DNA of 64,000 nucleotides from Pseudaquabacterium terrae (lineage in GTDB: Bacteria > Pseudomonadota > Gammaproteobacteria > Burkholderiales > Burkholderiaceae_C): NCBI RefSeq assembly GCF_013266755.1, contig NZ_JABRWJ010000009.1, positions 248,001-312,000 on the forward strand. The letters run 5' to 3'. Positions 1 to 64,000 of the stretch are shown in pieces; the stretch's first letter is position 1; each line of letters begins with the position of its first letter. The translations under genes and the position numbers were made by a program. The notes below the pieces were generated by a model, which saw only the letters and a list, made by a program, of their open reading frames with translations, was not told the DNA's origin and made no database searches.

Positions 1-809
1 ATGCGGCCGTGCGCACCGATGCCGAACCAGGTGCCGTCGACGTCCGACTCGTCCTGCGCCGCGGCCGCAACGACCTGGCCCGGCGTCTCGGCAGCCGAAC
101 GGTCGCGCTGGTGCAGCAGCATCAGGTGGCGCTCGAAAGCCTTGTCGTGCGACCAGGTGGCCTGCGCCAGCCAGCGCCGCACGCGCTGGCGCTCGGGATC
201 GATGCCGCGGCGGTCGCTGCGCACGCGGGCCTGCTCGCGCGCCAGCGCGGCGATGACTTCGAGATCGTCGACGTCGTAGCTGGCGCGCAGCGCGTCGAGC
301 TCCTCGTCCCACCACCAGCGCCGCTCGTCCTCGAACTTCAGCCGCCCGATGTCGACATCGACGCCGCTGCCGCGCAGGTTGCGGCGGTGCAGCCAGAACT
401 CGCCCCGCTCGACGAAGCGTGCCGTCGGCCCGCCGGCGCTGCCGGCGACACGTTCGCGCTCGGCCGCCAGGCGCAGCTGGGCGAAGGCCGACCAGTGCTC
501 GTCGAACGGATAGAAGGCCTCCAGCTCGAGCACGCCGACGCGCTGCGAACGCTTGCGCGCCGCGCCGCCCAGGCCGGGCGCGCGCTGCGTGCCGAGCTCG
601 AGCACGAGCTCGCCGCTCAAGGTGAGCGGCCGCCCGGCCAGGTCGATGGTGTGCGGATGGTCGGGCCGGCGCTTGTCCTCGCGCTCCGTCAGTCGCTCGC
701 GCAGGCTCTCGGTGCGATGGGTCTCCAGCTGGGTCGGCGGCGGCTCGGCGGCCGCTGCCGCGGTGATGAGCACACTGCACAAGCCGCAGCACAGGCTGGT
801 CGGCATCAT
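1..809 (-). CDS. Alginate-export-family outer membrane protein (5' part only)
   Basis: This minus-strand frame opens at the ATG at 809 and runs off the left edge, leaving 269 N-terminal residues and no stop. It starts with a short hydrophobic stretch ending near residue 21 (a weak signal peptide), then a charged segment, then alternating beta-type sequence typical of a porin barrel. The run RRWWWDEELDA (about residues 163-173) and the LEAFYPFDEHW and GRLKFEDER segments resemble the AlgE-like alginate export family. That family forms outer membrane channels for anionic polysaccharide or other solutes. The mipA-like gene upstream is on the same strand. The family call is by recognition and the substrate is unknown. 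Confidence 0.7.
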   Translation of the reverse strand, partial: MMPTSLCCGLCSVLITAAAAAEPPPTQLETHRTESLRERLTEREDKRRPDHPHTIDLAGRPLTLSGELVLELGTQRAPGLGGAARKRSQRVGVLELEAFYPFDEHWSAFAQLRLAAERERVAGSAGGPTARFVERGEFWLHRRNLRGSGVDVDIGRLKFEDERRWWWDEELDALRASYDVDDLEVIAALAREQARVRSDRRGIDPERQRVRRWLAQATWSHDKAFERHLMLLHQRDRSAAETPGQVVAAAAQDESDVDGTWFGIGAHGR

Positions 810-870
810 GCGTGCAGGTCCCGTCCGGTTTGGCGACCGGCGATGTTAGCGGCGACCAGCGGCGCGGGTC

Positions 871-1686
871 TCACCGGCAGCAGCGGTAGCCGATCCCGAT
901 CGAGGCGCTGACGGCCTGGTCGCGTGGCGTCAGCGGACTGGCCGCCGCGCCGCCTTGCAGCGAGCTCAGGCCGACCTGCGCATACAGCACCCAGTGCGGC
1001 GCCAGCGTGGTCGCGACGCCGGTGCCGATCGTCCAGTCGCGCAGCCCGGCGCCGGGCCGGTAGACCGCCGGCGCGCCACGCGCGTGCGCCGCCGGGTCGA
1101 TGCCGTACCAGGTCTGCATGTGACGGGCGTCGGCCCAGGTCAGACCGGCCGCGGCACTCCATTCGCTGCGCTCGCCGAGCGGGTGGCGCCAGCCGATGCC
1201 GGCACCCAGCAGCGCCCCGCCGCCGCGTCCGAGCACATCCTGCGTCAGCGACGCCGACAAGGTCCATTGCCGGTCGAGCGCCTGGCTGGCGTAGACGCGG
1301 GCGCGCAAGGTGCGCGGGATGTCGGGCAGGCCGCTGAGCGTGGGCGAGCGCGCGGCGCGCCGGCCACTGTCGATGCGCGCGCCGATGCCGAGCTTGAAGC
1401 CGTCGGTCCTCAGCAGCTCCGCGCTGGCGCCCGAGCCACGCGCGCCGTTGCCGAAGTCCATCAGCTGCGCCGAGCGCGAGGTGCCGATGCGCCAGCGGCC
1501 GTGCTGCAGCACCCACAGCGGGCGCAGGCGCAGCTCGTGCTGCCCCGCACCGGCGTAGATCGGCGACCAGGCCAGCGCGCCGCCGAGCGCCCAACGTGCC
1601 TGGGGCTCGCCGTCCTGCGCCGGCGCCGCGGCGGCAGCGCAGCTCAGGGCCAGGGCGGTGCAGGCACGAGCGGCAGCGGTGGTCAT
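871..1686 (-). CDS. MipA/OmpV family outer membrane protein
   Basis: A protein of 271 residues starting at ATG 1686. The frame stays open 18 codons further upstream, but a signal peptide (MTTAAARACTALALSCAAAAAPAQ) begins exactly at 1686, so the shorter start is preferred. The mature part has the alternating aromatic/polar pattern of a beta barrel (GGALAWSPIYAGAGQH, then a C-terminal strand ending IGIGYRCCR), as in MipA/OmpV proteins. These are outer membrane proteins tied to murein synthesis scaffolds or to permeability changes. It is divergent from the response regulator at 1815, a common pairing in which the regulator controls the porin. A CTTA repeat pointing toward this gene lies at 1739-1755. 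Confidence 0.8.
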   Translation of the reverse strand: MTTAAARACTALALSCAAAAAPAQDGEPQARWALGGALAWSPIYAGAGQHELRLRPLWVLQHGRWRIGTSRSAQLMDFGNGARGSGASAELLRTDGFKLGIGARIDSGRRAARSPTLSGLPDIPRTLRARVYASQALDRQWTLSASLTQDVLGRGGGALLGAGIGWRHPLGERSEWSAAAGLTWADARHMQTWYGIDPAAHARGAPAVYRPGAGLRDWTIGTGVATTLAPHWVLYAQVGLSSLQGGAAASPLTPRDQAVSASIGIGYRCCR

Positions 1687-1708
1687 GCCCGCAGCATCGG
1701 CGGTGCGG

Positions 1709-1725
1709 CTTAGCACTCGCTTAAG
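1709..1725 (+). promoter_or_regulatory. PmrA/QseB-type regulator box, CTTAGC-N5-CTTAAG
   Basis: Two hexamers (CTTAGC at 1709-1714 and CTTAAG at 1720-1725) have an 11-bp period, as in the PmrA box (YTTAAK-N5-YTTAAK). TTA/TAA-rich words are rare in this GC-rich DNA. Allowing for three spacer bases, 17 of 20 positions match the site at 7709-7725. It lies about 90 bp upstream of the response regulator. Binding is inferred. Confidence 0.6.
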
Positions 1726-1738
1726 CCGGGCGCGGCGC

Positions 1739-1755
1739 ACTAAGTCCGGCGTAAG
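1739..1755 (-). promoter_or_regulatory. Second CTTA direct repeat facing mipA
   Basis: Read on the minus strand this is CTTACG-N5-CTTAGT, again with an 11-bp period, starting about 50 bp upstream of the MipA/OmpV start. It is a weaker match than the 1709 and 7709 sites. It points the other way, which suits divergent control of the porin by the adjacent regulator. Confidence 0.45.
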
Positions 1756-1814
1756 TCGTGCCGGCGCACACTGGCGCGGCTACGATCTGCCGCTGCTGCC
1801 CGCACACCTGCCGA

Positions 1815-2474
1815 ATGCGCCTGCTCCTCGTCGAAGACGACACGATGATCGGCCGCGGCCTGCGCCAGGCGATGGCTGCGGCCGGCTTCGCCGTCGATTG
1901 GGTGCGCGACGGCCGCACCGCCGAGCTGGCGCTGGCCAACGGCGTCTACGACCTGGCGCTGCTCGACCTGGGCCTGCCGCGCCAGGACGGCCTGACGCTG
2001 CTGCGAGCCCGGCGCGGCCGCGGCGACGCGACGCCGGTGATGATCGTCACCGCGCGGGATGCCGTGGCCGAGCGCGTCGCCGGGCTCGACGCCGGCGCCG
2101 ACGACTACGTGCTGAAACCCTTCGACCTGGACGAGCTGCTGGCGCGCGCCCGCGCCCTGCTGCGCCGGCACCACGGCAGTACGTCGCCGCTGTTGCGGGC
2201 CGGTGACCTGGTGCTCGACCCGAAGCGCAAGCTGCTGACGCTGCAGGGCCAGCCGGTCGAGCTGTCGGCGCGCCAGCTGGCCTTGCTGGAAGCGTTGATG
2301 CGGCGGCCCGGCGCGGTGCTGTCACGCGAGCAGCTCGAAGAGTCGGTCTACGGCTGGGGCGAGGAAGTCGACAGCAACGCGATCGAGGTGCACCTGCACA
2401 ACCTGCGCCGCAAGCTCGGCAGCCAGCGCATTCGCAACGTGCGCGGCGTCGGCTACCGCATCGCGGAGGATTGA
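1815..2474 (+). CDS. OmpR-family response regulator (PmrA/QseB-like)
   Basis: A 219-residue regulator of the usual OmpR length. The receiver domain covers residues 1-115, with acidic pocket E7-D8-D9, phospho-acceptor D51 (LALLDLGLP), T79 and K101 (VLKPFD). A winged-helix DNA-binding domain follows (about 125-217), ending HLHNLRRKLGSQRIRNVRG then a GYRI strand. The start was set at MRLLLVEDD; the frame stays open upstream, but that part matches nothing in the family. The stop codon overlaps the kinase start (TGATG), so the two are co-translated. Subfamily placement near PmrA/QseB/TctD rests on sequence feel and on the CTTA-type repeats nearby. Confidence 0.9.
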   Translation: MRLLLVEDDTMIGRGLRQAMAAAGFAVDWVRDGRTAELALANGVYDLALLDLGLPRQDGLTLLRARRGRGDATPVMIVTARDAVAERVAGLDAGADDYVLKPFDLDELLARARALLRRHHGSTSPLLRAGDLVLDPKRKLLTLQGQPVELSARQLALLEALMRRPGAVLSREQLEESVYGWGEEVDSNAIEVHLHNLRRKLGSQRIRNVRGVGYRIAED

Positions 2475-3850
2475 TGCGCTCGCTCGAGCGCCAGTTGCTG
2501 GCCTGGCTGCTGGCCGCGCTGCTGTTCGGCACCGCGGTGCTGGCCACGGTGTCCTACGTCGTGACGCTGGAGGAGGTCGACGAGACCTTCGACGACAGCC
2601 TGCGCCAGATCGCGCTGGCGGTGGCCGGCACGCCCGGCGGCGCGGCCGCGCTGCCGCCGCGCCCGGCGCGCGCCGCGGTCGACGACGACCGCAGCGAGAT
2701 CGATTTCGTCACGCAGGTCTGGACGCCGGACGGGCAGCTCGCCTACAGCTCGCACCCGGGCCTCGAGCTGCCGTTCTCGCGCCGCGAAGGCCATGCCCGC
2801 ATCAGAGGCAGCGACGGCAACGGTGGCGATTGGCACCGCTACACCGTGGTCACCGAACAGCGCGTCGTGCAGGTCGCGCAGCGTGCCGACGAGCGCAGCG
2901 ATTTCGCGCTCGACAGCGCCCTGACGGTGATGTGGTCGCTCGCGGCGATGGTCGGCGTGCTGGCCGCGTTGCTGGTGGCGGCGCTGCGGCGCGGGCTGCG
3001 CCCGCTCGGCCGCGCGACGCGCAGCGTGGCCGAACGCAGCGCGACTTCGCTCGAGCCGATCGGCGAAGCCGGCCTGCCGCGTGAGCTCCAACCGCTGCTG
3101 CGGGCGATCAACGAGCTGCTGCAGCGGCTGTCGGAGGCGCTGGCGACGCAGCGCCGCTTCGTCGCCGACGCGGCGCACGAGCTGCGCACGCCGGTGACCG
3201 CGCTGCGGCTGCAGCTGCAGCTGCTGCAGCGCGCCGACGATGAGGCCGACCGCGCGGCGGCGCTGGCCGAGCTGGCCAGCGGCATCGAGCGTGCGCAGCA
3301 CCTGATCGAGCAGTTGCTGCACCTGTCGCGGCTGGAGCCGGACGCGGCCACGCGGCCGTTCGAGCCGGTCGACCTGGGCGCGCTGGCGCGCGCGGTGGTC
3401 GGCAGCCTGAGCATCAAGGCCGACCACAAGGGCATCGACCTCGGCGCCGATGCCGAGCACGGCCTGCGCGTGCCCGGCGACGTGCACCAGCTGACGATCC
3501 TGCTGAGCAACCTGGTCGAGAACGCGCTGCGCCACGGCCGCAGCGGCGGCATCGTCGACGTGCGGGCGGACCGGCTCGGACCGCACCCGATGCTGCAGGT
3601 GATCGACGACGGCCCCGGCATCGCTGCATCGGAACGCGCCCGCGTGTTCGACCGCTTCTACCGCGGCGAAGGCGCCCGCGCGGAATCGGCCGACGAAGGC
3701 TGCGGCAGCGGCCTCGGCCTGGCCATCGTCAAGGCGATCGCGCAGCGCCATGGGGCCGACGTCAGCCTGCACGACGGCCCCGCCGGCCGCGGGCTGGAGG
3801 TGCGCGTCGTCTTCGCTGCCGCAGCGCCGCCCGCGGCAGCCGCGGCATGA
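2474..3850 (+). CDS. Sensor histidine kinase (PmrB/QseC-like)
   Basis: A 458-residue inner membrane kinase paired with the preceding regulator. A first membrane helix (about residues 7-30) and a second (about 155-175, LTVMWSLAAMVGVLAALLV) enclose a periplasmic sensor domain of about 120 residues. A HAMP-like linker and the HisKA H-box FVADAAHELRTPVTAL (H near 235) follow. The HATPase part has the N box (LLSNLVENALRHG), the DDGPGI G1 box and GSGLGLAIVKAI. The domain order matches the QseC/PmrB class. What the periplasmic domain senses cannot be read from sequence; in PmrB it is ferric iron, aluminium or low pH. Confidence 0.9.
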   Translation: MRSLERQLLAWLLAALLFGTAVLATVSYVVTLEEVDETFDDSLRQIALAVAGTPGGAAALPPRPARAAVDDDRSEIDFVTQVWTPDGQLAYSSHPGLELPFSRREGHARIRGSDGNGGDWHRYTVVTEQRVVQVAQRADERSDFALDSALTVMWSLAAMVGVLAALLVAALRRGLRPLGRATRSVAERSATSLEPIGEAGLPRELQPLLRAINELLQRLSEALATQRRFVADAAHELRTPVTALRLQLQLLQRADDEADRAAALAELASGIERAQHLIEQLLHLSRLEPDAATRPFEPVDLGALARAVVGSLSIKADHKGIDLGADAEHGLRVPGDVHQLTILLSNLVENALRHGRSGGIVDVRADRLGPHPMLQVIDDGPGIAASERARVFDRFYRGEGARAESADEGCGSGLGLAIVKAIAQRHGADVSLHDGPAGRGLEVRVVFAAAAPPAAAAA

Positions 3851-3873
3851 GGCGCCGGCCGCAGGCGCGGCGC

Positions 3874-4737
3874 TCACGCGGCCACCGCCGGGGCCAGCCA
3901 GCGGCTGAGCCGCACCAACGCGACGCCGGCCTGGCGCAGCGCCACGGCAAAGTCCGCGCCACGCAGCTGCGCGAATTCGTTCTCCCGCGCGCGGCCGATC
4001 GGATCGGGCGTGCCGTCGGGCAGCGCCGGGTGGCACATCAGCAGGTCGCCGTCGCCGCACTGCGCCAGCCACTGCTGCAGCCGGCGCGGATGGGCCGCCG
4101 CGGCGGCGTGGAAATCATAGACGCCGAGCAAGCGCGCATTGAGCGGATAACCCAGCCGCTGAGCGGCCTCGGCGAAGCGGTGCCCGCCGAGCGCGGCGAC
4201 CAGCGCCGCCTTGCCGCCGGCGAGGCCGTGCAAGCGGCCGGCCGGGGCGCGGGTACGGCGCAGCCACGGCCGCCGTTGCGGATAACGCTCATCCAGAACG
4301 GCCAGCAGCGCCTCGCCGATCAGCGGCAGCTGATGCACGTGGCGATGCCCGTCGACGAAGTCCGGCGGCCGGCCGAGCGCCTGCTCGAAGGCCGTCAGCT
4401 GGACCTCGATGCGCTGCCGCAGCAGCGCGCGGTCGAGCCGACCGCTGTAGGCGCGCAGGATCAGCGCCGGCAGCGCCAGCGGCGCGGCATCGGCGCCGAC
4501 ATCCAGGTGCAGGCCGATGTCGATGCCGCCGCGGTCGAGCCGGCGCAGCGCGGGCAGCCCGCAGCCCCAGGCCGGCGCCTCGACCATGCAGGAGACGGCG
4601 GTGAGCCGGCCGGCCTGCGCCAGCGCGACGATCGCCTCGTTGATGCCGCAGCGCAGGCCGAAGTCGTCGGCGCAGACGGCGATGCGGCGCAGGCGCTGCG
4701 CTTCGCACTCGTCGGCGCTGCCGCCGCGGCGGTGCAC
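3874..4737 (-). CDS. YdjC/ChbG-type carbohydrate deacetylase (NaxD-like candidate)
   Basis: A 287-residue protein from a GTG start. It has the metal-site pattern of the YdjC/ChbG superfamily: ADDFGL near the N terminus, IGLHLDVG, then DFVDGHRHVHQLP and a late MCHPA. The family removes acetyl groups from N-acetyl sugars. Between a PmrAB-like pair and ArnT/ArnC-like glycosyltransferases, the closest functional model is NaxD of Francisella and Acinetobacter, which deacetylates undecaprenyl-phosphate-GalNAc before transfer to lipid A. HpnK (hopanoid synthesis) is the main alternative, but no hopanoid gene is present. There is no ATG at this 5' end, and it overlaps the GtrA gene on the other strand. 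Confidence 0.8.
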   Translation of the reverse strand: MHRRGGSADECEAQRLRRIAVCADDFGLRCGINEAIVALAQAGRLTAVSCMVEAPAWGCGLPALRRLDRGGIDIGLHLDVGADAAPLALPALILRAYSGRLDRALLRQRIEVQLTAFEQALGRPPDFVDGHRHVHQLPLIGEALLAVLDERYPQRRPWLRRTRAPAGRLHGLAGGKAALVAALGGHRFAEAAQRLGYPLNARLLGVYDFHAAAAAHPRRLQQWLAQCGDGDLLMCHPALPDGTPDPIGRARENEFAQLRGADFAVALRQAGVALVRLSRWLAPAVAA

Positions 4738-5187
4738 CTGGGGCTGGTGCTGATGCTGGTCAACGGCGGGCTGCTCGCACCGCTGCAAGCCAACGTGGCC
4801 GGCTGGATCGTGGCGCTGGGGGTCTCGTTCGCCGGCCACCGATGTTTCAGTTTCGCCGCGCAGCGCGCGCCGCTGGGCCGCGCCGCCGTCCGCTTCAGCG
4901 CGCTCTCGGCGGCCGGCTTCGTGCTCAACGAGGCCGCCTACGCCGGCCTGCTGCACGGCGGCTGGCGCTACGAGCCTGCGCTCGCCGCGGTGCTGCTGGG
5001 CATCGCCGCGCTCACCTATCTGCTGGCGCGTCACTGGGCGTTCCGGGGCACTGCAGCGCCGCCCGCGTCGCGGCATCGCCGCTGTCGACGCGCCACAGCC
5101 CGGCGCGCTGCGCCTGCGCCACCGGCCGCGCGTGCGCCAGAAATGGCGCGCGCCGCGCCGCATCCGGCGGAGCCACGATCCAGCTGA
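4732..5187 (+). CDS. GtrA family membrane protein
   Basis: A hydrophobic protein with the four-helix GtrA layout: VHLGLVLMLVNGGLL, NVAGWIVALGVSFAGHRCFSF, a middle pair, and LTYLLARHWAFRG. GtrA proteins are thought to help flip polyprenyl-phosphate-linked sugars across the inner membrane, which fits the flanking glycosyltransferases. Similarity begins upstream of the chosen GTG, near 4690 (LRFALVG), but no ATG, GTG or TTG exists in frame nearby, so the true start is unresolved. The core ends near 5050. A basic Ala/Arg/Pro tail then runs to 5187 inside the opposite-strand ArnT-like gene. The stop, and possibly a frame slip, deserve checking. Confidence 0.7.
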   Translation: MHLGLVLMLVNGGLLAPLQANVAGWIVALGVSFAGHRCFSFAAQRAPLGRAAVRFSALSAAGFVLNEAAYAGLLHGGWRYEPALAAVLLGIAALTYLLARHWAFRGTAAPPASRHRRCRRATARRAAPAPPAARAPEMARAAPHPAEPRSS

Positions 5188-6598
5188 TGCGGTGCTGGCA
5201 CAGCCGCGGCGCGAACCGGTTGCGCTCGAGCAGCACCGCCGCGCCGGCGGACGGCGCGAAGGCCGCGGCATCGGACAGTTCGCGGCGCCAGTTGTCGAAC
5301 GTCGCCAGCGCGGGGTCGTGCCAGTCCTGCACGACGGCGACCGACCGGGGCAACGGGGCGTAGAAGCGCAGGTCGTAGAACAGGCCGTCGACGAACAGCA
5401 CCGGCTCGCCGGCCGCGCGCTGCGCCGCCAGCGCCAACGCCAGCGGCTGCGTCGAACCGGGCTGGCGCACCAGCAACAGCAGCAGTGCACCGAGGCACAG
5501 CGTGACGCCGAGACCGGCGCTGGCGCGCCAGGCCAGCGCCGCGCGGCGCGACCGGGCGGCCCAGGCCAGTCCGGCCGCGGCCACCAGCACCGCCAGCGGC
5601 GCCAGCAGCGGCAGCATGTAGCCGATGAGCTTCGAGCGCGGCACCGAGAAGAACACCAGCACCACCAGCAGCCAGCAGCCCATCAACGACCATGGCGCCG
5701 CGCCCGGTGCCGCGCCGGCCGCCCGCCTGACGCCCCAAAGCCACGGCCACCACGGCAGGCACAACAACGCCAGCACCGCCGGGTAGAACCACGCCGGCTG
5801 CACGTTGTTGAAGCCACCCCGGGCGTAGCGGTGCAGCTGCTGGCCGACGAAGAAGTAGTCGGCGAAGCCCGGGTGGCGCAGCTCCACCAGCACGAACCAC
5901 GGCGCGGCGATCGCGGCGAAGAGCAGCCAGCCCGGCCACCAGGCCAGCAGACGCGCCTGCGCCAGCCGGCGCTGGCACGCGAGCCACGCCAGCAGCACCA
6001 GCAGCGGCAGCACGATGCCGATCAGCCCCTTGGCCAGCACGCCCAGCGCCGCCAAGGCGAAGCCGGCGGCCCGTGCCGGGCGCGGCGCCTGACCGGATCC
6101 GGCGGCGGCGCTCTGCAGGGCGTGCGCCCAGGCCAACAGTGCCAGGCCGATGCAGGCGGCGACCAGCATGTCGCAGTTGGCGAACTGCGCACCGATGAAG
6201 TACATCGGCTGCGTCAGCAGCGCCAGCAGGCTGGCGCGCGCCAGCGCCGCGCCGGCCCAGCGCCGCAGGTACAGGTACAGCCCCGCCGCCAGCGCGCTGG
6301 CACCGAGCAGCGAGGCCGCGCGCGCCGCCCACTCGTGCTGGCCTAACAACGCCAGCGCGGCGGCCGTCAGCCAATAGAACAGCGGCGGCTTGTGGAAGAA
6401 CGGCAGCCCATCCAGGCGCGGCGTCAGCCAGTCGCCCGACTGCAGCATCTCCAGCGCCACGCCGACGTAGCGGCCCTCGTCCGGGAGCGCCAGTGCGCGC
6501 AGGCCGGCGCCGGCGCCGAGCCAGGCGACGATCGCCGCGAGCACACCGAGCGCTTCGGCCGGCCACCAGCTCAGTGGGCCGCCCCGGGCGGCGCTCAT
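5012..6598 (-). CDS. ArnT-like lipid A glycosyltransferase (GT39/GT83 family)
   Basis: A 528-residue polytopic enzyme. The N-terminal loop PDEGRYVGVALEMLQSGDW followed by TPRLDGLPFFHKPPLFYW is the ArnT signature (ExRY, GDW, KPP). Many membrane helices follow, with a periplasmic C-terminal part carrying FVDGLFYDLRFY. ArnT-type enzymes move an aminosugar from undecaprenyl phosphate to lipid A phosphate on the periplasmic face; FlmK does the same with galactosamine. Its ATG overlaps the stop of the upstream glycosyltransferase (TCATGA), so the two form an operon. The 3' end overlaps the convergent GtrA frame. No arnA, arnB or arnD is present, so aminoarabinose is not the obvious donor. Confidence 0.85.
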   Translation of the reverse strand: MSAARGGPLSWWPAEALGVLAAIVAWLGAGAGLRALALPDEGRYVGVALEMLQSGDWLTPRLDGLPFFHKPPLFYWLTAAALALLGQHEWAARAASLLGASALAAGLYLYLRRWAGAALARASLLALLTQPMYFIGAQFANCDMLVAACIGLALLAWAHALQSAAAGSGQAPRPARAAGFALAALGVLAKGLIGIVLPLLVLLAWLACQRRLAQARLLAWWPGWLLFAAIAAPWFVLVELRHPGFADYFFVGQQLHRYARGGFNNVQPAWFYPAVLALLCLPWWPWLWGVRRAAGAAPGAAPWSLMGCWLLVVLVFFSVPRSKLIGYMLPLLAPLAVLVAAAGLAWAARSRRAALAWRASAGLGVTLCLGALLLLLVRQPGSTQPLALALAAQRAAGEPVLFVDGLFYDLRFYAPLPRSVAVVQDWHDPALATFDNWRRELSDAAAFAPSAGAAVLLERNRFAPRLCQHRISWIVAPPDAARRAPFLAHARPVAQAQRAGLWRVDSGDAATRAALQCPGTPSDAPADR

Positions 6599-7662
6599 GA
6601 CTCGCGCGATGGCAGCCCCCGGCCCCATGCGCGCTTGACGACGTACAGCGGCCGCGCCTTGACCTCGTCGAAGATGCGACCGACATACTCGCCGAGGATG
6701 CCGATCGACACCAGCTGCACCCCGAGCAGGAACAGCAGGCTGACGATGACGGTGGTCCAGCCCGGCACCGGGTGGCCGTACAGCAGCGCCTGCAGCGCGA
6801 CGAAGCCGCCGTAGCCGAAGCCGATCAGCGCCAGCACGCCGCCGAACAGACCGGCGGCGCGCAGCGGCCAGGTGCTGAAGGCGGTCAGGCCGTCGATCGA
6901 CAGGCGCAGCAGCCGCCACAGGCCGAAGCGGCTGCGCCCGTGCGCGCGCGGCGGCGGCGCGTAGGGCAGCGCCACCGCGTCGTAGCCGACCCAGGCGTAG
7001 AGGCCCTTCATGAAGCGGCGACGCTCCGGCAGCGCCAGCAGCGCATCGACGACCACGCGGTCCATCAGCCGGAAGTCGCCCGCACCGGCCGGCAGGGTGA
7101 CCCCGCTGGCCGCGTTCATCAGGCGATAGAAGACCGCCGCGCCGAGGCGCTTCAGCAGGCCCTCGTCGGCGCGCCCGCTGCGCGCGGCGTAGACCATGTC
7201 GGCGCCGCGCCGCCACAGCGCGAGCATCTCGGCGATCAGCGCCGGCGGGTGCTGCAGGTCGGCATCCATCGTCAGCACCACCTCGCCGCAGGCGGCGCCC
7301 AGGCCGGCCGTCAGCGCCGCCTCCTTGCCGAAGTTGCGCGCCAGCTGCAGCACGCGCAGGCCCGGCCGCAGCGCGGCCTCGGCCAGCAGCGCAGCGGTGC
7401 CGTCGGTGCTGCCGTCGTCGACGAGGATCAGCTCCCAGTCGCAGCCGCAGTGCTGCAGGGCCTCGTCGAGTTGCGGCAGCAGCAGCGCCAGGTTGCGCGC
7501 CTCGTTCCAGCACGGCACGACGCACGACAGCCGCGGCCGCGCGCTGCGCCCGGGCGGCAGACGCGCCGGCGTGGCGTGCGCGGGGTCGTCGGTGCGCGCC
7601 GCTGCGGGCGCATGCGACGGCGCCGCGACACGCAGCAAGGCAGGAGCGAACGGTGGATTCAT
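6595..7662 (-). CDS. Polyprenyl-phosphate glycosyltransferase, GT2 (ArnC/FlmF/GtrB-like)
   Basis: A 355-residue enzyme with a GT-A domain: LSCVVPCWNEARNLALLLPQ, then VDDGSTDGT and the metal-binding MDADLQHP motif. Two C-terminal membrane helices follow (GLFGGVLALIGFGYGGFVAL and VSLLFLLGVQLVSIGILGEY). This is the layout of enzymes that load a nucleotide sugar onto undecaprenyl phosphate at the cytoplasmic face (ArnC, FlmF1/2, GtrB, DPM1). The substrate is not readable; the neighbouring deacetylase argues for an N-acetylhexosamine such as GalNAc. It is the first gene of a two-gene operon with the ArnT-like transferase, and a CTTAGC-N5-CTTAAG box lies 47 bp upstream. Confidence 0.87.
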   Translation of the reverse strand: MNPPFAPALLRVAAPSHAPAAARTDDPAHATPARLPPGRSARPRLSCVVPCWNEARNLALLLPQLDEALQHCGCDWELILVDDGSTDGTAALLAEAALRPGLRVLQLARNFGKEAALTAGLGAACGEVVLTMDADLQHPPALIAEMLALWRRGADMVYAARSGRADEGLLKRLGAAVFYRLMNAASGVTLPAGAGDFRLMDRVVVDALLALPERRRFMKGLYAWVGYDAVALPYAPPPRAHGRSRFGLWRLLRLSIDGLTAFSTWPLRAAGLFGGVLALIGFGYGGFVALQALLYGHPVPGWTTVIVSLLFLLGVQLVSIGILGEYVGRIFDEVKARPLYVVKRAWGRGLPSRES

Positions 7663-7708
7663 GGCGCGGCGGGGCGGGCTGTGACCCGCCGCAGTGTGAG
7701 AACGCTCG

Positions 7709-7725
7709 CTTAGCGGACGCTTAAG
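7709..7725 (+). promoter_or_regulatory. PmrA/QseB-type box upstream of the glycosyltransferase operon
   Basis: CTTAGC (7709-7714), five bases, then CTTAAG (7720-7725), embedded in GCTTAGC-N3-CGCTTAAGCC exactly as at 1708-1727. It sits 47 bp before the start codon of the minus-strand GT2 gene. On that strand it reads CTTAAG-N5-GCTAAG, so its orientation relative to the promoter is reversed compared with the site at 1709. Confidence 0.6.
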
Positions 7726-7728
7726 CCA

Positions 7729-8193
7729 TCAGGGCAGCTTCTTCTCCGCCTCGCTGATCGGCTGCCCTTTGTCGAAGATGATCTTCCACACGCCGGGCGC
7801 TTCCTGGCGCCAGACCGAGTTGAAGCGCGACGTGCGCTTGCCCGACGGATCGCGCACCGGACCCGACGAATGTGCCAACGTGCCGTCGGCCAGCACGTCG
7901 ACCTGGTCCGGCTCCCACGAGAACGGCGCTTCCTTGCCGTCGTAGAACTGCTTCCAGACCTCGACCACCGCGGCCTTGCCGCGCAGCACGCGCGTATTGC
8001 CGTAGAAGATCGTCTGCTCGGACAGGTGGCGCGTGAACGCCGCGAGGTCGCGGTCGGCCATCGACTTCGCGAAGGCGCGCTCTGCCGCCTCGACCTGCTT
8101 GCGCAGCACCTCGAGGTCCGGCGCCTGCGCTGCTGCACCGGCACTCATCGCGGCCACCCACAGGCCCGCCGCGATCCGAACGGCAGCCCGCAT
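7729..8193 (-). CDS. Exported DUF4440/SnoaL-like protein
   Basis: A 154-residue protein with a signal peptide (about residues 1-22, ending AGAAAQA) and an NTF2-like fold: helix ERAFAKSMADRDLAAFTRHL, then GNTRVLRGKAAVVEVWKQFY, and the closing strand PGVWKIIFDKG. Proteins of this type are small alpha+beta cones that bind or turn over small molecules. No specific reaction can be named. Its start is one base from the stop of the next upstream gene (8195-8524), so the two are probably co-transcribed. Confidence 0.78.
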   Translation of the reverse strand: MRAAVRIAAGLWVAAMSAGAAAQAPDLEVLRKQVEAAERAFAKSMADRDLAAFTRHLSEQTIFYGNTRVLRGKAAVVEVWKQFYDGKEAPFSWEPDQVDVLADGTLAHSSGPVRDPSGKRTSRFNSVWRQEAPGVWKIIFDKGQPISEAEKKLP

Positions 8194-8194
8194 T

Positions 8195-8524
8195 TCAACG
8201 CGAGGCCGCAGGCAGTGCCTGCGGCTCTTCGTGCAGCAACCAGAACAGCAGGATCAGCGCCGCCGCGCCGCCGATCGGGAACAGCAGCACCGCGGCCGCG
8301 ATGGCGCCGAACACGGTGCGGCCCATGCGATGCGCGCCGATGCCCAGCAGCACCCAGTGCAGCGGCAGCGCGAGCGCGATCACCAGCCCGAGGGCGACGG
8401 TGCGCGGCACCGACTCGACCGTCGAATAGACCATCGGCGGCAGGAACATCGTGATCGCGGCGACCGCGGCGATCAGCGCCAGCGCCGAGTCGGCGAGGGC
8501 CCGGCGGGCCGGCTTGTTGGGCAT
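8195..8524 (-). CDS. Small three-helix membrane protein, unknown function
   Basis: A 109-residue protein with three predicted membrane helices: ALIAAVAAITMFLPPMVYST, VALGLVIALALPLHWVLLGIG and TVFGAIAAAVLLFPIGGAAALILLFWLL. A lysine/arginine-rich N terminus (MPNKPARR) would sit in the cytoplasm. The frame stays open upstream of 8524 to 8635, but that extension covers the polymerase IV promoter and lacks natural composition. I do not recognise the family. It leads a short operon with the DUF4440-like protein. Confidence 0.65.
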   Translation of the reverse strand: MPNKPARRALADSALALIAAVAAITMFLPPMVYSTVESVPRTVALGLVIALALPLHWVLLGIGAHRMGRTVFGAIAAAVLLFPIGGAAALILLFWLLHEEPQALPAASR

Positions 8525-8594
8525 GGTGGCATCTCCGAACGAGGTCGGTCGATCGTACGCCGAAGCGACGGCGCCGGGCACCCACAATCCCCGG

Positions 8595-9764
8595 ATGACC
8601 CGCCCCCCGCGCCGCTGGATCGCGCACCTCGACATGGACGCGTTCTACGCCTCGGTCGAGCTGCTGCGTTATCCCGATCTCAAGGGTCGGCCGGTGGTCA
8701 TCGGCGGCGGCCGCCGCCACCAGCCCGAGCTGCTGGCCGATGGCACGCGGCGTTATGCGCGGCTGGCCGACTACACCGGCCGCGGCGTCATCACCACCGC
8801 GACCTATCCGGCGCGCGACCTCGGCGTGCACTCCGGCATGGGCCTGATGAAGGCCGCGCTGCGTGCGCCGCAGGCGGTGCTGCTGCCGACCGACTTCGAC
8901 CAGTACCGAGCCTACTCGCGCCGCTTCAAGGCGGCGGTGGCCGAGGTCGCGCCGCTGATCGAGGACCGCGGCATCGACGAGATCTACATCGAGCTGACCG
9001 AGCTGCCCGGCGCGCAGGAGCCGGTCGGCCACGATCCGTACGGCGGCGTGCGGGCGATCGCGCTGGACATCAAGAACAACGTCCGGCGCGCGACCGGCCT
9101 GACCTGCTCGATCGGCGTGACGCCGAACAAGCTGCTGTCGAAGATCGCCTCCGAGCTCGACAAGCCCGACGGGCTGACGCTGCTGACGCACGAGGACATC
9201 CCCGAGCGCATCTGGCCGCTGCCGGTGCGGCGCATCAACGGCATCGGGCCGAAGGCCGGTGCCAAGCTCGCCACGCTCGACATCCACACCATCGGCGAGC
9301 TCGCCGAGCGCGAGCGGCCCTGGCTGGTGCAGCAGTTCGGCCGCAGCTACGGCGCCTGGCTGCACGACGCCTCGCACGGCGTCGACGAGCGCGCGCTGGT
9401 CACGCACAGCGAGCCGGTGACGATCAGCCGCGAGACGACCTTCGACCGCGACTTGCACGCCAAGCGCGACAAGGCCGAGCTGTCGGCGATCTTCACGCGG
9501 CTGGTCGAGCAGCTGGCGCTCGACCTGCAGCGCAAGGGTTACGTCGGCCGCACGATCGGCATCAAGCTGCGCTTCGAGGACTTCAAGACCGTCACGCGCG
9601 ACATGACGATCGAGGCGCCGACCGCCGAAGCGGCGACGATCCGGCTGGCCGCGGGCCTGTGCCTGAAGCGCGTCGACCTGGCGCGGCGCATCCGGCTGCT
9701 CGGCGTGCGCGTAAGTGCGCTGCGGCGCGCCGGTCCTGGGTCGGACCCGGGTGCGCGCGCATGA
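8595..9764 (+). CDS. dinB: DNA polymerase IV (Y family)
   Basis: A 389-residue translesion polymerase. The palm starts with HLDMDAFYASVE (metal ligand D) and includes RGIDEIYIELTE (second acidic pair). The fingers/thumb hold GLTCSIGVTPNKLLSKIASE and the helix-hairpin-helix region has INGIGPKAGAKL. The C-terminal little finger domain is complete (QRKGYVGRTIGIKLRFEDF). Relative to the E. coli protein there is an extra stretch after GRPVVIGG (HQPELLADGTRRYARLADY), common in Burkholderiales homologues as I recall. It copies damaged templates and raises mutation rate. It is a single gene; no SOS box was identified by eye. Confidence 0.93.
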   Translation: MTRPPRRWIAHLDMDAFYASVELLRYPDLKGRPVVIGGGRRHQPELLADGTRRYARLADYTGRGVITTATYPARDLGVHSGMGLMKAALRAPQAVLLPTDFDQYRAYSRRFKAAVAEVAPLIEDRGIDEIYIELTELPGAQEPVGHDPYGGVRAIALDIKNNVRRATGLTCSIGVTPNKLLSKIASELDKPDGLTLLTHEDIPERIWPLPVRRINGIGPKAGAKLATLDIHTIGELAERERPWLVQQFGRSYGAWLHDASHGVDERALVTHSEPVTISRETTFDRDLHAKRDKAELSAIFTRLVEQLALDLQRKGYVGRTIGIKLRFEDFKTVTRDMTIEAPTAEAATIRLAAGLCLKRVDLARRIRLLGVRVSALRRAGPGSDPGARA

Positions 9765-9789
9765 CCAGCCCGCCTAACATCAGCCCACG

Positions 9790-10434
9790 ATGAAAAAACT
9801 CCTTGCCCTCGCCACCCTCGGCCTGCTGCTGCAGGCGTCCGCCCAGGCCGGGCAGGTCCAGGTCAGCGTCACCGCGCCGGACGGCCAGCCGGTCGCCGAT
9901 GTCGCGGTGATGGTCCACCCGACCGCGGCGTGGGCCGCGCAGCCGCTGCCCGAGCCGGTGCTGATCGCGCAGCGCAACATCCGCTTCGCGCCCTTCGTCA
10001 CCGTCGTGCCGGTCGGCGCGACGGTTCGCTTCGTCAACCAGGACCGCTTCGACCACCACGTGCGTTCGCAGCCAGGAGGGCCGCTCGGCAACGTGCCGCC
10101 GGCCAAGCAGTTCGAGTTCCGCATGGCCGGTGCCGCCGGCGGCAAGGACGGCACCGCCGCCGACCTGAAGATGGACGTGCCGGGCATCGTCGCGCTCGGC
10201 TGCCACCTGCATGGCTCGATGCGCGGCCATGTCGTCGTCAGCACCACGCCGTGGTACGCGGTGACCGACGACAAGGGCGTCGCGACGATTGCCAACGTGC
10301 CGGACGGCCAGGTCGAGGTGAAGCTGTGGCATCCCGAGCAGCTGACCGAGCAAGCGGCGACGCGGGTGCAGGTGGCCGGCAACGCCAATGCCGATACGAA
10401 GCTGAACTTCGCGCCGCGCCGCCGCAACCGCTGA
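9790..10434 (+). CDS. Exported cupredoxin-like (plastocyanin-type) copper protein
   Basis: A 214-residue secreted protein with a clear signal peptide (MKKLLALATLGLLLQASAQA). The mature part begins as an Ig-like strand set (VQVSVTAPDGQPVADVAVMV). It then carries the type 1 copper ligands expected of plastocyanin-like domains: first His in DRFDHHV, then Cys, His and Met in GCHLHGSMRGH. A final beta domain (WYAVTDDKGVATIANVPDGQVEV) resembles the carboxypeptidase-regulatory fold often attached to such proteins. The likely role is periplasmic electron transfer or copper handling. It is convergent and back to back with the DUF454 gene. Confidence 0.82.
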   Translation: MKKLLALATLGLLLQASAQAGQVQVSVTAPDGQPVADVAVMVHPTAAWAAQPLPEPVLIAQRNIRFAPFVTVVPVGATVRFVNQDRFDHHVRSQPGGPLGNVPPAKQFEFRMAGAAGGKDGTAADLKMDVPGIVALGCHLHGSMRGHVVVSTTPWYAVTDDKGVATIANVPDGQVEVKLWHPEQLTEQAATRVQVAGNANADTKLNFAPRRRNR

Positions 10435-10842
10435 TCAGCTGCGGCGCGTCGGCAGCCGCCACAGCCAGGTGCCGACGCCCGCGCAGCACACCGCCGGCAG
10501 CCAGGCCACGCGCGGCGGCAGCATGAAGGCGGCCCACACCGAGCCGATCGTCATCATCACCAGCGCCAGCTGCTTGGCGCGCAGCGGCACGGCGCGATGT
10601 TCGCGCCAGTCGCGCACCAGCGGACCGAAGCGCGGATGCCCCAGCAGCCACGCCTCCCAGCGCGCGCTGCCGCGGGCGAAGCAGAACGCGGCCAGCAGCA
10701 CGAAAGGCGTCGTCGGCAGCAGCGGCAGGAAGATGCCGATGAATCCGGTGACCAGGCTCACGCCCCCGGCCGTGAGCCACAGCGCGCGCTGCCACAGCGG
10801 GCGGACGATCGGCGCGGCATCGGTCGGAACGACAGGCATCAT
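10435..10842 (-). CDS. DUF454 (YbaN family) inner membrane protein
   Basis: A 135-residue protein with the YbaN/DUF454 features: an N-terminal helix (LWLTAGGVSLVTGFIGIFLPLLPTT), the conserved FVLLAAFCFARGS segment, the soluble link HPRFGPLVRDW, and two further helices. Function is unknown for the family. Two adjacent ATG codons (10842 and 10839) could start it. Its stop abuts the cupredoxin stop on the other strand. Confidence 0.82.
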   Translation of the reverse strand: MMPVVPTDAAPIVRPLWQRALWLTAGGVSLVTGFIGIFLPLLPTTPFVLLAAFCFARGSARWEAWLLGHPRFGPLVRDWREHRAVPLRAKQLALVMMTIGSVWAAFMLPPRVAWLPAVCCAGVGTWLWRLPTRRS

Positions 10843-10888
10843 CGATCGATGCTAACCGCGCGGGTCGGCATTGCTACAGTGCCCGGCC

Positions 10889-11815
10889 ATGCCCGCCGCT
10901 CCCCGCGACCTGCGCTTCCCCTCGATCGACGGGCTGCGCGCCTTTGAAGCCGTGGCGCGGCTCGGCAGCTTCGAACGCGCAGCCGACGAGCTGGCGGTGA
11001 CGGCCAGCGCCGTCGGCAAACGCCTGGCGACGCTGGAGGATCTGCTCGGCACACCGCTGCTGCAGCGCACGGGGAAGGCGCTGGCCTTGAGCGCTGCCGG
11101 CAAGGAATACCTCGAGCAGGTGCGCTCGGCGCTGGCGCTGCTGTCGGCGATGCCGCTGCACCAGCGCGCGGCGCAGCGCATCGAGCGGCTGCGCGTGACG
11201 ACGCCGCCGACCTTCGCGCGCCAGATCCTGGTGCCGCGACTCGAAGCCTTCACCCATGCGCAGCCGCAGATCGAGCTCGAGCTGCTGCTGTCGATTCCCT
11301 ACCTCGACCAGGCGCCGCCCGACAGCGATGTGCTGGTGCGCACGGCCAGCCGCGAGGCAGGCGTCGAGCACGGCACGCTGCTGCTCGACGACCGCGTGCT
11401 GCCGGTGGCCGCGCCGGGGCTGCTGGCCAAGCTGCCGCCGCTGCGCGAGCCTGCGGACCTGCGCCACGCGCCGCTGCTGCGCACGCCGCTCGAGCCGTGG
11501 ACGCCGTGGTTTCGCGCGGCCGGCCTCGACTGGCCGGAGCCGGCCAGTGGGCCGCGGCTGGTCGACCTCGGGCTGACGCTCGAAGCAGCGGTGTCGGCGC
11601 AAGGCGTCGCGCTCGCACGGCCGACGCTCGCACGCGCCTGGCTCGACACCCGCACCTTGAAGCCGCTGTTCCCGATCAGCGCGCCGGCGGCGAATCCGTA
11701 CTTCCTGTGGCCGCCCGAGCCGCAAGGCGCCGCCGCTGTCTTCACCCGCTGGCTGCGCGGCGTCTGCGCCGAGGCCGAGGCGTGGTCGGCGGAATGGCTT
11801 TCCGGCCTGCGCTGA
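10889..11815 (+). CDS. LysR-family regulator (GcvA-like)
   Basis: A 308-residue regulator. The winged-helix domain is in residues 1-70 (DGLRAFEAVARLGSFERAAD, then VTASAVGKRLATLEDLLGT), followed by a substrate-binding domain with RLRVTTPPTFARQILVPRL and a C-terminal lobe. The start at MPAAPRD is preferred over a leaderless ATG 18 bases earlier. It reads toward the lactate dehydrogenase gene 66 bp downstream on the same strand, so it may be a linked regulator of lactate use, although LysR genes are more often divergent from their targets. Confidence 0.85.
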   Translation: MPAAPRDLRFPSIDGLRAFEAVARLGSFERAADELAVTASAVGKRLATLEDLLGTPLLQRTGKALALSAAGKEYLEQVRSALALLSAMPLHQRAAQRIERLRVTTPPTFARQILVPRLEAFTHAQPQIELELLLSIPYLDQAPPDSDVLVRTASREAGVEHGTLLLDDRVLPVAAPGLLAKLPPLREPADLRHAPLLRTPLEPWTPWFRAAGLDWPEPASGPRLVDLGLTLEAAVSAQGVALARPTLARAWLDTRTLKPLFPISAPAANPYFLWPPEPQGAAAVFTRWLRGVCAEAEAWSAEWLSGLR

Positions 11816-11881
11816 CGAAGTTTCCGGCTGTCCGCTCGCCGCCGCCGCTAGCATCCTCGCCACGAGGAGACGCCCCAGACC

Positions 11882-13036
11882 ATGACCGTCATCACCAACA
11901 TCGAAGACCTGCGCGTCCTGGCCCAGCGGCGCGTGCCGCGCATGTTCTACGACTACGCCGATTCCGGCAGCTGGACCGAGGGCACCTATCGCGCCAACAG
12001 CGAGGACTTCCAGCGCATCAAGCTGCGCCAGCGCGTGGCCGTCAACATGGAAGGCCGCAGCACCGCGACGACGATGGTCGGCGTGCCGGTGGCGATGCCG
12101 GTGGCGCTGGCCCCCGTCGGCTCGACCGGCATGCAGCACGCCGACGGCGAGATCCTCGCCGCGCGCGCGGCCGAGAAGTTCGGCGTGCCCTTCACGCTGT
12201 CGACGATGAGCATCTGCTCGATCGAAGACGTCGCGGCGAACACCACGAAGCCGTTCTGGTTCCAGCTCTACGTGATGCGCGACCGCGCGTTCAGCCAGCG
12301 GCTGATCGAGCGTGCCAAGGCCGCGAAGTGCGGCGCGCTGGTGCTGACGCTGGACCTGCAGATCCTCGGCCAGCGCCACAAGGACCTGAAGAACGGCCTG
12401 TCGGTGCCGCCGAAGCCGACGCTCGGATCGCTGGCCAACCTGGCGACCAAGCCGCGTTGGATCCTCGGCATGGCCGGCACCAAGCGGCGCCAGTTCGGCA
12501 ACATCGTCGGCCACGTCCAGGGCGTCAGCGACATGAGCTCGCTGTCGCAATGGACCGCCGACCAGTTCGACCCGACGCTCAACTGGGGCGATGTCGAGTG
12601 GATCAAGAAACACTGGGGCGGCAAGCTGATCCTCAAGGGCATCCAGGACGTCGAGGACGCGAAGCTCGCGGTGGCGAGCGGCGCCGACGCGCTGATCGTC
12701 AGCAACCACGGCGGCCGCCAGCTCGACGGCGCGCAGTCGAGCATCGGCGCGCTGCCGGCGATCGTCGACGCGGTCGGCTCGCAGATCGAGGTGCACATGG
12801 ACGGCGGCATCCGCTCGGGCCAGGACGTGCTGAAGGCCCGGGCGCTCGGCGCGCGCGGCTGCTACATCGGCCGCGCGTTCATCTACGGCCTGGGCGCGAT
12901 GGGCGAAGCCGGCGTGACGACTGCCCTGCAGGTGATCCACAAGGAGCTCGACCTGACGATGGCCTTCTGCGGCCGCACGCGCATCGAGCAGGTCGGCAAG
13001 GACATCCTGCTGCCGGGGACCTTCCCGACAGCCTGA
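11882..13036 (+). CDS. lldD: FMN-dependent L-lactate dehydrogenase (alpha-hydroxy acid oxidase family)
   Basis: A 384-residue enzyme of the usual length. It contains the FMN-binding barrel with RVPRMFYDYADSGSW near the N terminus, ALAPVGSTGM, FWFQLYVMRD, and the catalytic SNHGGRQLDGA (His near 277) followed by VHMDGGIRSGQD. It oxidises (S)-2-hydroxy acids, most likely L-lactate, and passes electrons to quinone at the inner membrane. Mandelate or glycolate are possible substrates, since family members differ only at a few pocket residues. It stands alone; there is no lactate permease next to it. A GAGGAGA ribosome binding site precedes the ATG. Confidence 0.88.
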   Translation: MTVITNIEDLRVLAQRRVPRMFYDYADSGSWTEGTYRANSEDFQRIKLRQRVAVNMEGRSTATTMVGVPVAMPVALAPVGSTGMQHADGEILAARAAEKFGVPFTLSTMSICSIEDVAANTTKPFWFQLYVMRDRAFSQRLIERAKAAKCGALVLTLDLQILGQRHKDLKNGLSVPPKPTLGSLANLATKPRWILGMAGTKRRQFGNIVGHVQGVSDMSSLSQWTADQFDPTLNWGDVEWIKKHWGGKLILKGIQDVEDAKLAVASGADALIVSNHGGRQLDGAQSSIGALPAIVDAVGSQIEVHMDGGIRSGQDVLKARALGARGCYIGRAFIYGLGAMGEAGVTTALQVIHKELDLTMAFCGRTRIEQVGKDILLPGTFPTA

Positions 13037-13040
13037 ACGC

Positions 13041-13946
13041 TCAATCGGCGCTGCCTGGCAGCTGGCGCAACACCGCCTGCAGCGCTGCCAGCGCATGCCG
13101 CACCTTGGCCGGCTGCGCCTCGCGCTGCGGCGTGACAGCCCACACCGGCACCGTCGGCAGGCGCCATTCGCTCAGCAGCGGCACGAGGCGGCCGGCACGC
13201 AGGTCGTCGTCGGCATCGGGCCGCACCAGCAGCGCCAGGCCGAGGCCGGTGGCGCACAACTGCTGGATCGTCAGCTGGTTGTTGCTGACGACGCGCGGCT
13301 CGACGCGCAGCCGCTCGACCGCGCCATCGCCGCCGGTCAGCTCGATCATCAGCCCGCCTTCGGAGCGCGTGTCGCCGCCCAGCCACTCGTGCTGCGCCAG
13401 ATCAGCGGGTCGCTGCGGCATGCCGGCGCGCGCCAGGTAGGCGGGCGCCGCGCACAGGCTCCAGCCGAAGCTGCACAGCCGCCGCGCGACCCAGCTCGAA
13501 TCCGGCATCCGCCCGGCGCGCAGCGCCAGGTCGATGCGGGCCTCGATCAGGTCGATCATCTGGTCGTCGACCAGCAGCCGCAGCTTCAGCGCCGGATGCT
13601 GCGCCAGCAGCGGCGCCAACGCCGGCCCGACATGGCGCGCGAAACCCACCGGCGCGGCCAGCCGCAGCTCACCTTCGAGCGCGTCGCGCGCCAGCTGCAG
13701 CTGCTCGCGCGCCTGCGCGGCCGAGTGCACCAGCGCCTCGCAGTGCGCATGCACCCGCTGGCCGACCTCGGTCAGCCGCAGCTTGCGGGTCGAGCGGTGC
13801 AGCAGGATCACGCCATGCGCCGCCTCCAGCGCGCGCACGCGCTGGCTGACCGCCGACGGCGTCATGCCGAGCTGCCGCGCGGCCCCGCTCATCGAGCCCA
13901 GCCGCACCACGGCGGCAAACACCGCCATCGCTTGCAGATCGTCCAT
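13041..13946 (-). CDS. LysR-family regulator
   Basis: A 301-residue LysR protein with N-terminal HTH (MAVFAAVVRLGSMSGAARQL, PSAVSQRVRALEAAHG) and an effector domain (ELRLAAPVGFARHVGPALAP, then GLGLALLVRPDAD). It is divergent from the NAD(P)-binding oxidoreductase at 14054, its probable target. A start six codons upstream (13964) is possible, but those codons coincide with a TTGAA-N7-TTCAA LysR box, which argues for ATG 13946. Confidence 0.86.
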   Translation of the reverse strand: MDDLQAMAVFAAVVRLGSMSGAARQLGMTPSAVSQRVRALEAAHGVILLHRSTRKLRLTEVGQRVHAHCEALVHSAAQAREQLQLARDALEGELRLAAPVGFARHVGPALAPLLAQHPALKLRLLVDDQMIDLIEARIDLALRAGRMPDSSWVARRLCSFGWSLCAAPAYLARAGMPQRPADLAQHEWLGGDTRSEGGLMIELTGGDGAVERLRVEPRVVSNNQLTIQQLCATGLGLALLVRPDADDDLRAGRLVPLLSEWRLPTVPVWAVTPQREAQPAKVRHALAALQAVLRQLPGSAD

Positions 13947-13947
13947 C

Positions 13948-13964
13948 TTGAAGCTCCGCTTCAA
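13948..13964. promoter_or_regulatory. LysR operator, TTGAA-N7-TTCAA
   Basis: A perfect dyad with TTGAAG at 13948-13953 and CTTCAA at 13959-13964 (5-bp centre), the T-N11-A pattern of LysR sites. It lies directly before the LysR start and about 90 bp before the divergent oxidoreductase, so it could serve both autoregulation and target control. Confidence 0.55.
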
Positions 13965-14053
13965 TGAGATGGCGATTCTGACCGGCTAGTGGGTCGATCG
14001 TGAAGTTGGAATCATGGAGGCCGTGCATTTCAACCCCCACGGAGAACCACCCC

Positions 14054-14710
14054 ATGAACATCGCCCTGATCGGCGGCACCGGCTTCGTCGGCGCCGCAGT
14101 GCTTGAAGAACTGCTGCAGCGCGGCCACCGCGTGACCGCGCTGGTGCGCGATCCGGCCAAGCTCACGCCGCGCGACGGCTTGACCGTCGTCGCCGCCGAC
14201 GTGCAGCAGGCAGCGCAGGTCGCGCAGGCCGTCGAGGGCCACGATGCGGTGGTCAGCGCCTTCAATCCCGGCTGGTCGGAGCCCAAGCTGTACGAGCTGT
14301 TCCAGTCCGGCAGCCGCGCGATCCTCGCCGGCGTCAAGCGAGCCGGGGTGGGGCGCGTGCTGATCGTCGGCGGCGCCGGCAGCCTGTTCGTCGCGCCGGG
14401 GGTGCAGCTGGTCGACACGCCGGCCTTCCTCGACCACGTGCCGCCGAACATCGTGCCCGGCGCACAGGCCGCGCGCGACCTGCTGACCGAGCTGCGCGGC
14501 GAAACCGCGCTCGACTGGGTCTTCCTGTCGCCGCCGGCGATGCTGCAGCCCGGCCCGCGCAGCGGCGCCTACCGGCTCGGCGGCGAGGAGCTGCTGATGA
14601 ACGGCGAGCAGCCGGCCGGCATCACGGTGAGCGACCTCGCGGTGGCGATCGCCGACGAGACCGGCACGCCGCAGCACCATCGGCAGCGCTTCACCGTGGC
14701 TGCGGCCTGA
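14054..14710 (+). CDS. NAD(P)H-binding oxidoreductase (atypical SDR, YwnB-like)
   Basis: A 218-residue Rossmann protein opening with MNIALIGGTGFVGAAVLEEL (GxxGxxG). Then come VTALVRDPAKL, which sets cofactor preference, VVSAFNPG, and the RVLIVGGAGSL strand. It lacks the classical SDR Tyr-x3-Lys pair, as is usual for the NAD(P)-binding domain family that includes YwnB and flavin-reductase-like proteins. The substrate is unknown. It is probably regulated by the divergent LysR. A GGAG motif 10 bases upstream supports the start. Confidence 0.82.
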   Translation: MNIALIGGTGFVGAAVLEELLQRGHRVTALVRDPAKLTPRDGLTVVAADVQQAAQVAQAVEGHDAVVSAFNPGWSEPKLYELFQSGSRAILAGVKRAGVGRVLIVGGAGSLFVAPGVQLVDTPAFLDHVPPNIVPGAQAARDLLTELRGETALDWVFLSPPAMLQPGPRSGAYRLGGEELLMNGEQPAGITVSDLAVAIADETGTPQHHRQRFTVAAA

Positions 14711-14711
14711 C

Positions 14712-16664
14712 TCAGCTGCCGTCCTTCAAACCGGCGTGTGCCGCGCCGGCGCTGTCGTAGAGCCTCGGCACGACACCCCGCGCCGCCAGCGCCGGCCCGA
14801 GCTTCGCGCGCAGGAAGGCGGAGGTCGTGTAGCGCACGACGCTGCGGTAGTGGCGCTCGACCAGCAGCCGGACCATCGCTGCCCAGTCGTCCTCGACGTC
14901 GGGGTCGAGCGCGAAGTGGTCGTAGTTGACGACGACGTCGACCTTGTAGGCCAGCGGCGCGAGCAGCCGCTCGACCTCGCCGCGCACCGCCTCGACGTCC
15001 TCGCTGCGGCGGATCGACAGGTGTTCGAAGTTGATGAACAGCGTGCGGCGCGCCTCGTCGAGGTGGAAGCGCTCGGGCAGCGGCAGCAGCAGCAGGCGCG
15101 CGCGCAGCGCCATCGGCTCGTCGCGGAAGATCGCCGCGTCCATCAGCCGCGGCGGCCGCTCGATCACCGGCGCGAATTCCATCAGCGCGAGGATGTCGCG
15201 CCCAAGGTCGACGCCGGGTGCGATCTCGGTCAGCTCGAGCCCCTTCTCGTGCAGCCGGAAGACGCAACGCTCGGTGACGTAGAGCACCGGCTGGCGCCGC
15301 CGCCAGGCCTCGCGGCCCGAGAAGGTGATCTGCTCGACGCGGCGCACGAACTTGGGCGCCGGCGTGCCATCGGCGCCGCGGGCGGTGAAGCTGCCGACGA
15401 AGACCACGCGTTGCGCGTTCTGGCTGATGTTGATGAAGCCGCCGGCACCGGCCAGGCGGGGGCCGAAGCGGCTGACGTTGAGGTTGCCCTCGGCGTCGGC
15501 CTGTGCGAGGCCGAGGATCGCGAGGTCGAGCCCGCCGCCGTCGTAGAAGTCGAACTGGTAGGGCTGGTCGATGATCGCCTGCGTATTGACGGCCGCGCCG
15601 AAGTTCAGCCCGCCGGCCGGAATGCCGCCGATCACGCCCGGCTCCGCGGTCAGCGTGATCAGGTCGATCACCCGCTCCTCGGCGGCCACCGCGGCGACGC
15701 CCTCGGGCATGCCGATGCCGAGGTTGATCACGCTGTTCGGCTTCAGCTCCAGCGCCGCGCGGCGGGCGATCAGCTTGCGCTCGCTCATCGGCATCGCTTC
15801 GACACGGCCGGCAGGCACCCGCAGCTCGCCGGCGAAGGCAGCGCTGTAGGGCTCGGCGAAGGTCTGCCAGTGGTAGGCCGGGTCCTCGGCGAGCACGACG
15901 CAATCGACCAGCGCGCCGGGGATCTTGACCTCGCGCGGGTGCAGCGATTGCGCGGCCGCGAGGCGCTCGACCTGCACGATGACGATGCCGCCGGAGTTGT
16001 GCGCGGCCATCGCGATGGCCAGCGCCTCCAGCGTCAGCGCCTCTCGCTCCATCGTGATGTTGCCGTCGGTGTCGGCGGTGGTGCCGCGGATGAAGGCGAC
16101 GTCGATCGGGAAGCTCTTGTAGAACAGGACATCCTCGCCGTCGATCTGCAGCAATCGAACCCGCTCGTCGGTGCTGCGGTCATTGATCGCGCCACCGCCC
16201 TGGCGCGGATCGACGAAGGTGCCGAGGCCGACGCGCGACAGATGGCCCGGCTTGCCGGCGGCGATGTCGCGGAACAGGTGCGAGATCACGCCCTGCGGCA
16301 GGTTCCAGGCCTCGATCGCACCCGACACCGCCAGCTTCTGCAGCGCCGGCACGAGGCCCCAGTGGCCGCCGATGACGCGGCCGACGAGCCCGGCGTGGCC
16401 GAGGTGGTTCAGCCCGCGCGACCGGCCATCGCCCTGCCCCGCGGCATACACCAGCCCCAGGTTGCGCGGCGCACCGGTGGCGAGGAAACGCTCCTCGAGC
16501 GCGACCGCCAGGTTCTCCGGAAAGCCGATGCCGACGAAGCCGCCGGTGGCCAGCATGTCGCCGTCAGCCAGCAGTTGGACCGCTTCCGCGGCGCTGACCA
16601 GCTTGCCGCGGCTTGCAGCGCGCAACGCGCTCATCCGCTGATGGGCGTGGGATGTCTGGGCCAT
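14712..16664 (-). CDS. Fused alpha/beta CoA-transferase (acetate/3-ketoacid or propionate type)
   Basis: A 650-residue single-chain family I CoA-transferase. The alpha half begins [20 protein letters not shown] with the [12 protein letters not shown] oxyanion loop. The beta half includes [17 protein letters not shown], and [16 protein letters not shown] with the likely catalytic Glu. Enzymes of this layout (YdiF, propionate CoA-transferase) exchange CoA between short-chain acids. The last 120 residues (about 530-650, from [14 protein letters not shown]) extend beyond the usual core of about 520 and look like an acyl-CoA/ferredoxin-like accessory domain I cannot name. A second ATG at codon 11 is possible. 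It is not in an operon. Confidence 0.85.
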
Positions 16665-16778
16665 GTCTTTTGTCTCCTCGGACCCACCGATTGAAGCGGG
16701 TGACCCCTCGATTTTGCTGACACGAAGCTGACAACGAGCCTAAGATCGGGCAAGTCCCGAGTCCCGAGGAGGCCCCTC

Positions 16779-17051
16779 ATGCTGACGCTGCAGCAACTGT
16801 CGACCGTGAAGCGCTGGCACCAGACGCATCACAAACGCGGCCTCGAATACCAGCTGTGGGACGCGATGCTCACGTGCTGGATCCTGGGCTGGATGGGCCT
16901 GCCGGCGGCGCTGCTGCTGGCGCCGGAGATCGGCGTGCTGCTGTGCCCGGTGCTGTATTTCGCGCCGTCGCTCTATGTGCGTCTGAGGCTGCGGCTGCAT
17001 CGCCGCGGTGTGCTGCGCTGCGATTGGCTCGACAGCGCACGGATGGTCTGA
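16779..17051 (+). CDS. Small conserved membrane protein, unknown function
   Basis: A 90-residue protein with two membrane stretches (MLTCWILGWMGLPAALLLA and VLLCPVLYFAPSLYV) after an amphipathic, histidine-rich N terminus (STVKRWHQTHHKR). It ends in a basic, arginine-rich tail. Sequences like this occur as orphan genes in related Burkholderiales, as far as I recall. A GAGGAGG ribosome binding site is well placed. Function is unknown. Confidence 0.65.
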   Translation: MLTLQQLSTVKRWHQTHHKRGLEYQLWDAMLTCWILGWMGLPAALLLAPEIGVLLCPVLYFAPSLYVRLRLRLHRRGVLRCDWLDSARMV

Positions 17052-17073
17052 GGCGCCTGCCGGCGCGCGAGGG

Positions 17074-17358
17074 TCAGCGCGGACCCTGGTAGATCTCGAA
17101 CAGCATCAGCGCCAGTCGGCGCAGCAGCGGATCGGTCGCGCCATGCGCGGTGGCGATGCGCTCGAAGGCATAGCAGCGGTCGTAGCGCATGCGCTGGATC
17201 GCCACCCACTCGCCGACGCCCTCCATGCGGAACTGGAAGCTCGCCAGCAAGCCCATGTCGAGGCAGCAGGCGGGCACCAGCGCGGGCAGGATGCGGCCGC
17301 CGCCGAAATAGGCGAGCGGCAGGTGGTCGAGCTCGGTGGTGTCGTGGGAGAGGGGCAT
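17074..17358 (-). CDS. Conserved hypothetical protein, 94 residues
   Basis: A small soluble protein, MPLSHDTTELDHLPLAYFGG onward, with natural composition and no membrane segment. Cysteines occur in PACCLDMG and DRCYAFER. I do not recognise the family. A strong dyad (17370-17399) lies just upstream of the start and could be its operator or the terminator of dcd, which is upstream on the same strand. Confidence 0.55.
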   Translation of the reverse strand: MPLSHDTTELDHLPLAYFGGGRILPALVPACCLDMGLLASFQFRMEGVGEWVAIQRMRYDRCYAFERIATAHGATDPLLRRLALMLFEIYQGPR

Positions 17359-17369
17359 CGCAGCGGCCT

Positions 17370-17399
17370 CGCAAGATCGGCTGGTGATGCGATCTTGCG
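17370..17399. promoter_or_regulatory. Ten-base-pair hairpin between dcd and the 94-residue gene
   Basis: CGCAAGATCG (17370-17379) is perfectly complementary to CGATCTTGCG (17390-17399), with a 10-base loop. There is no T-run after it on either strand. That makes it either a rho-independent-like stop lacking the U tract, or an operator for the gene starting at 17358. Confidence 0.45.
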
Positions 17400-17479
17400 C
17401 CGGCCGCGGCGCGGCGATGCCCCGAGAAGCGCCGCGCAGGCCGGCCAGTTCGGCGGCGGAGCTGCGGCGGCCGAACGCC

Positions 17480-18049
17480 TCAGGTCTTCGGCAGGGTGAC
17501 GCCGCGCTGGCCCTGGTACTTGCCCCCGCGATCCTTGTAGCTGGTCTCGCAGACCTCGTCGCTCTCGAAGAACAGCACCTGCGCGCAGCCCTCGCCGGCG
17601 TAGATCTTGGCCGGCAGCGGGGTCGTGTTGCTGAATTCGAGCGTCACGTAGCCTTCCCACTCAGGCTCGAAGGGCGTGACGTTGACGATGATCCCGCAGC
17701 GCGCATAGGTGCTCTTGCCGAGGCAGATCGTCAGCACGTTGCGCGGAATGCGGAAGTACTCGAGCGTGCGCGCCAGCGCGAAGCTGTTCGGCGGGATGAT
17801 GCAGACGTCGGCCTCGATGTCGACGAAGCTCTTCTCGTCGAAGTTCTTCGGGTCGACGACGGTCGAATGGATGTTCGTGAAGACCTTGAATTCCGGCGCG
17901 CAGCGGATGTCGTAGCCGTAGCTGGAGGTGCCGTAGCTGACGATCTTGTGGCCGTCGGGCGCGTGGCGCACCTGGCCGGGCTCGAAAGGCTCGATCATGC
18001 CGTGCGCCTCGGCCATGCGGCGGATCCACTTGTCGCTCTTGATGCTCAT
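17480..18049 (-). CDS. dcd: dCTP deaminase
   Basis: A 189-residue enzyme, matching the usual length of about 188. It makes dUTP from dCTP in pyrimidine deoxynucleotide synthesis, acting as a cytosolic homotrimer. Visible features are [13 protein letters not shown] at the start, [12 protein letters not shown], the KSTYARCGI stretch, and [18 protein letters not shown] with the catalytic Glu. The frame is open 23 codons upstream, but homology starts at MSIKSD. It is divergent from the Mpo1-like gene. Confidence 0.94.
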
Positions 18050-18140
18050 GCCGGGCATTCTAGAAGTGCGGGGCATCCCGCATGGCGGGGGCGCAGCCGC
18101 TGTGCTGAGATGGTGCATTCATAGAGTCGGGAGTGCCGTC

Positions 18141-18677
18141 ATGGCCGCCAGTCCATTTCGCCCAGCGACCGAGCTGCTGGTGCAGTACGCCGAGTACCAC
18201 CGCGACCGCCGCAACATCGCGACTCACTTCTTCGGCATCCCGCTGATCGTCTTCGCGGTCGGCGTGCTGCTGGCGCGCGCGGAGATCGCCGGCGTCAACC
18301 TGGCATGGGTCGTCTGGGGCCTGACGACGGCCTGGTACCTGACGCGCGGCCGCCTGGTGCTCGGGCTGGCCGTCAGCGTCATCAACGGCGCGCTGATGGC
18401 GGCCGCGATCCCGCTGGCCGCCGGCTCGCTCGGCAGCTGGCTCGGCTGGGGGCTCGGCACCTTCGTGGCCGGCTGGGTCCTGCAGTTCATCGGCCACTAC
18501 TACGAAGGCCGCAAGCCGGCCTTCGTCGATGACCTGGTCGGCCTGCTGGTCGGCCCGATGTTCGTCGTCGCCGAATGGCTGTTCGCCGCCGGCTGGGGCC
18601 GCGAGCTGCTGGCCGAGATCGAGCGCCGCGCCGGGCCGACGCACCTGCGCGACCTGGCCGCGCCTTTGGCGCGCTAG
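18141..18677 (+). CDS. Mpo1/DUF962-like membrane protein
   Basis: A 178-residue protein of the YGL010w/Mpo1 family. The N terminus carries LLVQYAEYHRDRRNIATHFFG and a later helix ends QFIGHYYEGRKPAFVDDL; together they contribute the conserved His residues that bind iron. Four membrane helices lie between and after. Yeast Mpo1 is a 2-hydroxy fatty acid dioxygenase in the odd-chain fatty acid route. The bacterial role is not established. The frame is open far upstream, but the family starts near this ATG. Confidence 0.82.
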   Translation: MAASPFRPATELLVQYAEYHRDRRNIATHFFGIPLIVFAVGVLLARAEIAGVNLAWVVWGLTTAWYLTRGRLVLGLAVSVINGALMAAAIPLAAGSLGSWLGWGLGTFVAGWVLQFIGHYYEGRKPAFVDDLVGLLVGPMFVVAEWLFAAGWGRELLAEIERRAGPTHLRDLAAPLAR

Positions 18678-18717
18678 GTTGAAGCGCTCCGAGGGTCGCG
18701 TCGCCGCCCGCGGTGCG

Positions 18718-19713
18718 GTGCTCGTGATGGGCGCCGGCAGCGTCGGCTGCTGGCTCGGCGGCCGGCTGCAGGCGGCCGGTGTCGAGGTGCACTTCGTCGG
18801 CCGTGCGCGCATGCTCGACGCGCTGCGCCGGCGCGGGCTGCGGCTGACCGACATCGACGGCGGCGACCTTGCGCTGCCGCCGGCGTCGCTGGCGCTGCAC
18901 GGCGAAGTGCCGGCCGGCCTGGCGCCGGCGCTGGTGCTGCTGTGCGTGAAGAGCGGCGCCACCGCCGACGCGGCGCGCGAGCTCGGCGCGCGGCTGCCGC
19001 CGGGCACGCCGCTGCTGTCGATGCAGAACGGCATCGCCAACGCGGCGCTGGCCCAGCAAGCGGCGCCGGCGCTGCGCTGCCTGCCGGGCATGGTGCCGTA
19101 CAACGTCGCCGAGCTGGCGCCCGGCCATCTGCACCGCGGCACGGACGGTGCGCTGGCGGCGCAGCGCGATCCGGCGCTGGAAGCCTGGAAGCGGGTCTTC
19201 GATGCCGCCGGACTGCCCATCGAATTGCACGCCGACCTGCGTTCGGTGCAATGGGGCAAGCTGCTGCTGAACCTGAACAACGCGGTCAACGCGCTGTCGG
19301 GGCTGCCGCTGCGCGCGCAGCTGCTCGACCGCGACCTGCGCCGCTGCACCGCGGCGCTGATCGAGGAGACGCTCACCGTGCTGGCGGCGGCCGGCATCGC
19401 GCCGGCGCAGCTGTCGCCGCTGCCGCCACGCTGGATTCCGCGCGTGCTGCGCCTGCCGACGCCACTGTTTCGCATCGTCGCCGCGCGCATGCTGCGCATC
19501 GACGACAAAGCCCGCTCCAGCATGGCCGACGACCTGACGCTCGGCCGCATCACCGAGGTCGATGCGCTGCAGGGCGAGGTCGTGCGGCTGGCGCAACGAC
19601 ACGGCGTGGGCGCGCCGCTGAACCAGCGCATCGCGTCGCTGGTGCAGGCCTGGCCGTCGCGGCGGCAGGCGTTCGCCGGCGCCGAGTTGCGGCGTGCGCT
19701 GGAAGACGCCTGA
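18718..19713 (+). CDS. panE: 2-dehydropantoate 2-reductase (ketopantoate reductase)
   Basis: A 331-residue NADPH-dependent reductase of pantothenate synthesis. The Rossmann start VLVMGAGSVGCWLGGRL sits at the chosen GTG. A TTG at 18679, one base after the preceding stop, would add 13 residues. The ApbA/PanE domain includes LCVKSGATADAA, LLSMQNGIAN, and the catalytic-helix segment SVQWGKLLLNLNNAVNALS (Lys-Asn pair). The C-terminal helical domain ends in RSSMADDLTLGRITEVDALQ. PanE-like paralogues with other keto-acid substrates exist, so the symbol is probable rather than certain. Confidence 0.85.
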   Translation: MLVMGAGSVGCWLGGRLQAAGVEVHFVGRARMLDALRRRGLRLTDIDGGDLALPPASLALHGEVPAGLAPALVLLCVKSGATADAARELGARLPPGTPLLSMQNGIANAALAQQAAPALRCLPGMVPYNVAELAPGHLHRGTDGALAAQRDPALEAWKRVFDAAGLPIELHADLRSVQWGKLLLNLNNAVNALSGLPLRAQLLDRDLRRCTAALIEETLTVLAAAGIAPAQLSPLPPRWIPRVLRLPTPLFRIVAARMLRIDDKARSSMADDLTLGRITEVDALQGEVVRLAQRHGVGAPLNQRIASLVQAWPSRRQAFAGAELRRALEDA

Positions 19714-19783
19714 GCTGGCCGGGATACTGTATACATCCACAGTTGATTGCCGCAGAATCGGCGCCTTTTCCGGGAGCCGACAC

Positions 19784-20203
19784 ATGACGACCAATCCCCT
19801 CCAGAACCCGACGCGCTGCGCCAGCGGGCGCTTCGCGGTGCAGATGACGTCGCTGCCGCTGCGCGAGGACGCCGCCGCGGGGCACCTCGGCCGGCTGCAG
19901 CTCGACAAGCAGTTCAGCGGCGACCTGCAGGCCAGCGGCCGCGGCGAGATGCTGACCGCCGGCACCGTCGAAGTCGGCTCCGCCGGCTACGTGGCGATCG
20001 AGCAGATCAGCGGCACGCTGCACGGCCGCCGTGGCAGCTTCGTGTTCCAGCACAGCGGCCAGATGAACCGCGGCGCGCCCTCACTGTCGATCACCGTGGT
20101 GCCCGATTCCGGCACCGACGAGCTGGTCGGCCTGGCCGGCACCTTCTCGATCGACATCGTCGACGGCCAGCACTTCTACCGCTTCGACTACGTCCTGCCC
20201 TGA
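19784..20203 (+). CDS. DUF3224 domain protein
   Basis: A 139-residue all-beta protein. It has the DUF3224 pattern: GRLQLDKQFSGDLQASGRGEM at the start, YVAIEQISGTLHGRRGSFVF in the middle, and ELVGLAGTFSIDI followed by HFYRFDYVLP at the end. The fold resembles the allene oxide cyclase barrel. No function is known. The start at MTTNPLQN was chosen because the upstream open frame lies in the panE 3' end. It is convergent and abutting with the nitroreductase. Confidence 0.8.
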   Translation: MTTNPLQNPTRCASGRFAVQMTSLPLREDAAAGHLGRLQLDKQFSGDLQASGRGEMLTAGTVEVGSAGYVAIEQISGTLHGRRGSFVFQHSGQMNRGAPSLSITVVPDSGTDELVGLAGTFSIDIVDGQHFYRFDYVLP

Positions 20204-20815
20204 TCAGGGCCGGGGCAGCTCGGGCCAATCGCCGATCACGTCGGCAGCGCGCGGCTTGTCCAGCGTGCGCTGCGGGCTGCCGACCGGCGTGCCGAGCGCC
20301 ACCCAGCCGACCAGCTGCTCGCCGGGCCGGCAGAACGCGGCCTGGATCGCCGGATGCCGCACCTTCGCGCCGGACAGCATCTTGCCGCCGAAGCCGAGCG
20401 CCGATGCGGCATTCAACAGGTTCGTCAGCGCCCCGCCGAGGCAGGCCCACTGCTCGTGCACCGGCACCTGCGGATGGCCCGGGTCGAGTCGTGCGATCAC
20501 CGCGACGGTGACCGGCGCGCGGCGCGCACGCTCGGCGTCCAGCGCGGCGCCGGCGGCGTCCTTGCCGGCATCGAGCGCTGACTGCTGGAACAGCGCCGCG
20601 AGCCGCTCGCGCGCCGTGCCGCGCACGACGGCGAAGCGGAACGGCACCAGCCCGGCATGGTCGGGCGCGCGCAGCGCGGCCTCGGCCATCGCCGCCAGCT
20701 GCGCGTCGTCGGGCCCGGGCTCGGCGAGGTGCTTGATGCCGACCGACTGGCGCGTGCGCAGCAAGTCGAGCATCAACTGGCCGCTCGCGTCAGAGTGGAT
20801 CACCGAAGGGCTCAT
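20204..20815 (-). CDS. Nitroreductase family protein (YdjA-like)
   Basis: A 203-residue FMN-dependent oxidoreductase of the short nitroreductase type. Features are LLRTRQSVGIKHL (phosphate-binding Arg/Ser), EAALRAPDHAGLVPFRFAVV, and the dimer/FMN helix WACLGGALTNLLNAASALGFGGKM. It ends GWVALGTPVGSP. Compared with YdjA the RxSVR motif reads RQSVG. Quinones, nitro compounds or other acceptors are possible. The start codon lies at the edge of a dispersed GC-rich repeat (20816-20890). Confidence 0.83.
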   Translation of the reverse strand: MSPSVIHSDASGQLMLDLLRTRQSVGIKHLAEPGPDDAQLAAMAEAALRAPDHAGLVPFRFAVVRGTARERLAALFQQSALDAGKDAAGAALDAERARRAPVTVAVIARLDPGHPQVPVHEQWACLGGALTNLLNAASALGFGGKMLSGAKVRHPAIQAAFCRPGEQLVGWVALGTPVGSPQRTLDKPRAADVIGDWPELPRP

Positions 20816-20890
20816 CGGTGCCCGCCCGGCCGTCCGAAGGGCACCGAGCGCCCCTCGGGGGCCGCGAACGAAGTGAGCTGGGGGCTGACC
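20816..20890 (+). repeat. Dispersed intergenic repeat, copy A
   Basis: About 75 bp upstream of the nitroreductase. Read on the minus strand it has the order CAGCCCCC, CCCCCGAGGGG, GCCCTTCGGACGGCCG and GCGGGC. The copy at 29168-29238 shares this order. I recall similar elements being common between genes in Burkholderiales. Confidence 0.6.
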
Positions 20891-20937
20891 ATCATCAACT
20901 GTAGCGCCCGCGGTGCGCCACTCGCGGCGGCGGTCGT

Positions 20938-21813
20938 ATGCTGGCGCCAATGGCTTCCCTCGACCCCCTGCCCCGGCTGACGCAGGCCAGCACGGCGCTG
21001 ACGCGTGCGATTCAGATCGTCGACGAGTTCGGCGAGCATCGCGCGATCGCCATCCCGGCCGAGCGGCCGCTGACGGTCTTCGTCGACAAGCGCGAGCTGG
21101 TGACGCTGATGACGCTCGGCGCGTCACCCGAGCTGCTGGTGCTCGGCTACCTGCTGAACCAGCGCCTGATCGAGACGGTGCAGCAGGTCGAGTCGGTGAC
21201 GGTGGACTGGGAGGTGGCCGCCGCCGCGGTCAGGACACGCGCCGGCATCGCCGACATCGCCGCACGCACCGCGCGGCGCGTGGTGACGACCGGCTGCGGC
21301 CAGGGCACGGTGTTCGGCGACCTGCTGGCGCAGCTGGGCACGCTGCAGCTGCCGGATGCCGGCGTGGCCCGCATCCGCCAGAGCACCTTGACCGCCTTGC
21401 TCGACGTCATGCGCCAGCAGGACAGCATTCACCGCAAGGCCGGTTCGGTGCACGGCTGCGCGCTGTTCTGCGGCACGCGGCTGCTGATGTTCGTCGAGGA
21501 CGTCGGCCGCCACAACGCGATCGACACGATCGCCGGCTGGATGGCGATGCACGGCATCGGCGGCGCCGACAAGCTGTTCTACACGACCGGCCGGCTGACC
21601 AGCGAGATGGTGATGAAGGCCGCGCAGATGGGCGTGCCGATCATCGTCTCGCGCAACGGCGTCACCGCGATGGGCCACGAGCTGGCGACACAGCTCGGCA
21701 TGACGCTGTTCGGCCGCGCCGCGAACCGGCATTTCCTGTGCTACACGGGCTTCGAGCGCTTCGACTCGGAGCCCGAGCCCCCGCGCGGCGCACTGCGCGA
21801 GCTGGCCGGCTGA
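20938..21813 (+). CDS. fdhD: Formate dehydrogenase accessory sulfurtransferase FdhD
   Basis: A 291-residue protein that supplies sulfur from IscS to the molybdenum/tungsten cofactor of formate dehydrogenase. Family landmarks are FVDKRELVTLMTLGASPELL, the catalytic loop TTGCGQGTV, GSVHGCALF, VEDVGRHNAIDTIAGW, and FYTTGRLTSEMVMKA. E. coli FdhD has a Cys-x2-Cys in the loop; only the first Cys is kept here, a variant I believe is common. The partner enzyme is probably the formate dehydrogenase at 29235-33847. A second start (MASLDP, 20950) is possible. Confidence 0.93.
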   Translation: MLAPMASLDPLPRLTQASTALTRAIQIVDEFGEHRAIAIPAERPLTVFVDKRELVTLMTLGASPELLVLGYLLNQRLIETVQQVESVTVDWEVAAAAVRTRAGIADIAARTARRVVTTGCGQGTVFGDLLAQLGTLQLPDAGVARIRQSTLTALLDVMRQQDSIHRKAGSVHGCALFCGTRLLMFVEDVGRHNAIDTIAGWMAMHGIGGADKLFYTTGRLTSEMVMKAAQMGVPIIVSRNGVTAMGHELATQLGMTLFGRAANRHFLCYTGFERFDSEPEPPRGALRELAG

Positions 21814-21848
21814 GGCCGTCCGATTCCGCTCGCCGGCTCAGGCCACGA

Positions 21849-22325
21849 TCACTGGAACGCCCAGCTGGCGCCAATGACCAGCACGACCAGCAGCACGATG
21901 AACGGCCCCCACAGCGCGGTGGCCTGCGCGGTGCTGCGCATCGCCTCGCCGCCGGAGGCCAGCACGCCGCGCCGCACACGCCCTTTTTCCCCGGGGTAGC
22001 GCCGATAACGTTGCGTGCGCTGTTCCCAGTCGGCCACGTCGAGGTACGGCCGGCGATGCGCGCTGTAGACGCGTGCCCCGAGCCGGTCAGCCAGCACGAA
22101 CAACACGGCCACGAGCCGCGCGTTGGCATGGTGCGCCGAGATGTAGCCGTCGTTCCATGCCAGCCCCCGGCGCTGGCTGCCGCGCAGCATCGCGCGCACC
22201 GGACCCCCGCCGTGCACATGGTGCACTTCGAGTTCCGGCAAGGTGACCACGGCGTCGTGCCACTCGTCCGCAGTGATCGGGGTTTCGCGCCAGCCGCTGC
22301 GCGCCACGTAGACCCGGAGTCCCAT
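21849..22325 (-). CDS. Hypothetical protein with C-terminal membrane anchor
   Basis: A 158-residue protein, MGLRVYVARSGWRETPITAD onward. The first 130 residues are soluble with several histidines and aromatics (VHHVHGGGPV, YISAHHANARLVAVLFVLAD). A single C-terminal membrane helix (GPFIVLLVVLVIGASWAF) would tail-anchor it. I do not recognise it. It is convergent with fdhD. Confidence 0.6.
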   Translation of the reverse strand: MGLRVYVARSGWRETPITADEWHDAVVTLPELEVHHVHGGGPVRAMLRGSQRRGLAWNDGYISAHHANARLVAVLFVLADRLGARVYSAHRRPYLDVADWEQRTQRYRRYPGEKGRVRRGVLASGGEAMRSTAQATALWGPFIVLLVVLVIGASWAFQ

Positions 22326-22335
22326 TCAATCCATC

Positions 22336-22359
22336 CCCCGGCACCGGGGTTTCCTTTTG
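22336..22359. other. Short GC hairpin followed by a T-rich run
   Basis: CCCCGG (22336-22341) and CCGGGG (22344-22349) form a tight dyad followed on the plus strand by a pyrimidine run (TTTCCTTTT). It looks like a terminator on the plus strand, but no plus-strand gene ends close by. On the minus strand it precedes the hypothetical gene start at 22325. The rest of 22360-22521 shows nothing further. Confidence 0.3.
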
Positions 22360-22521
22360 TTACGGCAATGTGGCCTGCGATCCATCGAGCGTCAAGCCCG
22401 CAGGCGCAGGGGGCAGGCCCCGTGCCTGCGGAGGCGCGGACAATGCACGGCCCAAGGGCCGCTTCGCCTGTCGCGAGCTTATCGGCAGCGGCGCCGCAAA
22501 CTGAATACCGGGGAATCCCGC

Positions 22522-23289
22522 ATGAGAGCTGTTGCCGGACCGCTGGGCACGCTGCTGCTGGTGGCCGTCGTCGTCTACGCCGCACTGTGCCTGCTGATGT
22601 TCCTGATGCAGCGCTCGCTGCTGTACTACCCGACGCCGCCGTCGGCGGCCCCGCAGGCGCGCTTGCAGGCCAACGGCATCGAGCTGCGCTTTGCCGAGCG
22701 GCCGCGCGCCGGCCCACGGGCGCTTCTGTATTTCGGCGGCAATGCCGAAGACCCGTCGCACAGCCTGCCCGAGCTGGCCGCTGCCTTCCCGGACGATGCG
22801 ATCTACGCGCTGCACTACCGCGGCTACGCCGGCAGCCCCGGCACGCCGAGCGAAGCCGCGCTGCATGCCGATGCGCAGGCACTGTTCGACGCGCTGCAGC
22901 GCCGCCACGCGCAGATCACGCTGATCGGCCGCAGCCTCGGCAGCGGGCTCGCGCTGCGGCTGGCGGCCGAGCGGCCGGTCGAGCGTGTCGTGCTGGTGAC
23001 GCCGTACGACAGCATCAGTGCGATCGCCGCGCGCCACTATCCGTGGCTGCCGGTGCGCTGGCTGTTGCAGGACCGCTACGAAGCCTGGCGCGACGCACCG
23101 CGCGTGAAGGCGCCGACGCTGCTGCTGCTGGCCAGCGACGACACGCTGATCCCGCGCCAGCACGGCGAAGCGCTGTCGCGGCACTTCGCGCCCGGCATCG
23201 CCACGGTGCGCGTGCTCGCCGGCACCGACCACGACAGCATCGGAGCCGACCCCGCGTACTGGCGGGCGCTGCAGTCGCGCGGTGAGTGA
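22522..23289 (+). CDS. Membrane-anchored alpha/beta hydrolase (YfhR/BEM46-like)
   Basis: A 255-residue hydrolase. The N-terminal helix (PLGTLLLVAVVVYAALCLLM) anchors it, followed by MQRSLLYYPTP, the usual opening of the BEM46/YfhR group. The nucleophile elbow is LIGRSLGSGLAL (Ser), the acid lies in LLLASDDTLIPRQHGE, and the catalytic His in GTDHDSIG. It is likely an esterase or peptidase-like enzyme facing the periplasm, substrate unknown. Its end overlaps the helicase start by 8 bases, so the two may be translationally coupled. Confidence 0.85.
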   Translation: MRAVAGPLGTLLLVAVVVYAALCLLMFLMQRSLLYYPTPPSAAPQARLQANGIELRFAERPRAGPRALLYFGGNAEDPSHSLPELAAAFPDDAIYALHYRGYAGSPGTPSEAALHADAQALFDALQRRHAQITLIGRSLGSGLALRLAAERPVERVVLVTPYDSISAIAARHYPWLPVRWLLQDRYEAWRDAPRVKAPTLLLLASDDTLIPRQHGEALSRHFAPGIATVRVLAGTDHDSIGADPAYWRALQSRGE

Positions 23290-25684
23290 GACATCACCGC
23301 AACCGGCGCTGCTGCTGCAGACGTTGACGCGCGGCGACGGCCTCCTCGGCCTGCGCCCCTGCGGCCCGGTGGTGCCGCCGGCGCGCACGCCGCTGTTCGG
23401 CGCGCGCGGCCCGCAGCTGACGCTGGCGCGGCTGCAGTGGTTCGTGCCCGGCACGCAGCAGCGCAGCGCGCCGCCGGCGCATGCCACGCAGGCCGCGGCG
23501 ATCGAACGACTGCAGACCAGCGGCCTGCGCCCACTGCCGGCCGACGCGCTGCAATGGCGCGGGCCGGCGCCGGACGGCTTTGCCGACGGCGCACTGTGGT
23601 CGCTGGTGCAGGAAGCCGCGTTCGGTGACTGGTGGGCCGACCAGTTGCCGGCGCTGCAGCGAGACGGCTGGGCGATCGTCGTGCTGCCCGGCTTTGCGCA
23701 TCAGAGCACGCCGGTCGAGGCCTGGCGGCTGGTGCTCGATCCGCTCGACGTGGGCGGCCCGGAAGGCCGGGCCGTCGCCGCCCCGCTGGCCGCAGCGGCG
23801 CCGCGGCTCAAATCGCTGAAGCCCGACGGCTCGTGGATGCTCGGGCTGGGCATCGTCGTCGAGGGCCAGACCCTGGACCTGATCCCGATGCTGACCCAGC
23901 TGATCGCCAAGGACCGCCGCTGGCTCGATGCCGAACAGATCGACGAGATCGAGGACCACGCGATCATCCGGCTGCGTGCGCCGGGCGGCCGGCGCATCGA
24001 TGCGCCGGCGGCACCGCTGAAGGCCATCGCGCGCACGATGCTCGACCTGCTGGGGCCGCGCGCGCCGATCGACGGCCGCCTGGTGCTGGCGCGCTGGGAG
24101 GCGCGCCGGCTCGAAGCGCTGCGGGTGCAGCTGCGCGCGCCCGGCTGGGCACTGCGCGGCGAGGCCGGGCTGCGGCAGCTGGCCGCGGCGCTGGCCGAGG
24201 CCGGGCCACCGGCGCCGGTCGCGCCGCCGGCGGGCTTGGGCATCACGCTGCGCGGCTACCAGCATGCGGGCCTCGCCTGGCTGCAGCAGCTGCGCGCGCA
24301 AGGCCTGGGCGGCATCCTGGCCGACGACATGGGCCTGGGCAAGACCGCACAGGCGCTCGCCCACCTGCTGCTGGAGAAGCACGCCGGCCGGCTCGACCGG
24401 CCGGCGCTGGTCGTCGCGCCGGCGTCGCTGCTGTTCAACTGGCAGGCCGAATGCGCCCGTGTCGCGCCCGCGCTGCGGCTGCTGGTCTTGCAAGGCCCCC
24501 AACGCACGAAAGACGCGGCCATGCTCGCCGCGCACGACGTCGTGCTGGTCTCGTACCCGCTGCTGTGGCGCGACGCCGGCCATCTGCGCCGCCAGCCGTG
24601 GCACGCGGTGATCCTCGACGAAGCGCAGACGGTGAAGAACGCCGGCAGCCGCACCGCCACCGCGGCGCGCCGGCTCGACGCGCGGCACCGACTGTGCCTG
24701 ACCGGCACGCCGGTCGAGAACCACCTCGGCGAGCTGTGGGCGCAGTTCCACTTCCTGATGCCGGGCTTCCTCGGCGATGCGCGCGAGTTCGCGCGGCGCT
24801 GGCGCACGCCGATCGAGAAGAACGGCGAGACGCTGCGCGCACGGCTGCTGGCGCAGCGCATCGCGCCGTTCCTGCTGCGGCGGCGCAAGGACGAGGTCGC
24901 GCCGGAGCTGCCGCCGCTGACCGAGCAGGTGCACCGCGTGCGGCTCGACGGCGCGCAGCGCCTGCTCTACGAAAGCGTGCGCGCCGCCGCGAACGACGAG
25001 CTCGAGCGGCTGCTGCAGCGCATCGGCTTCCAGCACGCGCGGCTGTCGATCCTCGATGCGCTGCTGAAGCTGCGCCAGGTCTGCAATGACCCGCGTCTCT
25101 TGCGCGGTAGCGTGGCAGCGCCCGCCGACGCCGGCAGCGCCAAGCTCGACTGGCTGCGCACGATGCTGCCGGCGCTGGTCGATGACGGCCGCCGCGTGCT
25201 GCTGTTCTCGCAGTTCACGCGCATGCTCAGGCTGATCGAGGCCGAGCTCGACGCGGCGCAGCTGCCGTGGCTGGCACTGACCGGCGCGACGCCGCCCGAC
25301 CAGCGCGGCGCCATCGTGCAGCGCTTCCAGTCCGGCACGGTGCCGCTGCTGCTGCTGTCGCTGAAGGCCGGCGGCGTCGGCCTGAACCTGACCGCGGCCG
25401 ACACGGTGATCCACATCGACCCGTGGTGGAACCCCGCCGTCGAAGACCAGGCCAGCGCGCGCGCCCACCGCATTGGGCAGGACAAGCCGGTGCTGGTCTA
25501 CAAGCTCATCGTTGCCGGCAGCATCGAGGAGCGCATGCGCGCGCTGCAATCGCGCAAGCGCGTGCTGGCCGACAGCGTGCTGGGCGGCGCTGCCGGCGAG
25601 CAGGCCCTGCCCTTCGACGAGGCCGAGCTGCGCGGGCTGATGAGTCCGCTGGACGATGACTTTCCGAGCCAGCCCCTGACGTGA
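23282..25684 (+). CDS. SNF2-family DEAD/DEAH-box helicase
   Basis: An 800-residue protein from a GTG start. The N-terminal 310 residues are poorly conserved. The SNF2 motor follows: motif I ILADDMGLGKTAQALAHLL, Ia VVAPASLLFNWQAE, II VILDEAQTVKN (DEAQ rather than DEAH), III LCLTGTPVENHLGELWAQF, then the second RecA lobe with RVLLFSQFTRML, LLSLKAGGVGLNLTAAD and motif VI DQASARAHRIGQ. Such bacterial Swi2/Snf2 proteins translocate on double-stranded DNA and may remodel polymerase or repair complexes. Target unknown. It overlaps both neighbours by a few bases, giving a three-gene operon with the hydrolase and the MFS exporter. Confidence 0.9.
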   Translation: MSETSPQPALLLQTLTRGDGLLGLRPCGPVVPPARTPLFGARGPQLTLARLQWFVPGTQQRSAPPAHATQAAAIERLQTSGLRPLPADALQWRGPAPDGFADGALWSLVQEAAFGDWWADQLPALQRDGWAIVVLPGFAHQSTPVEAWRLVLDPLDVGGPEGRAVAAPLAAAAPRLKSLKPDGSWMLGLGIVVEGQTLDLIPMLTQLIAKDRRWLDAEQIDEIEDHAIIRLRAPGGRRIDAPAAPLKAIARTMLDLLGPRAPIDGRLVLARWEARRLEALRVQLRAPGWALRGEAGLRQLAAALAEAGPPAPVAPPAGLGITLRGYQHAGLAWLQQLRAQGLGGILADDMGLGKTAQALAHLLLEKHAGRLDRPALVVAPASLLFNWQAECARVAPALRLLVLQGPQRTKDAAMLAAHDVVLVSYPLLWRDAGHLRRQPWHAVILDEAQTVKNAGSRTATAARRLDARHRLCLTGTPVENHLGELWAQFHFLMPGFLGDAREFARRWRTPIEKNGETLRARLLAQRIAPFLLRRRKDEVAPELPPLTEQVHRVRLDGAQRLLYESVRAAANDELERLLQRIGFQHARLSILDALLKLRQVCNDPRLLRGSVAAPADAGSAKLDWLRTMLPALVDDGRRVLLFSQFTRMLRLIEAELDAAQLPWLALTGATPPDQRGAIVQRFQSGTVPLLLLSLKAGGVGLNLTAADTVIHIDPWWNPAVEDQASARAHRIGQDKPVLVYKLIVAGSIEERMRALQSRKRVLADSVLGGAAGEQALPFDEAELRGLMSPLDDDFPSQPLT

Positions 25685-26850
25685 CCTCCACCCCGATTCG
25701 CACCGTGCTGCCGCTGGCGGCGCTGACCGGCACGAGCATGCTGGCGATGGACCTCTTTCTGCCGGCGGTGCCGGCGCTGCAGGCCTCGCTGGGCATCGAC
25801 ATCGAGCGCGCGCAGGCCAGCGTCGCGGTCTTCCTCGGCGGGCTGGCCGCGTCGCAGCTGGCGTGGGGCGAGGCGCTCAACCGCATCGGTCCGCGCCGCT
25901 GCGTGCTGATCGGCATCACGGTCCTGGTGCTGGCGAGCGTCGGCTGCGCGCTGGCGCCGGGCATCGAATGGCTGCTGTTGATGCGCCTGCTGCAAGGCTT
26001 CGCAGCCGGCGCGGCAACCGTCGTCGCGCCGAGTGTCGTGAGCACCAGCCTGTCCGATGCGGACGCGGTGCGCGGCATGGCAACGATCGCCTCGATCGAA
26101 GCCATTGTTCCGGCGGCTGGGCCGGTACTCGGCACGGCGCTGCTGGCTTGGACCGACTGGCGCGGCACGTTCTGGGTGCTTGCGGCGGTGAGCGCGCTGG
26201 CGCTGCCCTTCGTCGTGCGCATCGCCCCGATCGAGCTGCCGGGCCTCGATCGCACGGTGCCTGCGCGTTATGCCGACATCCTCGGGAACCGGCGCTACCT
26301 GCGGCTGGCGCTGTCGCATGCGCTGTGCATCGGCGCGTTGCTGAGCTTCGTCGCCAGCGCGCCGCAAATGCTGGCGCGCGGCTTCGGTCTCGGGCCTTCG
26401 GCATTCGCCGTGCTGCAGGTGTTCGGCGTCGGCAGCTTCATGCTGGCGGCCAGCCAGTCGGGGCGGATCAGTCAGCGGCTGGGGCCGATGCGGGCGGTGC
26501 GCTTCGGTGCGGTGGCGCATGCGGTGCTGTGTGCGGCGCTGTTGGGCGCCGCGTTGCTGCAGGTCCTGTCGTTTGTTGGGCTCGTGGTGTTCTGGTGCGC
26601 GTTCTGCGCCATCCTCGCCATGCGGGGGCCTGCTGCCTTCGGTCTGGCGCTGCAGCTGCCGCCGTCGCAAATGGGCCGTGCGTCGGCGCTGATGGTGTTG
26701 GCACTGCTGCTCGTCGGCGCCATCGCGACGCAGGCCGTCGCCCCGTTCATCGCCCAGCCCTCGGCCGTGCCGGTCGCGCTGATGATGCTGATTGCCAGCG
26801 CGGTGAGTCTCGGGCTGCTGATCCCACCGACCCGCGCTACGCCGACCTGA
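25681..26850 (+). CDS. Bcr/CflA-type MFS drug exporter
   Basis: A 389-residue transporter with about 12 membrane helices, starting at a GTG that overlaps the helicase stop by 4 bases. The first helix carries SMLAMDLFLPAVPALQASLG, the mark of the Bcr/CflA group (DxxLPAxP). Motif A is degraded (EALNRIGPRRCVLIG), and helix 4 has LLMRLLQGFAAGAATVV. It probably exports small drugs or metabolites with proton antiport. Linkage to a helicase gene has no obvious functional reason. Confidence 0.87.
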   Translation: MTSTPIRTVLPLAALTGTSMLAMDLFLPAVPALQASLGIDIERAQASVAVFLGGLAASQLAWGEALNRIGPRRCVLIGITVLVLASVGCALAPGIEWLLLMRLLQGFAAGAATVVAPSVVSTSLSDADAVRGMATIASIEAIVPAAGPVLGTALLAWTDWRGTFWVLAAVSALALPFVVRIAPIELPGLDRTVPARYADILGNRRYLRLALSHALCIGALLSFVASAPQMLARGFGLGPSAFAVLQVFGVGSFMLAASQSGRISQRLGPMRAVRFGAVAHAVLCAALLGAALLQVLSFVGLVVFWCAFCAILAMRGPAAFGLALQLPPSQMGRASALMVLALLLVGAIATQAVAPFIAQPSAVPVALMMLIASAVSLGLLIPPTRATPT

Positions 26851-26865
26851 CGGCCGCCGCCCGCT

Positions 26866-28773
26866 TCAACGCGGCGCGAGCAGCGCGCCGAGCCGGTCCT
26901 CGCGGCCGGCGATCCGTTCGAGCTTCGGGTAGCGCAGGCCGCCGCGCCAATCGATGCGCACTTGGCGGAACAACGCGCCTTCGCGCACCAGCAGCTCGAT
27001 CGGCGCCTCGCCCTGGCGGTTCGCGGTGATCGCCTGCTTGAGCTCGTCGGCACCGTAGGCGCGCATGTTGACGGCTACCAGCCGCGCCGCCGGCGACAGG
27101 CCGGCGCGGTACGCGGGACTGTCCCACACCACCTCGTCGAGCTTGCCCTCGGCGCCGATGCGCAGGCCCAGCGAATCGTTGAGGTCGACGTGCTTGCCAT
27201 TGCTTTCGCCGGCCTTGAAGTTCTCGCTCGGCACGTCGCTGAACACCAGGCGCCAGCCGGCGCGCGCCAGCGCCTCGGCCGGCGTGCCGGTGCGGTGGCC
27301 GTCGAGCCGTTCGCGCAGCCAGCGCGCCCAGTCCTGCGCATGCACGGCATTCAGCGCCGCGACGACGTCGTCGAAGCGATACGGCTTCGGCTCGATGCGG
27401 CCGTCGTCGCCGCCGAAGAAGTTGCGCGCGAAGTCGTCGAGCGAGCGCCGGCCGGCGGTGGCATCGCGGATCAGCGCGTCGGCCTCGAGCCAGACGAAGA
27501 CCGACTCATGGTAGTAGTCGCTGCTGGTGCGCTGCATGCTCTGCCACTCGCGGTGGCTGCGGCCCATCACGTTGTCGTTGGTCGTGTCCTGCAGGCTGCG
27601 CCAGCCGCGTCCGCTGCGCCGTTCGAGCATCGCCGCCGTCTGCGCCAGGCCGTCGCGCGTCAGCTCGGCGTTCACCAGGCCGCTGCGCGCGGCGAGCACG
27701 CGGCCCCAGAACTCGGTCTGGCCCTCGTAGAGCCAGAGCAGCGAGTTCTGCATCGGCACGTTGTAGTGCGGCGTCAGCAGGTCGGCCGGGCGCCGGTACT
27801 TGCCGTTCCACGAATGCACGTATTCGTGCGGCAGCAGCGCGCGCGAACCGGCGCTCTTGTCCCAGGCCTCGAAGTACTTGGGGCCGACGGCGTTCTCGCT
27901 GCTCTCGTGGTGTTCCAGGCCGATGCGGCCGAGCTCGTCGGACAACGCGAGCAGGAAGTCGTACTTGGCGAAGTGGCGCGCGCCGAACAGCCGATCGGCC
28001 TGCTGCACCAGGCGCCGGTGGGCGTCGATCTGCGCCTCGCTGGCCTTCAGCTGCTCGGGCTGGTCGGCCAGCAGATGCAGCGCGACGGGGCGCTTCGAGC
28101 CGGGCGCATCGAGCTCGAAGCGGCGCAGGTGGCGGCCGGCGAAGACCGGGGAGTCGACCAGCGTTTCCAGCGACACCGGCTGGAAGCGCACGGCCGAGCC
28201 CTCGGCGAGCTCGGAGCTGTGCTCAGCGCGCAGCGCGCTGCCGTGCTGCCAGCCCGGCGGCAGCACCATGCTGGCCTGCACGCTGATGCGCCGCGCCGGG
28301 TGGCCGGCCGGGTACAGCAGCAGGTTGTTCCACTGCAGGTTCAGCATCTGCCGGGTCGCGACGACGCGGCCCTGGTCCGACACCGACGATAGATAGGCGA
28401 ATTCCAGCACCAGCTCGTCGGCGCCCTCGGGCACGGTGACGAGGAAGGCGTGGCCGTCGAGCGGGTCGCGGGTCCAGGCCAGCGGCTGGCCGGCGGCCTG
28501 CAAGGTCAGGCCGGACAGCCGCGTCACATCGCCGCTAGGTCCGTGCGTGCCCGGCAGCCAGCGCGCGAAGAACAGCTTCAGCGGCCCGGGCTTGACGGGC
28601 AGGCGCTGGCGCACGCGAAACACGCGGTGGTCGAGATCGGTCGCATCGACCTCGATTCGCAGCAAGCCCGGATAAGGCTCGTCGCGCACGCTGTCCTGAG
28701 CCGTCGCGGGGGTGGTATGCAAGGCCAGCGCGAGGCCGGCGATGGTGATCAGTCGAAGCAAGGGTGCAGGCAT
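26866..28773 (-). CDS. M61-family metallopeptidase (glycyl aminopeptidase) with PDZ domain
   Basis: A 635-residue exported peptidase with signal peptide (LRLITIAGLALALHTTPATA). An N-terminal beta domain leads to the gluzincin site LLPHEYVHSWNGKYRRP (HExxH near residue 318) and the third ligand in LWLYEGQTEFWG. The C-terminal PDZ-like domain (about 520-610) contains LGLRIGAEGKLDEVVWDSPA and YRAGLSPAARLVAVN. Length and order match M61 enzymes, which remove N-terminal Gly or Ala. The convergent MFS gene ends 15 bases away. Confidence 0.9.
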   Translation of the reverse strand: MPAPLLRLITIAGLALALHTTPATAQDSVRDEPYPGLLRIEVDATDLDHRVFRVRQRLPVKPGPLKLFFARWLPGTHGPSGDVTRLSGLTLQAAGQPLAWTRDPLDGHAFLVTVPEGADELVLEFAYLSSVSDQGRVVATRQMLNLQWNNLLLYPAGHPARRISVQASMVLPPGWQHGSALRAEHSSELAEGSAVRFQPVSLETLVDSPVFAGRHLRRFELDAPGSKRPVALHLLADQPEQLKASEAQIDAHRRLVQQADRLFGARHFAKYDFLLALSDELGRIGLEHHESSENAVGPKYFEAWDKSAGSRALLPHEYVHSWNGKYRRPADLLTPHYNVPMQNSLLWLYEGQTEFWGRVLAARSGLVNAELTRDGLAQTAAMLERRSGRGWRSLQDTTNDNVMGRSHREWQSMQRTSSDYYHESVFVWLEADALIRDATAGRRSLDDFARNFFGGDDGRIEPKPYRFDDVVAALNAVHAQDWARWLRERLDGHRTGTPAEALARAGWRLVFSDVPSENFKAGESNGKHVDLNDSLGLRIGAEGKLDEVVWDSPAYRAGLSPAARLVAVNMRAYGADELKQAITANRQGEAPIELLVREGALFRQVRIDWRGGLRYPKLERIAGREDRLGALLAPR

Positions 28774-28777
28774 GTTC

Positions 28778-29167
28778 TCAGTTGGAAATCGTGGCGCCGC
28801 GCTGCTCGAATTGCAGGCGCAGCACCGAGCGGTGGCAACGCGCTTCGTTCTCGCAATAGCAGCCGACGGCGAAGGCCGCCGTGTGCGACAGCGCGGCCAG
28901 CAGGTCCAGCAGGTGCGCGGCGTCCGGTTCCTTCAGCTGCGCAGCGAAGCGGCGTGCAAACGTGGCCCACTGCGCCTCGGTCTCCGCCCCCTGGCCGAGC
29001 TTCAACAGCTCGTCGGTCGGCGCCAGCGCCGGCAGCCAGACATCGTAGAAGTCGCGGATCGCGAACTCGGCCTTCGGCACGCCGCGCGGCGGGCGGCGCA
29101 CGGTGCCGATGCGCAGGCCTTCGTCGGGCGCGCGGGGTGTGCCCAGGCGCACGATGCGCAGGCTCAT
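28778..29167 (-). CDS. DUF488 family protein
   Basis: A 129-residue protein, MSLRIVRLGTPRAPDEGLRI onward, with the family features RDFYDVWLPALAPT and the cysteine cluster GCYCENEARCHRSVL near the C terminus. DUF488 proteins are uncharacterised; the Cys/His-rich end suggests metal binding. It is on the same strand as, and downstream of, the formate dehydrogenase genes, separated by a dispersed repeat. Confidence 0.82.
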   Translation of the reverse strand: MSLRIVRLGTPRAPDEGLRIGTVRRPPRGVPKAEFAIRDFYDVWLPALAPTDELLKLGQGAETEAQWATFARRFAAQLKEPDAAHLLDLLAALSHTAAFAVGCYCENEARCHRSVLRLQFEQRGATISN

Positions 29168-29238
29168 GCAGCCCCCTTGGCGCTGCGCGCCGTCCCCCCG
29201 AGGGGGAATTCGCCCTTCGGGCGGCCGTGCGGGCTCAT
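29168..29238 (+). repeat. Dispersed intergenic repeat, copy B
   Basis: A 71-bp element between the DUF488 start and the formate dehydrogenase alpha-subunit stop: GCAGCCCCC, TCCCCCCGAGGGGG, GCCCTTCGGGCGGCCG, GCGGGCTCAT. It is the same family as 20816-20890, in the opposite orientation. The fdsA stop codon (29235-29237) lies inside it, so the element supplies the end of that reading frame. Confidence 0.65.
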
Positions 29239-32069
29239 GGTCCGCTCGCCTCGGTCGTCACGCCGCCGCCATAACCGATGTCATCCAGCGCCGGACCGCC
29301 GGGCGACAAACGCACCGCGCAGTACTTGACCTCGGCGATCTTGCCGAAGGGATCGAGCGCGTCGTTGGTCAGCAGGTTGGCGGCGGCCTCGGCGAAGGCG
29401 AAGGGGATGAAGACGGTGCCGAGCGGCGTGCCGTCGTCGCGCCGGGCATGCAGCGTGACGCGGCCGCGGCGTGATTCCACCGTCAGCAGGCCGTCCGGCG
29501 CCACGCCGAGCCGCTGCAGGTCGATCCCGTGCAGGCTGGCGACCGGCAGCGGCTCGATCGCGTCGAGCACGTCGGCGCGCCGCGTCATGCTGCCGGTGTG
29601 CCAGTGCTCGAGCTGGCGGCCGGTGATCAGCACGAACGGGTAGTCGTCGTCAGGCCGCTCGTCGGCCGGCACGATGTCCGCCGGCACCAGGCGGATGCGA
29701 CCGTCGGCCGTCGGCACGCGATCGATGAAGACGATGGGCTGGCCCGGATCGTCCTCGCTCAGGCACGGGTAGGTCACGCTGTGCTCACGCTGCAGCCGCT
29801 CCCACGAGATGCCGGCGATCGACGCATGCATCGCCTGGCGCATCTCCTCGTAGACCGCGGCGACGCCGGCGTCGTCGCCCTCGTAGCGCCAATCGAGCCC
29901 CATGCGGCGCGCGAGTTGCTGCACGATCCACAGGTCGAGCCGGGCATCGCCCGGCAGCGGCAGCGCGCGGCGGCCGAGCTGCACCATGCGATCGGTGTTG
30001 GTCACCGTGCCGGTCTTCTCGGGCCAGCCGGACGCCGGCAGCACGACGTCGGCAAGCCACGCGGTCTCGGTCAGGAACAGGTCCTGCACGACCAGGTGTT
30101 CCAACGCCGCCAGGCCGGCGCGCGCGTGGTTCAGGTCCGGGTCGCTCATCGCCGGGTTCTCGCCGAGGATGTACATGCCGCGGATCTTGTGCGAATCGTC
30201 GTCCGGCGCCAGCGCCTTGTGCATGATCTCGACGACGGTGTAGCCGGGCGTCGGATCGAGCGGCGTGCCCCAGAACCGTTCGAACCAGGCGTGCGCGTCG
30301 GCGTTGTCGACGCGCTGGTAGTTCGGGAACATCATCGGGATCAGGCCGGCGTCGCTGGCGCCCTGCACGTTGTTCTGGCCGCGCAGCGGATGCAGCCCGC
30401 TGCCGGGCTTGCCGATCTGGCCGCTCACTGCCACCAGCGAGATCAGGCAGCGGGCGTTGTCGGTGCCGTGCACATGCTGGCTGATGCCCATGCCCCACAG
30501 CACCATCGCCGCGCGGGCGGTGGCGAAGGCGCGCGCCACCTCGCGGATGGTCTCGGCCGGGATGCCGCACAGCGGCGCCATGCGCTCGGGAGAATAGTCC
30601 GCGACATGAGCGGCCAGCGCCTCGTAGTTCGCGGTGCGCTCGCGCACGAAGTCCTGGTCCGCGAGGCCTTCGTGGATCACCGTGTGGATCAGTGCATTGA
30701 GCAGCGCGACGTCGGCATCGGCCTTGAATTGCAGCGTGCGCCACGCGTGACGCGACAGCTCGGTGCGCCGCGGGTCGGCCAGCACGATCTTCGTGCCGCG
30801 CGCGGCGGCGTTCTTCATCCAGGTCGCGGCGACCGGATGGTTCGAGCTCGGGTTCGCGCCGATCACCAGGATCAGCTCGGCATGCTGCACGTCGTTGACC
30901 GGGTTGCTGACTGCCCCCGAGCCGACACCTTCGAGCAGCGCCGCGACGCTCGAGGCGTGGCACAGCCGCGTGCAGTGGTCGACGTTGTTGCTGCCGAAGC
31001 CCGTGCGCACGAGCTTCTGGAACAGGTAGGCCTCCTCGTTGCTGCCCTTGGCCGAGCCGAAGCCGGCGAGCGACTTCGGCCCTTTGGTGTCGCGCAGCCG
31101 TTTCAGCCCGCCGGCAGCGAGATCCAGCGCCTCGTCCCAGCTGGCCTCGCGGAAAACCTCGAACCACTGCTCGGGCTTCAGCCCGCTGAGCGCCTTCGGC
31201 ACGCCCGGCTTGCGGATCAGCGGCCTGGTCAGCCGCTGGCGGTGGTGCACGTAGTCGAAACCGAAGCGGCCCTTGACGCACAGCCGCCCGCGGTTCGCCG
31301 GCCCGTCGCGGCCCTGCACCGCGACGATGCGGTCATCCTTCACCTGGTAGCTGATCAGGCAGCCGACGCCGCAGTACGGGCAGACCGAATCCACCTCGCG
31401 GTCGACGCTGCGGTCGCCGATGAAGGTCTTCGCGCTCAGCGCGCCGGTCGGGCAGGCCTGCACGCACTCGCCGCAGGCGACGCAGGAGCTTTCGCCCATG
31501 CCGTCGGCGAGGTCGAAGACGATGGCCGAATGGGCGCCGCGCTGCGCGTAGCCGATGACGTCGTTGACCTGCGTCTCGCGGCAGGCGCGCACGCAGCGCG
31601 TGCACTGGATGCAGGCATCGAGGTTGACGGCCATCGCCGGGTGGCTGAGGTCGGCCGGCGGCTGCTCACGGCGCAGCGCGGTGAGCGCCGGCCGCGCCAT
31701 GACGCCGAGCTGCGCGGCCCAGTCGCTCAACTCGCCGTGCGGGCGTGCGGCGTCGCCGTCGACCCATTGGTAGCCCTGCTCCGGCATGTCGGCGAGCAGC
31801 AGTTCCAGCACCATCTTCTGGCTGCGCTGTGCCCGCTCACTTTGCGTGTCAACGATCATGCCGGGCTGCACCGCGCGGCAGCAGGAGGGCGCCAGCGCAC
31901 GCTCGCCTTGCACCTCGACGACGCAGGCGCGGCAGTTGCCGTCGGCGCGCAGGCCTTCGGCGTAACACAGGCGCGGGATCGCCACGCCGTGGCGCTCGGC
32001 GGCGTGCAGGATCGATTCGCCGGGATGCGCGTCGCAGGCGGCGCCGTTGAGCGTGAAGCTCGTCCCCAT
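29235..32069 (-). CDS. NAD-linked formate dehydrogenase, alpha (Mo/W) subunit
   Basis: A 944-residue catalytic subunit. The N-terminal [2Fe-2S] ferredoxin domain has CYAEGLRADGNCRACVVEV. Two 4Fe-4S sites follow (CIQCTRCVRACRETQ, CVACGECVQACP). The molybdopterin-bis-PGD domain opens with CPYCGVGC. The catalytic residue is Cys, not selenocysteine, in NNVDHCTRLCHASS. The C-terminal dinucleotide-binding domain is complete. It oxidises formate to CO2 and passes electrons through Fe-S clusters to the flavoprotein. The start overlaps the stop of the beta gene by one base. The layout best matches FDH1 (Fdh1A) of Methylobacterium; FdsA is the close relative. Confidence 0.93.
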   Translation of the reverse strand: MGTSFTLNGAACDAHPGESILHAAERHGVAIPRLCYAEGLRADGNCRACVVEVQGERALAPSCCRAVQPGMIVDTQSERAQRSQKMVLELLLADMPEQGYQWVDGDAARPHGELSDWAAQLGVMARPALTALRREQPPADLSHPAMAVNLDACIQCTRCVRACRETQVNDVIGYAQRGAHSAIVFDLADGMGESSCVACGECVQACPTGALSAKTFIGDRSVDREVDSVCPYCGVGCLISYQVKDDRIVAVQGRDGPANRGRLCVKGRFGFDYVHHRQRLTRPLIRKPGVPKALSGLKPEQWFEVFREASWDEALDLAAGGLKRLRDTKGPKSLAGFGSAKGSNEEAYLFQKLVRTGFGSNNVDHCTRLCHASSVAALLEGVGSGAVSNPVNDVQHAELILVIGANPSSNHPVAATWMKNAAARGTKIVLADPRRTELSRHAWRTLQFKADADVALLNALIHTVIHEGLADQDFVRERTANYEALAAHVADYSPERMAPLCGIPAETIREVARAFATARAAMVLWGMGISQHVHGTDNARCLISLVAVSGQIGKPGSGLHPLRGQNNVQGASDAGLIPMMFPNYQRVDNADAHAWFERFWGTPLDPTPGYTVVEIMHKALAPDDDSHKIRGMYILGENPAMSDPDLNHARAGLAALEHLVVQDLFLTETAWLADVVLPASGWPEKTGTVTNTDRMVQLGRRALPLPGDARLDLWIVQQLARRMGLDWRYEGDDAGVAAVYEEMRQAMHASIAGISWERLQREHSVTYPCLSEDDPGQPIVFIDRVPTADGRIRLVPADIVPADERPDDDYPFVLITGRQLEHWHTGSMTRRADVLDAIEPLPVASLHGIDLQRLGVAPDGLLTVESRRGRVTLHARRDDGTPLGTVFIPFAFAEAAANLLTNDALDPFGKIAEVKYCAVRLSPGGPALDDIGYGGGVTTEASGP

Positions 32070-33847
32070 CACTTGACCTCGTCCGGAAAGTAGCGCTGCA
32101 CGCAGCGCACGACGTTGGGCGCCGCCTGGCCGAGGCCACAGATCGATGCGTCGGCCATCACCTGGGACAGGTCGTCGAGCGTGGCCTGGTCCCAGTGCGG
32201 CGCCGTCATCAATCGCGCCGCCTTGTCGGTGCCGACGCGGCACGGCGTGCACTGGCCGCAGCTCTCGTCGGCGAAGAAGCGCATCGCGTTCAGCGCGGCA
32301 TCGCGCGCGCGGTCGACCTGCGACAGCACCGTCACCGCGGCCGAGCCGATGAACGAGCCGTGCGGCTGCAGCGTGTCGAAGTCCAGCGGCACGTCGGCCA
32401 GCGTTGCCGGCAGGATGCCGCCCGAGGCGCCGCCCGGCAGGTAACCGTACAGCGTATGGCCCTCGGCCATGCCGCCGCAGTACTCGTCGACCAGCTCGCG
32501 CAGCGTGATGCCGGCCGGCGCCAGCTTCAGGCCTGGCAAGCGCACGCGGCCGCTGACCGAGAACGAGCGCAGCCCTGTGCGGCCATGACGGCCGAAGGAC
32601 GTGTGCCAGGCGGCGCCGCGCAGGGCGATGTCGCGCACCCAGTACAGCGTCTCGAAGTTGTGCTCCAGCGTGGGCCGCCCGAACAGGCCGACTTCGGCGA
32701 TGTACGGCGGCCGCAGCCGCGGCTCCCCGCGCTTGCCCTCGATGCTTTCGATCATCGCGGACTCCTCGCCGCAGATGTAGGCGCCGGCGCCGCGGCGCAG
32801 CTCGAAACGCGGCAGCGGGCACGGCGGGTCGGCCTGCAGCCGCGCGAGCTCACGCTCGAGCAGCGCGCGGCAGCCGTGGTATTCGTCGCGCAGGTAGAGG
32901 TACACCGCCTCGGTGCCGACGACCTGCGCGGCGATCAGCACGCCTTCGAGGAAGCGGTGCGGGTCGCGCTCGAGGTAGCTGCGATCCTTGAAGGTGCCGG
33001 GCTCGCCCTCGTCGATGTTGACGGCCATCAGGCGCGGCGCCGGATAAGCGCGCACGATGCGCCACTTGCGCCCGGCCGGGAAGCCGGCGCCGCCCAGGCC
33101 GCGCAGGCCGGCATCGTCGAGGGCTTGGATCAGGTCGTCGGCGCTGCGCTCGCCGCCGGCCACCGCGGCGGCGAGGCGGTAACCACCTTGCGCGCGGTAG
33201 GCGTCGTAGCCGACATACGCCGGCGCGATGCCGCCATCGGGCGGCGTCAATGCGGCCGGCGCCGCCGCCGCGGGATCGAACACCGCACGGTCGTCGGCCA
33301 GCGGATGGGTGTGCTCGCCGGCGGCGAGCGCGGCTTCGACCGCACCCGGCGTCGCCTGCGGCAGCGGCCGCTGCCCGAGCACCGCAACCGGCGCCTGCTC
33401 GCAGCGTCCGACGCACGGCGCAGCGCGCAGCCGCACATCCGCGCCGATCACGGCCGCCACGCCCTCATGCAGCGCGGCCGCACCGGCCATCGTGCAGGCC
33501 AGGCCATCGCAGACCCGCAGCGTGACCCGCGGCGCCGGCGTGTCGTCGCTGGCCACGTCGAAATGGTGATAGAAGCTCGCGACCTCGTAGACCTCGACGA
33601 CCGACAGCCGCATCTGCGCCGCCAGCGCGACCAGGTGGCGCTCGTACAGCAGCCCCCAGCGGTCATTCAGCAGGTGCAGCAGCTCGATCAGCCGGTCGCG
33701 CGGATGCGGCCCCGGGCCGATCAGTGCACGTACGTCGGCGACGGCGATGGCCTCGGGCTGGCGGCCCTTCAGCCGTCCGGGGCCGCGGCGGCGCCGGTCA
33801 TCGGCCGCAGGTGCTGCAACGGGTGGCGAAGCGGGATCGGGTGTCAT
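32069..33847 (-). CDS. NAD-linked formate dehydrogenase, fused NuoE-NuoF-like flavoprotein subunit
   Basis: A 592-residue NADH-forming subunit. Residues 1-165 are a NuoE/FdsG-like thioredoxin-fold domain with four [2Fe-2S] ligands (VCDGLACTMAG and APCVGRCEQ). Residues 215-592 are NuoF-like: LGGAGFPAGRKWRIV for FMN/NADH, AGAYICGEESAMIESIEGKR, and the 4Fe-4S motif ESCGQCTPCRVGT with a distal Cys in SICGLG. Fusion of the two removes the need for a separate fdsG, as in Fdh1B of Methylobacterium FDH1. A divergent promoter region (33848-33967) separates it from the DUF4253 gene. Confidence 0.92.
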   Translation of the reverse strand: MTPDPASPPVAAPAADDRRRRGPGRLKGRQPEAIAVADVRALIGPGPHPRDRLIELLHLLNDRWGLLYERHLVALAAQMRLSVVEVYEVASFYHHFDVASDDTPAPRVTLRVCDGLACTMAGAAALHEGVAAVIGADVRLRAAPCVGRCEQAPVAVLGQRPLPQATPGAVEAALAAGEHTHPLADDRAVFDPAAAAPAALTPPDGGIAPAYVGYDAYRAQGGYRLAAAVAGGERSADDLIQALDDAGLRGLGGAGFPAGRKWRIVRAYPAPRLMAVNIDEGEPGTFKDRSYLERDPHRFLEGVLIAAQVVGTEAVYLYLRDEYHGCRALLERELARLQADPPCPLPRFELRRGAGAYICGEESAMIESIEGKRGEPRLRPPYIAEVGLFGRPTLEHNFETLYWVRDIALRGAAWHTSFGRHGRTGLRSFSVSGRVRLPGLKLAPAGITLRELVDEYCGGMAEGHTLYGYLPGGASGGILPATLADVPLDFDTLQPHGSFIGSAAVTVLSQVDRARDAALNAMRFFADESCGQCTPCRVGTDKAARLMTAPHWDQATLDDLSQVMADASICGLGQAAPNVVRCVQRYFPDEVK

Positions 33848-33967
33848 CGTCCGGGGCAGTCGGTCGCGTGGTCGTCACTCGGGATTGTGCGTCGGCGGTC
33901 ACCGCCCGCAGCGCGCGTAGGATGCGGCGCCAACGCATCATCACCAGGACAGCGAGGGAGGAATGGG

Positions 33968-35707
33968 ATGCTGACGATGACGAGCCTGCGGCACGCCGAC
34001 CTGGATCAAGCCGCCGCCGAACTGATGGCCAATGCCTGCACGCTGGCCGCCGGCGGGCTGGCAGCCGCGGCAGCCGACGCGTTGCACAAGCTGCAGTCGG
34101 ACGGCCCGTGGCGCATCGGCCGCCATGGCGCATCGGCGCGGCAACTGGCACAACTGCTGCCGCGCACGTGCCTGCTGGCCGGACGCGCCTGCCCGCCGGT
34201 GGGCGACGAACCCGCGCGTGCGCACGACGCGCTGGCCTCCTGGGCCGAGCAGGAGGCCGCGCAGCAACTGCGCTCGATGGCAATGACCACCGCGCAACAA
34301 CTGGCGCCTGCCGGCCAGGGCTGGACCGAGGCGGGCCTGATGACGATTGCGCACACCACGTCGTCCTTCGGCGGCCAACGGCCGCCGTTCACGCAGTTCT
34401 GCCTCGATGCCCAGGTGATCCTGAAGCGGCGCATCGCCGAGCGCTTCGGATTCGGCGGCGAGCCGGTCGAGATGCCGCCGGACGACGTGCTGGAATCGTT
34501 GCCGGCGGCGGACCTGCAGGCCCTGCTGGCGCGGCTGCAGTTCGCCGGTGCCGAGATCGCCGACGAGGCGCGGGCGATCCCGACGGCGACCATCGCCGAA
34601 GCGGCCGCCGCGCACTTGCTCCGGCACGAGCTGCCCACCGACTGGCTGAGCGAATTCATCTTCCGGGCCGCCGTCCTGCTGGAGTGCGCAGACGCTCGGC
34701 CCGACAGCGCGGCCACGATCGTCGCCGGGTGGTACGAGATCGACCCGGCTTGCGCCGCCCCGCTGCTGGAGATGGCGACGACCGAACCCGTGCGCGAGGC
34801 GCTCGCTGCGGGCCACTTCCGCGCGGCCCTGCACGTGCATGCCGCCGCGGCGGATCGCTACCTCGAGCTGCTGGATGAACGCCCGCAGCGGGCGCCGTCC
34901 GTGCCGGCGCAGCCGCAGTGGAACGGCGACACGCTGGCCTCCTTCGTCGCGCAGCTCGCCGGCACCCCGCTCGCCGGCCTGGACTTCGTCGAACTGCCGA
35001 TCCTCGGCACGAGCGAACGTGCGTATGCCGCTGCCTGCCCGGTGGAGTCCGCCTACCCGCTGTGGCAGCGCGCGCGGGCAGCGGTCGATCGCACGCAGCG
35101 CTGGCCACTCGTCACCACGCTCTGGGGCAACAGGCGCACGCCGCTCGACCCGGCCTCCGTCGCCGACGAACTGTTCTCCCGCTTCGAGTTCGAGAACGGG
35201 CCGGCGGCGGACGACGTGTCGCCGCGCGCTGTCCTGGCGGCGGCCGAGGCCGTCGACCTCGAGGCCTACCTGGCACGCAAGGCAGCCGGGCGCGAAGCAC
35301 CCGCCGAGGACGCCGGCGGCGCCGATGCTGACGAACCGGACCCGACGCTCGCGATGCCCGGCTGGTTCGAGCCCGACAACGCGCAGCTCGTCTTCCTGCC
35401 GACACCGCGCAGCGAGGATGCCCTGGCCTACCTGCACTGGTACGGCTGCCTGGACGGCGGCGCGGCCGGCATGATCGCGCTGATGCGCCGCTGGCGCGAG
35501 CGTTTCGGCGCCGAGCTGTTCGCGCACTACGGCACCATGCTGCAGCTCGTCGCCGCGCGGCCGCCAGAACAGCTCGACGCCGCGCTGGCGCTGGCGCACG
35601 AACACCACCTGGCCAGCAGCCGCGCGCTCGACTTCGCGGCCACGCTGCGCCACTACGCGCGCGGCTTGCTCGGGCACGAGCGCTGGTTCCTGCATGAGCG
35701 GCCCTGA
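33968..35707 (+). CDS. Large protein with C-terminal DUF4253-like domain
   Basis: A 579-residue cytosolic protein with no signal or membrane segment. The first 330 residues are alanine-rich helices without a family I recognise. An acidic linker (about 445-460, AEDAGGADADEPDP) leads to a C-terminal DUF4253-like domain: AQLVFLPTPRSEDALAYLHW, then MIALMRRWRERFGAELFAHY and LLGHERWFLHE. A strong GGGAGG ribosome binding site precedes the chosen ATG; the frame stays open upstream through the formate dehydrogenase gene on the other strand and should not be extended. DUF4253 has no agreed function, though it often occurs near contact-dependent toxin immunity genes. Confidence 0.72.
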   Translation: MLTMTSLRHADLDQAAAELMANACTLAAGGLAAAAADALHKLQSDGPWRIGRHGASARQLAQLLPRTCLLAGRACPPVGDEPARAHDALASWAEQEAAQQLRSMAMTTAQQLAPAGQGWTEAGLMTIAHTTSSFGGQRPPFTQFCLDAQVILKRRIAERFGFGGEPVEMPPDDVLESLPAADLQALLARLQFAGAEIADEARAIPTATIAEAAAAHLLRHELPTDWLSEFIFRAAVLLECADARPDSAATIVAGWYEIDPACAAPLLEMATTEPVREALAAGHFRAALHVHAAAADRYLELLDERPQRAPSVPAQPQWNGDTLASFVAQLAGTPLAGLDFVELPILGTSERAYAAACPVESAYPLWQRARAAVDRTQRWPLVTTLWGNRRTPLDPASVADELFSRFEFENGPAADDVSPRAVLAAAEAVDLEAYLARKAAGREAPAEDAGGADADEPDPTLAMPGWFEPDNAQLVFLPTPRSEDALAYLHWYGCLDGGAAGMIALMRRWRERFGAELFAHYGTMLQLVAARPPEQLDAALALAHEHHLASSRALDFAATLRHYARGLLGHERWFLHERP

Positions 35708-35734
35708 CAGCGGGCCACCAAGGAGAGCTCGACG

Positions 35735-37525
35735 ATGACCCTCATCCGCACGACCGCCGCCCTGCTGCTCGGAGCCGCCGCCCTGCTGCCCCAGCCGGCG
35801 TCGGCGCAGGCCGACCCGGCCGAAGCGCAACGCCTGCACGCGCTGTTCGAAGCGCAATGGGAAGCGCTTGCCCGCGAGCATCCCGAATGGGCGACCTTTC
35901 GCGGCGACCACCGCTTCGACGATCGCTGGACCGACAACCGCCCCGCCGCACGCGAGCAGCGCGACCGCGCGGCACGCGAGCGGCTGCAGCAACTGCGCGC
36001 GATCGATCGCACCAAGCTCGGCGCCACCGACCTGGTCTCGCTCGACATGGCACTCGAACGCCTGCAACGCGAGGTGCGGCACCAGGCCTTCGCCGGTTAC
36101 CGCACGATGTCGGTCGGCTCGATGCGCGGCCCGCACACCGCGCTGCCCGAGGTGCTGCGCTTCAACGCCAACTCGACGCGGCCGCAGGTCGAGCAGATGC
36201 TCGCCCGCGTTGGCGCCTTCCCGGCCTTCATCGACCAGGAGATCAACAACCTGCGCGAGGGCATGCGCCTGGGCTGGGTGCCGTCGAAGCCGGTGTTGCA
36301 GCGCGCGCTGATCACCCTCGACGGCCTGCTGGGCGCCCCCGAGGCCAGCCCGATCATGGAACCCTTCAAGACGCTCGGCTCGGCGATCCCGCTGGACGAG
36401 CAGCGCCAGCTGCGCGAGCGCGCGCTGAAGCTGATCGGCGAACAGGCGCAACCGGCGCTGCGCCGGCTGCGCGACTTCCTCGCCGGACCCTACCTCGCCG
36501 CCGCGCCGGCCGAGGGCGCGTATTCGGGCTATCCGGGCGGGGCCGAGGTGTATGCCGCGCTGGTGCAGGAGCACACGACGACGGCGTTGACGCCGGACCA
36601 GATCCACGCGATGGGCCTCGAGCTGGTCGGGCAGCTGCGCCGGCAGATGGAAGAGGTGATGCGCTCGAGCGGCTTCACCGGCGGCTGGGACGCGTTCCTG
36701 AGCTACCTGAACTCGGATCCGAAGTTCTTCCATGCCAGTCCCGAGGCGATGCTCGCCGGCTACCGCGAGATCGCCAAGCGCATCGATCCCGAGCTGCCGA
36801 AGCTCTTCGCCGAGCTGCCGCGCCTGCCCTACGGCATCCGCTCGATGCCGGCCTACCTGGGCCCCGGCGCTGCCGCCAACTACAGCCGCGGCTCGGCCGA
36901 CGGCACGCGTGCCGGCTGGTTCAACGCCAATACGCAGGCCTACAAGGCCACGCCGACCTGGAGCATGGAAACGCTGGTCGCACACGAGGCGGCGCCCGGC
37001 CATCACCTGCAGACGGCCCGCGCGCTCGAGCTGCGCGACCTGCCGGCCTTCCGCCGCAGCGCCTTCTACACCGCCTACGGCGAGGGCTGGGCGCTGTATG
37101 CCGAGACGCTGGGCAGCGAGCTCGGGCTGTACACCGATCCGTACAGCCGCTTCGGCCACCTGCAGGCGCAGATGTTCCGCGCCGTGCGGCTGGTGGTCGA
37201 CACCGGCCTGCATGCCAAGGGCTGGACGCGACAGCAAGCGCTCAGCTACATGATCGAGCAGACCGGCATGGACGCCGGATCGATGGCCGCCGAGGTCGAC
37301 CGCTACCTGTCCAACCCCGGCCAGGCGCTGGCCTACATGGTCGGCCAGCAGCGCATCCTGGCGCTGCGCGAGCGCGCGAAGCAGGCGCTGAAGAGCCGTT
37401 TCGACATCCGGCAGTTCCACCACGTGATCCTCGACCAGGGCCCGATGCCGCTGGACGTGCTGGAGCGCCAGGTCGACGCCTGGATCCAGCGCTCGGGTGC
37501 CGTGGTAGCGGAAGTCGCCCGATAA
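35735..37525 (+). CDS. Exported DUF885 metalloprotein
   Basis: A 596-residue secreted protein with signal peptide (TTAALLLGAAALLPQPASA). The long helical body contains the DUF885 zinc motif VAHEAAPGHHLQ (HExxxGHH) and the downstream YGEGWALYAETLG that supplies a further ligand. The architecture resembles peptidyl-dipeptidase-like and M32-like gluzincins, so a periplasmic peptidase role is likely, though substrates are unproven. It follows the DUF4253 gene after 27 bases with its own GGAGAG ribosome binding site. Confidence 0.88.
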   Translation: MTLIRTTAALLLGAAALLPQPASAQADPAEAQRLHALFEAQWEALAREHPEWATFRGDHRFDDRWTDNRPAAREQRDRAARERLQQLRAIDRTKLGATDLVSLDMALERLQREVRHQAFAGYRTMSVGSMRGPHTALPEVLRFNANSTRPQVEQMLARVGAFPAFIDQEINNLREGMRLGWVPSKPVLQRALITLDGLLGAPEASPIMEPFKTLGSAIPLDEQRQLRERALKLIGEQAQPALRRLRDFLAGPYLAAAPAEGAYSGYPGGAEVYAALVQEHTTTALTPDQIHAMGLELVGQLRRQMEEVMRSSGFTGGWDAFLSYLNSDPKFFHASPEAMLAGYREIAKRIDPELPKLFAELPRLPYGIRSMPAYLGPGAAANYSRGSADGTRAGWFNANTQAYKATPTWSMETLVAHEAAPGHHLQTARALELRDLPAFRRSAFYTAYGEGWALYAETLGSELGLYTDPYSRFGHLQAQMFRAVRLVVDTGLHAKGWTRQQALSYMIEQTGMDAGSMAAEVDRYLSNPGQALAYMVGQQRILALRERAKQALKSRFDIRQFHHVILDQGPMPLDVLERQVDAWIQRSGAVVAEVAR

Positions 37526-37546
37526 AGATTTGCAATGACCGTTATC
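37521..37546. promoter_or_regulatory. AT-rich dyad upstream of ahpC (candidate OxyR site)
   Basis: GATAA (37521-37525) and TTATC (37542-37546) form an inverted pair inside an unusually AT-rich stretch that continues to about 37560. ahpC promoters of proteobacteria are typically OxyR targets with ATAG/CTAT half-sites; the match here is partial. It overlaps the last codons of the DUF885 gene. Confidence 0.35.
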
Positions 37547-37632
37547 TGATCAATCAACCCACGCAATGCTGCACCGCAGCTAGAGTTCACTCCGTTGTCA
37601 GTCCTCACTCATCAACAAACGGAGTCGAACCC

Positions 37633-38196
37633 ATGTCCCTCATCAACACCCAAGTCAAGCCGTTCAAGGCGACCGCCTACCACAACGGCAAGTTCGTCGA
37701 GCTGAGCGAAACCAGCCTGAAGGGCAAGTGGTCGGTGCTGTTCTTCTACCCGGCCGACTTCACCTTCGTCTGCCCGACCGAGCTGGGTGACCTGGCCGAC
37801 CACTACGACACCTTCAAGTCGCTCGGCGTCGAGATCTACGGCGTGTCGACCGACACGCACTTCACCCACAAGGCCTGGCACGACACCTCGGACACGATCA
37901 AGAAGATCAAGTACCCGCTGATCGGCGACCCGACCGGCACGCTGACGCGCAACTTCGGCGTGATGATCGAAGAAGAAGGCCTCGCGCTGCGCGGCACCTT
38001 CGTGATCAACCCCGAGGGCCAGATCAAGCTGATGGAAGTGCACGACAACGGCATCGGCCGCGACGCGCAAGAGCTGCTGCGCAAGGTGCAGGCGGCCCAG
38101 TACGTGGCCAACCATCCGGGCGAAGTCTGCCCCGCCAAGTGGACGCCGGGCGCCGAAACGCTGGCGCCGTCGCTGGACCTGGTCGGCAAGATCTAA
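37633..38196 (+). CDS. ahpC: Alkyl hydroperoxide reductase subunit C (peroxiredoxin)
   Basis: A 187-residue 2-Cys peroxiredoxin of the AhpC type. The peroxidatic Cys is C47 in DFTFVCPTELGDL and the resolving Cys is C166 in GEVCPAKWTPG. Length and the GVSTDTHFTHKAWHDTS and ATYVANHPGE-like segment (AQYVANHPGE) match the E. coli protein. It reduces H2O2, organic peroxides and peroxynitrite in the cytosol and is re-reduced by AhpF, encoded next. Upstream lies an AT-rich region with a possible OxyR site. Codon choice is strongly biased, as in highly expressed genes. Confidence 0.96.
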   Translation: MSLINTQVKPFKATAYHNGKFVELSETSLKGKWSVLFFYPADFTFVCPTELGDLADHYDTFKSLGVEIYGVSTDTHFTHKAWHDTSDTIKKIKYPLIGDPTGTLTRNFGVMIEEEGLALRGTFVINPEGQIKLMEVHDNGIGRDAQELLRKVQAAQYVANHPGEVCPAKWTPGAETLAPSLDLVGKI

Positions 38197-38228
38197 GCCG
38201 GCTTCTCCCCCTGCTCGCGACCGTTCAT

Positions 38229-38251
38229 CCCGGGACCCTTACGGTCCCGGG
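38229..38251 (+). terminator. Strong hairpin between ahpC and ahpF
   Basis: CCCGGGACC (38229-38237) pairs perfectly with GGTCCCGGG (38243-38251) around the 5-base loop CTTAC. There is no T-run. It probably acts as a partial terminator or mRNA-stabilising element, lowering ahpF relative to ahpC. Confidence 0.6.
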
Positions 38252-38289
38252 TGGGGACGGCCTTTGCCTCGAACCCGGAGTTGACGCCC

Positions 38290-39879
38290 ATGTTGGACAC
38301 CGCCCTGAAGACCCAGCTCAAGGCCTACCTCGAGAAGCTGCAGCGCCCGATCGTGCTGGTCGCCGCGCTGGACGACACGCCGAAGTCGCAGGAGCTGCAC
38401 GCGCTGCTGCGCGACATCGCCGAGCTGTCGCCGAAGGTCACGCTGGTCGAGCGCTCCGAGGTCGCCGACGAGCGCACGCCGTCGTTCGCGATCGGCCTGC
38501 CCGGCGAGCCGGCGCGCATCCGCTTCGCGGGCGTGCCGATGGGGCATGAGTTCACCTCGCTGGTGCTCGCGCTGCTGCAGACCGGCGGCCATCCGCCGAA
38601 GCTGGACGCGGCGCTGATCGAGCAGATCCGTGCGCTCGAGCCGGCACAGGACCTGGTCTTCGAGACCTACATGTCGCTGAGCTGCCAGAACTGCCCGGAG
38701 GTCGTGCAGGCGCTGAACCTGCTGGCGGTGCTGAACCCGCGCGTGCGCCACGTGACGATCGACGGTGCGCTGTTCCAGGACGAGATCGCGCAGCGCCAGA
38801 TCATGGCGGTACCTACGGTTTACCTGAACGGGCAGGTCTTCGGCCAGGGCCGCATGGGTATCGAAGAGATCGTCGCCAAGCTCGACTCGGGCGCGGCGCA
38901 GCGTGAAGCCGTTCGCCTGCATGCCAAGCCGGTGTTCGACATGCTGATCGTCGGCGGTGGCCCGGCCGGTGCGGCGGCGGCGGTGTACGCCGCGCGCAAG
39001 GGCATCCGCACCGGCGTGGTGGCCGAGCGCTTCGGCGGCCAGACCCTGGACACGCTGGGCATCGAGAACTTCATTTCGGTCAAGGAAACCGAAGGCCCGA
39101 AATTCGCCGTCGCGCTGGAGCAGCACGTGCGCGAATACGAGGTCGACGTGATGAACGCGCAGCGCGTCGAGCGCGTGATCCCGGCCGACGAGCCGGGCGC
39201 GCCGATCGGCGTGCAGCTGGCCAATGGCGCGACGCTGCGCGCCCGCAGCGTCGTGGTGTCGACGGGAGCGCGCTGGCGCGAGGTCGGCGTGCCGGGCGAG
39301 CGCGAGTACCGCAACCGCGGCGTCGCCTACTGCCCGCACTGCGACGGGCCGCTGTTCAAGGGCAAGCGGGTCGCGGTGATCGGCGGTGGCAACTCCGGCG
39401 TCGAGGCGGCGATCGACCTGGCCGGTATCGTGCGTGAAGTCACGCTGCTCGAATTCGCGCCGCAACTGCGCGCCGATGCGGTGCTCGTGCGCAAGCTCGA
39501 GAGCCTGCCGAACGTGCGCATCGTGATCAATGCGCAGACGACCGAGATCACCGGCGCCGACGGCAAGGTCAATGGCCTGCGCTGGCGCGACCGGACGGCC
39601 GACGCCGAGCACGACATTGCGCTCGAAGGCGTCTTCGTGCAGATCGGCCTGCAGCCGAACACCGAATGGCTGCGCGGCACGCTGGCGCTGAGCAAGCACG
39701 GCGAGATCATCGTCGACGCGCGCGGCGCGACCAGCTTGGCCGGCGTGTTCGCCGCCGGCGACGTGACGACGGTGCCGTTCAAGCAGATCATCATCGCGGC
39801 CGGTGATGGCGCGAAGGCGGCGCTCGGGGCGTTCGATCACTTGATCAGGACGTCGGTACCGGAGGCCGTGGCCGCGTAA
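38290..39879 (+). CDS. ahpF: Alkyl hydroperoxide reductase subunit F
   Basis: A 529-residue NADH:peroxiredoxin oxidoreductase. The N-terminal double-thioredoxin domain carries the redox CQNC (132-135). The thioredoxin-reductase-like body has the FAD motif [17 protein letters not shown], the second dithiol CPHC (348-351), the NAD motif [14 protein letters not shown], and the closing [16 protein letters not shown]. It passes electrons from NADH through FAD and two dithiols to AhpC. Start chosen at MLDTALK; an upstream ATG at 38251 falls in the hairpin. Confidence 0.96.
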
Positions 39880-39887
39880 GTCGGCGC

Positions 39888-40685
39888 CTATTGGCAGGCG
39901 GTGATGCCGCCGTCCAGATACAGCACCTGGCCGGTCACGAAGGCCGCGCCGGGGCTGCACAGGAACACCGCCGCACCGGCGACGTCGGCCGGCTCGGCGA
40001 CGCGGCCGAGCGGAATGCGGCCGACGATCTGCTCGCGCGTGGCGGGGTTCTCGAGCCAGTGCCGGGCCATTTCCGTACGCACGACAGTCGGCGCCAGGCC
40101 GTTGACGCGGATGCCGTGCGGGGCCAGCTCGCTGGCATGCTGGCGCACCAGCATCTGCAGCCCGCCCTTGCTGCTGCAATAGGCCGAGTAGCCGCGGCCG
40201 CGCAGGCCGAGCTGCGCGCGCACCGACAGCAGATGCAACTGCGCGCCGCCGCGCCGCGAAGCGATCTGCGCCTTGGCTGCCGCCTGCGCGAGGAACATCG
40301 CGGCCTTCAGGTTCAGCTGCAGTACCTCGTCGTAGGCGGCCTCGGTGACGTCGAGCAGCGGCTCCTCGCGCTGGATGCCGATGCAGTTGACGAGGATGTC
40401 GATCCGCCCCGCCGCCGCGACGCCGTCGCGGATCGACGGCACCGAGTGCGCATCGATCAGCGTCGCCGACGCGTCGTGACCGCCGGCGCGCAGCACGTCG
40501 ACCAGCGCTGCTGCCTTGGCCTCGTCGCGCGCGCCGACCACGATCCGCGCACCGGCGATCGCCAGCGCCCAGGCGATCGTTTCGCCGATGCCGCCGGTCG
40601 CGCCGGCGACCAGTGCGCTCTGCCCGCGCAGGTCGAAGAGCCCGCGCAGCGACGCGGTGTCGAGTGGCGGTGTCACGGTGTCCAT
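39888..40685 (-). CDS. SDR-family dehydrogenase (gluconate 5-dehydrogenase-like)
   Basis: A 265-residue classical short-chain dehydrogenase: cofactor loop GATGGIGETIA, NCIG, catalytic Ser in LLSVRAQLG and Tyr-x3-Lys in YSAYCSSKGG, ending GQVLYLDGGITA. It resembles IdnO and KduD-type sugar-acid dehydrogenases. It is the last gene of the minus operon led by the RpiR regulator, 4 bases after livH. With IolC upstream, oxidation of a 2-deoxy-sugar acid at C5 is an attractive but unproven role. Confidence 0.85.
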   Translation of the reverse strand: MDTVTPPLDTASLRGLFDLRGQSALVAGATGGIGETIAWALAIAGARIVVGARDEAKAAALVDVLRAGGHDASATLIDAHSVPSIRDGVAAAGRIDILVNCIGIQREEPLLDVTEAAYDEVLQLNLKAAMFLAQAAAKAQIASRRGGAQLHLLSVRAQLGLRGRGYSAYCSSKGGLQMLVRQHASELAPHGIRVNGLAPTVVRTEMARHWLENPATREQIVGRIPLGRVAEPADVAGAAVFLCSPGAAFVTGQVLYLDGGITACQ

Positions 40686-40689
40686 GGCT

Positions 40690-41613
40690 TCAAGTGTCCA
40701 GCACGCTCTTCTTGCCGAACAGCCCGCGTGACCGCCAGGTGACGATGGCGATGAACAGCAGGTACATGCTCATCAGCGACCATTCCGACGCGTAGGCCCC
40801 CGTCAGGCCGACGACCAGCCCGACCATCAAGCCAGCGATCACCGCGCCCCACAACGAGCCGACGCCACCGAGCACGATGATCAGGAAGGCCGGCACGACC
40901 GCATCGACGCCCACCTGCGGCCGGATGCCCCAGATCGGCGCCATCACCACGCCGGCCAGCGCCGCCAGCCCGACGCCGATCGCGAACACCACCATGCGCA
41001 GCCGCGACAGGTTGATGCCGAGCGCGCGCACCATCTCGCTGTCGTGCGCACCGGCCTTGATGATCGCGCCGTAGGGCGTGTACTCCAGGAACAGCCACAG
41101 CAGCACGATCATCAGCAGCGCGAAGCCGGTCGCGAAGAAGCGGTAGCGGGCATAGATCAGGTCGCCGATCAGCACCGCGCCGTTCAGCGCCTGCGGCAGC
41201 GGCAGCTGCTTCTCGGTGGCGCCCCACGTCAGTCGGATCAGCTCCTCGATCACCAGCGCGGCGCCGAAGGTCAGCAGCAGTCCATACAGCGGATCGCGGC
41301 CATAGGTGCGGCGCAGGCACAGCTCGAGCAGCAGGCCGAAGAGGCCGACGAAGACCGGCGCCAGCGCCAGCGCGAGCAGGTAACGCAGCTCGACCGACAG
41401 GGCCATGTACCACTGCTGCAACTGCGGGAACCAGCCGAGCTGCGGCGCCATCACGAACAGCGCCGCGTACATGCCGAGCGCGAAGAGCGAGCCGTGCGCC
41501 AGGTTGATCGTCTCCATCACGCCGACGATCAGCATGAAGCCGAGCGCGATCAGCGCGAACAGCAGCCCGAGCGACAGCCCGTTCAGCAGGTGCGGCAGGA
41601 GCTGCAGCAGCAA
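40690..41613 (-). CDS. Branched-chain-type ABC transporter permease (LivH-like)
   Basis: A 307-residue inner membrane permease with about eight helices. It has the LivH features: LLPHLLNGLSLGLLFALIALGF at the start, NLAHGSLFALGMYAA, ELCLRRTYGRDPLYGLLLT, and VVPAFLIIVLGGVGSLWGAV near the C terminus. It pairs with the LivM-like protein encoded divergently at 46838, with the binding protein just upstream, and with the ATPases at 48269-49707. Although the family is named for branched-chain amino acids, members carry many solutes, and the catabolic genes here argue for a sugar-acid-like ligand. Confidence 0.88.
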   Translation of the reverse strand: MLLQLLPHLLNGLSLGLLFALIALGFMLIVGVMETINLAHGSLFALGMYAALFVMAPQLGWFPQLQQWYMALSVELRYLLALALAPVFVGLFGLLLELCLRRTYGRDPLYGLLLTFGAALVIEELIRLTWGATEKQLPLPQALNGAVLIGDLIYARYRFFATGFALLMIVLLWLFLEYTPYGAIIKAGAHDSEMVRALGINLSRLRMVVFAIGVGLAALAGVVMAPIWGIRPQVGVDAVVPAFLIIVLGGVGSLWGAVIAGLMVGLVVGLTGAYASEWSLMSMYLLFIAIVTWRSRGLFGKKSVLDT

Positions 41614-41640
41614 GTCAGACCTCGTAGCTCGATGGACTGG

Positions 41641-42969
41641 TCATACCTCGTAACTCGGTGTGGCCTCGTAGGTCTCCAGCTTGCACGCCGCCGGCGCATC
41701 CTTGTCCTGCACCTCCTTCGGATCGATCTGCGCCAGGATCTTGAAGATGTCGTCCTTCTCGGCCGGCGCGTCGTTGTAGCTGGCCATGTAGATCGTCTGC
41801 TGGCAGTGATGCGTCACCGGGTCGATCCACGCGTCGAAGTGCTGCAGCCGGTCGGCGGCAGCCATCTTGCGGCCTTCGAGCTTCTTGATCACCGCCAGGT
41901 TGTTGGTCGTGCCGGCCTCCTCGACGCAGCGCAGCAGCTCACGCGTGGCCATGTAGCCGTTGTGATAGACATTGCCCGGCACGCGGATCGCCATGCCCGG
42001 GTACTGCTTCTGGTACGCCGCGACGAATTCCTTGACGCCCGGCAGGCCGAGCCGGTAGTACCACGTGGTGCCGAAGACGCCGAAGATCGCCTCCGGTCCG
42101 AGGCCGTAGACATCGGGCCAGTCCTGCTGGTTGTTGATCCACGCCGCCGCCTGGTGCAGCTTCAATTGCACGACCTGCTGGCGCAGCGCCTTGATGTCGT
42201 CGCCGCCGACCGCGGTGGCCACGACCTGCGGCTTCAGCTGCTGCAGCTTCAAGAGATACGGCGAGAAGTCGCGCGTGTTCTGCGGCACCAACAGCTCTTC
42301 GACGATCTTGCCGCCGTTGGCCTCGACCACCGCACGCGTCGCCTTCGAGGTGTTGTGGCCCCACACGTAGTCGTTGGTCAGCAGCACCCAGTTCTTGCCG
42401 CTGGCCTTCATCGCGTTCTTGACGATGGCCTGCGAGAAATTGCTGCCGTTGCCGTCCCAGACGAACTTGACGCGGTGGCAGTCCTTGCCGGCCTCGGTCG
42501 GCGAGCTCGAGTTGGTGTTCAGGAAGATCGTGCCGTACTTCTGCGCCACCTGCGAGATCGCATTCGCCACGCCCGAGTGCACCGCGCCGATCAGGAAGGC
42601 CGCCTCGTTGCGCGTGATCAGACGTTCGGCCACGCGCGAGCCGGTCGCCGGCGTGGTCTCGGTGTCCATGTGCAGCGCTTCGATGCGCCGGCCGAGCACG
42701 CCGCCCTTCTCGTTGAACTCCCGGATCGCCATCATCGCGCCCAGCCGCTCCTCGCCGCCGGACGCCGCGTACTGCCCCGACGCGTCCATCGTCAGCCCGA
42801 TCACCAGCGGCTTCTTCGCCGCCGCTTGCGCCCAGGCATGGTTGTGCTTCCACGGCCCGTAGAACGGTGCGGCGCCGTAGAGCCCGGCGCCCAGCAGCGC
42901 GAGGCTCGAACGCTTCAGCAGCGTGCGGCGGGTGGTCGGATCGGACGGCAGGTCGGAACGGTCGCTCAT
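41641..42969 (-). CDS. Liv-type ABC transporter substrate-binding protein
   Basis: A 442-residue periplasmic protein. The N-terminal RRTLLKRSSLALLGAGLYG resembles a twin-arginine export signal, ending AWAQA near residue 49. The Peripla_BP_6 fold begins PLVIGLTMDASGQYAASGGE and includes FLIGAVHSGVANAISQVAQK, VLLTNDYVWGHNTSKATRAV, and GMAIRVPGNVYHNGYMATRE. The ligand is not readable. It lies between the HIBADH-like gene and livH in the RpiR-led operon. Confidence 0.87.
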   Translation of the reverse strand: MSDRSDLPSDPTTRRTLLKRSSLALLGAGLYGAAPFYGPWKHNHAWAQAAAKKPLVIGLTMDASGQYAASGGEERLGAMMAIREFNEKGGVLGRRIEALHMDTETTPATGSRVAERLITRNEAAFLIGAVHSGVANAISQVAQKYGTIFLNTNSSSPTEAGKDCHRVKFVWDGNGSNFSQAIVKNAMKASGKNWVLLTNDYVWGHNTSKATRAVVEANGGKIVEELLVPQNTRDFSPYLLKLQQLKPQVVATAVGGDDIKALRQQVVQLKLHQAAAWINNQQDWPDVYGLGPEAIFGVFGTTWYYRLGLPGVKEFVAAYQKQYPGMAIRVPGNVYHNGYMATRELLRCVEEAGTTNNLAVIKKLEGRKMAAADRLQHFDAWIDPVTHHCQQTIYMASYNDAPAEKDDIFKILAQIDPKEVQDKDAPAACKLETYEATPSYEV

Positions 42970-43002
42970 GGTCGTCTCCTCGTGTGATGCACGGACGTCA
43001 GT

Positions 43003-43911
43003 TCAGGCGCGCGGCACGATGCGCACGTCGTTCAATTGCTCCTGGGCCTCGAACAGCGAGGCGATCAGGTGTTCGCCGAAACCCAGGTTCACCGCCTGCA
43101 CCAGCGCCTGGTGCGTCGCGGCGCCGATCGGGCTGGCCACCGGCAGCGTCTCGGCCAGGTGCGCGTAGTAGCGCAGGTCCTTGCGCGCATTGCCGATGCC
43201 GAACTTGAAGCCGTCGAGCGCGCCTTCCTTCAGCGTGCGCGTGGCCATCATCTGGAAGATGCCGCAGTTGACGCCGCCGACCGAGACCACGTCGTAGAGC
43301 TTGTTCAGATCGAGCCCCGACTTGGCGGCGACGGCGAAGGCCTCGGCGATCGCGCAGGCGAAGCTCATCGCCATCATGTTGTTGACGAGCTTGAGCACAT
43401 GGCCGTGCCCGGGCGGGCCGACGTGGAAGATGTTTTCGCAGAAGGCGCGCAGCACCGGCTCGATCGCCGCGAAGTCTTCTGCCTCGGCGCCGACCATCGT
43501 GTTCAGCCGGCCCTCCTCGGCCTCCTTCGGCGTACGCGCCAGCGGCGCATCGATCAGCTTCGCGCCGCGCGCGGCGAGATCCGCGCGGAGGCGCGCCGTC
43601 GACGCCGGCTCGGCGGTCGAACAATCGATGATGCGCAGCCCTGGCCGCGCGCCTTCGAGCAGGCCGCCGCGGCCGTACACCACTTCCTCGACCTGCGGCG
43701 AGCCGGTGACGCAGACGATCACCGCATCGCATTCGCGCGCCAGCGCCGCATGGGTGTCGAGCTCCTGCGCGCCGGCCGCGAGCAGGTCGGCCAGCGTGTC
43801 GCGGCTGCGGTGCGCCTTGAAGCGCAGGCCGAAGCCCTTCGCGAGCAGATTGCGCGCGATGCCGTGCCCCATCATGCCCAGGCCGACCAGGCCGATCTGC
43901 TGCTGCGTCAT
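43003..43911 (-). CDS. 3-hydroxyisobutyrate-dehydrogenase-family oxidoreductase
   Basis: A 302-residue beta-hydroxyacid dehydrogenase. The NAD(P) loop is GLVGLGMMGHGIARNLL. The substrate motif DAPLARTPKEAEEG replaces the usual DAPVSGG, so the pocket differs from true HIBADH. The catalytic Lys lies in GHVLKLVNNMMAM, and GVNCGIFQMMATRTL follows. Family members reduce semialdehydes such as malonate, tartronate or sulfolactaldehyde. IolC, whose aldolase half yields malonate semialdehyde, overlaps it by 4 bases, so reduction to 3-hydroxypropionate is a reasonable guess. Confidence 0.85.
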   Translation of the reverse strand: MTQQQIGLVGLGMMGHGIARNLLAKGFGLRFKAHRSRDTLADLLAAGAQELDTHAALARECDAVIVCVTGSPQVEEVVYGRGGLLEGARPGLRIIDCSTAEPASTARLRADLAARGAKLIDAPLARTPKEAEEGRLNTMVGAEAEDFAAIEPVLRAFCENIFHVGPPGHGHVLKLVNNMMAMSFACAIAEAFAVAAKSGLDLNKLYDVVSVGGVNCGIFQMMATRTLKEGALDGFKFGIGNARKDLRYYAHLAETLPVASPIGAATHQALVQAVNLGFGEHLIASLFEAQEQLNDVRIVPRA

Positions 43912-45827
43912 GCGACGCTCCTTTCGGATGTGGGGTGGCGCGCGGCGTCCCAGTGGGCGATCAGCTGCGCGTAGCGGCGGGCGACATCGTCGATCACCGC
44001 GTCATCGCCGATCTCGCCGGCGAACCAGGCGCGCGCGGCCGGCGCGAAGACGGTGCGGCCGATCGCGAAGCCGCGGCAGATCGGATGCGGCGCGGCAGTG
44101 TGGAAGCTGCGCGCGATCGCCTCGTCGTCGGCATCATTGCCGAGCAGCAGCACGCCGCGGCAGTGGGGATCGTGGCGCGCAATCACGTCGGCGATCGCGC
44201 ACCAGCCGGCCTCGCCGGACGGCGGCAACTTCCACCAGTCGGGCTTCAGGCCGGCGTCGTAAAGCTGCGCCAGCGCCTCGGCCAGCGTGCGCTCGTGGCT
44301 CGGCAACTCGCGCGGCGGCATCACTTCGAGCAGCCACTCGCGTGCGTCGGCGATGCAGATGCGCTGCAGCTCGGCCAGGCGTTCGAGCTGCGTTGCGCGC
44401 AGCGTCGGCGGATCGTCGGGATGGTGCAGCAGCAGGCACTTGGCGACGTGGTCGGCAGGCCAGTGCCGCAGCGCAAGTGCCAGGCCTTCGGGCGCCTCGA
44501 ATTCGAGCGGCCGCGAGCCGGGCCGCTCGACCGCGCGGGCGATCCACCAGCCGCGGCCGATGGTCGCCGGGAACACGGCCTCGCCATAGCTGCTGTCCAG
44601 AATGATGCCGGCGCCAGGCCGGCCGGCGGCACCCTGCACTGCCGCGGCGTCGACCAGTTGCTTGAAGCGCTGGATGCGCACTGCGCCCTGCCCGTGCGCC
44701 TCGGCCAGCTGTTGCAGCTGCGCGCGGTGGTCGACGGCGAGCACCAGCAGCTCGGGCCAGGCGCGCGTGCGCGTCGTCACGCGGTGCAGGTGTTCGAGCT
44801 GCGCGTCCTCGCGCAGCCGCCGCGTCGGGCTGCCATGGAACAGGAAATGCTGCAGCTCGGTCCAGCTCGGCATCGCCGGCGCGCAACCGTGGCGCGAGAC
44901 GACCAGCGCGCCGCAGGCATTGCCCCAGCGGCAGCAGCGCTCCAGCGGCTCGTCCTTCAACCAGCCGCGCAGGAAACCGGCCATGAAGGCATCGCCGGCG
45001 CCGAGCACGTTGAAGACCTCGATCGGAAAGCCCGGGCCCTGCAGGCCTTCATCGAGCATTGCGGGGATCGGGCCAGCGAAGGCGACGCAGCCGGCAGCGC
45101 CGCGCTTGAGCACCAGCAGGCCGGGCGTCAGGACACGCAGCCGCTTCAGTGCGACGATCGAATCGATGCTGCCACCGGCGATGTGGATCTCCTCGTCGGT
45201 GCCGACGACAAGGTCGCAATGCGGCACGATGGACTGCAGCACGGCGCTGACCTGCGCGCTCTCGACGAAACGCTGCTCGCCGAGGCCCGGCGCGGTCAGC
45301 CCCCACAGCACCGGCCGGTAGTCGATGTCCAGGATCACCCGCGTTCCGGCGGCGTGCGCCGCGGCGATCGCCGCCTCGCACGCGGCGCGCGTGCCGGGCT
45401 GCGACAGGTGCGTGCCGGAGATCAGCAGCGCACCGGCATCGGCGATGAAGCCGGGCTCGATGTCGTTTTCGCACAGACCCATGTCCGCGCAATTTGCGCG
45501 ATAGAAAATCAGCGGGAAGGTGTCGCGGTCCTGGATGCCGAGGAACACCAGCGCAGTCAGCCGCTCGGGGTCGATGCGCACGCGGCTCACGTCGACGCCC
45601 TCGGCCGCCAGCGACTCGCGCACGAAGCGGCCGTTGTGCTCGTCGCCGACGCGGGTCAGCATGGCCGGCTTGAGGCCCAGGCGCGCCAGGCCGACTGCAG
45701 TGTTCGCGGGCGAGCCGCCGAGGTACTTGGCGAAGCTGCGCATGTCCTCGAGACGGCCGCCGATCTGGTCGCCGTACAGGTCGACCGCGGCGCGGCCGAG
45801 GCAGATCAGGTCGAAGCGGCGGGTCAT
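43908..45827 (-). CDS. iolC: Bifunctional 5-dehydro-2-deoxygluconokinase / phosphate aldolase (IolC-DUF2090)
   Basis: A 639-residue fusion. Residues 1-325 are a PfkB kinase: ICLGRAAVDLYGDQIGGRLE, FAKYLGGSPANTAVGLARLG, and the catalytic-base motif NVLGAGDAFMAGFLRG (about 275-285). Residues 335-639 are the DUF2090 aldolase-like domain beginning PELLVLAVDHRAQL, with GRGWWIARAVERPGSRPLEF and HPICRGFAIGRTVF. The pair phosphorylates 5-dehydro-2-deoxygluconate and splits it to DHAP and malonate semialdehyde in inositol breakdown. No other iol gene (B, D, E, G) is in the window. The frame stays open upstream of 45827, but that region is the RpiR gene. It overlaps both neighbours by 4 bases. Confidence 0.9.
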   Translation of the reverse strand: MTRRFDLICLGRAAVDLYGDQIGGRLEDMRSFAKYLGGSPANTAVGLARLGLKPAMLTRVGDEHNGRFVRESLAAEGVDVSRVRIDPERLTALVFLGIQDRDTFPLIFYRANCADMGLCENDIEPGFIADAGALLISGTHLSQPGTRAACEAAIAAAHAAGTRVILDIDYRPVLWGLTAPGLGEQRFVESAQVSAVLQSIVPHCDLVVGTDEEIHIAGGSIDSIVALKRLRVLTPGLLVLKRGAAGCVAFAGPIPAMLDEGLQGPGFPIEVFNVLGAGDAFMAGFLRGWLKDEPLERCCRWGNACGALVVSRHGCAPAMPSWTELQHFLFHGSPTRRLREDAQLEHLHRVTTRTRAWPELLVLAVDHRAQLQQLAEAHGQGAVRIQRFKQLVDAAAVQGAAGRPGAGIILDSSYGEAVFPATIGRGWWIARAVERPGSRPLEFEAPEGLALALRHWPADHVAKCLLLHHPDDPPTLRATQLERLAELQRICIADAREWLLEVMPPRELPSHERTLAEALAQLYDAGLKPDWWKLPPSGEAGWCAIADVIARHDPHCRGVLLLGNDADDEAIARSFHTAAPHPICRGFAIGRTVFAPAARAWFAGEIGDDAVIDDVARRYAQLIAHWDAARHPTSERSVA

Positions 45828-46717
45828 GAGGCGCTCGCCTGCTTGCTCGTCCTGGTCGTTTTCGCGGTGCGCGCCGCCGGCTTGGCGCTGCCCTGCTCGG
45901 CCAGGCGGTGTCCGGTGCTGACCACCAGCGCCTGCGCCAGGCACAAGGGCGCGACCAGCGAGCGGAACGGCCGCGACGAATCGTCGGCAATCTCGAAGCA
46001 CACGCGCGCCGAGGCCTGCAGCGGCGACAACGGCGCATCGGTCAGTGCGATCACCGGCACCTTCCGCGCGGCACAGGCCTGCGCCGCTTCGAGCACCTCC
46101 GGCGAATACGGCCGGAAGCTGGCGACGATCAGCACATCGCGCGCACCGATCAGGCGCAGGCCGTCGCGCAGCATGCCGCCGACACCATCGAGCAGCTGCG
46201 CCGGCAGCTCGAGCCGGCCGAGCGCATAGGCCAGGTAACACGCCACCGGAAACGCGCGCCGCTGCGCGAGCACGTGAATGCGCTCGGCCCGCGCGATCAG
46301 CGTCACCGCGGCCTGCAGGTCCGCCGCGCGGATGCCCTCCTCCAGTTGTCCGAGATCGGCGACCGCATCGCCGACCAGCTGGTGCAGCACGCCGCCGGGC
46401 GTGCCGCCACCATTGAACTGCTTGCGGCGCAGCTGGTCGATGCGCTCGCGGTAGCTGCTGCCGGAGCGCTCGACCAGGTGGCCGCGGAAGACCTGCTGCA
46501 TCTCCGAGAAGCCGCGGTAGCCGAGCGCGTTGGCGAAACGCACCATCGCCGACGGCTGCACCTCGGTGGCCTCGGCCAGCGCAGCCACGGTGCCGAGCGC
46601 CAGCTCGTGCGGGTTCTCGAGCGCGAAACGCGCAATGCGCTGCTGCTGTTTCGACAGCGTCGGGAAAGCGCTGGAGATCACGCCTTTCAACTCTTCGTAG
46701 CTGCCTGCGGGGGTCAT
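45824..46717 (-). CDS. MurR/RpiR-family regulator (IolR-like)
   Basis: A 297-residue regulator with an N-terminal HTH_6 domain (residues 1-80: LSKQQQRIARFALENPHELA, VAALAEATEVQPSAMVRFAN, GYRGFSEMQQVFRGHL) and a C-terminal SIS sugar-phosphate domain (about 125-270, with VLIVASFRPYSPEVLEAAQA). The basic, lysine/threonine-rich tail is unusual. It heads the minus operon and faces the livM operon across 120 bp holding two AGAA-N6-TTC dyads, so it probably represses both until a sugar phosphate binds the SIS domain. Confidence 0.9.
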   Translation of the reverse strand: MTPAGSYEELKGVISSAFPTLSKQQQRIARFALENPHELALGTVAALAEATEVQPSAMVRFANALGYRGFSEMQQVFRGHLVERSGSSYRERIDQLRRKQFNGGGTPGGVLHQLVGDAVADLGQLEEGIRAADLQAAVTLIARAERIHVLAQRRAFPVACYLAYALGRLELPAQLLDGVGGMLRDGLRLIGARDVLIVASFRPYSPEVLEAAQACAARKVPVIALTDAPLSPLQASARVCFEIADDSSRPFRSLVAPLCLAQALVVSTGHRLAEQGSAKPAARTAKTTRTSKQASAS

Positions 46718-46746
46718 CGGGAGTTGCCCTGAATCTGAATCAAACG

Positions 46747-46760
46747 AGAATAAACGTTCT
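46747..46760. promoter_or_regulatory. Operator dyad 1, AGAA-N6-TTCT
   Basis: A perfect outer dyad AGAA/TTCT around six bases, in the divergent RpiR/livM intergenic region. The pattern matches the GGAA-N6-TTCC consensus I recall for IolR of Sinorhizobium. It is 30 bp, about three helical turns, from dyad 2. Confidence 0.55.
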
Positions 46761-46776
46761 TGCTTGTGGAAAGCAT

Positions 46777-46790
46777 AGAACGTACATTCG
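46777..46790. promoter_or_regulatory. Operator dyad 2, AGAA-N6-TTCG
   Basis: GAA-N6-TTC repeated with exact spacing, centred 30 bp from dyad 1 and 48 bp before the livM start. The region is AT-rich compared with its surroundings, as expected for the divergent promoters. Confidence 0.55.
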
Positions 46791-46837
46791 ATTCCTGTCC
46801 AGTCTTTTCCAACGCCCCGTCGAAAGGGTTTTCGAGC

Positions 46838-47860
46838 ATGCGCACCCGCAGCGGTCCCGCGAAACGCCTGCCCTGGCCGATGCTGGCGACACTGGGCCTG
46901 CTGCTGTCGACGCCGCTGTGGCTGCAGCAGGCGGGGCTCTACCAGTACCTCGCGCTCGAGGTCGCGATCTGGATGCTGTTCGCGCTCGGCTACAACCTGC
47001 TGCTCGGCGGCACCGGGCTGCCGTCGTTCGGCCATGGCGCCTACTTCGGCATCGGGGCTTATGCGTTTGGTTTGCTGCAGCAGCGGTGGGTGGCCAACCT
47101 TTGGCTCGACCTGCTCGGTGCAGTGCTTGCTGCGGCGCTTGCCGGCGCCTTGGTCGCCCTCTTCATCTCCCATCGCCGCGGCATCTACTACGCGCTGCTG
47201 ACCATCGCCTTCGGCCAGGTCGGCTGGTTCATCGCCATCAAGTGGCATTCGGTCACCGGCGGCGAGGACGGTCTGCTGAACATCAAGCGCCTGCCGGCCG
47301 ACTTCGGCTTCGCGACGCTGCCGCTGGCCAGCAACGAGGCGCTGTTCTTCTTCTGCATCGCCGTGCTGGCGATCGTGATGGCGCTGCTGTGGCGGCTGAT
47401 CCATTCACCGTTCGGCCGCGTGCTCGCGGCGATCCGCCAGAACGAGCTGCGCGCCGCCTTCGTCGGCCACCACGTCTGGCTCTACAAGTGGCTGGTCTTC
47501 ACGCTGTCGGCGGCGATTGCGGGTCTCGCCGGTGCGCTGTTCGCGATGGCCCAGCAGTCGGCCTATCCGAACGTGATGAGCCTGCACAACTCCGGCTTCG
47601 TCGTGATGATGGTGCTGATCGGCGGCGGACTGGTCAGCTTCTGGGGTCCGCTGGCCGGTGCCGCCTTCTTCATCCTCGCGCGCGACCTGCTCGGCGCTTA
47701 CACCGAAACCTGGCTGCTGTGGTACGGGCTGATCTTCATCGGCATGGTGCTGCTGAAACCCGAGGGCCTGGCCGGGCTGTGGCAGGAATGGGCGGCACGG
47801 CTGCACAAGACGCCGGCGCCGTCGGCCGCACGCATCGAGCACAAGGAGAGCTTGGGATGA
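46838..47860 (+). CDS. Branched-chain-type ABC transporter permease (LivM-like)
   Basis: A 340-residue permease with about nine helices. LivM marks: MLFALGYNLLLGGTGLPSFG, HGAYFGIGAYAFGLL, the EAA-like cytoplasmic loop GRVLAAIRQNELRAAFVGHH, and MVLIGGGLVSFWGPLAGAAF. The start at ATG 46838 gives a short cytoplasmic N terminus; an upstream TTG at 46760 would run through the operator dyads. It is the first gene of the plus half of the split transporter; its partner LivH and binding protein are on the minus strand 4-6 kb away. Confidence 0.9.
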   Translation: MRTRSGPAKRLPWPMLATLGLLLSTPLWLQQAGLYQYLALEVAIWMLFALGYNLLLGGTGLPSFGHGAYFGIGAYAFGLLQQRWVANLWLDLLGAVLAAALAGALVALFISHRRGIYYALLTIAFGQVGWFIAIKWHSVTGGEDGLLNIKRLPADFGFATLPLASNEALFFFCIAVLAIVMALLWRLIHSPFGRVLAAIRQNELRAAFVGHHVWLYKWLVFTLSAAIAGLAGALFAMAQQSAYPNVMSLHNSGFVVMMVLIGGGLVSFWGPLAGAAFFILARDLLGAYTETWLLWYGLIFIGMVLLKPEGLAGLWQEWAARLHKTPAPSAARIEHKESLG

Positions 47861-47930
47861 ACCATCCGCGAGTGATGGATCACGGCCCGTTGCGGCCATT
47901 GCGGTTGAAGACTCAGCGAGATCAGGCCGC

Positions 47931-48007
47931 CAGGGCGCCCTGTTGCGCTCGTGTCCCCCGGTCGCTCCGCTCCCTCCTCCTCTTACCTCGCTCCACAGGG
48001 CACCCTG
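47931..48007 (-). repeat. 46-bp core repeat in a palindromic frame, left copy
   Basis: The core (47947-47992) begins GCTCGTGTCCCCCGG and ends CTTACCTCGCT. It is the exact reverse complement of 48091-48136. It is flanked by CAGGGCGCCCTGT (47931-47943) and its near inverse (47995-48007, 12 of 13 positions). Lies in the 408-bp gap between livM and livG, which has no supported gene. Confidence 0.75.
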
Positions 48008-48076
48008 CCGTCCTGATCCGGCCCGTCTCTGGTATTCATCCTTCGCACGCCACTGCATCGCGCTTGCCAAGGACAT

Positions 48077-48151
48077 GGGGTACCCGCTGCAGCGAGGTAA
48101 GAGGAGGAGGGAGCGGAGCGACCGGGGGACACGAGCGGCAGCGGGTACCCC
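48077..48151 (+). repeat. 46-bp core repeat in a palindromic frame, right copy
   Basis: The core (48091-48136) begins AGCGAGGTAAGAGG and ends GGGGGACACGAGC, identical over all 46 bases to the left copy in the other orientation. It is bracketed by GGGGTACCCGCTGC (48077-48090) and its perfect inverse (48138-48151), a different bracket from the left copy. Transcribed RNA could form a long stem of the two cores. Confidence 0.75.
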
Positions 48152-48268
48152 GTGGCCTTGGCTCGCTCTGTCTCTGCATGCGGCGCCGAACGTCCGCACT
48201 GGGCCGCGAGCTGCCACCCGTGGCGCTTCATTCGCCGCCGGCGCCACGAATCGCGATGGACCACTGAC

Positions 48269-49012
48269 ATGCCCCTCTTTGAAGCCCAGGGCCTCGCCAA
48301 ACGCTTCGGCGACCAGGTCGTGCTGCAGAACGTCTCGCTGGCCTTCGACGAAGGCATGCTGGCCGGCATCATGGGACCGAACGGCGCTGGCAAGACGACC
48401 TGCTTCCACCTGCTGACGGGCCGCTACAAGCCCGATCGCGGCTGCGTGCGCTTCGCCGGCGAGGACATCACCGGGCTGCCGCCGCGGGTGATCGCGCGCA
48501 AGGGCATCGCGCGCTCGTTCCAGGCGATGAACCTGTTCAACGACGACTCGGCGCTGGACAACGTGCTCGTGGCCACGCCTTTCGTGCGTCAGCACGGCTT
48601 CGATCCGTGGCGCGACCTCGGCGCCGACAGTGGCGCGCAGGACGCCGCGGCGCAGGTGCTGGCGCGCGTCGGGCTGAAAGGCAAGGAACACGTGCCGGCG
48701 AAGCGCCTGTCCTATGGCGACCGCCGCGCGCTGGAGATCGGCGTTGCGCTGGCCGCCGCGCCGCGGCTGATGTTCCTCGACGAGCCGACCGCCGGCCTGG
48801 GCGCCGACGGCACCGCGCGGCTGGTCGAGCTGATCGGCGAGCTGCGGCGCCAGCTGACGATCGTGATCATCGAGCACGACATGCGCTTCCTGTTCGGCCT
48901 GGCCGACCGCATCACCGTGATCCATTGGGGCCAGGTGATCGCCGAGGGCACACCGGACGAGCTGCGGCGCAATGAATGGGTGCAACGTTCGAACCTGGGG
49001 GCCTTGCAGTGA
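48269..49012 (+). CDS. Branched-chain-type ABC transporter ATPase (LivG-like)
   Basis: A 247-residue ATPase: Walker A GIMGPNGAGKTTCFHLLTG, Q-loop ARSFQAMNLFND, a signature reading RLSYGDRRALEIGVAL (SYGD in place of SGGQ, as is common in LivG), Walker B LMFLDEPTAGLG, and H-loop VIIEHDMRFLFGLAD. The C-terminal EGTPDELRRNEWVQ is LivG-like. It powers the LivH-LivM permease. The start follows the 46-bp repeat region; a frame open from 48152 should not be used. Confidence 0.9.
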   Translation: MPLFEAQGLAKRFGDQVVLQNVSLAFDEGMLAGIMGPNGAGKTTCFHLLTGRYKPDRGCVRFAGEDITGLPPRVIARKGIARSFQAMNLFNDDSALDNVLVATPFVRQHGFDPWRDLGADSGAQDAAAQVLARVGLKGKEHVPAKRLSYGDRRALEIGVALAAAPRLMFLDEPTAGLGADGTARLVELIGELRRQLTIVIIEHDMRFLFGLADRITVIHWGQVIAEGTPDELRRNEWVQRSNLGALQ

Positions 49013-49707
49013 TGTTGTCCGTAGATCGCATCGACACGTACTACGGCGAGACGCAGGTCCTCTTCGGCGTGTCGCTCGCCGTGCGCGCCGGCGAGGTGCT
49101 GGCGCTGCTCGGCGCCAGCGGCGCCGGCAAGACGACGACGCTGCGCTCGATCCTCGGCCTGACGCCGGCCCGCAGCGGCGCAATCCGCTTTGACGGCCGC
49201 GAGATCACGCATGCGCCGACGCATGCCATCGCCCGCGCCGGCATCGGCTGGGTGCCGGACGACCGCCGCATCTTCCCGACGCTGACGGTCGCGCGCAATC
49301 TGGCGATCGCCGGCAAGTCCACGCGCTTCAAGCGCTGGAAGCTCGCCGACTGCTTCGGCATCTTCAGCGCGCTGGAACACCTGATGCCGCGCGAATGCGA
49401 GAACCTGTCCGGCGGCGAGATGCAGATGGTGGCGATCTCGCGCGCGCTGCTCGGCGCGCCGGGGCTGGTGTTGTTCGACGAGCCGAGCCAGGGCCTGGCG
49501 CCGAAGGTGGTGCAGGACGTGATGGCGACGATCCGCCGGCTGAAGGACGAGGGCGTCGCCGCGCTGGTCGTCGAGCAGAACGTGTCGAGCGCGCTGGCGG
49601 TGGCCGACCGCGCCTGCGTCATGAGCGCCGGCCGCATCGTGCACGACGGGCCGGCGGCCGAGCTGCGCGAGGACGCCTCGAAGCGCCGGCAGCTGCTGGG
49701 TGTCTAG
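49012..49707 (+). CDS. Branched-chain-type ABC transporter ATPase (LivF-like)
   Basis: A 231-residue ATPase: Walker A LLGASGAGKTTTLRSILGL, IGWVPDDRRIFPTLTVARNL, signature ENLSGGEMQMVAISRALL, Walker B LVLFDEPSQGLAP, H-loop ALVVEQNVSSALAVAD (Gln-Asn, the LivF version of the H-loop). The ATG overlaps the livG stop (TGATG), so the two are co-translated as a heterodimer. Confidence 0.9.
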   Translation: MLSVDRIDTYYGETQVLFGVSLAVRAGEVLALLGASGAGKTTTLRSILGLTPARSGAIRFDGREITHAPTHAIARAGIGWVPDDRRIFPTLTVARNLAIAGKSTRFKRWKLADCFGIFSALEHLMPRECENLSGGEMQMVAISRALLGAPGLVLFDEPSQGLAPKVVQDVMATIRRLKDEGVAALVVEQNVSSALAVADRACVMSAGRIVHDGPAAELREDASKRRQLLGV

Positions 49708-49710
49708 CAT

Positions 49711-50352
49711 ATGAATGACGCGGCCAGCATCAACCCCACACCACCGCTGCTGCAGGTCGAGGGCCTTGCGCGCCACTACCGCCGCGGGCCGCCGCTCGCG
49801 CGCCGCACGACCTTCTCGCTGCAGGCCGACTTCCGCCTCGATGCCCCCGCGGTGATCGGCGTGCTCGGCCCCAACGGCTCGGGCAAGACCACGCTGTTCG
49901 AGCTGGTCACCGGCAGCAACCTGCCCGATGCCGGCCGCGTGCTGGTGCGCGGCCAGGACATCCACGGCGTGCGCACGAAAGAGCGCGACCGGCTGGCGAT
50001 CCACTACCACCAGAGCTACCAGCTGCGCCGCTTCCAGCGTCGCAAGCCGGACTGGATGCTCGACGCAGCGGCGTCGGATGCCCCCTGGGTGCACCTGTTC
50101 GACGAGCCGCAGTTCAACACCCAGGACGGCTACATCGGCTTCATGCTCGACTTCTTCCGCCAGCTGCGCAGCGAAGGCCGGCTGGTGCTGCTGTGCCTGC
50201 ACCCGAACGAACGCTTCCACGTCGAGATCCTGCGCGAGATCTGCGAGGGTTTCCTGTTCGTGCACCAGGGCAGCGTGACACCCCTGCCGGACTTCGAGCA
50301 CCTGGTGGCCGAGCCGCGCGTGCGGCAGTACCTCGGCGCGCTGGCGCCTTGA
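49711..50352 (+). CDS. Third ABC-type ATPase lacking the signature motif
   Basis: A 213-residue protein right after livF. It has Walker A GVLGPNGSGKTTLFELVTG, a Q-loop-like HYHQSYQLRRFQ, Walker B PWVHLFDEPQFN and an H-loop-like LLCLHPNERFHVE. No LSGGQ-type signature is visible between the Q-loop and Walker B; that stretch is only about 30 residues and the helical domain is shortened. Alone it should not form a normal ATP-sandwich dimer. It may act as a regulatory ATPase or pair with LivG or LivF. Its place in the operon suggests a link to the same transport process. Confidence 0.72.
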   Translation: MNDAASINPTPPLLQVEGLARHYRRGPPLARRTTFSLQADFRLDAPAVIGVLGPNGSGKTTLFELVTGSNLPDAGRVLVRGQDIHGVRTKERDRLAIHYHQSYQLRRFQRRKPDWMLDAAASDAPWVHLFDEPQFNTQDGYIGFMLDFFRQLRSEGRLVLLCLHPNERFHVEILREICEGFLFVHQGSVTPLPDFEHLVAEPRVRQYLGALAP

Positions 50353-50372
50353 GGACGCACCGCCAAGGATTT

Positions 50373-51797
50373 TTATCCGCGCGACGGCCCGTCCGTGGCG
50401 TCCGCGACGCCTTCTTCCGCCGGCTCGCCGACCGCCGCTTCGGGCTGCTGCGGAATGCGCGCGCGCACCCGCGTGCCGCGGCCCGGCGCGGCCTCGACCT
50501 CGAACTGCCCGCCGTCGGATTCGACGCGGTAGCGCATGCCGCGCAGGCCATGCCGGCCCGGCACCTCGGCCTGCGCATCGAAGCCGCGGCCATCGTCGTC
50601 GACCTCGATGCAGGCCGCCCCTTCGTCGACCGACAGGGTCACGTCGACGCTGCGCGCGTTGGCGTACTTGGCGATGTTCGTGAAGGCCTCCTGGACCAGC
50701 CGGAACACCGTCAGCTCGGCTTCCGGCGTCAGCCGCACCGGCGCCAGCGACGCCTCGACGTTCAGCCCGCTGCGCTCGGCGAATTCGCGGCACTGGATCT
50801 CGAGCGCGGCGACCAGGCCCAGCGTGCTCAGCGACGATGGCCGCAGGTCCTCGATGATGCGGCGCTTCAGCGCGATGCCGCTGTTCAGCGTCGCGGTCAG
50901 GTGATCGAGCCGCTCCAGCGCCTCGGGCGCGGCCTTGGCCAGCCGCGGCTTGATGCGCGCGGCGTCGAGCTTGGCTGCCGTGAGCAGCGCGCCGAGCTCG
51001 TCGTGCAGCTCACGCGCCAGGCGCTGGCGCTCGTCCTCGCGCGCCGTCTGCAGGTGGCGCGTCAGTTCGGTCAGGTCGTTGGTGCGTCGGCGCACCTGCA
51101 CCTCGAGCCGGTCGCGCTCGGCCTGCAACGCCTGCTGCTGGCTGCGGCGCTGCTTCTCCATCGTCTGGCGCTGGCGCAGGAAGAGGATCAGCGCCAGCAC
51201 GCTGGCGCCGGTCAGCGTCGCGACGCCGATGCGGTTCAGCAGCAGCGTGCCGAAGATGCGCTTCAGGCTGCGCTCGACGCGGCGGCTCTCCAGCGCCATC
51301 AGCTGCTCGCCGCGCTGGCGGATGAATTCCATCTGGTCGCGGCCGATGTTGGTCATCACGATCTCGCGCGCGGTGTCGATGCGGCCTTCACGCGCCAGGC
51401 GGATCGTCTCCTTCGCTTCGCTGACCTTCAGCGCGACGGTTTCGGCGAGCTCCCGCGCGACCGGCCGCGCCTGCGCATCGCCCAGGTTCTCGTAGTAGTC
51501 GCGCAGGCTCAGCAGGCTCTGCTCCAGCTCGGCGGCGGCGCTGTCGAAGGGCGCCAGGTACTCGTCGCGCAAGGTCAGCAGGTAGCCGCGCTGGCTCGAT
51601 TCGACGTCGACCGTGCGCCGCATCACCGCATACACCGCCAGCCGCGCCTGGCCCATCTCGACCAGCCGGTCCAGCGTGGTGCGCGCTTGCTGGTAGCCGC
51701 CTTCGCTGACGGCGATGATCAGCCCGCCCGCCAGCACCGCCAACGGCAGCGCGAAGGCGCTGTCGCGCAGGCGCCGCAGCCAGCCGGAGAGCGTCAT
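50373..51797 (-). CDS. CHASE3-type sensor histidine kinase (NarX/HisKA_3 class)
   Basis: A 474-residue membrane kinase. An N-terminal helix (AFALPLAVLAGGLIIAVSEGG) and one near 185-205 enclose a CHASE3-like helical sensor (MRRTVDVESSQRGYLLTLRD, LRDYYENLGD). Then come a coiled coil, the HisKA_3 box EDERQRLARELHDELGALLT (His phospho-acceptor), and HATPase motifs LVQEAFTNIAKYANA and DDDGRGF. It is divergent, with 56 bp between starts, from a NarL/FixJ regulator that is its probable partner. The signal is unknown. Confidence 0.88.
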   Translation of the reverse strand: MTLSGWLRRLRDSAFALPLAVLAGGLIIAVSEGGYQQARTTLDRLVEMGQARLAVYAVMRRTVDVESSQRGYLLTLRDEYLAPFDSAAAELEQSLLSLRDYYENLGDAQARPVARELAETVALKVSEAKETIRLAREGRIDTAREIVMTNIGRDQMEFIRQRGEQLMALESRRVERSLKRIFGTLLLNRIGVATLTGASVLALILFLRQRQTMEKQRRSQQQALQAERDRLEVQVRRRTNDLTELTRHLQTAREDERQRLARELHDELGALLTAAKLDAARIKPRLAKAAPEALERLDHLTATLNSGIALKRRIIEDLRPSSLSTLGLVAALEIQCREFAERSGLNVEASLAPVRLTPEAELTVFRLVQEAFTNIAKYANARSVDVTLSVDEGAACIEVDDDGRGFDAQAEVPGRHGLRGMRYRVESDGGQFEVEAAPGRGTRVRARIPQQPEAAVGEPAEEGVADATDGPSRG

Positions 51798-51853
51798 CGC
51801 CGCACTCCGATGGCCCGAGGCGGCCTACACTCGCGCGAGCACCGCCCGGAGGG

Positions 51854-52495
51854 ATGAAGCGCATGATCCGCATCGCGATCGTCGACGACCATGCCGTGGT
51901 GCGCGCGGGCCTGCGCCAGTTCTTCGCCGACCAGGTCGACCTGCGCGTCACCGGCGAGGCGGCCAACGGCCGCGAAGCGGTGGAGCTGCTGCGCGGCGGC
52001 GAGATCGACGTGATGCTGATGGACTTGTCGATGCCCGGCCAGGGCGGCGTCGATGCGCTGGCGGCGATCAAGGCGCGCGCGCCGGACCTGCCGGTGCTGA
52101 TCCTGAGCGGCCTGCCGGAGGAGCACTACGCCACCGCGCTGCTGAAGCAAGGGGCCAGCGGCTACCTGAACAAGGACTGCGACCCCGAGGACATCCTGCG
52201 CGCGATCCGCACCGTCGTGCGCGGGCGCAAGTACATCACCCCGGCGGTGGCCGAGCGGCTGGCCGACAGCCTGTCCAGCAACGCCGACAAGCCGCAGCAC
52301 GAGCTGCTCTCCGAGCGTGAATTCCAGGTCTTCCTGCGCCTGGCCAAGGGCGAGACGATCGGTCATATGGCCGACAGCATGGCCTTGTCGGTGAAGACCG
52401 TCAGCACTTACCGCACCCGCGTCATGGAAAAGATGAAGCTGGCGACCAACAGCGACCTGACCTATTACGCGCTGAAGAACGGGTTGATCCAGTAG
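51854..52495 (+). CDS. NarL/FixJ-family response regulator
   Basis: A 213-residue regulator. The receiver domain has IVDDHAVVRAGLRQFF at the start, D in DVMLMDLSMPGQGG, and Lys in SGYLNKDCDPED. The LuxR-type HTH is in the last 65 residues (LSEREFQVFLRLAKGETIGH, ALSVKTVSTYRTRVMEKM). It is partner of the divergent CHASE3 kinase. Confidence 0.9.
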   Translation: MKRMIRIAIVDDHAVVRAGLRQFFADQVDLRVTGEAANGREAVELLRGGEIDVMLMDLSMPGQGGVDALAAIKARAPDLPVLILSGLPEEHYATALLKQGASGYLNKDCDPEDILRAIRTVVRGRKYITPAVAERLADSLSSNADKPQHELLSEREFQVFLRLAKGETIGHMADSMALSVKTVSTYRTRVMEKMKLATNSDLTYYALKNGLIQ

Positions 52496-52503
52496 CGGCG
52501 CGT

Positions 52504-52989
52504 TCATGAACGCTCGCCCGCGCCGATGTCGGCGCAGTAGGCGATCAGCTCCTCGAGCTCGCTCGACTTGTCGAAGACGCGGTCGGCGCCCAGCGCGGCG
52601 CAGCGGCGGCGGATGTCCGGCGTGGCGTAGTTGCTGAGCACGACCAGCTTGCCGGCACGGCCGCTGGCCTGCGCGGCGGCCAGCACCGGCAGCCCGGAGC
52701 CGACCTTCAGGAAGATGTCGATCAACAGCAGATCGCAGAAACCGTCCGCCGATTCGAGCCAGCCCAGCGCCTGCGCCTGGTCCTCGGCGTGACCGACGAC
52801 GTCGATCGGCAACAGATCCTCGAGCATCGCGACCAGGTTCTGCCGGATCACCGCGCTGTCTTCGACGATGAAACAGCGCAGCCGGCGCACGGCGCCGGCT
52901 TCGGAGGCTTCGGACAAGCGGGGGTCTGGTTCGCGCACGGCGGGTCGCAGGCGAGGTGCCGCGGTCGGGTTCTGGCCAGGGTCGCGCAT
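52504..52989 (-). CDS. Single-domain response regulator receiver
   Basis: A 161-residue protein with a non-conserved, proline/arginine-rich N terminus of about 35 residues, then a receiver domain: RCFIVEDSAVIRQNLVAML, D in DLLLIDIFLKVGSG, Thr/Ser in VVLSNYATPDIR, and Lys in VFDKSSELEEL. There is no output domain. It is convergent with the NarL-type regulator, and may sense or buffer phosphate from the same kinase. CheY-like action is the alternative. Confidence 0.85.
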   Translation of the reverse strand: MRDPGQNPTAAPRLRPAVREPDPRLSEASEAGAVRRLRCFIVEDSAVIRQNLVAMLEDLLPIDVVGHAEDQAQALGWLESADGFCDLLLIDIFLKVGSGLPVLAAAQASGRAGKLVVLSNYATPDIRRRCAALGADRVFDKSSELEELIAYCADIGAGERS

Positions 52990-53069
52990 TATCGAAGCCC
53001 CGCGCCGGTTGTCATGCCGCTGTTTTGATTGTGGAGCGCCAGCCCGGGTGCACGGGCTTTCAGCGCCGG

Positions 53070-53273
53070 TCAGCCGGGCAGCGCCATGATGACCGCCGCG
53101 AACGCCGCCAACAGCGACCGCGCTCCGGCGCGGCCGCCGCGACGTCGGGTCCGGCTGCTCGGGAAGCTGCCCGAAGGAACCGTCAGGTGCGGCGTCGCCG
53201 CTTCGTAGCCCAGCAGCGTGTCGTCGATCTTGCTGTCGATCTCACGAGGCCGGGGGCGGCGGCTGAGCTTCAT
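53070..53273 (-). CDS. Small hypothetical protein, 67 residues
   Basis: A small frame beginning MKLSRRPRPREIDSKIDDTL with a GGAG ribosome binding site 9 bases upstream. It has a basic middle and a hydrophobic C terminus (SLLAAFAAVIMALPG). It is the only plausible gene in the 448-bp gap between the receiver gene and rdgC. No family is recognised and it may not be real. The rest of the gap shows nothing clear. Confidence 0.35.
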   Translation of the reverse strand: MKLSRRPRPREIDSKIDDTLLGYEAATPHLTVPSGSFPSSRTRRRGGRAGARSLLAAFAAVIMALPG

Positions 53274-53437
53274 CGGGCGTCTCCAGGGTACGGCGCAGGC
53301 GGGCTGGCGCTGACTCTAGGCAGCTCTTGCCCATTCGCGAATCGGCGCAGCGCCGTTTCGCGTGTAGGACAACGCCTATACGGCCGGAGGTGGCAGGCAC
53401 AATCGCGCTCCCTCGTTCATCCCTCCCCGAAGCCTTC

Positions 53438-54421
53438 GTGTTCAAGAACCTGATCGTTCATCGCCTGGCGCCCGACTGGTCGGCCGCGCCCGCCGATCTC
53501 GAAGCCGCGCTGGCCGCGGCACGTTTCGTCGAATGCGGTGCGACGCAGGCGCGCTCCGCCGGCTGGGTCGAGCCGCGCGGCGTCGCCCACGCCCCGCTGA
53601 TCGAGCTGATCGACGGCCAGTGGCTGCTGACCCTGCTGATCGAGCAGAAGGTGCTGCCGGGTGCGGTCGTGCGGCGCCAGGTCGAAGCGCTGGCCGAGCG
53701 CATCGAGCGCGACACCGGCCGCAAGCCCGGCAAGAAGCAGCTGCGCGAGCTGAAGGACCAGGTCCAGCTCGAGCTGCTGCCGCAGGCCTTCACCAAGCGC
53801 GCCAGCGTGCGGCTGTGGATCGCGCCGGCCGAGCGCCTGTTGATGATCGATGCCGGCAGCGCCAAGGTGGCCGACGAGGTGATCACGCTGCTGACCAAGT
53901 CGCTGCCGGGTTTCGCCGCGCACGCGGTGCAGACCGCGCTGTCGCCGGCGGCGGCGATGGCCGACTGGCTGGTCAGCGGCGAGGCGCCGTCGGGCTTCAC
54001 CGTCGATCGCGACTGCGAGCTGAAGGCCAGCGACGGCGAGAAGCCGGTCGTGCGTTATGCCCGCCACGCGCTCGACATCGACGAGATCCGCGGCCACATC
54101 GCCGCCGGCAAGCAGCCGACACGGCTGGCGCTGACCTGGAACGACCGCGTCTCCTTCGTGTTGACCGAAGCGCTGCAGATCAGGAGGCTCGCTTTCCTCG
54201 ACGGCGTGTTCGAAGGCCGCAAGGCCTCGAAGGACGAAGGCTTCGACGCCGACGCCGCGATCGCCACCGGCGAGCTGGCGCCGCTGATCGGCGAGCTGAT
54301 CGATGCGCTGGGCGGCGAGCAGGTGATCGGTGGCGCGCCCGCACCGGCCGCGGCCCCCGCGGCAGCGGCCAGCGCCGACGGCATTCCGCCGTGGGAACCC
54401 GCCGAAGCCGTCGCTACTTGA
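53438..54421 (+). CDS. rdgC: Recombination-associated protein RdgC
   Basis: A 327-residue protein from a GTG start (VFKNLIVHRLAPDW), close to the usual 300-330. RdgC forms a ring dimer on double-stranded DNA and limits RecA loading. Visible family parts are LLTLLIEQKVLPGAVVRRQV, GKKQLRELKDQVQLELLPQA, FTKRASVRLWIAPAERLLMI and ALTWNDRVSFVLTEALQIRR. An alanine/proline-rich tail is added at the C terminus. Its 3' end overlaps the convergent hydrolase gene by 8 bases. Confidence 0.93.
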   Translation: MFKNLIVHRLAPDWSAAPADLEAALAAARFVECGATQARSAGWVEPRGVAHAPLIELIDGQWLLTLLIEQKVLPGAVVRRQVEALAERIERDTGRKPGKKQLRELKDQVQLELLPQAFTKRASVRLWIAPAERLLMIDAGSAKVADEVITLLTKSLPGFAAHAVQTALSPAAAMADWLVSGEAPSGFTVDRDCELKASDGEKPVVRYARHALDIDEIRGHIAAGKQPTRLALTWNDRVSFVLTEALQIRRLAFLDGVFEGRKASKDEGFDADAAIATGELAPLIGELIDALGGEQVIGGAPAPAAAPAAAASADGIPPWEPAEAVAT

Positions 54422-55769
54422 GGCGCGCCGGCACGCGCGTCTCGAGCGGCGCCGGCCGGTAGGCCGGCAGGAAGCGGCAGCCGGGTCCGTAACTCGCCTC
54501 GAACGCGCGGCAGCGCTCGGCAACCGCATCGGCGCTGGGCCGTCGGCCGCTCGCCGCCCACTCCAGCAGCGCCGCGGCCAGCGCCGGGTAAACCGGGTCG
54601 GCCAGGTAGCTGTGCTCGGCATGCGCGGTGAAGGTCTGCAGCAGCCGCTCGCCGGCGCCCGCCGCGCGCATCGTGTCGCCGAACACGCTGTCGAGCTCGA
54701 CGAAGGCGATCGGATCGTCGATGCCACGCACGCTCAGCACCGGCACGGCGATGCGGCCGCTCGGATCGGCGTCGGCGGCGAAGCGCTGCAGCGCCGCCGC
54801 ATCGGCGCGGTAACGCGGCACGGCGGCATTCAGCGCCGCATCGTCGGCCGAGCCGGCGTAGCGCACGCCCTCGTTGCTGAACGGATTGCCGCCGCCGGTG
54901 CGGCGCTGCACGATGTCCTGGAAGTGCCAGGTGGCCCAGTTCAGGTGGCCCAGGATCGAGCGCTCGGGAATGCGGATCACCCGCTCGATCGTTTCGACCC
55001 GAGCCTGCTGCTCGCGCGTGCGTTGCGCCGCGGGCCGGTCGAGCGCCAGGCACTCGTTGATCCGAACGGCGAGCTGCGCCTGCGTCAGCGTCGCGCCTGC
55101 GGGCAAGCCCATCCACAGCGGGTAGGCCGGCTCGTCGGGTCGCGGATGGTTGTTGCACAGCTGCTGGTAGACCACGCGCAGATCGAGCCGGAAGTCGTAC
55201 GAGCGGCTGCCACCGCCGAGCACGCCGCTGGTCAGCAGCACCGCGTCGTACGGGCGGGCGCCGCTGGCCGGCGCGCCGTACAGCTCGGCCGCGCGCGCCG
55301 CGACGCCGGCGCCCCAGGACTGGCCGTGCAGGATCGTGCGCCGCGGCTGCAGCCCGGGCATCTGCAGCGCGATGCGGCGCAGGCGTTCGGTGTCCTCGGC
55401 CGCCGCGGTGACCGCAACGCCGCCCTGGCGGAAGCTCGATCCGGCCCACGCGTAGCCGGCGCGCACGAAGATCGCCCAGCGCTGCAGGTCCTCGATCGTG
55501 CGTTCCAGGCGCGGCGCGCCCAGCGACGGGCCGCCGTGCGCGTGCAGCACCAGCACGCCGTTCCACTCGCGCGGCCGAGCGATCACGTAGAACGCGCCTG
55601 CCGAATCGCGGCCGCCGAAACAGCGGCTGCCCTCGGGCAGGCCGGCCGGGCAGGCTTGTTCGGCCGGTACGGCTTCAGCGACGGGTGCCGACTCGGGTGG
55701 CGTCGAGCAGGCCGCCGCCAGCCAACACAGCGCGACACTCGCGACCCGGCGTCGAAATCCGACCCTCAT
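54414..55769 (-). CDS. Lipoprotein-like alpha/beta hydrolase
   Basis: A 451-residue protein with signal peptide ending in a lipobox (VALCWLAAACSTPP), so probably membrane-anchored by lipid at Cys21. The hydrolase core has LVLHAHGGPSLG (oxyanion hole), LHGQSWGAGVAARAA (nucleophile Ser), VLSVRGIDDPIAFVELDS (acid) and TAHAEHSYLADP (His). Substrate unknown; the group includes exported esterases and amidases. Its start overlaps the stop of the PEP-CTERM protein gene by 4 bases, so they form an operon. Confidence 0.82.
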   Translation of the reverse strand: MRVGFRRRVASVALCWLAAACSTPPESAPVAEAVPAEQACPAGLPEGSRCFGGRDSAGAFYVIARPREWNGVLVLHAHGGPSLGAPRLERTIEDLQRWAIFVRAGYAWAGSSFRQGGVAVTAAAEDTERLRRIALQMPGLQPRRTILHGQSWGAGVAARAAELYGAPASGARPYDAVLLTSGVLGGGSRSYDFRLDLRVVYQQLCNNHPRPDEPAYPLWMGLPAGATLTQAQLAVRINECLALDRPAAQRTREQQARVETIERVIRIPERSILGHLNWATWHFQDIVQRRTGGGNPFSNEGVRYAGSADDAALNAAVPRYRADAAALQRFAADADPSGRIAVPVLSVRGIDDPIAFVELDSVFGDTMRAAGAGERLLQTFTAHAEHSYLADPVYPALAAALLEWAASGRRPSADAVAERCRAFEASYGPGCRFLPAYRPAPLETRVPARLK

Positions 55770-56968
55770 CGGGCGCGCCGGCGCAGGACGAGCGCCGCGA
55801 TCAGCAGGGCCGACAGCGCCATGCCGGCGCCCCCCGGCTCGGGCACCGCCTGCACGAAGCCGAGCTGCTCGCTGGCGATGCGCTGCAGCGCACGCGCGTC
55901 GGCGGCGCGGATGCCCAGCTCGAATGCAGCGATCTCGCCGGCGCCCAGCGACAGCGGATCGAGCCCGGTCAGCGTGCCGAACAAAGTCAGCGCGCTCAGG
56001 TACGAGCCGTGCCGGCTGGCATGCGTGCCGTCGTCGAACCACAGGTCGATCAGGCCGTCGCTGGCGGCGCCGGGGGCATACATGTTGCGCGTCGCCACGC
56101 CTTCGGTCACCGCGCGCAGGAAGGCATCGCCGACCGGTGCGACGCCCGCGATGCCGCTGTTCGCCTCGGCTGCGCCGTAGTAGGCCGAGTGCAGGTCGCC
56201 GGTCATCGCCTCGAGCGTCGGGTAGAACGAGGCCGCCGGCGTCGCCGTGAAGCTGACCTCGCCGGTCACCGGATCGGTCACCGTGGTGAACGGCGCGTTG
56301 ATCAGGTTCGGCCGCGCCCAGGTCTGGTACAGGTAGAGCTCGGTGACGCTGCTGGCGTTCGGATTCGCCGGCACGCTGCGCAGGGTGTTGCAGGTCGTCG
56401 CAGAGGCGCCCGTCAGGGCCTGGCAGGCTCCGGTGCTGCCGCCGATCAGGTCGCGCTCGCGGTAGCTGTGCGCCACGCCATCGTGCACGAAGTCCTCGAT
56501 CTTGTTCGCATAAGCCGTAAAGTAAGCGGGGTTCGACGCCAGGCCGGGCTGCTTGGTCAGCGGCTCGTCGCTCTGCTCCTGCAGCACCACCTGGTTCCAG
56601 GTCTGCGAACCGATGTTGCCGCGCAGGTCCCAGCCCGCTGGATTGCTGTTCAGGAAATGGCCGCGCAGCGAAGCGGCATTGCGCGTCGACATCGAGACCT
56701 CGTAGTCGAGCCCGGCCTGCACCGTGAAGCGCTGGAAGATGCCGGCGACGCCGCCCCAGGGATGCGGCTCGAAGGCATTGCTGCCCGTCGGATTGGCCTG
56801 CCACATCGGAAACGTCAGGTCGTTGACGTTGGCGGCGTTGTAGCTCATCACCGGGTCGACTCGGCCGAAGGTGTAGCTGTTGCCGACGAACAGCACGCGC
56901 ACCGGGTCGGCGAAAGCCGGCATGCCGGCGCCCAGGGTCATCAACAGCATCCAGCACCAGCGTTTCAT
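55766..56968 (-). CDS. PEP-CTERM SGNH/GDSL-like hydrolase
   Basis: A 400-residue exported protein: signal peptide (WCWMLLMTLGAGMPAFA), then VRVLFVGNSYTFGRVDP with the SGNH block I Ser at about 31, and the block V Asp-x-x-His in FDDGTHASRHG (His about 314). It ends with a PEP-CTERM signal: VPEP, a membrane helix (ALSALLIAALVL) and RRRAR. Exosortase would cut it there and export it to the surface or exopolysaccharide. It may hydrolyse acyl or acetyl esters on extracellular polymer. The start at 56968 avoids an upstream extension across the LysR operator. Confidence 0.8.
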   Translation of the reverse strand: MKRWCWMLLMTLGAGMPAFADPVRVLFVGNSYTFGRVDPVMSYNAANVNDLTFPMWQANPTGSNAFEPHPWGGVAGIFQRFTVQAGLDYEVSMSTRNAASLRGHFLNSNPAGWDLRGNIGSQTWNQVVLQEQSDEPLTKQPGLASNPAYFTAYANKIEDFVHDGVAHSYRERDLIGGSTGACQALTGASATTCNTLRSVPANPNASSVTELYLYQTWARPNLINAPFTTVTDPVTGEVSFTATPAASFYPTLEAMTGDLHSAYYGAAEANSGIAGVAPVGDAFLRAVTEGVATRNMYAPGAASDGLIDLWFDDGTHASRHGSYLSALTLFGTLTGLDPLSLGAGEIAAFELGIRAADARALQRIASEQLGFVQAVPEPGGAGMALSALLIAALVLRRRAR

Positions 56969-57034
56969 GTCCTGCTCTCTCGTCTCGAAATGGGAAGGCG
57001 GCGTGACGATAGGGCGGCGGTCACTGCAGGTCAA

Positions 57035-57060
57035 ATATCTCGAACTAGCAATCTCGATAT
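57035..57060. promoter_or_regulatory. AT-rich operator between the PEP-CTERM gene and LysR
   Basis: ATATC (57035-57039) and GATAT (57056-57060) form an inverted pair, with a direct repeat ATCTCGA at 57037 and 57051 (14-bp period). It is 10 bases before the LysR start and about 70 bases before the divergent PEP-CTERM gene. Confidence 0.5.
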
Positions 57061-57069
57061 GATTCACAT

Positions 57070-57984
57070 ATGGAATTGCGACACCTGCGCTATTTCCTCG
57101 CCGTGGCCGAAGCCGGTCACATGACGCGCGCCGCCGCCACGCTCGGCATCCAGCAACCCCCGCTGAGCCAGCAGATCAAGGCGCTCGAGCAGTCGCTCGG
57201 CGTCACGCTGCTGCAGCGCCATCCGAAGGGCGTCGCGCTGACCGAGGCCGGCCGGCAGTTCGAAGCCGAAGCGCGGCGCATCGTCGACGACGTTGCGGCG
57301 ATGCAGCAGCGGATGTCGCGCATCGCGCGCGGCCTGCAGGGACGGCTCGCGGTCGCCTTCACCAGCTCGGCGGCAGCGCATGCCTTCACGCCCGAGGCGC
57401 TGCGCGCCTGCCGCAGCCGCTATCCGGGCATCGAGCTGCAGTTGAGCGAGGACAACGCCGCGACGATCACCGAAGCGATCGCCACCGGTCGGCTGCATTG
57501 CGGCTTCCTGCGCGTGCCGGTTGCACGGCCGGCGGGCGTGCAGCTGGAAACGCTGTTGAACGAGCCGGCCGTGCTGGCGCTGCCGCTGGATCACCGCCTC
57601 GCGCGGCTGCGCCGCGGCAAGCCGCAGCCGGTGGCGCTGGCGGAACTGGAAGGCGAACGCATGATCCTCGTGCGCCGCCCCGGTGCGCCGGGGCTCTACG
57701 CGAACCTGCTGGCGCTGTGTGCCACGCGCGGCGTGCAGCCGCTGATCGTCGCCGAGGTCGAACGCATGATGACCAACCTGAACCTGGTTGCCGCCGGCGT
57801 CGGGCTGTCGGTGGTGCCGGCCTCGATGACCGGCGCGCAGCCGCATGCGATCGTCTATTGCCCGTTCGAGCGCGGCGTCACGCTCGACGCACCGCTGACG
57901 CTGGCCTGGCGCGCGGCCGACAGCAACGGCCCGACCGCCACCTTCGTCGCGCTGGTGCGCGAGATCGCGCGGGCGCGGCGCTGA
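57070..57984 (+). CDS. LysR-family regulator (CatR/BenM-like)
   Basis: A 304-residue LysR protein: HTH MELRHLRYFLAVAEAGHMTR with IQQPPLSQQIKALEQSLG, and an effector domain starting RGLQGRLAVAFTSSAAAHAF. It is close to the CatR/CbnR subgroup that controls aromatic or organic acid use. It is divergent from the PEP-CTERM/hydrolase operon, its likely target, and shares an AT-rich operator with it. Confidence 0.88.
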   Translation: MELRHLRYFLAVAEAGHMTRAAATLGIQQPPLSQQIKALEQSLGVTLLQRHPKGVALTEAGRQFEAEARRIVDDVAAMQQRMSRIARGLQGRLAVAFTSSAAAHAFTPEALRACRSRYPGIELQLSEDNAATITEAIATGRLHCGFLRVPVARPAGVQLETLLNEPAVLALPLDHRLARLRRGKPQPVALAELEGERMILVRRPGAPGLYANLLALCATRGVQPLIVAEVERMMTNLNLVAAGVGLSVVPASMTGAQPHAIVYCPFERGVTLDAPLTLAWRAADSNGPTATFVALVREIARARR

Positions 57985-57988
57985 ACCT

Positions 57989-59083
57989 TCAGGTGTTCTT
58001 GCTGACGGTGATCGTCGGGAACTTGGCGCTGAAATCCTTGGCCTTCTCGGCGATCTTCACGGCCACCTGGCGGGCAATCGAGCGGTAGGTCGCGGCGACC
58101 TCGCCGTCCGGCTCGGCAACCACGGTGGGGGTGCCGGAGTCGGCCTGCTCGCGGATCCCGCGCGTCAGCGGCAGCGCGCCCAGGTAGTCCATGTTGAATT
58201 CGGCGGCCATGCGCTTGCCGCCGTCGGCGCCGAAGATGTGCTCGGTGTGGCCGCAGTTCGGGCAGTTGTAGACGGCCATGTTCTCGATCAGCCCGAGGAT
58301 CGGCACGCCGACCTTCTCGAACATCGCGACGCCCTTCTTCGCATCGAGCAGCGCGATGTCCTGTGGCGTCGTGACGATCACCGCACCGGTCAGCGGCACG
58401 CGCTGCGACAAGGTCAGCTGGATGTCGCCGGTGCCGGGCGGCAGGTCGACGATCAGGTAGTCGATGTCGCGCCAGTTGGTCTGCCGCAGCAACTGCTCGA
58501 GCGCCTGCGTGGCCATCGGCCCGCGCCAGATCATCGCCTGGTCCGGCTCGACCAGGAAGCCGATCGACATCACCTGGATGCCATGGCCGATCAGCGGCTC
58601 CATCGTCTTGCCGTCGCTGCTCTCGGGCTTGCCGCTGACGCCCAGCATCATGGGCTGGCTCGGGCCGTAGATGTCGGCATCGAGCACGCCGACGGTCGCG
58701 CCCTCGGCAGCCAGCGCCAGCGCCAGGTTCGCCGCCGTTGTGCTCTTGCCGACGCCGCCCTTGCCGGACGCGACGGCGATGATGTTCTTGACCGAGGGCA
58801 GCAGCTGCACGCCGCGCTGCACCGCGTGCGCGGTGACCTTGGCGCTGACCACTGCATTGACCTTGTCGACCCCGGGCACGCTGCGCGCGGCATCGACGAG
58901 CCGGCCATGCAACGCCGGGATCAGGCTCTTCGCCGGATAACCCAGCGTCACCTCGAACGAGACGTCGCTGCCGCTGATCTGCAGATTCTTCAGCTGGCGC
59001 GACGAGACATAGTCCTTGCCGGTGTGGGGATCGGCGACGGTCTTCAGCGCTTCGAGCAGCGCGGCTTCGGTAACGGTGGTCAT
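57989..59083 (-). CDS. apbC: Mrp/ApbC-type Fe-S cluster carrier ATPase
   Basis: A 364-residue P-loop protein. The N-terminal MIP18/DUF59 domain (about 1-85) precedes the deviant Walker A IIAVASGKGGVGKSTTAANL, then DADIYGPSQPMM, DYLIVDLPPGTGDI, and the cluster-binding CPNC in YNCPNCGHTEHIFG. It assembles and delivers 4Fe-4S clusters to target enzymes. Usual length and order. It is convergent with the LysR gene. Confidence 0.94.
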   Translation of the reverse strand: MTTVTEAALLEALKTVADPHTGKDYVSSRQLKNLQISGSDVSFEVTLGYPAKSLIPALHGRLVDAARSVPGVDKVNAVVSAKVTAHAVQRGVQLLPSVKNIIAVASGKGGVGKSTTAANLALALAAEGATVGVLDADIYGPSQPMMLGVSGKPESSDGKTMEPLIGHGIQVMSIGFLVEPDQAMIWRGPMATQALEQLLRQTNWRDIDYLIVDLPPGTGDIQLTLSQRVPLTGAVIVTTPQDIALLDAKKGVAMFEKVGVPILGLIENMAVYNCPNCGHTEHIFGADGGKRMAAEFNMDYLGALPLTRGIREQADSGTPTVVAEPDGEVAATYRSIARQVAVKIAEKAKDFSAKFPTITVSKNT

Positions 59084-59164
59084 GATGAGCAGCAGAGGCG
59101 ACCGGGCAGTCTAGCGCCAGCGCGCTGCCTAGAATGAATTCGGCCCTTCGAAGGAACCTCGCCG

Positions 59165-60724
59165 ATGAGCACGACACCGCCCGACTTCCGCGACCTGGCC
59201 TCGCTGGTGCACGAACACGCCGAGCGCCAGCCGACGGCGCGAGCGGTGTGCTGCGGCGATGTGTGCCTGGATTACCAGGGCTTCGACGAGCGCATCGACC
59301 GCATCGCCGCGTCGTTGCAGCGTGATCGGTTGGCGCCGCGCGAGACGATCGCCATCTGCGCCGCAGCGAGCATCGACTACCTCGCGCTGTTCGTCGGCGC
59401 ATTGCGCGCCGGCTTGGGCGTAGCGCCGCTGGCGCCGGGCTCGACTGCCGCGCAGCTGCTGGCGATGGTCGACGATGCCGATGCGCGGCTGTTCTTCGTC
59501 GATGGCGCGGTGGCCGACGCGCTGGCCGACGCCGATGCAAAGCTGCCGCCCGGCGTGCACGACGTGCGGCTCGACGACAGCACCGGCGGGCCGGCCTTCA
59601 CGGCCTGGCTCGCGCCCGAGGGCAGCCGCCCCGCCCCGGTGCCGATCGACCCGGCCTGGCCCTTCAACCTGATCTATTCGTCGGGCACCACCGGCACGCC
59701 CAAGGGCATCGTGCAGCCGCATGCGATGCGCTGGGCCCACATCCAACGCGCCGTGCAGTCCGGCTACGGACCCGAGACGATCACGTTGACGGCCACGCCG
59801 CTCTATTCCAACACCACGCTGGTCTCGGTGATCCCGACGCTGGCCTGGGGTGGCTGCGTCGTGCTGATGCCGAAGTTCGATGCCGCGCAGTACCTCGCGC
59901 TCGCCGAACGGCACCGTGCGACGCACACGATGCTGGTGCCAGTGCAATACCAGCGGCTGATGGCGCGGCCGGACTTCGGCCGCCACGACCTGTCGTCGTT
60001 CCGCTTCAAGTTCTGCACCAGCGCGCCCTTCCACGCCGAACTGAAAGCGGATGTACTGGCACGCTGGCCGGGTGCGCTGGTCGAGTACTACGGCATGACC
60101 GAGGGCGGCGGCACCTGCATCCTGGAGGCGCACCTGCATCCGACCAAGCTGCACACGGTCGGCCAGCCGGCCGAGGGCCACGACATCCGGCTGATCGACG
60201 AGGACGGCCGCGAGGTGCCGGCGGGCGACAGCGGCGAGGTCGTCGGCCGTTCGCCCGGCATGATGAGCGGCTACCACAAGCACCCCGCCAAGACGACGGA
60301 AGCCGAGTGGTACGACAGCGAAGGCCGGCGCTACATCCGCACCGGCGATGTCGGCCGCTTCGATGCCGACGGCTTCCTGATCCTGCACGACCGCCGCAAG
60401 GACATGATCATCAGCGGCGGCTTCAACATCTACCCGAGTGACCTCGAGGCCGTGCTGCGCCGTCATCCGGCCGTCGCCGATGCGGCGGTGATCGGCATTC
60501 CGTCCGCCGAATGGGGTGAGACGCCGGTGGCGTGTGTCGTGCTTCGCGAACCGATGGATGCGCAAACGCTGCGCCAATGGGCCAATGACCAGGTCGGCAA
60601 GACGCAGCGCCTGTCGGCATTGCGCACGTTCGCCGAATTGCCGCGCAGCGCGATCGGCAAGGTACTCAAGCGCGAATTGCGCGAAGCGTGGAGCGCCGCG
60701 TCGGGCTCGGCGGCAACCCAGTAA
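59165..60724 (+). CDS. AMP-dependent acyl-CoA synthetase/ligase
   Basis: A 519-residue ANL-family adenylating enzyme: P-loop IYSSGTTGTPKGIVQPH, LVEYYGMTEGGG (A5), YIRTGDVGRFDADGF (A7), DRRKDMIISGGFNIYPSDLE (A8) and the catalytic Lys in PRSAIGKVLKREL (A10). It joins a carboxylate to CoA through an adenylate. Substrate unknown; the length suits a medium-chain or aromatic acid ligase. It is monocistronic with its own promoter. Confidence 0.88.
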   Translation: MSTTPPDFRDLASLVHEHAERQPTARAVCCGDVCLDYQGFDERIDRIAASLQRDRLAPRETIAICAAASIDYLALFVGALRAGLGVAPLAPGSTAAQLLAMVDDADARLFFVDGAVADALADADAKLPPGVHDVRLDDSTGGPAFTAWLAPEGSRPAPVPIDPAWPFNLIYSSGTTGTPKGIVQPHAMRWAHIQRAVQSGYGPETITLTATPLYSNTTLVSVIPTLAWGGCVVLMPKFDAAQYLALAERHRATHTMLVPVQYQRLMARPDFGRHDLSSFRFKFCTSAPFHAELKADVLARWPGALVEYYGMTEGGGTCILEAHLHPTKLHTVGQPAEGHDIRLIDEDGREVPAGDSGEVVGRSPGMMSGYHKHPAKTTEAEWYDSEGRRYIRTGDVGRFDADGFLILHDRRKDMIISGGFNIYPSDLEAVLRRHPAVADAAVIGIPSAEWGETPVACVVLREPMDAQTLRQWANDQVGKTQRLSALRTFAELPRSAIGKVLKRELREAWSAASGSAATQ

Positions 60725-61050
60725 CGAAGCGGGTTCAGCGGGCGCGGTCCGAGACGCACCATTTCTGCTGATTCGGCTGGCACGTGACATGCATGTATTG
60801 GGATGCATCTCCCTCGCAACGATAGATTTGCTTACCTCATCGCCGATGAAACTTCAAGCACATGCGCGCTCGTAACCGCGTTGACGCCTTAAGGTGTTGC
60901 ACCGAGCGAACAGCGGATTCATTCACGCTATATTCACGCCCTTCGCAGCCGGACGAGCTGCCAAGGGCCGGCTCCGGCCCCTGATCAATACACATACCAA
61001 AGTCGCAGAGACCCGGCACATCCGTCGCCGGGCCGTCTGGAGGTCAACGA
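60725..61050 (+). other. Promoter region upstream of tonB
   Basis: A 326-bp gap without a supported gene. It is AT-richer than its surroundings from about 60820 to 60940, with a TATATT hexamer at 60929-60934 that could be a -10 element and a TTGACG at 60881. Their spacing is too long for one sigma-70 promoter, so they would belong to different ones. I see no convincing Fur box. Confidence 0.4.
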
Positions 61051-61725
61051 GTGGATTACGCTCAACAGCAACGCAACCCGGGCAAACACCTGACCGGGTT
61101 TTTGATAGTCATCGTCTTGCACGTCATCCTCGGGTGGGCATTGATCAATGGCCTCGCGCGCAAGATCGTGGAAGTGATCAAGGCACCGATCGAAACCAAG
61201 ATCATCGAAGAGGTCAAGCCGCCGCCGCCGCCGCCGCCGGAGAACCTGCCGCCACCGCCGAAGATGGCGCCGCCGCCGCCGTCCTTCGTGCCGCCGCCGG
61301 AAGTGCAGATCGCCAATCCGCCCCCGGCGCCGGCGATCACCGTGACGCGTGAAGCGCCGCCGCCGGCACCGCCCGTGGCGCTGGCGCCGCCGCCGGCACC
61401 GACCGCACCGCCGGCACCGGTCGCGCCGCGCGTGGCCGTCGCTGCGCAGATCAACGTCAACGCCTGCGACAAGCCCGAGTACCCGGCCGCTGCAACGCGT
61501 GCCGAAGCCACCGGCGTCACCAAGATCCGCTTCACGGTCGATGCCGCGGGCAAGGTCTCGAAGGCCGAGGTCGAGAAGGCGTCCGGCGCTTCACGCGAGC
61601 ATCGCCTGCTCGACCGCGCCGCGGTCGAAGCCTTGAGCAAGTGCCCGTTCAAGCCCGGTACCGACGAGACCGGCAAGCCGGTCGGCGCGACCACCGTGGT
61701 CGAGTACCACTGGAAGCTCGAATAA
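61051..61725 (+). CDS. tonB: TonB energy transducer
   Basis: A 224-residue protein from a GTG start with a GGAGG ribosome binding site. It has a single N-terminal membrane helix (FLIVIVLHVILGWALING), a long Pro-rich periplasmic spacer (several PPPPPP runs, about 55-130), and a C-terminal TonB domain (ACDKPEYPAAATRAEATGV, VSKAEVEKASGASREHRLLD, EYHWKLE). It transmits proton motive force from ExbBD to outer membrane receptors. First gene of the tonB-exbB-exbD-exbD-TPR operon. Confidence 0.94.
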   Translation: MDYAQQQRNPGKHLTGFLIVIVLHVILGWALINGLARKIVEVIKAPIETKIIEEVKPPPPPPPENLPPPPKMAPPPPSFVPPPEVQIANPPPAPAITVTREAPPPAPPVALAPPPAPTAPPAPVAPRVAVAAQINVNACDKPEYPAAATRAEATGVTKIRFTVDAAGKVSKAEVEKASGASREHRLLDRAAVEALSKCPFKPGTDETGKPVGATTVVEYHWKLE

Positions 61726-61820
61726 CGGCTCGCGGACATCCGCCGGCCCCCTTCCTTTCACCCCGCGCGCAGCACGAATTCCGAACAGATCTGCGCGACC
61801 GTTCCTGCCTGGAGTCACCC

Positions 61821-62654
61821 ATGTTCCTGAACAAACTCTTGCGCGCGCCTTTGGCCGCCGCACTGCTGGCGATCGCCGCCCTGGTCTCGACGACCGCCCC
61901 GACGCCTGCGCTCGCGCAAGCCGCCTCCGCACCGGCGGCCGAAGCCGCTGCACCGGCTGTGGCCACCGCCCCTGCCGTCAAGATCGAAAAGGAATCGGTC
62001 GCCAACCCCTACGGCATCGAAGCGATGTGGAAGGAAGGCGACTTCGTCACCCGCGGCACGTTGATCATCATGATCATCATGTCGATGGGCAGCTGGTACA
62101 TCATGTTCACCAAGCTGTGGGAGCAGAGCAAGCTGCTGAAGGCCGCCGACAAGGTCACCGACGGCTTCTGGAAATCCGGCTCGGTCGCCAAGGGCGCATC
62201 GACGCTGGACGAAGGCAGCGCCTTCCGCTTCATCGCCGAATCGGGCCTGAAAGCCGACGAACACCATGAAGGCACGCTGACCGAGCAGATCGACCGCCAC
62301 ACCTGGATCGGCATGAGCGTGCAGCGCTCCGTCGACAACATCAACAGCCGCCTGCAGGACGGCCTGGCCTTCCTCGCCACCGTCGGCTCGACCGCGCCGT
62401 TCGTCGGCCTGTTCGGCACCGTCTGGGGCATCTACCACGCGCTGACCGCCATCGGCATCTCGGGCCAGGCCTCGATCGACAAGGTCGCCGGCCCGGTCGG
62501 CGAAGCGCTGATCATGACCGCCTTCGGCCTGGCCGTCGCGGTGCCCGCGGTGATGGGCTACAACTGGCTGATCCGCCGCAACAAGAGCGTGATGGAGCGC
62601 GTGCGCGCGTTCTCGGCCGATATCCACAACGTGCTTCTCGCCGGCAAGCGCTGA
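61821..62654 (+). CDS. exbB: ExbB/TolQ-family proton channel subunit
   Basis: A 277-residue inner membrane protein. A signal-like N terminus (LLRAPLAAALLAIAALVSTT) and an alanine-rich extension precede three helices: LIIMIIMSMGSWYIMFTKLW, then GLAFLATVGSTAPFVGLFGT and ALIMTAFGLAVAVPAVMGYN. The conserved TAPFVGLFGTVWGI and the Thr/Pro-rich helix mark the MotA/TolQ/ExbB group. The long N terminus is typical of ExbB2-type proteins. With two ExbD it forms the TonB motor. Confidence 0.93.
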   Translation: MFLNKLLRAPLAAALLAIAALVSTTAPTPALAQAASAPAAEAAAPAVATAPAVKIEKESVANPYGIEAMWKEGDFVTRGTLIIMIIMSMGSWYIMFTKLWEQSKLLKAADKVTDGFWKSGSVAKGASTLDEGSAFRFIAESGLKADEHHEGTLTEQIDRHTWIGMSVQRSVDNINSRLQDGLAFLATVGSTAPFVGLFGTVWGIYHALTAIGISGQASIDKVAGPVGEALIMTAFGLAVAVPAVMGYNWLIRRNKSVMERVRAFSADIHNVLLAGKR

Positions 62655-62692
62655 TTCACTTTCAGCGTTTGTTCGCGCGATAGGAGAACGCC

Positions 62693-63121
62693 ATGGCCAT
62701 GGCCGTCGGATCGCCTGATGGCGAAGAAGAACAGATGAATTCGGCCATCAACACGACGCCCCTCGTGGACATCATGTTGGTGCTGCTGATCATCTTCCTG
62801 ATCACCACGCCGGTGATCACGCAGAGCGTCAAGCTCGAGCTGCCGAAGGAAAAGAACGTCCCGACGCAGACCAAGCCGGAGAACATCCTGCTCGCAGTCA
62901 GCAAGGATGGCGACGTGTACTGGAATGCGCGGCGCATGCCCGATGCCGAGAAGCTCGTCGAAGAGCTGAAGAAGGAAGCGGTCAAGGATCCGCAACCCGA
63001 GGTGCATATCCGCGGCGACCAGGACGCCCGCTACGAGAGCGTCGGCCGCCTGGTGGTGGCCTGCCAGCGCGCCGGCATCGCCAAGGTCGGCTTCATCACC
63101 GAACCGCCCCCCAACCAGTAA
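62693..63121 (+). CDS. exbD: ExbD/TolR-family protein, first copy
   Basis: A 142-residue protein: short cytoplasmic N terminus, one helix with the proton-carrying Asp (NTTPLVDIMLVLLIIFLIT), then a periplasmic domain ending in ARYESVGRLVVACQRAGIAK. ATG is preceded by an AGGAGAA ribosome binding site. The Asp in PLVD is the conserved one. It is followed by a second, different exbD. Confidence 0.92.
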   Translation: MAMAVGSPDGEEEQMNSAINTTPLVDIMLVLLIIFLITTPVITQSVKLELPKEKNVPTQTKPENILLAVSKDGDVYWNARRMPDAEKLVEELKKEAVKDPQPEVHIRGDQDARYESVGRLVVACQRAGIAKVGFITEPPPNQ

Positions 63122-63133
63122 GAGGAGCCGACC

Positions 63134-63556
63134 ATGGGTATGCAAGTAGGCTCCGGCGAGGGCGAAGGCGAGGTGATGATGGACATCAACACCACGCCGC
63201 TGATCGACGTGATGCTGGTGCTGATCATCATGCTGATCATCACGATCCCGATCCAGACGCACGCGGTGAAGATGAACATGCCGGTGGGGCCGAGCTCGGC
63301 ACCGCCGAAGCCGCCGGAGATCGTGCGCATCGACGTCGACTTCGACGGCACGATCGGCTGGAACGGCGCGATCGTCAGCAAGGACGAACTGCTCAACAAC
63401 CTGGCACAAACTGCCGCGATGCCCGACCAGCCCGAGGTGCACCTGCGCCCCAACAAGCTCGTTAGCTACAAGGTCGTCGCCATGGTGATGGCCAATGCGC
63501 AGCGCCTGGGCGTCACGAAGATCGGCATCATCGGCAATGAGCAGTTCCTGAATTGA
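63134..63556 (+). CDS. exbD: ExbD/TolR-family protein, second copy
   Basis: A 140-residue paralogue of the preceding gene: NTTPLIDVMLVLIIMLIITI with the essential Asp, then a periplasmic domain ending VVAMVMANAQRLGVTKIGII. The two copies differ clearly outside the helix, so this is old duplication rather than a recent repeat. They may form a mixed ExbD dimer in one motor. Confidence 0.92.
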   Translation: MGMQVGSGEGEGEVMMDINTTPLIDVMLVLIIMLIITIPIQTHAVKMNMPVGPSSAPPKPPEIVRIDVDFDGTIGWNGAIVSKDELLNNLAQTAAMPDQPEVHLRPNKLVSYKVVAMVMANAQRLGVTKIGIIGNEQFLN

Positions 63557-63564
63557 GAGAAGCG

Positions 63565-64000
63565 ATGAAGACGTTGCATGCCCTCGCCGCGGCCGCGGTG
63601 CTGGCCTGTGCCCTGGGCTCGGCCCAGGCCCAGGCAGTGCGGCCCGAAGTCGGCAAGCCGCTGCAGCAGGCCAGCGATCTGCTGCGTGCCGGCAAGGCCA
63701 AGGAAGCGCTGGCCAAAGTCCGCGAAGCCGATGCGATCGGCGGCAAGACCGGCGCCGAGCAGATCATGATCGACCGCATGCGCGGCGCCGCCGCGCAGCG
63801 CGCCGGCGAGAGCGGCACCGCGATCCAGGCGTTCGAGTCGCTGTTCCCGCGGGTCTCGGGCGCCGAAGCCGCGCAGGTCGCCGAGCAGCTGGCGTTCGCC
63901 TACTCGCAGGCCAAGGATTGGCCGCGCACCAGCCAATGGATCCAGAAGGCGCAGGCCGCCGGCAGCCACAGCGCGCAGCTGAAGCAGCTGCAGGCCTACG
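63565..64000 (+). CDS. Exported tetratricopeptide-like protein (3' part missing)
   Basis: A frame open to the window edge (145 codons visible) starting nine bases after exbD. A signal peptide (MKTLHALAAAAVLACALGSA then QA) precedes helix-pair repeats: PLQQASDLLRAGKAKEALAK, GTAIQAFESLFPRVSG and QVAEQLAFAYSQAKDWPRTS, as in TPR proteins that close TonB-ExbBD operons. It probably acts in the periplasm as a scaffold or adaptor of the TonB motor. Confidence 0.75.
   Translation, partial: MKTLHALAAAAVLACALGSAQAQAVRPEVGKPLQQASDLLRAGKAKEALAKVREADAIGGKTGAEQIMIDRMRGAAAQRAGESGTAIQAFESLFPRVSGAEAAQVAEQLAFAYSQAKDWPRTSQWIQKAQAAGSHSAQLKQLQAY

Follow-up and report, generated by a model that had tools for sequence, protein, structure and literature searches.

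The Pseudaquabacterium terrae cluster occupies positions 871–7662 (mipA included) of the 64,000-nucleotide stretch of DNA that was analysed, here called the window, and its seven named genes lie between 0.9 and 7.7 kb (Table 1). A preliminary description had proposed genes for a regulator, a kinase and YdjC, GtrA, ArnT-like, GT2 and MipA proteins, and all of these are present by Pfam or NCBIfam profile matches; Pfam searches for YdjC, GtrA, PMT/ArnT and GT2 each found the expected family.

Table 1. Features of the cluster and its flanks (window coordinates)
Feature	Position	Strand	Remarks
mipA/OmpV-type outer-membrane beta-barrel gene	871–1686	-	Divergent from regulator gene; PF06629, 125.6 bits
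PmrA-box-like site CTTAGC-N5-CTTAAG	1709–1725	+	Gap between mipA and regulator gene
Weaker box-like site CTTACGCCGGACTTA	1741–1755	-	mipA-regulator gap
OmpR-family response regulator, PmrA/QseB-like	1815–2474	+	Response_reg and Trans_reg_C (Pfam)
Sensor histidine kinase, QseC/PmrB-like	2471–3850	+	2CSK_N, HisKA, HATPase_c (Pfam)
YdjC-family deacetylase, LgmC/NaxD-like	3874–4737	-	PF04794, 149 bits; tree; start uncertain
GtrA-type membrane protein, candidate flippase, LgmD-like by position	4696–5187	+	PF04138, 65 bits; start uncertain
Tail-to-tail antisense overlap, gtrA and ArnT-like gene	5012–5187		176 bp
ArnT-like membrane glycosyltransferase, LgmB-like	5012–6598	-	PMT_2, NCBIfam ArnT, PDB 5ezm, tree
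GT2 polyprenyl-phosphate sugar transferase, LgmA-like (ArnC/GtrB type)	6595–7662	-	Pfam, NCBIfam, sll0501 match, tree
PmrA-box-like site CTTAGC-N5-CTTAAG	7709–7725	+	47 bp upstream of GT2 start codon
SnoaL/DUF4440 gene	7729–8193	-	Upstream of GT2; Pfam

The mipA gene (MipA family, Pfam match 4e-36) adjoins the regulator gene and diverges from it, the two starts being at 1686 and 1815; the ATG at 1686 is assumed for mipA, and its open frame also permits a GTG at 1740. The kinase gene starts with the TTG at 2471 or the ATG at 2474. The YdjC match (3e-43) spans positions 1–265 of the 266 in its profile and the GtrA match (9e-18) all of 1–117, and gtrA lies on the plus strand, antisense, between the ArnT-like gene and ydjC. 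The ArnT-like protein matches PMT_2 (3e-11), PDB 5ezm (3e-43) and NCBIfam ArnT (175.5 bits against a cut-off of 567), and the likely ATG of its gene (6598) overlaps the GT2 stop codon. The GT2 protein matches Glycos_transf_2 (1e-29), GtrB-like sll0501 (1e-83) and NCBIfam ArnC (178.6 bits against a cut-off of 529). The SnoaL/DUF4440 gene is probably outside the GT2 unit, since a box-like site sits between the two.

Related loci and the probable sugar

The Francisella NaxD/FlmF2/FlmK system resembles the window in its logic, a GT2 protein, a deacetylase and an ArnT-like transferase. Among 80 relative loci, 52 have all four enzyme and flippase genes within 4.5 kb, and the order GT2, ArnT-like gene, antisense gtrA, ydjC is found in 34, including those of Bordetella trematum and Achromobacter. 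The closest described precedent is the Bordetella lgmA-D cluster, in which the addition of glucosamine to lipid A is reported to depend on lgmA-C (PMC4993483). It has its gene families in common with the window, the window's antisense-gtrA layout recurs in B. trematum (L162) and Achromobacter, and the Bordetella deacetylases fall in the same 28-row clade as that of the window; B. pertussis itself is absent from the loci kept for comparison, L162 is presumably the lgm locus, and LgmD is probably the GtrA protein. As lgmD is reported to be dispensable (PMC4993483), gtrA may contribute little. A further precedent for a lipid A hexosamine module is given in PMC11401268. Two Acinetobacter loci (L134 and L153) have consecutive genes for YdjC, GT2, GtrA and ArnT-like proteins, and their YdjC genes are presumably naxD; they share this gene set and box-like sites with the window, but their operon lies on one strand with ydjC first, whereas gtrA is antisense in the window. 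The preliminary description had known of no account of the full set, a view not supported in the light of the reported lgmA-D cluster (PMC4993483) and the Acinetobacter loci; the enzyme set is already known, and what is new is the DNA evidence for its control by a neighbouring sensor-regulator pair. The open-access literature searched, judged mostly from listings, showed no report of an lgm-type locus linked to a PmrA box.

The deacetylase was placed in a quick-search tree of 66 hand-picked rows of 137 (matches of ≤80 bits and <220 residues removed beforehand, E. coli ChbG as outgroup). The 53 module rows, window included, and L199 are separated from five HpnK rows and ChbG with support 100, and the window lies in the 28-row clade with Bordetella and Achromobacter (starred support 97), with Acinetobacter outside it. 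HpnK and ChbG identities are likewise rejected by profile scores (TIGR03473, 59.1 bits against a cut-off of 232.6; NF002559, 46.5 bits against 227), and so the grouping with HpnK or chitooligosaccharide deacetylases that the preliminary description had named as fatal to its proposal did not occur.

Glucosamine is somewhat likelier than galactosamine, which the preliminary description had preferred, because the deacetylase groups with those of Bordetella and Achromobacter and not with HpnK or ChbG. Quick-search trees of the other two enzymes, for which 51 hand-picked loci were offered, differ in what they say: the ArnT-like tree puts Bordetella in the window group (89) and Acinetobacter in a sister group (86), and the GT2 tree as rooted leaves the sugar undecided, because it places Bordetella with Acinetobacter in a 44-row group from which the window is absent. 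The same pathway with galactosamine, as in Francisella and Acinetobacter, is rather unlikely; it draws on the four genes shared with the Acinetobacter loci and on the description of Acinetobacter NaxD as acting on N-acetylgalactosamine (PMC10927774), with galactosamine as the reported sugar, and against it are the YdjC and ArnT-like trees, in both of which Acinetobacter is in a different subclade from the window, and the reports of glucosamine in Bordetella (PMC4993483) and, by GC-MS, in Achromobacter lipid A (PMC9927164).

The aminoarabinose (arn) pathway shares the ArnT-like and ArnC-like families with the window, but in the trees long branches set K-12 ArnT and ArnC apart from the module rows. 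A complete arn pathway was not found in the whole genome: an E. coli ArnD query gave no match (in a search run without a positive control), and an ArnA query gave two partial matches in different places (31% over residues 13–312 and 23% over 317–602).

PmrA-box-like sites and the adjacent regulator pair

The regulator scores 248 bits with the curated PmrA profile (cut-off 330) and 246 with QseB, and the kinase 221 with QseC, 191 with a heavy-metal type profile and 165 with PmrB (cut-off 314), all of them below the curated cut-offs, those of QseB and QseC included. The control by a PmrAB-like pair suggested in the preliminary description is supported by the matching box-like sites that precede both units; by the curated profiles the pair resembles QseBC and PmrAB about equally.

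In the 8.04-Mb genome the strict pattern YTTARN6YTTAR has three occurrences (29 for the pattern read backwards). One precedes the regulator gene and mipA, another precedes the GT2 operon, and the third separates a second regulator pair from a distant eptA unit (L186, 7992–8008, with PAP2 and eptA in the unit). Two of these fall in the 64-kb window, where 0.01 would be expected from first-order Markov shuffles, which also gave the expectations for the loci below. This distribution, at the pair, the GT2 operon and eptA, supports a single PmrA-type lipid A regulon. A candidate box lies at the promoter of the pair itself and others lie at lipid A modification genes, among them the one before GT2 (7709–7725), from which co-transcription as far as ydjC is assumed. 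A. baumannii PmrA is reported to bind TTTAAGN5TTTAAG before pmrC and naxD (PMC10927774), and the sites found 57–70 bp before ydjC in L134 and L153 agree with that report. The looser pattern YTTAN7YTTA has eight places in the genome, four at the window and eptA loci and two on C1; those on C54 and C12 have acetyl-CoA synthetase/UPF0114/fumarase genes and a methyltransferase as neighbours. The 17-base site with up to three mismatches is at chance level in the window (11 against 11.2), and a sigma-70 promoter scan of positions 800–8600 gave no match.

Kin of the window kinase, 48–65% identical to it at 29 loci, have 15 strict sites where 0.14 are expected; ten of the 29 loci are positive, six of them with the box no more than about 200 bp ahead of the regulator. 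A scan of ten loci covered a single hand-picked open frame in each. A linked pair is also present at seven Thiobacillus-type loci, with a regulator 49–50% identical to that of the window, and at L140, and the strict box was not found at any of these eight. Orthology of the window pair with the Thiobacillus-type pair is not favoured, both the 49–50% regulator identity and the boxless Thiobacillus-type gaps counting against it, but it is conceivable, since the kinase kin span so wide a range of identity.

It is possible, if unlikely, that the adjacent pair is a bystander to Lgm-like enzymes and that it is the second regulator, the one next to eptA, that binds the sites. That pair too has a box, its regulator is 54% identical to that of the window (its kinase 31%), and only 13 of the 80 relative loci have a regulator/kinase pair within 6.5 kb; however, one of the three sites lies in the window pair's own promoter gap, and the boxes at ten of the 29 kinase-kin loci, in six of them close before the regulator, also argue for control by the adjacent pair.

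The box was rejected as a general trait of such loci. Of 75 relative loci only five have it close to where a module gene starts, those of Acinetobacter (L134 and L153), Vogesella (L106), Accumulibacter (L107) and an Alcaligenaceae strain (L159), as does none of 47 further loci, and the total for the 80 relative loci, 15 strict sites, is at chance (13.7). B. trematum L162 has no strict box, and no match to the window regulator or kinase was found in the 20.8-kb stretches around L134 and L153. Bordetella lgm is reported to be under Bvg control (PMC4993483), unlike the window with its linked PmrA/QseB-like pair, mipA and two boxes. Given these boxes in Vogesella, Accumulibacter, the Alcaligenaceae strain and Acinetobacter, and the reported Bvg control in Bordetella, the regulation of this enzyme set may have been rewired more than once.

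Proposed function of the cluster

The gene families, the clade of the deacetylase and the precedents support the proposal of a lipid A hexosamine module, and we consider it likely that this is an Lgm/NaxD-type locus under an adjacent PmrA-type regulator. Very probably the cluster protects against charged antimicrobial peptides by capping an outer-membrane lipid with an amino sugar. A pathway can be proposed from what the DNA directly displays, namely the gene families, their layout, the clade and the box-like sites with their rarity; the reactions of all the enzymes, the identity of the sugar, lipid A as its target, co-transcription, regulator binding and the signal are predictions. The GT2 protein would attach N-acetylhexosamine, taken from a UDP-sugar, to undecaprenyl phosphate, the YdjC protein would deacetylate it on the cytoplasmic side, GtrA would help the resulting lipid-linked amino sugar to cross the inner membrane, and the ArnT-like protein would transfer it, most likely as glucosamine, to the lipid A phosphates, making them less negatively charged. 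The kinase may sense an envelope signal such as a cationic peptide, a metal or pH, and the regulator, bound at 1709–1725 and 7709–7725, would induce its own gene, mipA and the GT2 operon in concert with the distant eptA unit. A known lipid A amino-sugar pathway would thereby be tied to a linked PmrA-type regulator, with a small regulon of amino-sugar operon, eptA unit and mipA predicted from only three genomic sites.

A role for the genes in modifying some glycan other than lipid A (O-antigen, core or a different polymer), in the manner of Gtr-type three-component systems, is improbable; the closeness of the GT2 protein to sll0501 and the presence of GtrA would fit such a role, but the last enzyme is ArnT-like, a deacetylase is part of the set and the box is also present at the eptA unit.

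Pseudomonas aeruginosa MipA is reported to bind polymyxins, with mipBA induced by ParR (PMC10936184), and its MipA-MipB/ParRS system resembles the window in that a MipA protein adjoins a regulator pair; it has mipB, whereas the gene after mipA in the window encodes an alginate-export-type barrel (Alginate_exp). By analogy MipA might serve as a sensor here. A more elaborate lipid A scheme, which we regard as doubtful, is a self-contained sense-and-respond unit in which MipA would detect cationic peptides and signal to the kinase, the regulator would act through the near-identical CTTAGC-N5-CTTAAG sites to induce sensor, regulator, amino-sugar operon and distant eptA, and antisense gtrA would tune the supply of deacetylase or flippase by convergent transcription. 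A standing partnership of mipA with this kinase family was rejected, there being no mipA match in the 1.5-kb flanks of the 29 kinase kin.

Start regions and overlap of gtrA

The start regions of ydjC and gtrA overlap in the window and are without ordinary start codons. In gtrA no ATG, GTG or TTG is present in the stretch that begins 189 bp upstream and reaches the conserved beginning of helix 1, and the candidates are CTG 4696 and GTG 4732. The upstream start codons of ydjC (GTG 4737, TTG 4788 and GTG 4839) are all distant, and at the nearest, GTG 4737, which is inside gtrA, no ribosome site is visible. Decay of the locus, with these start regions lost and the pathway incomplete, would account for such starts and for a YdjC protein shorter than its relatives past the GLHL motif, but it is very improbable, as both frames are open with full-length Pfam matches, the residues invariant across 18 aligned YdjC proteins (the window's among them) are retained, and L140 is also without a common start codon within 56 bp ahead of its YdjC match. 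The tail-to-tail overlap of gtrA with the ArnT-like gene is present in 33 of the 34 loci of identical layout.

Gene content and layout of the locus

The locus is a lipid A amino-sugar locus of a known kind, and what is new in it is the linked PmrA/QseB-like regulator pair together with matching operator-like sites. It lies in an 8.04 Mb genome of 56 contigs, with 74–75% G+C around it. The genome's order is that of Thiobacillus: a stretch from the order (L058) and Thiobacillus thioparus L105 are alike in their matches and in how these are spaced. The cluster of genes named in the preliminary description exists in the window: Pfam, NCBIfam and PDB sequence searches confirmed the family of each gene, with YdjC and GtrA found once each in the whole genome by family searches. 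The observation is confirmed, and the interpretation, a lipid A aminosugar modification module with its own PmrAB-like pair, is partly supported. The GT2 tree, the alternative mipA start and the count of mismatched sites, all given below, weigh against it.

Features of the locus and box-like sites (window positions unless L186, a stretch of the same genome, is named)
Feature	Position	Strand	Basis or location
mipA	871-1686	minus	family searches
box-like site CTTAGCACTCGCTTAAG	1709-1725		between mipA and regulator
response regulator	1815-2474	plus	family searches
histidine kinase	2471-3850	plus	family searches
ydjC	3874 to about 4737	minus	family searches
gtrA	about 4696-5187	plus	family searches
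arnT-like gene	5012-6598	minus	family searches
GT2 gene	6595-7662	minus	family searches
box-like site CTTAGCGGACGCTTAAG	7709-7725		47 bp before GT2 start codon
SnoaL/DUF4440 gene	after GT2, region read to 8.2 kb	minus
box-like site CTTAAGACAGGCTTAAG	L186 7992-8008		between second regulator/kinase pair and PAP2 gene

Of 60 near genomes 13 have a YdjC relative, as do 48 of 399 from the order; both counts include the genome of the window. A scan of titled genomes confirmed 518 loci, and of the best 80 of them 52 have the four module genes within 4.5 kb and 34 have the layout GT2, ArnT-like, antisense gtrA, YdjC; the latter include Bordetella trematum (L162), twelve Achromobacter, Alcaligenes, Thiobacillus and Piscinibacter (L172). 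A second set of 55 stretches with YdjC, some of which duplicate these loci, has all four genes in 21 and the layout in five. Other arrangements are YdjC and ArnT-like on one strand with GtrA and GT2 opposite (Comamonadaceae), and consecutive YdjC, GT2, GtrA and ArnT-like (Acinetobacter); the Methylovorus and Methylotenera loci compared have no ArnT-like match.

The gtrA and arnT-like genes are convergent, with 3' ends that overlap by 35–458 bp in 33 of the 34 same-layout loci (from the best 80 of 518), the exception being L160, where the overlap was measured on the first of two arnT pieces only, and that also overlap in all five same-layout stretches of the second set. The window's own overlap measures 176 bp (5012–5187), 32 bp of it within the GtrA Pfam match. 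Being antisense and tail to tail with the arnT-like gene, gtrA is read against an operon that has to extend as far as ydjC. Only 12 bp separate the conserved portions of ydjC and gtrA, which lie head to head, so their start regions overlap (4674–4839), and in that interval none of the common start codons stands at the expected place in either gene; a single genome does not distinguish between unusual initiation, a late start and a damaged junction.

Relationships of the enzymes and predicted product

Three quick trees, with SH-aLRT support only, were made. In that of YdjC (66 rows, hand-picked from 137) a branch with support 100 separates 53 module rows, the window's included, and L199, another of the stretches compared, from E. 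coli ChbG and the five rows of HpnK, so the grouping with HpnK or chitooligosaccharide deacetylases that the preliminary description named as refuting did not occur; the HpnK rows form their own group (99). NCBIfam scores far below the cut-offs likewise reject an HpnK or a ChbG identity. The window belongs to a 28-row YdjC clade (97) with Bordetella, Achromobacter, Alcaligenes, Thiobacillus and Piscinibacter, and both Acinetobacter rows fall outside it. The ArnT-like tree pairs the window with Piscinibacter (97), with L140, a further relative's locus, next (87), Bordetella in the same group (89) and Acinetobacter in the group sister to it (86). When rooted on the very long E. coli ArnC branch, the GT2 tree has a 44-row group (94) that holds Bordetella and Acinetobacter with the window outside; taken without a root, it has Acinetobacter across a starred split (99).

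Five same-genus loci (L052–L056) have GT2, YdjC and an ArnT-like gene in opposite orientation. They sit in other subclades than the window's copy and contain no GtrA match, and by these two features a separate acquisition of the copy in the window is possible.

The preliminary description knew of no account of the full set, GtrA and MipA included, in one regulated locus; by precedents in Bordetella and Achromobacter the enzyme set had already been described. Glucosamine on B. pertussis lipid A needs lgmA, lgmB and lgmC, lgmD of the same cluster is dispensable for it, and lgm expression is under BvgASR control (PMC4993483); LgmB is the protein that attaches glucosamine to the phosphates (PMC11401268); in B. 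holmesii the lgm locus spans about 3.5 kb and includes ArnT (PMC5454989); and the extra hexosamine of Achromobacter is glucosamine by GC-MS, with a share that seemed to increase under polymyxin in two isolates (PMC9927164). The likely product is lipid A with a phosphate capped with glucosamine, an addition of +161 Da, a mass that alone cannot separate glucosamine from galactosamine.

The regulator pair and its putative operator sites

The 64-kb window has two copies of the strict PmrA-box pattern YTTARN6YTTAR (0.01 expected), and the whole genome has it at one more place; read backwards, the pattern matches the genome 29 times. All three positions are at either a regulator pair or a unit for lipid A modification. 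At the third (L186 5638–10058, contig C7) a second pair is divergent from PAP2 and an EptA-type transferase, and the gene after PAP2 scores 528 bits as a lipid A phosphoethanolamine transferase (cut-off 500). Sites of 17 bases with up to three mismatches number 11 in the window against 11.2 expected by chance; the case for the box in the window rests on the two exact copies.

A. baumannii PmrA binds TTTAAGN5TTTAAG upstream of pmrC and naxD (PMC10927774). The scan for the box in the loci compared here shows sites of this kind before ydjC in both Acinetobacter loci, less telling at 38% G+C. Relatives of the window's kinase at 29 loci from other genomes have 15 strict sites (0.14 expected) spread over ten loci, in six of which a site lies no more than about 200 bp upstream of the regulator. 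One neighbouring frame was scanned at each of the ten: it encodes DegP at four, and at the others EptA, ArnT, an M50 peptidase, an outer-membrane efflux protein, cardiolipin synthase and the BrnA antitoxin, one each. Judged from these sequence patterns, the strict box is probably read by the window's regulator family; the candidate binders of the sites are the window's regulator and the second regulator at L186. L219 (1–3600), from another family of the order, has a related regulator, kinase and ArnT gene (Arnt_C domain) on one strand, with a box before the regulator.

Control through a linked PmrA-like pair and predicted box is a variant that most such loci do not share. A strict box lies near a module-gene start in five of the 75 loci with a GT2 match (from the best 80 of 518) and in none of 47 second-set loci, and the 15 strict sites over the 80 best loci are about what chance would give (13.7 expected). 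Seven Thiobacillus-type loci and L140 have a regulator/kinase pair beside the GT2 end and no strict box. In the seven (L105, L108, L109, L111, L112, titled a Rhizobium MAG, L116 and L124) the pair is divergent from GT2 and the intergenic stretch is similar.

The adjoining mipA gene

With the mipA start at 1686, the gap between mipA and the regulator is 128 bp and holds two box-like sites; from the alternative GTG start at 1740 the main site would fall inside mipA. The 1.5-kb flanks of the 29 related kinases contain no mipA match. In P. aeruginosa MipA is a polymyxin-binding barrel, and the adjoining ParRS pair induces mipBA (PMC10936184); in the window the gene next to mipA is not mipB. That gene, which follows mipA immediately and in the same orientation, encodes an alginate-export-type outer-membrane barrel (window 1–809; L187, same genome, 17355–18809).
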